This document shows, piece by piece, positions 1 through 35,598 of a stretch of DNA of 35,598 bases. Source of the stretch: Pseudomonadota bacterium (lineage in GTDB: Bacteria > Pseudomonadota > Alphaproteobacteria > Rickettsiales > RGZB01); contig RGZB01000017.1 of NCBI GenBank assembly GCA_010031735.1, positions 1-35,598 of the forward strand. Direction: 5' to 3'. The position numbers and the translations under genes were made by a program. Below the pieces are notes generated by a model. The model was given only the letters and a program-made list of their open reading frames with translations, was not told the DNA's origin and made no database searches. The first letter of the stretch is position 1; the number at the start of each line of letters is the position of its first letter.

Positions 1-796
1 GATTGCCAAGAAGACCGGCCGGGAAGACGCGGATATCGCGTGGTACACCGCGGAGCAACCCGGCATGATGGCCTTCTGCATGTTCAAGACGTGCGAGTTG
101 CGTGCCAGAAATATTGATGGTGCGGATGCCATCCGGTTCCTGACGGGAGGTGTGCGGATCAAAGATCATCTCCACTTCCGGCAGGCAGGCGATACTGCAG
201 AGTTTTGCACCACGACGAAGCATCACGTTATCCGATGCAAGCAACATATGGATCAGTTTGTTGCGGTTCTCCCGTGCTTGCACTGCACGTTCCGGCAAGA
301 AGCGATTGAGGTCGATCTTTTCTTCCTCGCCGACGAGTGTGCGCGTGTTCGCGCGCAGATACGGCGGTGAATCAGGATTGTCTTCGTATGCCTCCCAATA
401 ATAACGCGCAGCAGAATCATTGCCGATCGCGCCATACACTTTGCATCGGAGCAGATCGGCTTCTGCCATCGCCATCGCGAACAGCATGACGGAAAGCCCG
501 ACCGGTTCATTCCCGTGTACTTGTGAGAGGCAAAGTACGGCTTCCGTTGCATCCGGTTTACCGATCAGGATACTTGCAGGAATAGTAATCGAGCGGGTGG
601 GTTCATCCGGAAACGGGGTGGATAATTCACTTGCATTTATGAGGTTAAAAACCTGCCGCAGATCAAAAAGCGTGAGGTCATGCGAGTAGAAAGCCGCTTT
701 GAGATTTTCGGGATTTCCTTTGAACTGTTTGAAATCCAGACCAAAAATATCATGCAACAATCGTGAGATGCGCGGGTCTTGTACCATGTGTGACAT
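1..796 (-). CDS. AstE/AspA-family zinc hydrolase (partial, N-terminal 265 residues)
   Basis: Reading the minus strand from the ATG at 796 gives an open frame to base 2 with no stop, so the C-terminus lies outside the window. The translation has H94-G-N-E97, the first two zinc ligands of the succinylglutamate desuccinylase/aspartoacylase family (M14-like carboxypeptidase fold). It is followed by a DLNRFLPE motif and by FDPHTS, where the His matches the third ligand of the family's DLHT motif. These enzymes hydrolyse N-acyl amino acids; the substrate here cannot be told. A second ATG lies at 787; neither has a good Shine-Dalgarno sequence. It is divergent from the RND operon, with 115 bp between them. 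The family is fairly sure, the exact function is not. Confidence 0.72.
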   Translation of the reverse strand, partial: MSHMVQDPRISRLLHDIFGLDFKQFKGNPENLKAAFYSHDLTLFDLRQVFNLINASELSTPFPDEPTRSITIPASILIGKPDATEAVLCLSQVHGNEPVGLSVMLFAMAMAEADLLRCKVYGAIGNDSAARYYWEAYEDNPDSPPYLRANTRTLVGEEEKIDLNRFLPERAVQARENRNKLIHMLLASDNVMLRRGAKLCSIACLPEVEMIFDPHTSRQEPDGIRTINISGTQLARLEHAEGHHAGLLRGVPRDIRVFPAGLLGN

Positions 797-911
797 TTTC
801 ACAATCTACCAGAGTGCACATATTTCTGCAATTTATCCTGTAATTATACTGTAAATTTATTCCGAAACACGCTATGTTTCCCGCGCTCACCTTCAACTTA
901 CGGAAAATATC

Positions 912-2138
912 ATGCAGGCCAGTCCAGAGCTTCGTACCCCGGTGCCAACCCAACGAAAATTTCTGACACGCGGCCGCGTTATCACCGTGGTTGTCCTCGC
1001 ACTAGTACTTTCGTTTGCCTGGGGTCTTAAACAGCGCTTCAGTTTCTTCGTGCCGCCCAAAATGCCGACACCGGTTGAAGCCGTTACAGTCGCTCCGGAA
1101 AAAATCACGGAAGTGATCAATGCGGTAGGTACGCTCAGCTCGTATCAATCCGTAACGATCCGTCCCGAAGTGGAAGGCCGCATCACGAATATCTATTTCA
1201 CAGAAGGGGCGCGGGTCGCTGCCGGAAGTGCACTGCTTGATATCGACGATAGTGTCTATAAAGCAGAAGTGAACGAACGCGAAGCAACCTATAAACTGAA
1301 CCAGCTCAACAACGAACGCGCAGAGAACTTAAGCAAGCGCGGTGCGGGTTCGCTGCAGGCGCGAGATGAAGCACGTGCAAAACTGAAAACCTCGGAAGCG
1401 GCGCTTGAATCTTCCAAAGTGAAACTCGAGAAAACCAAAATCACCGCACCGTTCAACGGCATCATCGGCATCCATGATGTGAGTGTTGGTGATTTCGTGA
1501 AAGTAGGCGAAGATATCACGCACCTGGAATCGATCGATATCGTGCGCGTCACGTTCAACGTGCCGGAAAAATATTTAAGCAAGCTGCAGCCCTCCCAACG
1601 CCTGACAGTGAAAGTGGATGCATTCCCGAACATCGATTTTTCCGGTATCATCTATGCGATCGACCCGCGCATCGACCCGAATACGCGTAACATCGCGGTC
1701 AAAGCCGAAATCCTGAACACGGAACAAAAAATGCGTCCGGGTATGTTCGCGTATGTCACGTTGAAACTCGATGAACGTGTCGCGCTGCTGTTGCCGGAAT
1801 CCGCACTCATCCCGAAAGGGAATGATGTGTCGGTGATGAAAGTGGTGAACGGCAAGACCGTTCCCGCACCGGTGAAGGCCGGCATGCGTAAAGACGGCAA
1901 AGTAGAGATCCTCGAAGGACTCACCCCGGGTGATGTCGTGATCACTGCAGGGTATATGAAAACGCCGCCCGGTGCGGATGTGATTGTAAAGGCACCGGAA
2001 GGTTCGGCACCTGCTTCGCCAGCAGCTCCAGTAGCAGCTCCGGCAGTTGCTCCTGCTGCAGCGCCTGCAACAACGTCTCCTGCGTCCGTAAAACCCGCAA
2101 CTGCACCCGCAGCACCACCCAAAGCAGGCATAAGGTAA
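912..2138 (+). CDS. RND efflux periplasmic adaptor (membrane fusion protein)
   Basis: 408 residues. A single N-terminal transmembrane anchor (about residues 20-38) is followed by the two halves of a lipoyl/barrel-sandwich domain (about 85-110 and 172-205, the second containing TAPFNG). Between them is a short helical hairpin rich in Glu/Lys/Ala, then a beta-barrel and a membrane-proximal domain (VKAGMRKDGKVEILEGLTPG). This is the AcrA/MdtA/HlyD_D23 architecture: a protein that links an inner-membrane RND pump to an outer-membrane channel. The last 40 or so residues are a low-complexity Ala/Pro tail (repeats of PAAPVAAPAV type) that is not part of the fold and may lie free in the periplasm. 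The stop is 16 bp before the RND permease start, so the two form an operon. No TolC-like gene is next to them. Confidence 0.93.
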   Translation: MQASPELRTPVPTQRKFLTRGRVITVVVLALVLSFAWGLKQRFSFFVPPKMPTPVEAVTVAPEKITEVINAVGTLSSYQSVTIRPEVEGRITNIYFTEGARVAAGSALLDIDDSVYKAEVNEREATYKLNQLNNERAENLSKRGAGSLQARDEARAKLKTSEAALESSKVKLEKTKITAPFNGIIGIHDVSVGDFVKVGEDITHLESIDIVRVTFNVPEKYLSKLQPSQRLTVKVDAFPNIDFSGIIYAIDPRIDPNTRNIAVKAEILNTEQKMRPGMFAYVTLKLDERVALLLPESALIPKGNDVSVMKVVNGKTVPAPVKAGMRKDGKVEILEGLTPGDVVITAGYMKTPPGADVIVKAPEGSAPASPAAPVAAPAVAPAAAPATTSPASVKPATAPAAPPKAGIR

Positions 2139-2154
2139 GTAAGGTCATACACTC

Positions 2155-5100
2155 ATGAATATCTCCGAGTTATGTATTAAAAGACCGGTCTTCGCGACAG
2201 TACTAACCCTTGTGCTGGTGCTGGTCGGCGTCATTTCCTACCAACGCCTGACGGTGCGTGAATATCCGAAGATCGATGAGCCGGTCGTGACGGTGGATAC
2301 GACCTATCCGGGTGCAAGCGCAGAGATCATGGAAACCCAGATATCAAAAATCCTGGAAGACTCGCTCGCCGGTATCGAGGGCATCGAGGTGATGAGCTCG
2401 ATCAGCCGTGCAGAGAACAGCCAGGTAGTGGTACGTTTCACCGCTGACCGCGACCAAGACGTTGCAGCAAGCGACGTACGTGACCGTGTAGGCCGTGTGC
2501 GCTCCTTACTTCCGGATGAGGTGGATGAGCCTGTCGTCGCAAAAGTCGAGGCAGACGCGCAGCCGATTATCTATCTCGCGTTTTCAAGCGATCACCACAC
2601 GCCTATGGAAATCAGTGATTACGCCGACCGCTATGTAAAAGATCGCCTGCAGAACATCGCTGGTGTGGCGGACGTACGCATCATCGGTGAACGCCGTGTA
2701 TCGATGCGTATCTGGCTCGATTCCGCACGCCTTGCTGCCTATAGCGTGACCCCGCAGGATGTGGAAAGCGCTCTGCGTGCACAGAACGTGGAGATCCCAG
2801 CAGGACGTATCGAAAGTAAAACGCGTGAGTTCACTGTACTTTCCGAAACCGATCTGAAGACCACCGAACAGTTCGAGAACGTGATCATCAAACGTAACGG
2901 CGATGAATTCGTACGTATCCGTAACGTCGGCCGCGCAGAACTGGCGCCGGAAGACGTACGCCGTGTTGCGCGCTTCAAAGGCCAGCCGGCAGTTGCACTT
3001 GGTATCGTGAAGCAGGCAGTCGCAAACCCGCTCGATGTATCGAAGCGTCTTTATGCCATCATTCCCGAACTGACGCCTTCACTCCCGCCGGGCATGAAAA
3101 TCGAAATCGCGTACGACACCTCGGTGTTCATCGACCGTTCGATCAAAAACGTCTATCATACGATCTTCGAAGCCATGGCGCTCGTGATCGCCGTGATTTA
3201 TCTGTTCTTACGCAGTGTGCGTTCTACGTTCATTCCAATGGTGACGATTCCGGTATCGCTGATCGGCGCTTTCTCGATGATGTATGCGTTCGGTTTCAGC
3301 ATCAATACCCTGACGCTTCTCGCACTCGTGCTCGCGATCGGCATGGTGGTGGATGACGCCATCGTGATGCTCGAGAATATCTATCGTTACGTCGAAGAGG
3401 GTATGGACCCGATCGAAGCGGCAAAAAAAGGCAGCCGCGAGATTTCCTTCGCGGTGGTCGCGATGACGATCACGCTCGCGGCGGTGTATGCGCCGGTGGC
3501 GTTCCTGACGGGTACGACCGGTAAGCTCTTTACCGAATTCGCACTGACACTCGCTGGTGCCGTGATCATTTCCGGTTTCGTAGCACTGACGCTTTCCCCT
3601 ATGATGTGCTCGCGCTTACTCCGCCATGAAACGAATTACGGTCCGTTCATGCAGAAGGTCGGTCGTTTCCATGAAGGTATGCAGCTTTGGTACCAATCGC
3701 TGCTTGATTGGTCGCTCGAACACATGAAGCGTGTGATCTTCATCGGTATCGCGGTGGCGGTGTTCGGTGTCGTGCTGTTCATGTTGCTCAAGAACGAGTT
3801 GGCACCGACAGAAGACCGTGGTGTGATCGTAACGATCGGCATCGCACCGGAAGGTTCGACCATCGATTATATGTCGCACTGGATGCAGAAACTCGAACCG
3901 ATCTATCAAAACACGCCGGAGATCGCAAAATACTTCGTGGTGGCAGGCACGCCGACCGTATCGCAAGGTATCGGCTTCTCGCTGCTGCAGGATTGGTCTG
4001 TGCGCGATAAATCCCAGCAACAGGTGATCGCCGGCCTGATGGGTCCGATCTTCTCGCTGCCGGGCATTCTTGCCTTCCCGGTGAGCCCGCCGTCACTTGG
4101 ACGGAGCCCGCGTTCACAGCCGGTAGAATTCGTGATCCAGACCACAGGCAGTTACGAGGAGCTTAGCAGCATCGTTGGCCAGATCGTGGCGGAAGCATCG
4201 AAATCAGGCAAGCTTATCAACGTCGATACGGATCTCAAACTAAACAAGCCGCAGCTTGCGATCGATATCAACCGTGACAAGGCTGCATCGATCGGTGTGG
4301 ATATCGACGCGGTGGGCCGTGTGATGGAAACGCTGCTCGGCGGGCGCAAGGTGACGCGCTTCAAAAAAGACGGCGAGCAATATGATGTGATCGTGCAGAT
4401 CGCCGATCAGGACCGCACCACGCCGGAAGCGCTCGACAATATGTATATCCGTAACAACCGGGGCGAGATGATCAAACTCTCGAACATCGTTTCCACCCAC
4501 GAAACGGTAGCGCCGCGTGAGCTCAACCACTTCAACCAGATGCGTGCCGCGAAGATCACGGGCAGTATCATGCCGGGTTCGTCGCTCGGTGAGGTGCTGA
4601 ACCTGCTGAATACAAAAGCGCAAGCCATCATGCCGCCTACGATGCGTGTGGATTACGACGGCGAATCGCGCGAGTTCAAGAAATCATCCTCGAGCTTAGC
4701 CTTTACCTTCATCCTCGCGCTGATGTTCATCTATCTTGTGCTGTCGGCGCAGTTCGAAAGTTTCGCAAGCCCGCTCGTGATCCTGATGACCGTACCGCTC
4801 TCGATGACGGGTGCGCTCTTCACATTGTTCGTGACGGGCAATACACTCAGTATCTACAGCCAGGTGGGGCTGATAACGTTAATTGGCCTGATTACCAAGA
4901 ATGGTATTCTGATCGTAGAATTCGCAAACCAGCTGCGTGACCAAGGCATGCGCATCATCGAAGCGGCACGCAAATCCGCGACACTTCGCTTCCGCCCGAT
5001 TCTGATGACGGCGATTGCGATGATCCTGGGTGCGGTGCCGCTTGCGTTCTCGCACGGTGCTGGTGCAGAAAGCCGTGCACAAATTGGCTGGACGATTATC

Positions 5101-5205
5101 GGTGGTATGACGATCGGTACGTTCTTCAGTCTGTTCGTGATTCCGGTAGCGTATATCCTGTTCATGCGCTTCCGCCGCGATACGCTCGGCAAAAACACCC
5201 ACTAG
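2155..5205 (+). CDS. RND efflux transporter permease (AcrB/HAE1 family)
   Basis: 1016 residues, near the usual 1020-1050 of proton-driven RND multidrug pumps. It starts with the canonical MNISELCIKRPVFATVL first helix. The TM4 proton-relay pair is present (IGMVVDDAIVMLENIYR, D400 and D401), and so is the TM10 lysine (LIGLITKNGILIVEFA, K915), so the pump looks catalytically intact. Two large periplasmic loops follow TM1 and TM7. The protein would form a trimer in the inner membrane and export drugs or other amphiphiles through the adaptor encoded just upstream; an unlinked TolC-like channel is needed. The substrate cannot be read from sequence. The stop codon lies inside a CTAG that also provides the stop of the convergent hydrolase (4-bp overlap). 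Confidence 0.96.
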   Translation: MNISELCIKRPVFATVLTLVLVLVGVISYQRLTVREYPKIDEPVVTVDTTYPGASAEIMETQISKILEDSLAGIEGIEVMSSISRAENSQVVVRFTADRDQDVAASDVRDRVGRVRSLLPDEVDEPVVAKVEADAQPIIYLAFSSDHHTPMEISDYADRYVKDRLQNIAGVADVRIIGERRVSMRIWLDSARLAAYSVTPQDVESALRAQNVEIPAGRIESKTREFTVLSETDLKTTEQFENVIIKRNGDEFVRIRNVGRAELAPEDVRRVARFKGQPAVALGIVKQAVANPLDVSKRLYAIIPELTPSLPPGMKIEIAYDTSVFIDRSIKNVYHTIFEAMALVIAVIYLFLRSVRSTFIPMVTIPVSLIGAFSMMYAFGFSINTLTLLALVLAIGMVVDDAIVMLENIYRYVEEGMDPIEAAKKGSREISFAVVAMTITLAAVYAPVAFLTGTTGKLFTEFALTLAGAVIISGFVALTLSPMMCSRLLRHETNYGPFMQKVGRFHEGMQLWYQSLLDWSLEHMKRVIFIGIAVAVFGVVLFMLLKNELAPTEDRGVIVTIGIAPEGSTIDYMSHWMQKLEPIYQNTPEIAKYFVVAGTPTVSQGIGFSLLQDWSVRDKSQQQVIAGLMGPIFSLPGILAFPVSPPSLGRSPRSQPVEFVIQTTGSYEELSSIVGQIVAEASKSGKLINVDTDLKLNKPQLAIDINRDKAASIGVDIDAVGRVMETLLGGRKVTRFKKDGEQYDVIVQIADQDRTTPEALDNMYIRNNRGEMIKLSNIVSTHETVAPRELNHFNQMRAAKITGSIMPGSSLGEVLNLLNTKAQAIMPPTMRVDYDGESREFKKSSSSLAFTFILALMFIYLVLSAQFESFASPLVILMTVPLSMTGALFTLFVTGNTLSIYSQVGLITLIGLITKNGILIVEFANQLRDQGMRIIEAARKSATLRFRPILMTAIAMILGAVPLAFSHGAGAESRAQIGWTIIGGMTIGTFFSLFVIPVAYILFMRFRRDTLGKNTH

Positions 5206-6167
5206 TCCTTAAACTTACTGCATTCCTCGGCAGCGTGGACCTTCAGGCTATCGATATGGCGGGAAGGCTTCTTACGCATCCAATCGTAGATATCGTTTAA
5301 ATGGGAGATGTAATGCTCGCCCTGCAGCAGCAGATGCGGCTCATTCGGGAAATAGAGCAGGGTGGAACCCTCGAGCGATTCATTCAGGCGGCAGATCGCG
5401 ATCGACTCAATCATGCGATCACCACTGCCATACAAAATCAGCGCCGGCACTTTTACCTTCTCTGCATTATCCGAGGCGTCATCCGAGAAACCGAGCAGGC
5501 GGTAATACGTATCCATCCGCACCTCTTTCACCATGTTCGGGTCGGTGGTCACCCGGCGGGTGGCGGCGGGCGAGAGCGTGCCGTAAGAAAGCGTTACAGT
5601 GGAGCTTGGGGCAAAGGTGGTGGCAAGCGCCATCAGTGCATTGCCGCCATAACGGTAGTCGATATCCTTACGCACACCGGGAGCAGCCAGGATAATACCC
5701 TTGATATCCCATTCCGGGTGGCGTGCCAGCGTGGAGAGGATCGTAGCACCGCCCATGCTCTCGCCGAGCAGGTAAATAGGCGTCTTGCCATGTTTTGCCC
5801 GTATGGCGGTATAGGTCTTCTCGAGAGCCTCGCGCATGGCATCATCCCCGGGCCAGAGGCCTTTGTGCGGGTTTTCACCAAAACCTGGCTGGTCATAGGC
5901 ATAAAGGGCGATATTACGCTCGTTGAACCACGGTGCCATCTCGGCGAAAGCTTTCCGGTAGTCGGCAAAACTATGAAGCGCGATGATGACCGCTTGAGGA
6001 CGGGCTTTAGGAGACCAACTGCTCAAGGGAAGATCGGTCGGTACGGCGGGATCCGGACGAATAAAAGCGCATGCCGAAACTCCTGCCATAAGTAGCAGGA
6101 AAATAAGGGTAAAACACCAAAACCGGGCGCGCTTATTTAACGACAAAAATGACGATTGCGCAGGCAA
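5202..6167 (-). CDS. alpha/beta hydrolase, lysophospholipase-like, probable lipoprotein
   Basis: Up to 321 residues. The serine-hydrolase nucleophile elbow is clear (GESMGG, S137), and the acid (YGSGDR) and His (NEPHLLL) of the catalytic triad come later in the right order, as in the Hydrolase_4/monoglyceride-lipase group. The N-terminus has a basic stretch, a hydrophobic helix and a lipobox-like VSAC with Cys33, which suggests export and lipid anchoring. The start is unclear: the farthest start is TTG at 6167, another in-frame TTG lies seven codons later, and no ATG comes before the signal helix. There is no convincing Shine-Dalgarno sequence. It is convergent with the RND pump and divergent from bipA. 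Substrate unknown. Confidence 0.85.
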   Translation of the reverse strand: MPAQSSFLSLNKRARFWCFTLIFLLLMAGVSACAFIRPDPAVPTDLPLSSWSPKARPQAVIIALHSFADYRKAFAEMAPWFNERNIALYAYDQPGFGENPHKGLWPGDDAMREALEKTYTAIRAKHGKTPIYLLGESMGGATILSTLARHPEWDIKGIILAAPGVRKDIDYRYGGNALMALATTFAPSSTVTLSYGTLSPAATRRVTTDPNMVKEVRMDTYYRLLGFSDDASDNAEKVKVPALILYGSGDRMIESIAICRLNESLEGSTLLYFPNEPHLLLQGEHYISHLNDIYDWMRKKPSRHIDSLKVHAAEECSKFKD

Positions 6168-6207
6168 TGATGATAGCGATGTAAATGTACTTTCTCACGG
6201 GCTTCAT
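6133..6207 (-). CDS. possible 24-residue hydrophobic peptide overlapping the hydrolase start
   Basis: An ATG at 6207 opens a 24-codon frame ending in TAA, overlapping the 5' end of the hydrolase frame by 35 bp in another phase. The peptide is MKPVRK followed by about 17 hydrophobic residues and a final Lys, like a single-pass membrane peptide. It could be a leader peptide that couples translation to the TTG start of the hydrolase. It could equally be chance, because the same bases encode the hydrolase signal region. No clear ribosome-binding site is seen. Confidence 0.2.
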   Translation of the reverse strand: MKPVRKYIYIAIIIACAIVIFVVK

Positions 6208-6364
6208 TATATCGAGACAATACCGCTCTGCAACTCTGAAATGCGGTTTTTCCGTCTAAGCACCCTTGAAATCAGCTTTTTTATGTAGATAACGCTGGTA
6301 AAGCGCGCAGAAATCGGCTATAACGCGCGCCTTCAAAAGATATATCGTTATGCAAGGGTCCATC

Positions 6365-8182
6365 ATGAAAGAACTACGCAATATTGCCATCATCGCACAC
6401 GTCGACCATGGCAAAACCACGCTCATCGACCAGATGCTGAAACAGTCCGGTACGTTCCGTGACAACCAGCACGTCGCAGAGCGCGTGATGGATTCGAACG
6501 ACATCGAAAAAGAACGCGGTATTACGATCCTGGCGAAATGTACCTCCATCCGCTGGGGCGACGTGAAGCTGAACATCGTCGATACGCCTGGCCACGCCGA
6601 TTTCGGCGGTGAAGTGGAGCGCGTACTCTCCATGGTGGACGGCGTATTGCTGCTCGTCGACGCCGCAGAAGGCCCGATGCCGCAAACCAAATTCGTCCTG
6701 ATGAAGGCACTTGCACTTGGCCTTCGCCCGATCGTCGTCATCAATAAAGTGGACCGCCCGGATGCGCGCGTCACCGAAGTGGTGAACGAAGTATTCGACC
6801 TGTTCGTGGCGCTCAATGCCAACGACGAACAGCTGGACTTCCCGATCGCGTATGCTTCCGGCCGTAACGGCTGGGCTGCGATGAGCATGGAGGACCCACG
6901 CGTCGACCTCAAATGCCTGTTCGACCTCGTCGTGTCTTACGTACGTGAGCCGAATGTGGATAAAGAAGCGCACTTCTCGATGCTTTCTACTATTCTCGAC
7001 GCCGACAACTTCCTCGGCCGTATCCTGATCGGGAAAGTATATAGTGGCCGTGTGAAGATCAACCAGGCGATCAAATCGCTCCGCCACGATGGCACGGAAA
7101 TCGAACAAGGCCGTGTGACCAAACTCTTCACTTTCCGTGGTATCGAACGTATCCCGGTGGAAGAAGCAGTGGCAGGTGATATCATCGCGATCGCCGGTCT
7201 CCTGGAGACGACGGTTGCCGATACGATCTGTGCGACCGATGTGAAAGATCCGATCAAAGCAACCCCGGTCGATCCGCCGACGATGGCGATCACCATGACG
7301 GTGAACGATTCTCCGCTTGCAGGCACCGAAGGCAGCAAAGTGACCTCGCGTATGATCCGCGAACGTCTGTTCAAGGAAGCGGAAAGCAACGTCGCGATCC
7401 GTGTCACGGAATCGGCTGGTAACGATGCATTCGAAGTCGGTGGCCGCGGCGAATTACAGCTGGGCGTACTGATCGAGAATATGCGCCGTGAGGGTTTCGA
7501 ACTCTCTGTATCGCGTCCGCGCGTACTCACCAAAAAAGACGAAGCAGGCAATATCCTGGAACCGGCGGAAGAAGTGCAGGTGGACGTCGATGAGGCCTAT
7601 AGCGGCGTTGTAGTCGAGAAAATCTCGCTCCGTAAAGGTGAGATGCAGGATATGTCCCCGTCCGGCGGTGGCAAGATCCGTATCAAATTCATCGTACCGT
7701 CCCGTGGTCTTATCGGTTATCAAGGCGAGTTCCTTACCGATACGCGCGGTACCGGTATCATGAGCCGTATTTTCCACAGCTACATCCCGTACAAAGGCGA
7801 TATCGAAGGCCGTCGTAATGGCGTGCTCATCTCAACCGATTCGGGTGTGGCAGTAGCCTACGCACTCTGGAACTTAGAAGAGCGGGGCTTCATGATGATC
7901 AACCCGGGCGTGAAAGTATACCAGGGCATGATCATCGGTCAGCACAACCGCGATAACGATCTCGAAGTGAACCCGCTGAAAGGCAAGCAGCTGACGAACA
8001 TCCGTGCAGCCGGTGCCGACGAAGCGGTGAAACTCACACCGCCTAAAGTACTCACGCTTGAAGAAGCGATCTCTTACATCCAGGAAGACGAGCTGGTGGA
8101 AGTGACGCCGAAATCGGTGCGCATCCGTAAGCGTTATCTGGATCCGAACATGCGCAAACGCATGGATAAAAAAGTGGGTTAA
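6365..8182 (+). CDS. typA: ribosome-associated translational GTPase BipA/TypA
   Basis: 605 residues from the ATG at 6365, close to the 607 of the E. coli protein. GTPase motifs are complete: G1 AHVDHGKTT, G2/G3 region RGITI and DTPGHADFGGEVERV, and G4 NKVDR. These are followed by the EF-G-like domains and the BipA-specific C-terminal domain (LEEAISYIQEDELVEVTPKSVRIRKRYL). BipA binds the 70S ribosome and helps large-subunit assembly and growth in the cold or under stress. I prefer 6365 to the ATG at 6350: homologues begin MKELRNIAIIAHVDHGK, and AAGGG lies 6 bp before 6365. Monocistronic: divergent from the hydrolase and closed by a strong terminator. Confidence 0.97.
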   Translation: MKELRNIAIIAHVDHGKTTLIDQMLKQSGTFRDNQHVAERVMDSNDIEKERGITILAKCTSIRWGDVKLNIVDTPGHADFGGEVERVLSMVDGVLLLVDAAEGPMPQTKFVLMKALALGLRPIVVINKVDRPDARVTEVVNEVFDLFVALNANDEQLDFPIAYASGRNGWAAMSMEDPRVDLKCLFDLVVSYVREPNVDKEAHFSMLSTILDADNFLGRILIGKVYSGRVKINQAIKSLRHDGTEIEQGRVTKLFTFRGIERIPVEEAVAGDIIAIAGLLETTVADTICATDVKDPIKATPVDPPTMAITMTVNDSPLAGTEGSKVTSRMIRERLFKEAESNVAIRVTESAGNDAFEVGGRGELQLGVLIENMRREGFELSVSRPRVLTKKDEAGNILEPAEEVQVDVDEAYSGVVVEKISLRKGEMQDMSPSGGGKIRIKFIVPSRGLIGYQGEFLTDTRGTGIMSRIFHSYIPYKGDIEGRRNGVLISTDSGVAVAYALWNLEERGFMMINPGVKVYQGMIIGQHNRDNDLEVNPLKGKQLTNIRAAGADEAVKLTPPKVLTLEEAISYIQEDELVEVTPKSVRIRKRYLDPNMRKRMDKKVG

Positions 8183-8203
8183 CACTTCAATCCTACAAAC
8201 GAT

Positions 8204-8236
8204 AAAAACGGCGGTTCTGACGAATCGCCGTTTTTT
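8204..8236. terminator. bidirectional Rho-independent terminator
   Basis: AAAAACGGCG at 8204-8213 pairs perfectly with CGCCGTTTTT at 8226-8235. The inner bases GTTC/GAAT extend the stem to 14 bp (one G-T pair) around a TGAC tetraloop. Runs of A on the left and T on the right let it serve both the rightward typA and the leftward methyltransferase, whose stop is at 8251. Confidence 0.9.
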
Positions 8237-8250
8237 ATTTTAAGCGCTCG

Positions 8251-9495
8251 TTAATTACGAACGAACTTCGCCATGATCTCCAGATGCGTGGAGTAGGTGA
8301 ATTGGTCGAGTGCCTCGACATTCGTGATCCGGAAACCTGCTTTATGGAGCATCTTCGCGTCGCGCGCAAAACTGGCCGGATTGCACGATACCATCACGAC
8401 CTCCTTTAAAGACGACGCGGCGATCGTGCGCGTTTGTGCGGCTGCACCCGGGCGTGGCGGGTTGATGACGATACAATTCGCGGCACTCAGTGTTTCGATA
8501 TCGACCGGATTCTTTACCAGGTCCACGACCTCTGCCTTAAGCGACCTGATCCCATGCTGTTTCGCCGCACGATTCAATGTATCGACCATCTCGCGGCTGC
8601 CCTCATAGGCGGTGACGTTCAGCCCTTTTTCGGCAAGCGGTAAACTATACGTACCGATGCCGGAGAAGATATCGAGCACGCGTTTTTTCTTGCCTACCTG
8701 CTTTACCACCCAATTCGTCAGCAACTCCTGCGATTCATGCGAGGCTTGTAAGAAGGCACCCACGGGTAATTCTACCGGTGTGGTGCCGTTCGTGACTACC
8801 GGCATTTCCGAAAGATAACGCACGATGGTTTTATCCCCTACATTCTCCGTGAGTCTGCCGATCATGTGGATCTTCGCAAACGTGACGAATGTATTCTTGC
8901 TAATCTCATCCAAAGGCTTACTACATTTGACGAACATATCGAGGGTGTTATCCGCCTTTGTAAGCGAGATGGTTTTAATACCGTTCATATTCTTCACGAG
9001 TGCGGCGAGCGGTTGGATCAAGGCATCAATCGCGGGCGCCAGGATTAGGCATTGGTCGATAGGCACCACTTCATTGGTTCCGCCTTTGAAGAAGCCGAGA
9101 TTGGGGCCGTCGATCTTGAATTCGGCACGTCTACGGCTTGCGACCGGGATGCGGTGCAGGAGGGTGAGCAGCGCCGGATCGTAGCCCGCCTCCGCCAAAG
9201 CCTGTTTGGCACGTGAAAGTTTGAAGGCGCTGTAATCTTCATTGGAAAGATGCTGCAGGTCGCAACCGCCGCATTCAGCGAAATACGGACACGGTGCTGC
9301 CTGGCGCCTCGGCGAGGGGATGTTCACTTCTATTAAATGACCACGGTAGCCATCAGCGGTTTTTTCTCCGATACGTGCCGTTACGACATCGCCTTCGGTC
9401 GTATAAGGGACATAGATGCGCTTGCCTTCATATTCAGCGATGCCGTCGCCCAGGCCCCCGAGAGCAGTGATGTGTAATGTAACCGTATTCTGCAT
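8251..9495 (-). CDS. class I SAM-dependent 23S rRNA/tRNA uracil-5-methyltransferase (RumA/TrmA family)
   Basis: 414 residues. An N-terminal TRAM-like beta-barrel (about 1-60) precedes a [4Fe-4S] motif with C69, C75 and C78 (CPYFAECGGC) and a fourth Cys in PIDQC. A Rossmann methyltransferase domain follows, with the SAM loop VLDIFSGIGTYSLPLAEKG and the catalytic MVSCNPASFARD (C371). This is the COG2265 family, which methylates C5 of specific uridines in rRNA or tRNA using a cysteine nucleophile. RlmC, RlmD and TrmA cannot be told apart by eye, though the Fe-S motif argues for the RlmD/RlmC side. Oddities: the usual DPPR motif reads NPPR, and AAGGA directly abuts the ATG, closer than normal Shine-Dalgarno spacing. 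It shares the terminator with typA. Confidence 0.9.
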   Translation of the reverse strand: MQNTVTLHITALGGLGDGIAEYEGKRIYVPYTTEGDVVTARIGEKTADGYRGHLIEVNIPSPRRQAAPCPYFAECGGCDLQHLSNEDYSAFKLSRAKQALAEAGYDPALLTLLHRIPVASRRRAEFKIDGPNLGFFKGGTNEVVPIDQCLILAPAIDALIQPLAALVKNMNGIKTISLTKADNTLDMFVKCSKPLDEISKNTFVTFAKIHMIGRLTENVGDKTIVRYLSEMPVVTNGTTPVELPVGAFLQASHESQELLTNWVVKQVGKKKRVLDIFSGIGTYSLPLAEKGLNVTAYEGSREMVDTLNRAAKQHGIRSLKAEVVDLVKNPVDIETLSAANCIVINPPRPGAAAQTRTIAASSLKEVVMVSCNPASFARDAKMLHKAGFRITNVEALDQFTYSTHLEIMAKFVRN

Positions 9496-9557
9496 TCCTT
9501 AGCATTTCATGCACGCAGCCCATGGTCAATACGCAACTAATCTGCTAGCTTTGATTT

Positions 9558-11021
9558 ATGGCATCGCTCGTCCGTCAGATACAGAAACAGATTTTCGTGC
9601 AGGGTGATTTTATCGTCTTTGGCTTCGGCGGGTTTTATACCGTGCCGCTCGGCTGGGGACTCGATATCGCTTATATTCACCGTGGCGACTTCAAAGGTCC
9701 GTTTGCTAAACAACGTGTCAAAGATATCATCCGTAAACAGCTTTCGGTACTTTCCAAGGATAACCGGCTGACAGAGCTGTTCCTGCCGAACTTCATGCAT
9801 GCACTGCATCAGACCAGTTATTACGAATGGCATTATGAGAAATGCCGACTGATGTTCGAATATTGCCGCGCAAGTATGCCAGCGTTCCGCCGTTACGAGA
9901 CATTCCGCATCTTCCTGGCGGAATGTATGGGCGGGAGTTACGGCATGTCGCCGATCGATCTCGAGAAACTCATCAAGGAACGCATCAGCGCCATGGCAGG
10001 CAAGGTGAATTTCGACGAGATCATACGAAACCAGAAAGGTTATCTCACACGCCATGCAGAGGATGTGATGAAGCGCATCTTCCGCCAGTTGTTCGGCCTC
10101 AGGGATGGTGGCGCACTTTTCGATGAGGTGAAGGCAGCGCATCAGGGTAATTTTTCGCTCAATGCCGAAGATAAAGAGACCAGTCTATTCAACTCCGAGA
10201 AATTCATACACATACTGACCAACTGGCATAAGAAGCGGATGGCATATGTCACTTCAGACGCTTTCTTAGACCAACAGTGGAAGATACTGGATATCGCGAC
10301 CAACCGGGATAAAGCGATCGGCAAAGCACGGCGTGATACCATCAAAGGCCTGAAACAACAAAAGCCGGAACTCTTGATGCTCGCGCATTCGATGCAGATT
10401 CCGATCTTTGTTGCCACCGATACGAATGCGAATTTCTTCCGCCATTTCTTCGGCGGCATCTCGCTCTATGTAGCAAAGGATAAAGACGAGTTGCAGGAAT
10501 ATACGGTGTTTGGACTGTGTATGTATCAACCCTATAATCTGGGGGGTGTGATCGTGACGCATGGTGGCAGGGAATACCCGCGTTTCTGGCATACGCTGAC
10601 GGAAGAACTCACTCACTTCTCGGATGGACCGCAGGATCGTTTCCGGCAGCGCGGCGCGCACCGTTATTCCGGCGACCCGCGTTTCGATGCGGCCTACAAG
10701 AAAGACCGTGCCAGTATAGGGCCGTGGAATACGCGCGGGGTTCTTGGCGCGAAGGAATGGGCGCAAGCACTTACCCTAAAACGCACCAATCTATTCACCG
10801 CGGCACGTATCAAGAAACGTATCGAGGCATTCGAAGCCACCCTCGACTTCGATCACTACCGCCCTGATGAACGTGCAGCAGAAATTTTTGCAGCGTTGCC
10901 GATTATCGAGCGTGCCGTGGGTGCATCACGCGCAAGGAATATCCTTCCGGAACTTTTTGCCTTTTACGATCGACACTATCTGCCGCAGCTCGCCAAAGAG
11001 GCTGCCGAAATCCGCACATAG
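9558..11021 (+). CDS. uncharacterised protein with zincin-like EELTH motif
   Basis: 487 residues, no signal peptide or membrane segment, many charged and aromatic residues. I do not recognise the family overall. Near residues 345-380 it reads HTLTEELTHF, then SDGPQ, then FDAAYKKD. That layout resembles the metal-binding helix and following substrate loop of gluzincin peptidases of the lethal-factor type (HExxH, then D..F..AY..D). Here the first metal His is replaced by Glu (E349-E350-L-T-H353). A later ERAAEIFAALP (about residues 440-450) would sit where a third ligand Glu is expected. So it may be an inactive or altered metallopeptidase fold; this is inference. The ATG at 9558 has no clear ribosome-binding site. 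It is divergent from the methyltransferase. Confidence 0.6.
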   Translation: MASLVRQIQKQIFVQGDFIVFGFGGFYTVPLGWGLDIAYIHRGDFKGPFAKQRVKDIIRKQLSVLSKDNRLTELFLPNFMHALHQTSYYEWHYEKCRLMFEYCRASMPAFRRYETFRIFLAECMGGSYGMSPIDLEKLIKERISAMAGKVNFDEIIRNQKGYLTRHAEDVMKRIFRQLFGLRDGGALFDEVKAAHQGNFSLNAEDKETSLFNSEKFIHILTNWHKKRMAYVTSDAFLDQQWKILDIATNRDKAIGKARRDTIKGLKQQKPELLMLAHSMQIPIFVATDTNANFFRHFFGGISLYVAKDKDELQEYTVFGLCMYQPYNLGGVIVTHGGREYPRFWHTLTEELTHFSDGPQDRFRQRGAHRYSGDPRFDAAYKKDRASIGPWNTRGVLGAKEWAQALTLKRTNLFTAARIKKRIEAFEATLDFDHYRPDERAAEIFAALPIIERAVGASRARNILPELFAFYDRHYLPQLAKEAAEIRT

Positions 11022-11191
11022 TATTGACAATGCGCTTGCCAAAACCCGCGTAAATCGCTGGAAATCAAGGCTCAGCCTAGATAATTCGTCGCTGCACCGC
11101 ATCATTAAATGGTGGGTTATTGGCAAAATTCGACTTCAATACAGTATCATACAAGCATAGTGCGACGCAGTGGAAAAATACAGTCAAGCAA

Positions 11192-11220
11192 TTGAAAAAT
11201 ATAGGAAATTATGATATTCT
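11192..11220 (+). promoter_or_regulatory. candidate promoter for the 68-residue membrane protein
   Basis: TTGAAA at 11192 and TATTCT at 11215 are separated by 17 bp, a reasonable sigma-70 pattern in an AT-rich stretch about 70 bp before the start at 11289. The rest of the 267-bp gap (11022-11288) shows nothing else I can name. Confidence 0.35.
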
Positions 11221-11288
11221 ACATTTATATAGATCGGGAAAGCCTTGCGTATCAACCCCCGGTCTCAAGAACAAAGAGGAGAATGTAT

Positions 11289-11495
11289 ATGACAGTTAAT
11301 TATAAAGATTGGAACATGAAAAACCTTGGTAACTATTTAGTGCTCGGTATCGTGTTCTTTGTACTCATCGCAGTGATCCATATGTTTGTATCACCGCTGC
11401 TCGTGCTGATTCTGCCGACGGTATTTGCCGCTCCGCTGACCATCACGGAAACAATTCTGTTCCTTATCTTAATCACGCTTTTCGTGAAGAAGTAA
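11289..11495 (+). CDS. small two-helix membrane protein, uncharacterised
   Basis: 68 residues beginning MTVNYKDWNMKNLGNY. Two hydrophobic segments follow: about residues 14-42, and about 44-65, ending in VKK. The frame is open further upstream, but AGAGGAG at 11275-11281 lies 7 bp before the ATG at 11289 and decides the start; the ATG at 11283 would be only 1 bp from it. A candidate promoter lies upstream and a strong terminator downstream, so it seems to be a stand-alone, well-expressed gene. Function unknown; no family recognised. Confidence 0.75.
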   Translation: MTVNYKDWNMKNLGNYLVLGIVFFVLIAVIHMFVSPLLVLILPTVFAAPLTITETILFLILITLFVKK

Positions 11496-11541
11496 CGGAC
11501 TAGAATACCCTAGAATGGAGGAGTACCCTCTCTTCTGTTCG

Positions 11542-11570
11542 AACCCGCCCAGAAATGGGCGGGTTTTTTT
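11542..11570 (+). terminator. Rho-independent terminator
   Basis: A perfect 10-bp stem, AACCCGCCCA with TGGGCGGGTT, closed by a GAAA tetraloop and followed by a run of T. It ends the transcript of the 68-residue membrane protein and insulates the glycosyltransferase region downstream. Confidence 0.92.
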
Positions 11571-11622
11571 AATGCCTGGTGTTTTACGCTCATTCGATTC
11601 AACTGCAAGATAATTCAATTGA

Positions 11623-11651
11623 TGCAAATTAGTCGAATTATAGTATATAAT
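11623..11651 (+). promoter_or_regulatory. candidate promoter for the glycosyltransferase region
   Basis: A perfect TATAAT at 11646-11651 lies in a very AT-rich stretch 66 bp before the TTG start at 11718. A weak -35 (TGCAAA at 11623) is 17 bp upstream; TTGATG at 11619 is the better -35 hexamer, but the spacing of 21 bp is too long. Confidence 0.35.
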
Positions 11652-11717
11652 CATGCCAAGCCATGCGTCAAACGCTAGCCAGAGCTATAAGTCGGTGAAC
11701 TTTTAGAAAGACGGCCT

Positions 11718-13065
11718 TTGAGAATTGCACGTATCGGATCCGTATTCCAACACATACCTCCGGAATGCTATGGGGGAACCCAGCGGAGCATGGCGCAGAT
11801 GACAGCCTTCCAGGCTGCGGTTTGTGCGCATGATATCACTATTTATGGTCCTCAGGGCTCGCAGATTATCCCCTTTACGGAAAACATCGCGGCACGGCTA
11901 GGTCTGCCTATTGAAATGGAAGAGAACCATATCCGTATTGATAACGGTAAGGGTAAGTTTGGTTCGGTGACCTTACGAACCATACCGTATGGCCCCACCG
12001 GCTATAATGATCCCACCTCGCAATTCAAAAACGATGAACTGGCAAAACTTTTGATTGCTGATGCTGCGATGAATCCCTTCGAATTGATTCACGTTCATTC
12101 CAAGATGCGTATTCCATTGCTTGCTGCTGCTGGCCTGCTGCCTCTCGTGGTTGCACACGAACATGATCTGCCCAGTTCCAATATGGAGATTCACCAAAGC
12201 TACCGTTATCCTGTTATTGCCATCTCCCAATCGCAGGCAGAGCATTTTTGCCAGATACACGACCCAAGACTATTGCTTGGGGTCGCTTATCATGGGCTTG
12301 ATTCCTTTACCTTCCACTACGAAAAGGATACACAAGGATACACAAGGATATCTTGCACATATCGGGCGCTTCGGTGAGGATAAGGGCGCACATCGCTCGA
12401 TCGAAATCGCAAGGCGTAGCGGAATGCCACTCATTATTGCGGGTACTACGAACAATCATGCGGGACATGAAGAATACTTCGCAGCGCACGTGCAGCCACA
12501 TATTACGGTGACGGATAAGGAATTCCTGAGTAACCTCGTCGGCAGGTCACGCGGGGAAGTCGCAAAGGAGATCGCGAAGATCCAATGTGCACACAATAAA
12601 AAAGCGGTGGTTATTTTCGTAGGTGAGGCAAACGAGAACGAAAAGCAGATTCTTTACGGCGGCGCTGAAGCGACGCTTTTCCCTATTAGCTGGTCGGAAC
12701 CGTTCGGTAGAGTGCTCATCGAATCCATGGCAGCGGGTACACCAGTGATTGCTTACCGTAAACTGGGCCAAATTGATACTGGTTCGGTAAAGGAGATCGT
12801 GGATGAGGGTATCACAGGGTATATGGTAGATGGTGTAAACGAGGAATCAGCCATTGCTGCCGCCGTCGAGGCCGTAGGGCGCATCAAGGATATCGACCGC
12901 TTCGGAGTGCGCCAACGCTTTGACGAAAAATGGTCTTCTGAGCGCAATGCCATACGCTTGGACGAACTCTATCAACGATGCATGGATATGCGCCTAGAAT
13001 TATATACCCACGCACAATTTACGCATCGCGACGATCGCGATAGTGGCATACCGACAAGGACATAA
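11718..13065 (+). pseudogene. family 4 glycosyltransferase, frameshifted by a 10-bp tandem duplication
   Basis: Two overlapping frames encode the halves of one GT4 (GT-B fold) enzyme. The first frame (11718-12377) has the N-terminal domain, MRIARIGSVFQHIPPECYGG, typical of this family, and ends in an unrelated tail after the break. The second (to 13065) has the C-terminal domain: IGRFGEDKGAH, the nucleotide-sugar region SWSEPFGRVLIESMAAGTPV with the conserved EPFG..xxxE, and GYMVDGVNEE. The break is at AAGGATACAC, present 2.7 times at 12324-12350. Removing one 10-bp unit gives one continuous frame reading HYEKDTQGYLAHIGRF. The start is a TTG, fixed by homologues that begin at MRIA. As written, no full enzyme is made. 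It may be a recent mutation, a switchable locus, or a sequencing artefact. Confidence 0.85.
12324..12350 (+). repeat. 10-bp tandem repeat (2.7 copies) at the frameshift
   Basis: AAGGATACAC at 12324-12333 and 12334-12343, then the partial copy AAGGATA at 12344-12350. A 10-bp unit changes the reading frame by one base per copy gained or lost. With 1.7 copies the glycosyltransferase frame is intact; with 2.7 it is broken. Confidence 0.97.
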
Positions 13066-13068
13066 GTG

Positions 13069-13296
13069 ATGAGTACAGAACTGAACCATACGCAACGAAT
13101 GGAAATACTATATAAGGTCATAGAGGATGGTGGACAATTCAAAACCATCACACCGGAAGAAGTAGAGCATATTCTTTCCGATATTTCGTACGATAGAGCG
13201 AAGAAAGCACTCATTAAAGAGTATCCAGAGAAATTTGATAAAGATACTTTTTCAGAATTGCGTAATTGTGCGTTGGATGCACTGGACTTGATCTAG
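13069..13296 (+). CDS. uncharacterised small acidic protein
   Basis: 75 residues from the ATG at 13069; a GTG one codon earlier is also possible. The glycosyltransferase stop is only 3 bp upstream, and AAGGA lies about 8 bp before the ATG, so the two are probably co-transcribed. The protein is mostly helical in character and charged (EEVEHILSDISYDRAKKALIKEYPEKF), without signal peptide or membrane helix. I recognise no family. It may be a partner of the glycosyltransferase, inferred only from adjacency. Confidence 0.65.
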   Translation: MSTELNHTQRMEILYKVIEDGGQFKTITPEEVEHILSDISYDRAKKALIKEYPEKFDKDTFSELRNCALDALDLI

Positions 13297-13347
13297 CTCA
13301 TTGCGCCTTTCTCTTTGTGCGTTGTATCGTGCGGCAAAGGGGTCTAA

Positions 13348-14079
13348 ATGGGGCGTTTTATCACCATTATATTCATCGTATGCACACTGGTGGGCTGCCA
13401 AAAGAAGCCCATCACCTATTATCGCGGCATGATCCCGGATTATCGCTTAAGCCCCGATGGGCGCTACTACCCCGTCGATAACGATGGGAGATTCACGGCG
13501 ATGTCGATGGATTACCGGGAAAACAATAACGATGGCATCTATTATTATCCTTGCCCGGTAGAGCCACCCCCTAATGTGCCATCCGTAATGTATGGCAACA
13601 CATGGCTGGAACGTCAGCAGCAGGGGAAAATCCCCGAAGCCTTTAAAGGTTGGCAGGGACAGATCGAACAGGCAATGAAGCAACAATCGGATGAAGATGC
13701 AAACGAGCCCTCTGGCAAGAATCGTGAGCGCAATAAAGCCCCGGTGATATTGCAGGGGCAATCCTGTCCGCTGGAGCCTGTACAGAAGCGGCGTCTTGAA
13801 CGATATGCAGCGCAGAATCCGGGATATGTAGTACCCATGCAGGTCCAGCCCCCACAACCGCAGGTCATGCCGGCACCTGTAATACCGCAGGGGTTTTATT
13901 ATCCGTATTATCCGACAACCCCTGCCTACGCCCCACTGCCGGTGCAGACACCCTCCGTGCCGCTACCTGCTGCATCAGAGGATAACGACGGTGCCTACCA
14001 GCTGCCACCGGATAAAGTAGATGCCGCAGAGAAAGATAACGAAGAGCCGGCATACCATCAGTATTGGGATCTGTATTAG
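13348..14079 (+). CDS. proline/tyrosine-rich lipoprotein, uncharacterised
   Basis: 243 residues. The N-terminus is a short signal peptide ending in the lipobox LVGC (C17), so it should be lipid-anchored. The mature part is rich in Pro, Tyr and Gln (stretches such as VQPPQPQVMPAPVIPQ and YYPYYPTTPAYAPLP) and looks mostly unstructured, with an Asp/Glu-rich end. AAGGGG lies 6 bp before the ATG. It precedes the outer-membrane beta-barrel gene in the same direction, which suggests a cell-surface role. No family recognised. Confidence 0.75.
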   Translation: MGRFITIIFIVCTLVGCQKKPITYYRGMIPDYRLSPDGRYYPVDNDGRFTAMSMDYRENNNDGIYYYPCPVEPPPNVPSVMYGNTWLERQQQGKIPEAFKGWQGQIEQAMKQQSDEDANEPSGKNRERNKAPVILQGQSCPLEPVQKRRLERYAAQNPGYVVPMQVQPPQPQVMPAPVIPQGFYYPYYPTTPAYAPLPVQTPSVPLPAASEDNDGAYQLPPDKVDAAEKDNEEPAYHQYWDLY

Positions 14080-14153
14080 CGGAAAAATCTTTACTTTAAT
14101 ACGCTACATGTAATATTTATGCTGACCAACGTTTTTTGAGGTAATCCATCCGC

Positions 14154-14753
14154 ATGAAAAAATATAACTTTTTAATCGTGTTTACAGCCCTGCTTTTCGG
14201 TAGTCAGCAGCTTCAGGCGAAAGAAGGTCTGTATCTGAACTTTTCGGGAACTGTGGATATAATCCAGGATCAGAATGTGGAAGATACCACTTCCCCGCCA
14301 CCAAACCAGTTGAATATTAGCTATGATACCGCTTTCGGTGCTTCGGGTGCATTGGGTTATGCTTTTGAGAATGGTTTCCGCTTCGAAACAGAGGCAAGAC
14401 ATCAATGGATACAAGGTGGCGAGATTACTTTTGGTGGCTCTACGCTTTCCGCGAGTTCAAGTGAAACAGACAACTTCTGGGCATTCATGTTGAATGGGTA
14501 TTACGACTTCAACAATAGCTCGGATTTTGTACCGTATATCGGCGGGGGTCTTGGATATACGAATATTGATGCCGATGATTCGATATTTGCAGGTCAGGTG
14601 ATGGCAGGTATCGGCTATAAGCTGACGGACGGAACCATAATCTACACAGGCTATCGTTTCTTTAGCACGCTGAGTGATCTGAAAGATAGCGGTCTTACAG
14701 CGGATCCGTTACAGATCCACTCGATTGAACTGGGACTACGCTTTATCTTTTAG
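14154..14753 (+). CDS. outer-membrane beta-barrel protein (OmpA/Opa-like porin family)
   Basis: 199 residues. A classical signal peptide ends near QLQA (residue 22). The rest alternates polar and hydrophobic residues in short strands: GFRFETEARHQW, FWAFMLNGYYDF, YIGGGLGYTNI, VMAGIGYKL and IIYTGYRFF. It ends HSIELGLRFIF with a C-terminal Phe, the signal for Bam-mediated insertion. This fits the eight-stranded OMP_b-brl group often annotated as porin family or outer membrane beta-barrel protein. Its role (surface structure, adhesion or small pore) cannot be read. The stop overlaps that of the convergent GDT1-family gene by 4 bp. Confidence 0.85.
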   Translation: MKKYNFLIVFTALLFGSQQLQAKEGLYLNFSGTVDIIQDQNVEDTTSPPPNQLNISYDTAFGASGALGYAFENGFRFETEARHQWIQGGEITFGGSTLSASSSETDNFWAFMLNGYYDFNNSSDFVPYIGGGLGYTNIDADDSIFAGQVMAGIGYKLTDGTIIYTGYRFFSTLSDLKDSGLTADPLQIHSIELGLRFIF

Positions 14754-15319
14754 CCAAATATGTAGCGTATAAGACCCCATATTCCGAATACGATGAAGAT
14801 AGCTGCGGCTATTCGGTGCACAGTTGGCAGCGAAACACGCTCTAAGATCCTGTTACCTAGCAGCACCGCCGGGACGTTCACGAGCAACATCCCGACCGTC
14901 GTGCCGGCAGCGACGGCAAAGAGCGAATGGTATTCCGCCGCGAGTGTCACGGTCAGAAGTTGTGTTTTATCCCCTATTTCTGCGACGAAAAATGCGAAGG
15001 CACTCGCTAAGAAGGGCCCTATCTGTGTTGTGGATACGGAAGACTCTTCCGGTGCGGCATCCGGAATCAACACCCAGAAGCCGACTGCGAGAAAAAGGAT
15101 GGATACTGCAAGCGTGAGATAAGCGCTATCCATGAGCGTGGCCAGCCATGCCCCTGCCCAGGCAGAAATACCATGATTCACGAGTGTTGCGGCCAAGATG
15201 CCCAGGATGATCGGAACCGGCTTGCGGTACCGCGCCGCCAAGATGAAGGAAAGCAACTGCGTTTTATCGCCGATCTCGGCGAGGGCGACGAGTGGGATGG
15301 AAGTGAGGAATGCGTTCAT
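14750..15319 (-). CDS. TMEM165/GDT1 family (UPF0016) cation transporter, probably Mn2+ export
   Basis: 189 residues with six hydrophobic helices in two homologous halves. Each half carries the family signature E-x-G-D-K-T/S: ALAEIGDKTQLLSF near residue 15 and VAEIGDKTQLLTV in the second half. These acidic motifs bind the transported cation; bacterial members export Mn2+. The start MNAFLTSIPLVALAEIGDKT matches the family. The riboswitch-like leader at 15396-15510 supports manganese as the ligand and substrate. There is no good Shine-Dalgarno sequence before the ATG; instead a 12-bp hairpin ends 14 bp upstream and may control access. Confidence 0.93.
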   Translation of the reverse strand: MNAFLTSIPLVALAEIGDKTQLLSFILAARYRKPVPIILGILAATLVNHGISAWAGAWLATLMDSAYLTLAVSILFLAVGFWVLIPDAAPEESSVSTTQIGPFLASAFAFFVAEIGDKTQLLTVTLAAEYHSLFAVAAGTTVGMLLVNVPAVLLGNRILERVSLPTVHRIAAAIFIVFGIWGLIRYIFG

Positions 15320-15333
15320 GACGATGACAAAGC

Positions 15334-15380
15334 GAGCCGGGCGGAGGTGAATACATACGACAAATCATTCCGCCCAGCTC
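15334..15380 (-). promoter_or_regulatory. hairpin between the riboswitch and the GDT1-family start (candidate expression platform)
   Basis: On the minus strand GAGCTGGGCGGA (15380-15369) pairs with TCCGCCCGGCTC (15345-15334), 12 bp with one G-U pair and a 23-base loop. It lies between the metal-sensing domain and the ATG at 15319. It could be an intrinsic-terminator-like stem, although the T tract after it is poor, or a structure that controls ribosome access. Which of the two is not visible. Confidence 0.5.
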
Positions 15381-15395
15381 TGGACAGATCATTTG

Positions 15396-15510
15396 CCGTA
15401 AGTCTCACCAAAATGTGGATGGATCCACACCCTAAAAACGCCATGCTGATGCTAGCAAGTATGTTGACGTTTTCCTTCCCAAGATACGGGAAGCGGTTAC
15501 TCCCTTAAGG
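15396..15510 (-). promoter_or_regulatory. yybP-ykoY manganese riboswitch
   Basis: Read on the minus strand, the leader has the class signatures in order. GGGAGTAACC (15504-15495) corresponds to the conserved GGGGAGUAG loop. GTCAACATACT (15468-15458) is nearly invariant in the class, and GAGAC (15406-15402) is part of the other metal-site loop. The closing stem pairs CCTTAAG (15510-15504) with CTTACGG (15402-15396), one mismatch. An inner hairpin CTTCCC/GGGAAG and a perfect 7-bp hairpin TGTGGAT/ATCCACA (15429-15414) fill the expected arms. The class senses Mn2+ and often precedes UPF0016 transporters, exactly the gene found here. Recognised by eye, without a covariance-model score. Confidence 0.85.
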
Positions 15511-15553
15511 ATGAAGATGTTTTAGCAGATTGAATATAAGACGGCAATGACGA

Positions 15554-15576
15554 TAAATGGTCGGGACGACAGGATT
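15554..15576. repeat. 23-bp direct repeat, copy 1: duplicate of the tRNA-Pro 3' end
   Basis: Identical over 23 bp to 15706-15728, which is the 3' end of the tRNA gene including the encoded CCA plus four bases beyond it. The similarity stops at the T-loop, so this copy is not a tRNA. It is either an attachment-site-like remnant or a partial tRNA duplication. It lies 44 bp from the outer end of the riboswitch. Confidence 0.9.
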
Positions 15577-15676
15577 GATTCGTAAACGCTTCATGCGGTT
15601 CCTCACCCTTCGGGCGGCGATGCCGTCCAAAACAGTTTTACTGTTTTGTCGAACGACGTTCTCATCTGCATATCCA

Positions 15677-15712
15677 CCATTTATCGAATGGCCCTGGGCC
15701 ATCGCTAAATGG
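15677..15712. repeat. inverted repeat overlapping the tRNA 3' end
   Basis: CCATTTA (15677-15683) is inverted at 15706-15712, and inside it ATGGCCC (15688-15694) pairs with GGGCCAT (15696-15702), giving a long near-perfect cruciform. In the tRNA transcript it would lie right after the CCA end. It may be a processing or termination structure (there is no T run) or part of a recombination site. Confidence 0.75.
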
Positions 15713-15728
15713 TCGGGACGACAGGATT
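15706..15728. repeat. 23-bp direct repeat, copy 2: 3' end of tRNA-Pro
   Basis: The partner of 15554-15576. It covers the tRNA discriminator base, CCA, 3' acceptor strand and part of the T arm. The 3' end of a tRNA gene is the classic target of site-specific integrases. Confidence 0.9.
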
Positions 15729-15786
15729 CGAACCTGCGACCTTCAGACCCCCAGTCTGACGCGCTACCAGGCTGCGCTACGCCCCG
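15710..15786 (-). tRNA. tRNA-Pro (anticodon GGG)
   Basis: On the minus strand the 77-base gene starts CGGGGCG and ends CGTCCCG-A-CCA, so the acceptor stem is complete and CCA is encoded. The D arm is AGCGCAGCCTGGTAGCGC. The anticodon stem TCAGA/TCTGA encloses the loop CTGGGGG, which puts GGG at positions 34-36, and the T loop is GGTTCGAATCC. GGG reads proline codons CCC and CCU. It follows the merR gene on the same strand, the usual alphaproteobacterial position. Confidence 0.97.
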
Positions 15787-15842
15787 TTGCCATTCGAGCG
15801 TAATAAACACAATTCACCGGCCGCATTCAAGCGTTATCTCGG

Positions 15843-16262
15843 TTATTGTGCGTTCAGTATGTCCTTAAGTTCGCAGAGTTCGTTGAAGATGCGCTTCAGT
15901 TTATCGACATCTTTTTGCGGCAATTTGTTCGCCGCCTTTTTGCCAGATGCGGGAACCGCTTCCGCTGCACCGAAGAGTTCGGGCTGGTTCGGTGTAACGG
16001 TCGATTTATTTTTTGTGCTTAAGAATTTCTGTGCACCTTTGATGGTGAAGCCTTTCTCGTGTAGCAGCGCTTTGACTTCTTTCAGGATTTCCACATCCTG
16101 CGGGCGATAATAACGATGACCGCCGCGACGCTTATGCGGCTTGATCATGGTGAATTTGCTTTCCCAGAAACGCAGCACATGCTGCGGAAGGCCGAGCTCG
16201 GTCGCTACTTCACCGATGGTGCGGAAGGCGCCGGGCGCTTTCGGGTGATTATCTGGCAGCAT
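15843..16262 (-). CDS. MerR-family transcriptional regulator
   Basis: 139 residues. The N-terminal winged-helix domain is typical: [26 protein letters not shown], then the wing [21 protein letters not shown]. The sequence continues as a short helical region with a Lys/Ala-rich linker. It lacks the metal-binding cysteines of classic MerR sensors, so its effector is unknown. A short regulator of this type follows ihfA and precedes tRNA-Pro in many alphaproteobacteria. It starts 50 bp after the ihfA stop, so it is probably co-transcribed with it. Confidence 0.92.
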
Positions 16263-16312
16263 AGAGGCTTACCTCAGAGGAGAATACTGCGGCTAAAACG
16301 GTTTCGTGGATC

Positions 16313-16639
16313 TTAGGAATTGCCACCAGAAGAACCTGAGGTTCCCTTGAGGCTCGTATTCACGCGTTTGATCATGATGTTAGAAGCATGGAAACTGACG
16401 ACGCGGCGTGCCGTGATCGGAACTTCCACTTTGGTTTTCGGGTTACGACCGATGCGCTGTTTCTTCTGGCGCACTTTAAACGTGCCGAAAGAAGAGAGCT
16501 TCACGCTTTCGCCGCGCTCTAACCCTTTGATTACTTCTTCCATTACGGAATCAACGAGGTCTGCACACTCGGTGTGTGAGAAACCGATTTCACGGTAAAC
16601 TGCTTCGGTAAGGTCTGCGCGGGTAAGTGTTTTGGTCAT
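16313..16639 (-). CDS. ihfA: integration host factor subunit alpha
   Basis: 108 residues from [10 protein letters not shown]. It has the HU/IHF fold: N-terminal helices ([24 protein letters not shown]), the beta core [28 protein letters not shown], and the DNA-bending arm with the conserved RNPKT. IHF-alpha pairs with IHF-beta (not in the window) to bend DNA in recombination, replication and transcription. A longer frame starts at TTG 16654, but GGAGGG 6 bp before the ATG at 16639 and the homologous N-terminus fix the start. A Ser/Gly-rich tail ([10 protein letters not shown]) ends the protein. Confidence 0.96.
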
Positions 16640-16662
16640 GGTTTTTCCCTCCAATCCTATGC

Positions 16663-16691
16663 AAATTAACGGTTTTTTGGCCCTAAGTCAA
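16663..16691 (-). promoter_or_regulatory. candidate promoter for ihfA-merR
   Basis: On the minus strand TTGACT (16691-16686) and TAATTT (16668-16663) are 17 bp apart, a good -35 and moderate -10, lying 24 bp before the ihfA ATG. It sits in the fabH-ihfA gap of 90 bp. Confidence 0.55.
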
Positions 16692-16729
16692 CCAAAAAGC
16701 AATATAGAGCATTGTAATTCAGCGATTTT

Positions 16730-17692
16730 TTACCATCTGGCAAGGCAGGAGCCCCAGGCAAGCCCGCCGCCAATGGCCTGAAGTGACACTAATTGGCCCT
16801 TTTTGAGCTTTCCGGCGCTGGCTGCCGTGTGGAGCGCGAGCGGGATAGAAGCGGCCGAGGTATTGGCATGATGTGCGACCGTCGTGACCACTTTTTCCAT
16901 CGGAAGATCGAGGCGTTTGGCCATCGCTTCCATGATGCGTATATTCGCTTGGTGGGGCACCACCCAATCGACATCGGCTACGGAGAGTTTGTTTTTGTTC
17001 AGGGATTCGAGTGTGGTATCGGAAAGTTTAGCCACCGCGTGTTTGAAGACATCTTTACCCTGCATGTGGATCTTGCCGGAAAAGCCTGCTTCGGTGCCCG
17101 CACCACCATTCACGAATAATATTTCGCGTGTGCTGCCATCGGAGTGCAGATGCGTAGAGAGAATGCCGCGTGATGTATCTTGCGATGCAGAAAGCACCAG
17201 TGCACCGGCACCGTCACCGAATAAAATACAGGTGCCACGGTCTTTCCAATCAACGATGCGAGAGAGTGTTTCCGCACCGATCACGAGCACATGTTTCGCA
17301 TCGCCGCAGCGGATGAATTTATCCGCGGTCGCGAGCGCATAAATAAAACCAGCGCATACGGCCTGCACATCGAACGCGGCACCCTTTGTCATGCCGAGCA
17401 GATGCTGCACGCGGGTGGCGGTGGAAGGAAAAGTGTTATCTGGCGTAGTGGTCGCAACGACGATCAGGTCGATATCATCCGCAGAAAGTTTTGCATTCGA
17501 GAGGGCATCCTTCGCTGCATGAAATGCGAGGTCAGAACTGAATTCATTCGATGCAGCGATATGACGCTGTTTAATGCCTGTGCGTTCAACAATCCACTCA
17601 TCGGACGTTTCCACCGAGGCTTCTAAATCTTTGTTGGTGACCACTTTCGAAGGCAGATATGCGCCGTGGCCAGAAATAACCGAATGCACCAT
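16730..17692 (-). CDS. fabH: 3-oxoacyl-ACP synthase III (FabH)
   Basis: 320 residues, the normal length. The thiolase-fold catalytic triad is complete: Cys113 in AVCAGFIYAL, His in VPHQANIRIMEA, and Asn in HHANTSAASIPLAL. The protein condenses acetyl-CoA with malonyl-ACP to start fatty-acid synthesis. The start ATG at 17692 has AAGGA 8 bp upstream. plsX ends 15 bp upstream, so the phospholipid-precursor and fatty-acid initiation genes form one unit. Confidence 0.97.
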   Translation of the reverse strand: MVHSVISGHGAYLPSKVVTNKDLEASVETSDEWIVERTGIKQRHIAASNEFSSDLAFHAAKDALSNAKLSADDIDLIVVATTTPDNTFPSTATRVQHLLGMTKGAAFDVQAVCAGFIYALATADKFIRCGDAKHVLVIGAETLSRIVDWKDRGTCILFGDGAGALVLSASQDTSRGILSTHLHSDGSTREILFVNGGAGTEAGFSGKIHMQGKDVFKHAVAKLSDTTLESLNKNKLSVADVDWVVPHQANIRIMEAMAKRLDLPMEKVVTTVAHHANTSAASIPLALHTAASAGKLKKGQLVSLQAIGGGLAWGSCLARW

Positions 17693-17707
17693 TTAAGGAG
17701 TCCTTAT

Positions 17708-18760
17708 TTAAGCGGCGTTTGGTTCCGCTTTATCAATCAAATGACGGGAATTTTTGATTTCTTCAATGATTTTTTCATTCACGTTATGCGCAATCATCTC
17801 GACTGCCATGTCAATGGCATTGAAGAAACTGAATGCATCCGCACCGCCATGACTTTTTACCACGATGCCGTTAAGCCCCAAGAACATAGCGCCGTTATGC
17901 TGGCGCGGATCGATTTTTTTGTAGAGTGTAGAAAGTGCAGGCTTTGCGAAGAGATAGCCAAGCATCGCCATCCAGGAGCTACGATACGCTTGTGATAAGA
18001 AATGTGCGCAGATCTTTGCAGTGCCTTCAGCGGTTTTGAGCGCGATGTTGCCAGAAAAACCATCAGCTACGATCACATCGACCTCGCCTTTGCCGATGTT
18101 GTTGCCTTCGACATACCCGGTGAAGCGGATATATTCGCCGACATTGCGAAGCATCTGTGCAGCTTCCTTCACTTCATCACGACCTTTCATATCTTCAGAG
18201 CCGATATTAAGCAGGCCCACACGCGGATTCTCACGACCGAGCACGGCGCGTGCGAACGCATCGCCCATCACGGCAAACTGGAAGAGATTGCTCGCATCAC
18301 ATTCCACATTCGCACCGAGGTCTAAGATGACACATTCGCTATGCATCGTGGGGAAGAGGGAGCCCATCGCCGGACGGTCGATACCCTCGAGTGTACGCAG
18401 CGTGAATTTGGAGATCGCCATCAAAGCGCCGGTATTGCCAGCAGAAACGGCACCGTCCGCTACCTTATCCCCCACAGCACGAATCGCAAGACCCATGCTT
18501 GAATCCTTGCCTTTGCGGAGCGCCGCAGAAGGTTTTTCATCATTGGTGATGGCAACCGCCGTATGGTGGATATTGCAGGCGTCTTTGAGTGCCGGGAGAC
18601 GATCGAGGATCGGTTTTAATTTGGTTTCATCGCCGTAAGCAATGAACTTCACGTTCGGATAACGCAGGCGTGCTTGTGCGGCGCCCTCAAGCACGGAGGC
18701 AGGAGCGTGATCACCACCCATCGCGTCTAGAGCAATCGTTATATGGCGAGAAGCATTCAT
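17708..18760 (-). CDS. plsX: phosphate acyltransferase PlsX
   Basis: 350 residues. It starts MNASRHITIALDAMGGDHAPASVLEGA, the diagnostic PlsX N-terminus, and later has SAGNTGALMA, DLGANVECDASNLFQFA and ADGFSGNIALKTAEG. PlsX makes acyl-phosphate from acyl-ACP for the PlsY route to phosphatidic acid and associates peripherally with the membrane. It lies between rpmF and fabH, as in most proteobacteria, and is probably transcribed from the rpmF promoter. Confidence 0.97.
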   Translation of the reverse strand: MNASRHITIALDAMGGDHAPASVLEGAAQARLRYPNVKFIAYGDETKLKPILDRLPALKDACNIHHTAVAITNDEKPSAALRKGKDSSMGLAIRAVGDKVADGAVSAGNTGALMAISKFTLRTLEGIDRPAMGSLFPTMHSECVILDLGANVECDASNLFQFAVMGDAFARAVLGRENPRVGLLNIGSEDMKGRDEVKEAAQMLRNVGEYIRFTGYVEGNNIGKGEVDVIVADGFSGNIALKTAEGTAKICAHFLSQAYRSSWMAMLGYLFAKPALSTLYKKIDPRQHNGAMFLGLNGIVVKSHGGADAFSFFNAIDMAVEMIAHNVNEKIIEEIKNSRHLIDKAEPNAA

Positions 18761-18789
18761 CGCGGCCGTGGCTTATTAATGGGGAGAGT

Positions 18790-18815
18790 AACTGCGTGCA
18801 GTACTGTACGCAGTT
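18790..18815. other. imperfect palindrome between rpmF and plsX
   Basis: AACTGCGT pairs with ACGCAGTT around a centre containing CAGTACTG, touching the rpmF stop codon. There is no T run, so it is not a clear terminator. It may be an RNA processing or stability hairpin that sets different levels of L32 and PlsX. Confidence 0.5.
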
Positions 18816-19015
18816 TACTTCGTTTCGCCAGCAGCGGTCGCTTCCGGAGCAACAAAAATCTGACGACCTTTGTAGTAGCCATCTGTGGTGGCACGGTGCG
18901 GAAGTTTCAGTTCGCCCGTCGTCGGATCTTCAACGAGGTTGATGCCTTTAAGTGCATGGTGCGAACGACGCATATTGCGGCATGACTTCGATTTCTTCTT
19001 CTTTGGAACAGCCAT
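18815..19015 (-). CDS. rpmF: 50S ribosomal protein L32
   Basis: 66 residues beginning [22 protein letters not shown], the classic alphaproteobacterial L32 start. It has only one Cys, so it is the non-zinc-binding form. AAAGGA lies 9 bp before the ATG. It is the first gene of the rpmF-plsX-fabH unit and divergent from the BamE-like lipoprotein across a 171-bp gap that must hold both promoters. Confidence 0.97.
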
Positions 19016-19186
19016 TGCAATGTATCCTTTTTGTTTCTATACATAATTCGTGCGAGTAAGAGGGCATAAAATGCCGTTCCACGCGGTCAGGGTGGCGGTT
19101 ATAGCTCATAATGGGGTGTATATCCAGTACTTTAGCAAAAAAAATCGGATGCCCTAAATACAGGCTGTAAAATAAAGAATAACCAT

Positions 19187-19675
19187 ATGAAAAACATGAA
19201 TAAATTCTTCTCCTTGATTGCGCTTGCGGTATTGGTTTCCGCCTGCATCAAAACGGAAGAGGACAGGGGCTATGTGACCCGGTTCTCGAAATTCGACCAG
19301 GTTCAGACCGGTACGACCACCAAAGAGCAAGTGAAAGAGCTGCTGGGCACTCCTTCGACGGAATCCAGTTTCGGCGATAATTGCTGGTATTATATCAGCA
19401 CAAAAACCGAGACAGTGGCTCTTGGCAGCCCCGATGTCGTCGACCAAACGGTGTGGGCAATCCATTTCAATCCGGAAGGTGTCGTGAGCAGTGTGAATAA
19501 GTATACCGCAGCGGATGCGCGCGAGATCGCGATCGCCAAAGACCGTACCGCGACCGAAGGCGATAACTTCAATATCATCCAGCAATTCCTTGGCAATATC
19601 GGCCGCTTTAATAGCGACGAAGATGCGGCAGGCGGTAGTGGTGGTGTTCCGATCCCGCGCGGTGCAAGGCAGTAA
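19187..19675 (+). CDS. bamE: BamE/SmpA/OmlA-family outer-membrane assembly lipoprotein
   Basis: 162 residues. The signal peptide ends in the lipobox LVSAC (C20). The SmpA/OmlA fold follows: FDQVQTGTTTKEQVKELLGTPSTESSFGDNCWYYIST, with the typical G.T..qV..llG.P pattern. BamE is a lipoprotein partner of BamA/BamD in outer-membrane protein insertion. The C-terminal 40 residues are Gly/Asp-rich and not part of the domain. An ATG three codons downstream (19196) is also possible; neither has a strong ribosome-binding site. Divergence from rpmF is the usual alphaproteobacterial context. Confidence 0.9.
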   Translation: MKNMNKFFSLIALAVLVSACIKTEEDRGYVTRFSKFDQVQTGTTTKEQVKELLGTPSTESSFGDNCWYYISTKTETVALGSPDVVDQTVWAIHFNPEGVVSSVNKYTAADAREIAIAKDRTATEGDNFNIIQQFLGNIGRFNSDEDAAGGSGGVPIPRGARQ

Positions 19676-19724
19676 TAAAGTCTTAACGGTTTTCTGCTAC
19701 AGTTAGTTTTCAAGAGGAGAACCT

Positions 19725-20555
19725 ATGGCTAATCCGGAAGTGATACTGACTGGTACCGTCATCATTACCTGTGAATATCATGGGAAGATGCATGTCGCGG
19801 TATGCCAGCGTTTACCCAACAACGAACCGATGACCAGTGCCGGAACCGTATTCCGTCCGAATTTCGGGGATAAAGATACGCGTGATACCGCACTTCGCAG
19901 CGCGAAATTCCTTTTTGGCCTCACGCCGGAGTCACTTCCCGAACTCGATAAAGAAAAAATGGTGAAATGCCCGACAGAGCGTATCGTCTCGACAGATCCC
20001 GAGGTGAAAGCAGAGGCAGCAAGAGATGCCGCCACCCCGCGAGCAGGTCATTTCGACGCAGGTAAAATACAGGTAGGGCATGACTATGTCCTCCATCTTG
20101 GAAAAGTAGCCACATTGCCTGCAATGGAAATGCATGAGGCGATGGCGAAGACCGATAAAGACGGAACGAAACCCGTGTGGCTCGATGTCACGAAAATCGA
20201 GAAGCATACGGAGGCGGATCGGGTGGTATATCGCCTGAACGGTGCTCAAGAACATTATCCTGATGGAGCGGAAGCGTTCCCGAGTGGCGGCATGTTCGCG
20301 GTGGAATTCGCGCTGAAGCATGCACGTGCCCAAGAATTTCGTGATAAGGGATACAATGGGCTTGCAGGATTCCTTCTGCGTGAAGGGGCGCGCCTTGCAT
20401 TCCCGAGCGAGAAATATCCCGTAGCGGCGGCGCTTGATGATACGCGGATGCCAATGACAGAACTCGGTAAAGATGCCGCGGAGTATTATCGCATGGCCCG
20501 TGTCGCGCTGATGGCTTTAGGTGAGACCCAGGGAAGATTCGCCGGCAGGGGCTAA
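19725..20555 (+). CDS. uncharacterised protein, possible degenerate Nudix-like N-terminus
   Basis: 276 residues; AAGAGGAG lies just before the ATG, a strong ribosome-binding site. No signal peptide or membrane helix. Residues 5-65 read VILTGTVIITCEYHGKMHVAVCQRLP, then SAGTVFRP, then DTALRSAKFLFGLTPE. This spacing resembles a Nudix fold (beta strand, then A.LRE..EE.G helix), but the catalytic Glu residues of the Nudix box are absent, so hydrolase activity is not expected. The remainder, including a helical C-terminus (AAEYYRMARVALMALGETQ), is not recognised. Its stop overlaps that of the convergent membrane protein by 4 bp. Confidence 0.7.
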   Translation: MANPEVILTGTVIITCEYHGKMHVAVCQRLPNNEPMTSAGTVFRPNFGDKDTRDTALRSAKFLFGLTPESLPELDKEKMVKCPTERIVSTDPEVKAEAARDAATPRAGHFDAGKIQVGHDYVLHLGKVATLPAMEMHEAMAKTDKDGTKPVWLDVTKIEKHTEADRVVYRLNGAQEHYPDGAEAFPSGGMFAVEFALKHARAQEFRDKGYNGLAGFLLREGARLAFPSEKYPVAAALDDTRMPMTELGKDAAEYYRMARVALMALGETQGRFAGRG

Positions 20556-20989
20556 CGCTTATTGCGCTTACGGTTCTTTTTTTTCGTCGCTGGTTTTTTC
20601 GTGGCTTTCGCCATCCGAGCTTTCTCGACTTGCGCTGCTGCCTTCCACGCAACGATGGGTGTGCTGATTGCAAGGCCTGTCAGGAAAGGCACCACCAGAA
20701 GCAGTAACATCGTTTGCAGGTTCGTTTTGAAGCAAGGGATGAAATCAAGGTTAGTAACGAAATTGCCTCTGAAAAAGACCCTGCAGGTGCTACCCTCTGC
20801 TACGAAGCCCAGCGCTCCGGCAAAAGTGAGGAGTATATAGACTACAAGGCTGATGCCTACGGTCTTCAATACTTGTTTTCCGACCTGCTTGTTGGTGTCG
20901 AATGTCGTATGGCGAAGCGACCAAAGCGACAGGTATAACACCACGCTGAGGTAACTAATAGCAGCGAGGAGCAGGAGGTAAGATGACAC
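20552..20989 (-). CDS. uncharacterised three-helix membrane protein with a basic tail
   Basis: 145 residues. Hydrophobic helices lie at about 4-25, 42-62 and 92-115. The C-terminus is strongly basic (ATKKPATKKKNRKRNKR) and would face the cytoplasm. The start is GTG at 20989, supported by GAGGA 6 bp upstream; this site overlaps the end of rpoD (stop at 21000), so it is probably translated from the rpoD transcript. No family recognised. Confidence 0.7.
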   Translation of the reverse strand: MSSYLLLLAAISYLSVVLYLSLWSLRHTTFDTNKQVGKQVLKTVGISLVVYILLTFAGALGFVAEGSTCRVFFRGNFVTNLDFIPCFKTNLQTMLLLLVVPFLTGLAISTPIVAWKAAAQVEKARMAKATKKPATKKKNRKRNKR

Positions 20990-20999
20990 CTTATGTCCT

Positions 21000-23528
<2,529 letters not shown>

Positions 23529-23587
23529 ACTATTCCACTCCTGGTGTAAGGGGCGAATCGCTCATCCAATTCCGTATGGAAATTTAA

Positions 23588-25405
23588 TTATTCGGAAAGC
23601 AGTTCGTGGTGCATTCTATGTTTTTGTACCACAGCCTTCAACTGTTCGATTTGTTTCTGTAAAGCGCGTACATGTTCCCAGTTTTCCTCTGTGGCGTTAG
23701 AGGCACTGTTTTCCGCCGCTTCCTTGTATTCTTCATCGAGCAGCAATAAGTTATAACTACTTGATATATAGTCCCATTCTGCTTTTGCAATAGCGGGTGT
23801 GATTTCCGGTTTTGCGTAGGTTTTGAGTGCCGGATTCTTGACCAAGGTCTCGCTCGCGCTCGCGGGGATGCGTTCCTTTATCTCGTCTGCGGTGGGGTTT
23901 TCAAGTTCTGCAGCGGCATCGAGGAGCGCATCATGCAGGGGTCTGATCTCTGCGGGTGTCTCCAAGTGGGCGAAGGCCTCTTCGATATCCGGTTCTTTGA
24001 GGAGATAGGGGTGATTCAGTGCCAATTTTACCAAGATGCAAGCATAACGGCCACGCGGATCGTCTGGTTTCAAGAATACATGTTCGATGTGGGTCACGCG
24101 CTTCTTGTCCCAGGGTTTTGTATCTTTTTTTGCCGGTGTGCTGCGCTTGATCTCCCACAGTTGGTTATTGAAGAAGGAGCGATAATGGTCGCGTATCGTT
24201 TTGTCTTTGATGCTCTCAGAGAGTTTCATCAGTTTGGATTCGAGTGCCGCTTTTTGTTCCGGTGTCGTCGGCTTCATCTCGGAGAGTTCTAAATCCCAGA
24301 TCACTTGCGAGAGCGTTTTTGCATTACTCAAGATTTCGCGCATGCCTTTGGCGCCATAATTCTTGATGACATCATCCGGATCCTGCCCCGCGGGGAGGAA
24401 GGCGAATTTGAGTGAGTAGCCGGGCTTGAGTAACGGCAGATAGAGTTCCGCGGCACGTTTCATGGCACGCAAACCCGCTGCGTCACCATCCATGCAGATC
24501 ACGGGTTCATTCGCCACTTTCCAGAGCTGCTGGATGTGCGCTTCGGTGATTGCCGTGCCGAGCGGTGCGACGGCGTTCGTGATGCCGACCTTGTGGAGTG
24601 CGATCACGTCCATGTAGCCTTCGACCGCGACGATGTTGCCCTTCTGGAAGGCACGTTCACGTGCCCAGTTCCAGGCGTACAGCACCGAACCTTTTTTGAA
24701 GACATCGGTTTCCGGTGAATTCAGGTATTTCGGTTGCCCGTCACCCATGATGCGACCACCAAACGCGATCACTTGTCCGCGACCATCCATGATCGGGAAG
24801 ATGATACGTCCGCGGAAACGGTCGTAGGGCGATTTATTCTCGATGATGGAGACCAGACCCGCTTCGTTCAGTTGCTGGAGTGTGATGTTGCGTGCTGTCA
24901 GCGCCTGGATCATCGCATCACGGCCATCGGGTGCGAAACCCAGACGGAAATGCTTGATGGTTTCCTCTGTGATGCCACGGCCAGCGAGATAGTCGCGTGC
25001 CGCCTTTGCTTGCTCGGTTTGCAGTTGCGCTTCGAACCACTGCGTCGCACGCTCTAATGTCTGGTGTATGCTCGAGGTTTTCTGGAACTGTACACGGTCT
25101 TGTTCGCTTACGACCGGAAGTGGCATGCCCGCTTCTTTGGCAAGCTCTGTCACGGCCTCACTGAAAGAAAGTCCATTCTTCTCGATCAGGAACGTGATGA
25201 TGTCACCGTGTTTGCCACAGCCGAAACAATGGTAGAAGCCTTTGTCGTCGCTGATGGTGAAGGACGGGGTTTTCTCTTGATGGAACGGGCAGAGTGCCTT
25301 GAATTCACCGCGCCCACCAGCAATCACATTCATATGTTTTCCAAGGATCTCCGAGGTGCGTAGGCGGCTACGGAGTTCGTCCAGGAATGCGGGTGAGAAG
25401 CGCAT
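23588..25405 (-). CDS. dnaG: DNA primase
   Basis: 605 residues from MRFSPAFLDEL. The N-terminal CHC2 zinc-binding domain has C39, H42, C60 and C63 (CPFHQEKTPSF...YHCFGCGKHGD). The catalytic core and TOPRIM domain follow (VAVEGYMDVIALH, VICMDGDAAGLRAMKRA), then a helical C-terminal region that should bind DnaB. It makes RNA primers at the replication fork. A longer frame begins at 25483 inside acpS, but homologues start at MRFSP and this ATG lies only 4 bp after the acpS stop, so translation is probably coupled. rpoD follows after 59 bp, the common dnaG-rpoD pair. Confidence 0.97.
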   Translation of the reverse strand: MRFSPAFLDELRSRLRTSEILGKHMNVIAGGRGEFKALCPFHQEKTPSFTISDDKGFYHCFGCGKHGDIITFLIEKNGLSFSEAVTELAKEAGMPLPVVSEQDRVQFQKTSSIHQTLERATQWFEAQLQTEQAKAARDYLAGRGITEETIKHFRLGFAPDGRDAMIQALTARNITLQQLNEAGLVSIIENKSPYDRFRGRIIFPIMDGRGQVIAFGGRIMGDGQPKYLNSPETDVFKKGSVLYAWNWARERAFQKGNIVAVEGYMDVIALHKVGITNAVAPLGTAITEAHIQQLWKVANEPVICMDGDAAGLRAMKRAAELYLPLLKPGYSLKFAFLPAGQDPDDVIKNYGAKGMREILSNAKTLSQVIWDLELSEMKPTTPEQKAALESKLMKLSESIKDKTIRDHYRSFFNNQLWEIKRSTPAKKDTKPWDKKRVTHIEHVFLKPDDPRGRYACILVKLALNHPYLLKEPDIEEAFAHLETPAEIRPLHDALLDAAAELENPTADEIKERIPASASETLVKNPALKTYAKPEITPAIAKAEWDYISSSYNLLLLDEEYKEAAENSASNATEENWEHVRALQKQIEQLKAVVQKHRMHHELLSE

Positions 25406-25409
25406 GGGG

Positions 25410-25796
25410 CTACTTACCGGAGATGACGACGAAAGCTTGCGCGTAAGGATAGTCATCGGCAAGCGAGAGATGTACGGTTGCACCCTTGCCGAGCGCCGAT
25501 ACGGATTTCGCGCCGTTGCCGGTGAGCGTCACTTTAGGGGCACCCTTCGCATCGTTGCTGATGGAGATATCCTTGAACATCACGGATTTACCGATGCCGG
25601 TGCCGAGCGCTTTGGCGATCGCTTCCTTGGCAGCAAAACGTTTGGCGAAGAAACCGTCGCGTTGTTTTTTGCTTTTAATGGATTTCGTACGTGCGATCTC
25701 TTCTTTGGTGAAGACGCGCGCGACGAATTTATCATCACGCACTGCTTCTGCGATGCGGCGGATATCCACGATGTCAGTGCCGATGCCGTAAATCAT
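25410..25796 (-). CDS. acpS: holo-[acyl-carrier-protein] synthase
   Basis: 128 residues. The conserved N-terminus MIYGIGTDIVDIRRI contains the metal-binding Asp, and FFAKRFAAKEAIAKALGTG contains the second catalytic acid (Glu of the AKEA motif). AcpS transfers 4'-phosphopantetheine from CoA to ACP, using Mg2+. Its ATG overlaps the pdxJ stop by one base (TAATG), the common pdxJ-acpS coupling. Unlike the usual alphaproteobacterial order, it is followed by dnaG and not by lepB-rnc-era. Confidence 0.97.
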   Translation of the reverse strand: MIYGIGTDIVDIRRIAEAVRDDKFVARVFTKEEIARTKSIKSKKQRDGFFAKRFAAKEAIAKALGTGIGKSVMFKDISISNDAKGAPKVTLTGNGAKSVSALGKGATVHLSLADDYPYAQAFVVISGK

Positions 25797-26542
25797 TATG
25801 CTCTCGCTTTATCCATGAGTTTGCGCATTCTTTTGATCGATTTCTTCATGCCGACGAACATCGCTTCGCCCATCAGGAAGTGGCCAATATTAAGCTCCAC
25901 GATCTCCGGAATCTTCGCGATATCTTCGACCGTATCGTAGGTGATGCCGTGGCCTGCATGGCATTCAAGCTGATGTGTTTTCGTAAGCGCGCAGGCTTTT
26001 TTAAGTTTCTCGAGTTCTTTTTTATAGGTTGCCTTATCTTTCGCATGACAAAGGGCGCCCGTATGGAATTCCACGATATCGGCACCTACTTCCTCGGCTG
26101 CCTTTACCTGCCTGGGGTCGGCATTGATGAAAAGGGATACACGAATTTTTGCTTTCTTCAGCTCCGCGATCATCCTTCTTAATTGTTTCGCGTGTTTCAC
26201 CACATTCAGGCCGCCTTCGGTGGTGATCTCCTCCCGACGTTCAGGGACGATGCATGCGGCATGTGGCTTCACTTTGAGTGCGATCTTCAGCATCTCTTTC
26301 GTGGCGGCCATTTCCATATTAAGCGGGAGCCTCACATCTTTTTTGAGTGCAAAAATATCGGTGTCGCGGATATGGCGGCGGTCTTCCCGCAGGTGTGCAG
26401 TGATTCCGTCTGCACCCGCTTTCTTCGCGAGCTTTGCTGCACGTACCGGGCACGGATGCAGATCGCCGCGCGCATTACGCACGGTCGCGACGTGATCGAT
26501 ATTCACCCCTAGGCGGAGTGTATGCTTCAATTTCTTCGACAT
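25796..26542 (-). CDS. pdxJ: pyridoxine 5'-phosphate synthase
   Basis: 248 residues. Diagnostic motifs: LGVNIDHVATVRNARG near the N-terminus, ADGITAHLREDRRHI, NMEMAATKEML, CIVPERREEITTEGGL and ELNIGHFLMGEAMFVG. PdxJ condenses 3-amino-1-hydroxyacetone phosphate with 1-deoxyxylulose 5-phosphate in vitamin B6 synthesis. The rel stop lies 13 bp upstream and acpS overlaps downstream, so it is inside the operon. Confidence 0.97.
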   Translation of the reverse strand: MSKKLKHTLRLGVNIDHVATVRNARGDLHPCPVRAAKLAKKAGADGITAHLREDRRHIRDTDIFALKKDVRLPLNMEMAATKEMLKIALKVKPHAACIVPERREEITTEGGLNVVKHAKQLRRMIAELKKAKIRVSLFINADPRQVKAAEEVGADIVEFHTGALCHAKDKATYKKELEKLKKACALTKTHQLECHAGHGITYDTVEDIAKIPEIVELNIGHFLMGEAMFVGMKKSIKRMRKLMDKARA

Positions 26543-26555
26543 TAGCGTATTCTTC

Positions 26556-28742
26556 TTACGTTTTTACGTAGCGTTCGACGGAATAGATCGCCGATTTTGC
26601 CCTGAGCGAGGCCATCACATTCGCTAGATGTTTAACATCTTTTACCTCAACATCCACCAACATTTCGTAAAATTCCGTTGAACGGTAGACGATACGGAGG
26701 TTATTGATATTGCCACCGGCCTTGGCGACGGTATTCGCAAGCGTACCCAGGCTGCCGGTTTCGTGCGCGAGCGACAGCTTGAGACGGCCGACGAAGACAG
26801 CGGAGTTGGAGTCATCTTCCCAGGCGACGTCGATCCAACGTTCGGGTTCATCGACATAACGTTCTAATTCGTGGCAATCAGCGGTGTGGATGGTAATCGC
26901 CTTACCGGTATTGACGATCCCGACGATGCTTTCGCCCGGAAGCGGGTGGCAGCAACCGGCGAAATGCACCGCCATGCCCGGTGCGATACCGCGGATCGGG
27001 ATCGAGAGTTTCTTCTCGCCGCTCTCTTCTTCCTTGTGGCGCTTCAAGCGATTCAGAATCGAGAGCTTTTTGCGTTTGGTAGCGACTTCGCGGTCGGGAT
27101 AGACCGCTTTTAAGACTTCGGCCTTGCTCATCAGGCCTTCGCCCACCGCGGCATAAAGCTCTTCGATATCCTGCTTTTCCAGGAGTGGCAGTACTTGTAC
27201 GAGGTCTTTCTCATGCATTTCCAACCCTTCTTCCTTGAAGAGTTTGACGAGGATATTCTTACCGAGTTGGATGTATTCCGATTTTTGTTCGACGCGAACA
27301 TAACGGCGGATTTCAGAACGTGCTTTACCGGTGACGACGAATTTTTCCCAGGTAGGGGAGGGTTTCTGGGATTTCGAGCGGATGATCTCGACCTGGTCGC
27401 CGTTATTGAGCTGTGTACGAAGGGGGATGATACGCCCGTTCACTTTGGCGCCGACACAGGTGCGGCCGACCTCGGAGTGTACGGCAAAGGCGAAATCCAC
27501 CGGGGTTGCACCGCGCGGAAGCGCTATCAGGCGACCTTTGGGCGTGAAGCAGAATACCTGGTCGTGGTACATCTCCATCTTTGTGTGCTCGAAAAATTCT
27601 TCTGCCGAGGGCGCCTGTTCGATGATCGTCATCAGTTCGCGCACCCAGCGGTACTGTTTGCCGTCGGTGTTGAATTGCTGGCCTTGCTTATACGCCCAGT
27701 GGGCGGCAACCCCGAACTCGGCGATATCGTGCATCTCTTTGCTGCGGATCTGGATCTCGATGCGTTGGTGGTCGGGGCCCATTACCACCGTGTGGATGGA
27801 ACGGTAGCCGTTTTCTTTCGGCAGTGAGATGAAGTCCTTGAAGCTGCCCGGGACGTTATGGTAGGTCGCGTGGATGATGCCGAGCGTTTTATAACAATCC
27901 TCGATGTTATCCACGATAGTACGGAAGGCGATGATGTCGGTGAGTTGTTCGAAACTCACGTTCTTCATACCCATCTTACGCCAGATGGAATACGGTGTTT
28001 TTTCGCGGCCCGAGACGTATGCCTTGATGCCTGCCTTGATCAGCGTTTCCTTGAGGTCGGCGACGATCTTGTCGACCACTTTGCCTCCGCTCGAGCGCAG
28101 GTACTCCAAGCGATTGATGATCGATTTATATTCTTCGCCGTGCAGCTCGCGGAAGGCGAGATCCTGCAACTCATCCTTCATTTTCTGTACACCGATACGT
28201 TCGGCGAGCGGTGCGAAAATCTCCATAGTCTCATGGGCAATACGTGCGCGTTTCTCCGGCTTCGCAATAAAATGAAGCGTACGCATGTTATGGATGCGAT
28301 CAGCCAGCTTCACGAGCAATACGCGGAGGTCTTCCGAGATCGCGATCAGGAGTTTGCGGAAATTCTCCGCTTGCTTGGTGTCTTCGGATTGTAGCTCGAG
28401 CTTGGTGAGTTTCGTGACGCCATCCACAAGCTTCGAAATCTCTTTGCCGAATTCGCGTTCGATATCCTCGAAGGTGACATCGGTATCCTCCACCGTATCA
28501 TGCAGGATCGCGGTGATGATGGTGCTGGTATCGAGTTTGAAATCGGCAAGTATCTGAGCGACGGCGATAGGGTGATGGTAGTATGGATCACCCGAGGCGC
28601 GTAGCTGCGTGCCGTGGTGTTTTTTGGCGAAAGCATGGGCCTTCTCGACAAGCGCGGTATCGGCGTCGGGGTGGTGCTTTTTAAGCGTCTCGATAAGACG
28701 AGAAAGGCCTTCTTCCATTTTGACGGACGTCATTACTTCCAT
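26556..28742 (-). CDS. rel: bifunctional (p)ppGpp synthetase/hydrolase (RelA/SpoT homologue)
   Basis: 728 residues from the ATG at 28742. The HD hydrolase domain keeps its metal site (YYHHPIAVAQIL, ILHDTVEDTDVT). The synthetase domain has GREKTPYSIWRKM, YRSIHTVVMGP and IEIQIRSKEMHDIAEFG. A TGS domain (VFCFTPKGRLIALPRGATPVD) and a C-terminal ACT domain follow. Both catalytic domains look intact, as expected for the single long RSH enzyme of an alphaproteobacterium. A GTG at 28769 would add nine residues; neither start has a good ribosome-binding site. It sits downstream of rpoZ and 13 bp before pdxJ. Confidence 0.96.
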   Translation of the reverse strand: MEVMTSVKMEEGLSRLIETLKKHHPDADTALVEKAHAFAKKHHGTQLRASGDPYYHHPIAVAQILADFKLDTSTIITAILHDTVEDTDVTFEDIEREFGKEISKLVDGVTKLTKLELQSEDTKQAENFRKLLIAISEDLRVLLVKLADRIHNMRTLHFIAKPEKRARIAHETMEIFAPLAERIGVQKMKDELQDLAFRELHGEEYKSIINRLEYLRSSGGKVVDKIVADLKETLIKAGIKAYVSGREKTPYSIWRKMGMKNVSFEQLTDIIAFRTIVDNIEDCYKTLGIIHATYHNVPGSFKDFISLPKENGYRSIHTVVMGPDHQRIEIQIRSKEMHDIAEFGVAAHWAYKQGQQFNTDGKQYRWVRELMTIIEQAPSAEEFFEHTKMEMYHDQVFCFTPKGRLIALPRGATPVDFAFAVHSEVGRTCVGAKVNGRIIPLRTQLNNGDQVEIIRSKSQKPSPTWEKFVVTGKARSEIRRYVRVEQKSEYIQLGKNILVKLFKEEGLEMHEKDLVQVLPLLEKQDIEELYAAVGEGLMSKAEVLKAVYPDREVATKRKKLSILNRLKRHKEEESGEKKLSIPIRGIAPGMAVHFAGCCHPLPGESIVGIVNTGKAITIHTADCHELERYVDEPERWIDVAWEDDSNSAVFVGRLKLSLAHETGSLGTLANTVAKAGGNINNLRIVYRSTEFYEMLVDVEVKDVKHLANVMASLRAKSAIYSVERYVKT

Positions 28743-28840
28743 GGGTGGATATCTTTTTAAGGATATCACACTAACATAAATGACCCATAAAGGTAAACGA
28801 AATACGCCTCTAAAATCAGCGGACTTAAGGCCAATCTGGA

Positions 28841-29227
28841 TTAGTCTTTAACGTCCAGGTTGTCTTCAGCGAAGAGATCGTTCTCGTCCGCTTCTGCTTC
28901 GTGTGCACGCTGCTGAAGGACTTTCATGTCCTCCATTTCCTGTTCGATCAGGCTCTGCACGTCTTCTACTGCCGGCGCTTGTTCCGGTTTATCATCGATA
29001 TCCGACGGTTTCTGGAAGGAACGGATCACGTCTTCACGGAGTTTATCGACGTTCACGGATGCCGCTGCGATTTCGCGGAGCGATACCACGGTGTTTTTCT
29101 CGCCGTCGCGTTCGATGGTGAGCGGAGAACCGGAAGCGATGGATTTCGCACGTTGTGCAGCAACTGCCACTAGCTCAAAACGGCTTTCTACTTTCTCTAC
29201 GCAATCTTCAATGGTTACGCGTGCCAT
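28841..29227 (-). CDS. rpoZ: RNA polymerase omega subunit
   Basis: 128 residues. The N-terminal 60 residues are the omega fold: MARVTIEDCVEKVESRFELVAVAAQRAK, then TVVSLREIAA. The acidic C-terminal half (many Glu and Asp) is typical of alphaproteobacterial omega. It binds the beta' subunit and helps assembly; it also forms part of a ppGpp site, which fits its position before rel. TTAGGAG precedes the ATG. Confidence 0.96.
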   Translation of the reverse strand: MARVTIEDCVEKVESRFELVAVAAQRAKSIASGSPLTIERDGEKNTVVSLREIAAASVNVDKLREDVIRSFQKPSDIDDKPEQAPAVEDVQSLIEQEMEDMKVLQQRAHEAEADENDLFAEDNLDVKD

Positions 29228-29258
29228 CGTATACTCCTAAATAGGGATTGGGAGGGGC

Positions 29259-29286
29259 AATATAACAATATCCGAGGGCTTTACAA
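29259..29286 (-). promoter_or_regulatory. candidate promoter for rpoZ-rel
   Basis: On the minus strand TTGTAA (29286-29281) and TATATT (29264-29259) are 16 bp apart, 31 bp before the rpoZ ATG, in the 83-bp gap after the membrane protein gene. Confidence 0.5.
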
Positions 29287-29310
29287 GTATTTTCTGGGTC
29301 TTTTTGGGCG

Positions 29311-29748
29311 TTAAGCCTTGGCTTCTTTGGGTTTACGTTTGAGGAAGGATTTTCGCGGTTTTTCTTCGGCCTCCGGCTCTGATGCCTCCTCTTTTTCTCC
29401 GACCGGTTCCGGGACAGGTAGGGATGCGCGTGTAGTAGCGGCCGATACCAGCCAGAACACCAGCAACACCAACATACCGCCTGATATGAAATAATCATTA
29501 AATAACAGATTATTAGATATATTTTGAACCAGTACGCCACTGATCCAGAAAACGGTGAATACCGTAAGCAGCAAGCGACGGCGGAGGGGTCGCGCGGAAA
29601 GACGTGCGATCGTAGCGGGGAGGAGAGTCAGCACGATATAGAATTCCCTCGGCAGGTTGCCGTAGAAATAAAGGGTCGTAGTGCCGATCAGTAATGCACC
29701 TTCCGCGATCCCGGTGCGGCGTGCGGCCCAGAAAGAAAGGGCGATCAT
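29311..29748 (-). CDS. C-terminal part of a split membrane protein (see 29748-30746)
   Basis: 145 residues from the ATG at 29748, overlapping the stop of the upstream frame by one base (TGATG). It has about four hydrophobic helices, then a charged tail (EKEEASEPEAEEKPRKSFLKRKPKEAKA). The same frame stays open well upstream of the ATG and reads RILDSYSTWRKLYPILWIPA before MIALSFW. This is a natural transmembrane continuation of the upstream protein. So it is probably not an independent gene but the end of a 478-residue protein disrupted by a one-base frameshift. Translational coupling of two real subunits is the alternative. Confidence 0.6.
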   Translation of the reverse strand: MIALSFWAARRTGIAEGALLIGTTTLYFYGNLPREFYIVLTLLPATIARLSARPLRRRLLLTVFTVFWISGVLVQNISNNLLFNDYFISGGMLVLLVFWLVSAATTRASLPVPEPVGEKEEASEPEAEEKPRKSFLKRKPKEAKA

Positions 29749-30746
29749 CAAACCTGCGGGTATCCAGAGGATAGGATATAGTTTGCGCCAGGTGCTGTAG
29801 GAATCAAGAATACGATGAAAAAACCATTGAGGCAGGCGGCAAGCGCTACGAATAATCCGCCAAGGAAGGTATGGCGAATCTGAACCAGGGAGAGGCCGAC
29901 CGCCAAGGTGGCAAAAGCCGCAAGTTGCATATAACCACCGCCGATGGTAGCCATATTCGCCATAGCATTGATGCCGAAATAGATGAAAGTAAGCCCCATG
30001 CCTGCAAATCCGAAGCCGAGCCAGACGAAGAGGCTGGTGATGAAGAAAAGCGTGATGTCGACAAAGGGTATTATCTCGCTACTATCCATGGTTTCGTCAA
30101 ATACCCACGGCGTTGAAAGAGGTAGGTATTTACTGAACACGCCGCCTAAATGCATCCAGAGGGGGCTTTGGATAGAAGGAGTGCCATGTACGGCCTGATT
30201 GAGCCAGCCAGGGAAACCAATCTGACGTAGATAACCTATCTCCTGCGTGAATTGCCTCCAGCTTTCTTCACTGAAACGGGGGAGGTAGATCTCGCGGCCC
30301 TCGATGATGGCATCTGCTTTGGGTAAGACGGTTTCCGGTACTTGTAGATTACGGACATAGCTGGTGGAGATGAGGGGTGCACCCGTAGTGCTATCGGCAT
30401 ACGCGGTAGTACTGTGCAGCCCGGTGTAACCTACCTCAACGAAATAACGTGCGGCGTAATAGGTATCGTAGAGTGCGAAGAAATTAACGAAACTTTGACG
30501 CGGTTTTGCGGTAGTCTGCTCGGCGGTCACTGCACGTGCTGGAAGTGCTTGATAGAAGCTGCCGAATTGCACATAGATCGCGAGCGCCACCAGGCCGAGA
30601 TAGAAAAGCGGCAAGCCCGGGCGCATGGTAGCACGACGCATGGAAAGCCAGAGAATCGCCCACGCGTTCACCAATATGAAGACGCCCAGCTTTACACTGA
30701 AAGGCAATCCTAGAAAGGCAAATACCGCTTTATGATAGAGTTCCAT
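29748..30746 (-). CDS. N-terminal part of a split polytopic membrane protein, uncharacterised
   Basis: 332 residues as read. There are helices near 15-35 and 45-65 and a periplasmic loop of about 140 residues, including GYTGLHSTTAYADSTTG and GHxP-less stretches I cannot assign. At least three helices follow near residues 232-320. The layout is reminiscent of GT-C type or other multi-pass envelope proteins, but no signature proves it. After NGFF the frame runs into IVFLIPTAPGANY and stops at 29748. Shifting by one base at the six-T run (plus-strand A run 29818-29823) continues smoothly into the downstream frame, so the gene is probably broken. Function unknown. Confidence 0.65.
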   Translation of the reverse strand: MELYHKAVFAFLGLPFSVKLGVFILVNAWAILWLSMRRATMRPGLPLFYLGLVALAIYVQFGSFYQALPARAVTAEQTTAKPRQSFVNFFALYDTYYAARYFVEVGYTGLHSTTAYADSTTGAPLISTSYVRNLQVPETVLPKADAIIEGREIYLPRFSEESWRQFTQEIGYLRQIGFPGWLNQAVHGTPSIQSPLWMHLGGVFSKYLPLSTPWVFDETMDSSEIIPFVDITLFFITSLFVWLGFGFAGMGLTFIYFGINAMANMATIGGGYMQLAAFATLAVGLSLVQIRHTFLGGLFVALAACLNGFFIVFLIPTAPGANYILSSGYPQV

Positions 30747-30808
30747 AACAGCCGGAGGGATAGCAGAATTGTTCGGAATTCTCTAGTGTTATGTAGGATT
30801 TTAAGCCG

Positions 30809-31213
30809 TTACTGCTTCTTTTTCGGCAGGGGTTGTGGCAGGGGCGGCAGGTCATAGTCCTCAGCCAGACAGTCTTTCTTTTTTGCAATCGCAAGCAGGT
30901 AAGCATAACGTTTATAGAGCGCATTGATCTCGTGCTGTGCAGCTTCGCTCAAATCCATGAAGATGATCGCTGCCTGATTGATGTAAATCGCCGCACCGAT
31001 GCTCGCGACATTGCGTACGATGCTATCGCGCTTAGGCAGCAATGTGGCGACTTTCTTATCGATGCTATCGAGTTCGTAGGCGAGTTCTTCACAGGTCTTA
31101 TCCTGATCGCCCAACTGATGGATAATGACAGTGGCAGGCTCTCTGCCGCCGCAGGAGGCTATCAGTAAAACAAGGGCGAGGAGGCTTGGTATCCGCGTGA
31201 TAAATTTATGCAT
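30809..31213 (-). CDS. small lipoprotein, uncharacterised
   Basis: 134 residues. The signal peptide ends in the lipobox LIASC (C21). The mature part is helical with two Cys (KTCEELAYELD and KKKDCLAEDYD) that could form a disulfide. It ends in a Pro/Lys tail (LPPLPQPLPKKKQ) that could reach into the peptidoglycan. Upstream of the split membrane protein on the same strand and divergent from the ABC exporter. No family recognised. Confidence 0.7.
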   Translation of the reverse strand: MHKFITRIPSLLALVLLIASCGGREPATVIIHQLGDQDKTCEELAYELDSIDKKVATLLPKRDSIVRNVASIGAAIYINQAAIIFMDLSEAAQHEINALYKRYAYLLAIAKKKDCLAEDYDLPPLPQPLPKKKQ

Positions 31214-31296
31214 GGCAGCACTATAGCTATTTTATAAGCCCTGTACAACGTAGACCGAGAAAGCTATGGTTATCCCCGTGTTTTTTTGAGGGACTA

Positions 31297-32448
31297 ATGT
31301 ATTACATCGCGATGCAGATGTTGTTCGGAGACCGCGGTAAATATATCGCGATGGTGGTAGGTATCACCTTTGCCGCACTCATTATGACGCAACAGCCCTC
31401 CATCTTCCTTGGCCTCATGAGCCGCACGCATAGTTTCATCGGCGATGTTGGCCTTCCCGATATCTGGGTGATGGACCCGGGTGTGCAATATGTCGAAGAA
31501 CATAAGCCGCTCCGCGATACGGATCTAGCGCGTGTGCGTGGTGTTACGGGTGTAGAGTGGGCGGCACCTATGTACAAGAATTTCATGATCGCGAAATTGC
31601 CGGACGGCCAGACGAAGACCATCGATCTCACCGGCCTTGATGATGCCACATTGGTGGGCGCTCCGCGTATGGTGCAAGGGAATATCCATGATATACGCCG
31701 TGCGGATTCCGTGATCGTGGATTATGAGGCAGCGCAAAAACGCCTGCGTGTGAAGCTCCCGGATGGAAAGGATCGCCCGCTCGCGATCGGGGATGAGCTC
31801 GAGATCAACGACCGCCGTGCGGTGGTGGTGGCGTTCTCGAAATCCTCACGCAACTTCGTACTGCAACCGCAGATATTCACTACCTATACGCGTGCGACAC
31901 TGTTCGCGCCGCAGAACCGTCGCCAACTCACCTATATATTGGTGAAGGCGTCGAAAGATGCAGATGTGAACGCGCTTGCGGAGAAGATCAGCAAGGGCAC
32001 CGGCCTTAAAGCTTATACCAAGCAGCAGTTCAAAGAACTGACACTGCAATATTGGATGAAGAACACGGGTATCCCAATCAATTTCGGCATCTCGGTGATG
32101 CTCGGGTTCATCGTGGGTGCGGCGGTGGCCGGTCAGACGTTCTACAGCTTCATCCGTGAGAATATCAAACAATATGCAGCACTGAAAGCCATGGGGCTCA
32201 GAAATATCGTGCTTGCGAAAATGGTGCTGCTCCAGGCAATTGTGGTGGGTGTGATCGGCTACGGTATCGGGGTGGGTCTCACCGCACTCTTTGGTATACA
32301 GGTCCATGATTCGGTACTTGCGTTCCGCATGACGCCAGGCCTGCTATTATTCGCGGGTACGGGGGTTATGCTCATCATCGCGATCGCATCGTTACTGGCA
32401 CTCCGCCAGGTGATGAAGGTCGATCCGGCCGTGGTTTTCAGGGGATAG
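31297..32448 (+). CDS. ABC exporter permease (FtsX/MacB/DevC-like)
   Basis: 383 residues. An N-terminal helix (about 17-35) is followed by a periplasmic MacB-PCD-like domain of about 225 residues. Three C-terminal helices (about 262-286, 305-335 and 345-370) form the FtsX domain, including IKQYAALKAMGLRN, the usual cytoplasmic coupling segment. GAGGG lies 5 bp before the ATG. With the ATPase and the adaptor downstream it makes a DevBCA/MacAB-type exporter: a mechanotransmission pump that moves substrates from the periplasm through an outer-membrane channel. Substrate unknown. Confidence 0.92.
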   Translation: MYYIAMQMLFGDRGKYIAMVVGITFAALIMTQQPSIFLGLMSRTHSFIGDVGLPDIWVMDPGVQYVEEHKPLRDTDLARVRGVTGVEWAAPMYKNFMIAKLPDGQTKTIDLTGLDDATLVGAPRMVQGNIHDIRRADSVIVDYEAAQKRLRVKLPDGKDRPLAIGDELEINDRRAVVVAFSKSSRNFVLQPQIFTTYTRATLFAPQNRRQLTYILVKASKDADVNALAEKISKGTGLKAYTKQQFKELTLQYWMKNTGIPINFGISVMLGFIVGAAVAGQTFYSFIRENIKQYAALKAMGLRNIVLAKMVLLQAIVVGVIGYGIGVGLTALFGIQVHDSVLAFRMTPGLLLFAGTGVMLIIAIASLLALRQVMKVDPAVVFRG

Positions 32449-32449
32449 T

Positions 32450-33226
32450 ATGCGCGAACACTATCCTTCTTTCACGGCCGCTCCACCAAAAGACAATGTT
32501 TCTGCCAGCACCGCTGCCGGCATCGCCGTTTCTTGCCACGGTGTCACCAAGCGTTTCGGTACGGATGCTGCAGAAGTCGTAGCACTTCGCGGGGTTGACC
32601 TTGAGGTGAAGGAAGGCGAGCTCATGATGCTCGTTGGCCCTTCTGGCTGCGGGAAAACCACACTGATCTCGATTGTAGCGGGTATTTTAACGGCGAATGA
32701 AGGGGATTGCTCGGTGCTCAGCAAAAGTTTTGCGAAGATGAGCGGCCGTGAACGCCTGGATTTTCGTGCACGCAATATTGGTTTTATCTTCCAGTCATTC
32801 AATTTGCTGCCGTCATTGACGCTGGCGGAGAACGTGGCTGTGCCACTCATCATCAACGGTGTCGAGCGGCATGAAGCGATTTCGCGTGCAGGGGAATTGT
32901 TGAAGGATGTGGGGCTTGGAACACGTATCGATAATAAACCGAACCAGCTTTCTGGGGGTCAGCAACAACGTGTAGCGATCGCGCGTGCGCTTGTACACCG
33001 CCCGAAATTATTAGTGTGTGATGAACCGACGAGTGCGCTTGACCATGAAACAGGTGCGAAGATCATGCAACTCATCCGGGACATGAAAATGCAATTCGGT
33101 ACCACGGTGATTATCGTGACGCATGATAGCCGTATCTTCGAATTCGCGGACCGTATTGCATATATGGATGATGGTAAGGTCGAGCGGGTGGAAGCATTGG
33201 CGGATGTAAAACACCGGGTATTATAG
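32450..33226 (+). CDS. ABC exporter ATP-binding protein (LolD/MacB/DevA-like)
   Basis: 258 residues. Walker A is GPSGCGKTT (residues 63-71), the Q-loop FQSFNLLPSLT, the signature LSGGQQQRVAIARAL near 167, Walker B LLVCDEPTSALD near 185, and the H-loop VTHDSRI. The FNLLPSLT type of Q-loop and the downstream sequence place it in the MacB/LolD group. The first 25 residues are a non-conserved extension. The ATG is 1 bp after the permease stop, with AGGGG 6 bp upstream, so the two are tightly coupled. Confidence 0.95.
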   Translation: MREHYPSFTAAPPKDNVSASTAAGIAVSCHGVTKRFGTDAAEVVALRGVDLEVKEGELMMLVGPSGCGKTTLISIVAGILTANEGDCSVLSKSFAKMSGRERLDFRARNIGFIFQSFNLLPSLTLAENVAVPLIINGVERHEAISRAGELLKDVGLGTRIDNKPNQLSGGQQQRVAIARALVHRPKLLVCDEPTSALDHETGAKIMQLIRDMKMQFGTTVIIVTHDSRIFEFADRIAYMDDGKVERVEALADVKHRVL

Positions 33227-33270
33227 TGTGGTATTTGCCTAAAGAATAATTGTGTTATAGGACTTGGATT

Positions 33271-34221
33271 ATGAAATTGTTTAGATTCCGTTTTAAGACC
33301 GTGGTGCTTGCCGTTGCTGGCATCGTAGGCGCCATGGTGTTTGTAAATACACTCGGTAATCCACCGGAGCCACCGGCCAATCAGCTCTCTGTCCCGCCGT
33401 CGACGCCTTATCCGAATACGGTTTCGGGTACTGGTATTGTTGAGGCAAATACGCGGAACATCAATGTAGGCAGCCATCTCTCGGGTATCGTCGAGCAGGT
33501 GGTGGTAACGGAAGGTCAGGTGGTGAAAAAAGGCGATTTGCTTTTCAAACTGGATGACCGGGCCGCCCTTGCCGATCTCGATGTAAAAGAAAAACAAGTG
33601 AAGGTGGCAGAAGCCGCGCTCCAAACAGCGAAGGTCGAACTCGCCGATGAGAATGACCAGCTTAAACGTACCGATAAGATGCAAACCGGCCTGGTGGTGA
33701 GCGAAAACCAGCAGCAGCGCCGTCGCTATGCAAGCCGGAGGGCAGAAACCAATCAGCTCCGTGCGGAAGCCGATGTGGCTAGTGCACGCGCGGAACTGGG
33801 CCTGGCTGAAGTGATGCTCGATAAAATCTCTGTCTACGCGCCGGTGGATGGCCGTGTGCTGAAAGTGCGTGTGCGTCCGGGTGAATTCGTCTCAGCCGGG
33901 ACGGTGGCGTCGCTCTCACCCATTCTCATGGGTTCGGATTCTCCTCTCTACCTCCGGGTGACGATCGATGAGAACGATCTCTGGCGCTTTACCCCGACCG
34001 CGAAAGCCACGGCGGTGCTACGCAGTAATAAAGAAATCACCTTCCCGCTGAGGTTCGTGCGGGTGGAGCCGTATGTACAGCCTAAACAAAATCTCACTGG
34101 GGATATGAATGAACGTGTCGATACACGTGTGCTGGAAGTGATATATGCTATCGACGGTAGTGCTTCTAATGTCTTTATCGGACAGCAATTGGATGTGTTC
34201 ATTGAAGCCTCTAAAGGGTAG
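33271..34221 (+). CDS. HlyD/DevB-type periplasmic adaptor of the ABC exporter
   Basis: 316 residues from the ATG at 33271; a TTG seven codons earlier is also open, but AGGA lies 8 bp before the ATG. It has an N-terminal anchor helix (about 9-25), a biotinyl/lipoyl domain (VGSHLSGIVEQVVVTEGQVVKKGDLLFKLDD), an alpha hairpin, the second lipoyl half (YAPVDGRVLKVRVRPGEFV) and a beta-barrel. It should bridge the permease and an outer-membrane channel. The gap of 44 bp to the ATPase and common orientation indicate one operon with the two upstream genes. Confidence 0.93.
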   Translation: MKLFRFRFKTVVLAVAGIVGAMVFVNTLGNPPEPPANQLSVPPSTPYPNTVSGTGIVEANTRNINVGSHLSGIVEQVVVTEGQVVKKGDLLFKLDDRAALADLDVKEKQVKVAEAALQTAKVELADENDQLKRTDKMQTGLVVSENQQQRRRYASRRAETNQLRAEADVASARAELGLAEVMLDKISVYAPVDGRVLKVRVRPGEFVSAGTVASLSPILMGSDSPLYLRVTIDENDLWRFTPTAKATAVLRSNKEITFPLRFVRVEPYVQPKQNLTGDMNERVDTRVLEVIYAIDGSASNVFIGQQLDVFIEASKG

Positions 34222-34510
34222 TGGGTGCATAAATCCCACAGTTGCAATGTCTTGCCCCCAATTTGCAGGTAACCTACGAATGCCACCGGTTGAAAAATCA
34301 CGCCTAGAAATCCCTTGAAAATTGAAGTTTTTAGCGGCTTTCCGCGGCCAATACTTAATAAATGATTAATATTTAAGGGCTTATGGAAATACTGCCACGT
34401 AACTTCATTTACATTTGATGAAAGGGGTGGCATAATCCCGTAATGGTGCTCCATGCTTGCATGGACGTGCATTTACAGCTGTAGTGTAAGTTTTAGTTTG
34501 GGAAAAAGCC

Positions 34511-35598
34511 TTGAAGCCGGATAAGCAACATAAGAATCAAGTGCGCCAAATAAGAGGTGGTTTCACCTTGACGGAGGTCGCTCTCGTCATGACGGTGATC
34601 GCGGTGGTCCTCATGGGCATGCTTGCGGTTGCAAACCTCAAAAAAACCGGCCAAGGTCAAGCAATCATGTCGGAATACGGGGATAATACCCGCGGCATGG
34701 ATGTGTTCCGCACTACGCACGACAACCAATTACCAGGCGACCTTACCAACCCTAACGACTATTTCACGGATCCGGCGGCCAACGTACCGGGTAACGGTAA
34801 CGGCATCATCGATGATGCCCTGCGTGGGGGTCAGCCGACCGAAGTGACGGTCATGTTCCGTCAGATGCAACTCTCCGGCAATATGTCGGGTGATTTCACA
34901 GGTCTCCAGGCACCGACCGATACCGGTATGAAACTGGGTTGGAACCGTCCGGCCTCCCGCACAGCGGGGAATGGTTGGGACTTTACTTCCATGCTCGATC
35001 CGGAGTGGGCATGGGATCCGGATAAGCGCTTCTATAATGTCTGGCGTGTCCGCGGTGGTGTAGACATGAATGAGAACCCGGTGACCGTAGAGGTGCTCCG
35101 GTATATCGATAATAAGGTCGACGGCGGTGACGGCCCGACCAAAGGTGTGTTGATTGCCACCCGCGCCCACAGTGGTGCGGTTGAGCCCGTTGTACAGGAT
35201 GGTACTAGCGGTAGCGGTAAGTGGAATATTACCGCGGATGCTACCGGTGTGCCGAACTTTGTTACGAAAATCAATGCCGGGGATCAAGGTTCCAGCGGCT
35301 CTTCGGGTGGTTCGGGTTCTTCCGGCAGCTCGGGTTCTTCGGGTTCTAGTGGCTCTTCTGGCAGCTCGGGTTCTTCGGGTTCTTCCGGCGGCTCCGGCGG
35401 TTCTTCAGGCGGCCCAGGCTCTTCGGGTTCTTCCGGCAGTTCGGGTTCATCGGGTTCCTCTGGCGCTAGTGGCTCTTCAGGCTCATCGGGCAGTTCAGGT
35501 TCTTCCGGCAGCTCGGGTTCATCCTCTGGCTCTTCGAGTGGTTCGGGTACCTCGAGTGGTTCGGGTACCTCAAGCGGTTCGGGTACCTCAAGCGGTTC
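34511..35598 (+). CDS. prepilin-like protein with a long Ser-Gly repeat tail (partial, runs off the right edge)
   Basis: Open from the TTG at 34511 to the window end, at least 362 residues. A short basic leader ends in G17, then F18-T-L-T-E22 and a hydrophobic helix (VALVMTVIAVVLMGMLAVA). This is the prepilin-peptidase site G|FxxxE with the conserved Glu at mature position 5. The globular part has features of pseudopilin-like proteins: NQLPGDLTNPNDYF, a GNGNGIIDDA loop, and VMFRQMQLSGNMSGDF. From residue 260 on it is almost pure SSG/GSS repeats. The start is uncertain (a GTG at 34541 is possible). The 289-bp gap before it shows no gene, only a small palindrome CCATGC-TT-GCATGG at 34451. Either a pilin-type surface fibre subunit or a type II secretion pseudopilin. 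Confidence 0.85.
   Translation, partial: MKPDKQHKNQVRQIRGGFTLTEVALVMTVIAVVLMGMLAVANLKKTGQGQAIMSEYGDNTRGMDVFRTTHDNQLPGDLTNPNDYFTDPAANVPGNGNGIIDDALRGGQPTEVTVMFRQMQLSGNMSGDFTGLQAPTDTGMKLGWNRPASRTAGNGWDFTSMLDPEWAWDPDKRFYNVWRVRGGVDMNENPVTVEVLRYIDNKVDGGDGPTKGVLIATRAHSGAVEPVVQDGTSGSGKWNITADATGVPNFVTKINAGDQGSSGSSGGSGSSGSSGSSGSSGSSGSSGSSGSSGGSGGSSGGPGSSGSSGSSGSSGSSGASGSSGSSGSSGSSGSSGSSSGSSSGSGTSSGSGTSSGSGTSSG
35288..35598 (+). repeat. Ser-Gly coding repeat region
   Basis: The last 311 bases encode glycine and serine almost only, in SSG, GSS and SGG triplets built from variants of GGTTCTTCG and GGCAGCTCG. Codons differ between copies at third positions in the left part, so much of it is old or under selection at the protein level. 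It continues past the edge. Confidence 0.95.
35534..35598 (+). repeat. 18-bp tandem repeat (3.6 copies) encoding Ser-Ser-Gly-Ser-Gly-Thr
   Basis: TCGAGTGGTTCGGGTACC at 35534, repeated at 35552, then twice as TCAAGCGGTTCGGGTACC (35570, 35588 partial). The near-identity points to recent expansion at the growing end of the Ser-Gly tail; the array is cut by the window edge. Confidence 0.95.

Follow-up and report, generated by a model that had tools for sequence, protein, structure and literature searches.

The minus strand of the contig studied here carries, between positions 29311 and 30746, two overlapping open-reading frames (ORFs) that together resemble a single membrane protein, raising the question of whether they constitute one interrupted gene and, if so, where and how its frame was broken. 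The contig (C69), analyzed over its whole length of 35,598 nt and hereafter referred to as the window, belongs to a 2.38-Mb assembly in 251 contigs (98.68% complete, 3.35% contamination). Its end (35288-35598) consists of an array of 9-, 18- and 27-bp repeats that may explain why assembly stopped there, and at 21000-23528 (minus strand) it encodes what we judge from sequence to be a sigma-70-like protein with a long Lys/Pro/Ala-rich N-terminal extension bearing AKKPVAKKP-type repeats.

The upstream ORF (29748-30746, minus strand, 332 aa) encodes the N-terminal part of a GT-C-like membrane protein and ends in a short tail followed by TGA, while the downstream ORF (29311-29751, minus strand, with TTG at 29751 and ATG at 29748) encodes the C-terminal part of the same protein in another frame. 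The stop and start of the two ORFs overlap in the sequence TGATG (29746-29750, minus strand). An initial annotation had proposed that a one-base shift at a run of six T (T6; 29818-29823 on the minus strand, A6 on the plus strand) splits a single protein, and that joining the frames there restores 310 + 168 = 478 residues. Its ORF positions, TGATG overlap, location of the run and arithmetic are all correct. The upstream tail it described after NGFF also exists, but the full tail is IVFLIPTAPGANYILSSGYPQV (22 aa), the last four residues of which had been omitted. Inspection of the two frames reveals no stop in the downstream frame from 30078 onward, nor in the upstream frame as far as 29751; a switch anywhere within about 328 nt would join them. 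T6 is thus one possibility among these positions, unprivileged except as a run.

Neither piece contains further stops, and each displays gene-like codon usage, with codon log-odds of +136.5 bits over the 307 codons upstream of T6, +35.5 bits over 110 codons of the downstream frame and +22.5 bits over the 35 codons of a charged C-terminal tail (29314-29418, minus strand). Neither piece matched in a Pfam scan, and a scan of NCBIfam returned only a weak match (17.6 against a cut-off of 125 bits). Both pieces do match one and the same family profile (E 1.2e-40 for the upstream piece, 5.4e-12 for the downstream piece), and the downstream piece matches the same gene elsewhere in its own genome (contig C183, E 5.9e-9) that the upstream ORF retrieves. 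The two minus-strand frames are therefore real and are parts of one gene, as the initial annotation had maintained. The downstream ORF also contains one of the two perfect 7-bp tandem repeats in the window (29714-29727); the family match passes through it in a single frame, so there is no break at that repeat.

The relatives of this gene were collected in several steps. A search with the upstream ORF in 55 relatives yielded a paralogue in the same genome (P0002, 543 aa, on the separate contig C183, where it is intact) and a gene in genome G005 (P0003, 530 aa); two genes of genome G250 (P0005, 548 aa; P0006, 498 aa) came from searching 343 genomes of the order. Samples of the class (385 genomes) and phylum (398 genomes) contributed no useful additions, the four sets overlapping. 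Scanning the genome_contigs collection with an alignment of the four proteins returned nine loci, three of which (L012, L013 and L014) are the G005 and G250 genes again. Counting the paralogue P0002 and both genes on locus L016, and excluding a weak phylum match (L030, E 5.1e-4) and a weak, partial profile match (G062/L024, E 1.7e-5), the set comprises 11 distinct relatives. Across all of these searches, the best candidates for a close orthologue are only about 25-27% identical to the window gene. On the L016 contig, from a metagenome-assembled genome (MAG), the two GT-C family members are arranged tail to tail, their 3′ ends overlapping (2833-4416, plus strand; 4361-5929, minus strand). P0002 and P0003 are each preceded (L004, 19-1374; L003, 4-1383) by a gene judged from its translation to be D-3-phosphoglycerate dehydrogenase-like, a neighbour absent at the window copy.

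Pfam assigned no family at cut-off to the ten relatives scanned, with P0002 falling just under the cut-off for PF05007 (PIG-M) and one L016 protein just under that for PF09594 (GT87). The family was instead identified through an AlphaFold model of one relative, L012 (mean pLDDT 84.0, pTM 0.88). The closest structural match of this model is mycobacterial PimE (9dm5; Z 21.0, rmsd 3.6 over 360 aligned residues), followed, at Z scores from 16.1 down to 11.1, by GPI transamidase (chain U), ALG3, GPI mannosyltransferase I, ALG6 and ArnT. Foldseek likewise ranked PimE first (E 6.5e-4), whereas a profile search of the sequences of solved structures returned nothing relevant and did not find PimE. These structural matches of a predicted model identify the intact relatives as GT-C glycosyltransferases. 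According to PMC12041525, the proposed catalytic base of PimE is D58, supported by Y62, and both D58A and Y62A abolish activity. From its position and spacing, the acidic residue at family position 80 (E80) probably corresponds to D58 of PimE.

Comparison with this family reveals two losses in the window gene. Family positions E/D80 and Y84 are present in 11 of 11 relatives, and the window protein has A and T in their place; an aspartate three residues beyond position 80 is out of register. More broadly, 98 positions are invariant in the four closest relatives, and the window protein keeps 28 of the 64 that can be aligned, proportionally fewer than any of six other relatives counted (48/80 to 76/96, with a lowest value of 49/94). 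Profile coordinates served to place the window against its relatives, since a MAFFT alignment combining them put the downstream piece in the wrong position and was discarded. The second loss is a central block. The window matches model positions 34-310 at 30602-29793 and 420-526 at 29757-29434 (minus strand), leaving 35 nt for profile positions 311-419. In all 10 readable relatives the span 310-420 is occupied by 84, 106, 107, 107, 108, 109, 109, 110, 110 and 111 residues. Since 35 nt replace 84-111 residues, about 72-99 codons are missing in the window, a deficit that is invisible from the single sequence and is revealed by the relatives. Mapped on the L012 model, the absent part covers about residues 306-415 and comprises the end of one helix, a long helix (320-359), a loop bearing IGYRR and most of a further helix (390-427). 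The RR...P stretch of P0002 and P0003 also falls within the missing block.

The same profile relocates the change of frame. The upstream match extends past T6, and the HMM score of the upstream protein rises from 131.6 bits when cut at T6 to 135.2 and 136.1 bits when it continues to residues 318 and 322, respectively, 8-12 codons further on. We also trained a change-point test of codon usage on 17 long window ORFs; its best switch position falls 15 codons beyond T6 (near 29774) and outscores T6 itself by 7.0 bits. Under a flat prior, T6 receives a posterior of 0.003, positions at least 3 codons downstream 0.959 and upstream positions 0.0003. The control consisted of simulated single-base frame changes in these ORFs, with 2,171 cases in which at least 20 codons stayed open beyond the true switch; the cases overlap and are non-independent. 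The test missed by a median of 1 codon, 1.1% of the cases were wrong by at least 10 codons downstream, and 0.09% were so with a gain of at least 7 bits. The change-point evidence rests on the roughly 22 codons from T6 to the upstream stop, over which the summed scores of the two frames are nearly equal (0.6 versus -0.4 bits). By family homology as well as by codon usage, the upstream frame continues beyond T6, which disfavours that run as the site of the switch and leaves the one-base shift originally placed there unsupported. We regard this as good evidence, short of proof, that the frame changes downstream of T6, most likely within the interval 29757-29807 (minus strand) where the central block is missing. 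At the codon-usage change point lies a 5-bp tandem repeat, TATCC-TATCC-T (29768-29778, minus strand), a candidate trace of a small indel that was noticed after the fact. Two repeats with a 5-bp unit and at least 11 nt occur in the window, a rate of about 0.0025 per 45 nt, against 0.024 for repeats of at least 10 nt.

Taken together, we consider it probable that the locus is a broken, shortened and presumably catalytically inactive paralogue of PimE/PIG-M-like GT-C glycosyltransferases, in which the frame changes at the junction around 29757-29807. On the simplest account, a duplicated GT-C gene would have lost its conserved acid and its central block, with the frame broken where the block was lost. 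A single out-of-frame deletion could have removed the block and shifted the frame inside the same few dozen bases. Alternatively, the gene may first have been shortened in frame and later have suffered a small indel; the 5-bp repeat at 29768-29778 is then the leading candidate, its length being compatible with the frame change. With no relative closer than about 25-27% identity, either route may apply. The gene would now yield a truncated N-terminal fragment, and perhaps also a translationally coupled C-terminal fragment, with the enzymatic work presumably done by the intact paralogue on C183. The absence of stops and the gene-like codon usage of both pieces are no less expected of a recent break, of an artefact or of retained function than of decay, and with relatives only about 25-27% identical a shorter, functional subfamily is conceivable.

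Foremost among the alternatives is an artefact of assembly or sequencing, whereby the gene of the organism would be uninterrupted and the contig would be missing a stretch or carrying an extra short repeat. We find this unlikely, yet far from negligible. The assembly is in 251 contigs, and the same contig holds a second split gene, a group-1 glycosyltransferase encoded in two frames (11718-13065, plus strand; ORFs of 219 and 314 aa), the switch falling at 2.7 copies of a 10-bp tandem repeat (12324-12350). In genome G015 a relative of this gene is one 455-aa ORF spanning both parts, with 41% and 48% identity. One relative of the gene under study, L019 from a Rokuibacteriota MAG (QHSO01000031.1), is likewise broken, having lost about 120 nt out of frame with respect to its sibling L020, in a different place (about 3574-3602). 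In addition, a survey of 1,106 genomes (PMC3711429) expects homology-validated but non-conserved, singleton transitions to reflect sequencing error and not true indels. Against this reading, other long conserved ORFs of the window are unbroken, and a profile search of the assembly recovered only the C183 gene and the two C69 pieces, with no alternative copy of the gene or of the missing block. An artefact would also leave the loss of the conserved acid unexplained. The results support a mutation or an error of sequence or assembly as the cause of the split, the initial annotation having listed a recent mutation and a sequencing error; the break may lie in the organism or only in the 251-contig assembly.

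It is improbable that the two ORFs are separate, coupled proteins arising from fission of a GT-C-like gene, with the second translated from the ATG of the TGATG overlap. That overlap and the gene-like codon usage kept in both pieces are in its favour. The comparison that could have refuted a single split protein, had homologues consistently been two proteins, instead returned a single ORF across the region of interest in 10 of 11 relatives (L017 beginning at a contig end), L019 being the exception, and a conserved two-ORF pair in none. Moreover, the downstream frame before its ATG, at -0.4 bits, is not clearly non-coding, and the upstream piece retains just part of the fold.

An insertion, deletion or sequencing error of one base at T6 within a 478-residue protein is very improbable. 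The run does allow the frames to be joined, and indels are plausible in six identical bases, but the upstream frame continues in homology and codon usage beyond the run, and a further event would have to account for the missing block. Our confidence is lower still for a reading in which a GT-C-like protein, having lost its catalytic acid and central block, now works as a two-piece, non-enzymatic membrane scaffold whose C-terminal piece is made through TGATG coupling. PIG-U is a non-catalytic GT-C subunit, and by analogy such a scaffold would be its bacterial counterpart.

Programmed -1 ribosomal frameshifting at T TTT TTC, transcriptional slippage and repeat-based phase variation are barely credible, for although the heptamer fits X XXY YYZ in the correct frame, three stretches at or after it fold no better than shuffled sequences in a test of pseudoknot-free structures (z 0.56, 0.14 and 0.10), it occurs at background frequency (755 instances in the genome versus 737 for the reversed pattern), neither site nor switch is conserved among relatives that are whole in 10 of 11 cases and broken elsewhere in L019, the 5-bp repeat has only about two copies, and T6 does not coincide with the change point. 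PMC1088944 reports selection against A/T runs at nine nucleotides, variable but present in a large proportion of genomes. Of the mechanisms raised at the outset, programmed frameshifting is rejected on the grounds of structure, conservation and heptamer frequency, and homopolymer phase variation is unlikely for a six-base run that lies off the switch.

The case carries a caution for the reading of frames by eye: a homopolymer that allows two frames to be joined is not evidence that the frame changed there, and here relatives and codon usage relocated the change and exposed a missing block. If the disruption is real, it would record a duplicate glycosyltransferase decaying while an intact copy is kept, on a contig that carries a second broken glycosyltransferase.

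Set against known systems, the locus resembles dnaX-type programmed -1 frameshifting in having a slippery heptamer in the correct frame, and differs from it in that the heptamer is accompanied neither by downstream structure nor by conservation and the frame changes elsewhere; dnaX is also named in PMC3711429. The locus further resembles the non-conserved frame-disrupted genes and pseudogenes described in that survey, in that the frame transition of the window gene is not conserved between species and its relatives are unbroken; unlike those cases as described there, the window gene also misses a large block at the transition together with a conserved acid. With PimE, GT87 and PIG-M-like GT-C enzymes, the relatives of the window gene share a fold, judging from the L012 model, and the window gene itself retains sequence homology to the GT-C family; it departs from these enzymes in lacking the acid/tyrosine pair, with the conserved acid of the first extracytoplasmic loop, and the central block, and in being split between two frames rather than continuous. 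It looks like an ordinary case of a gene from a known enzyme superfamily that has been broken, with no special frameshifting trick.
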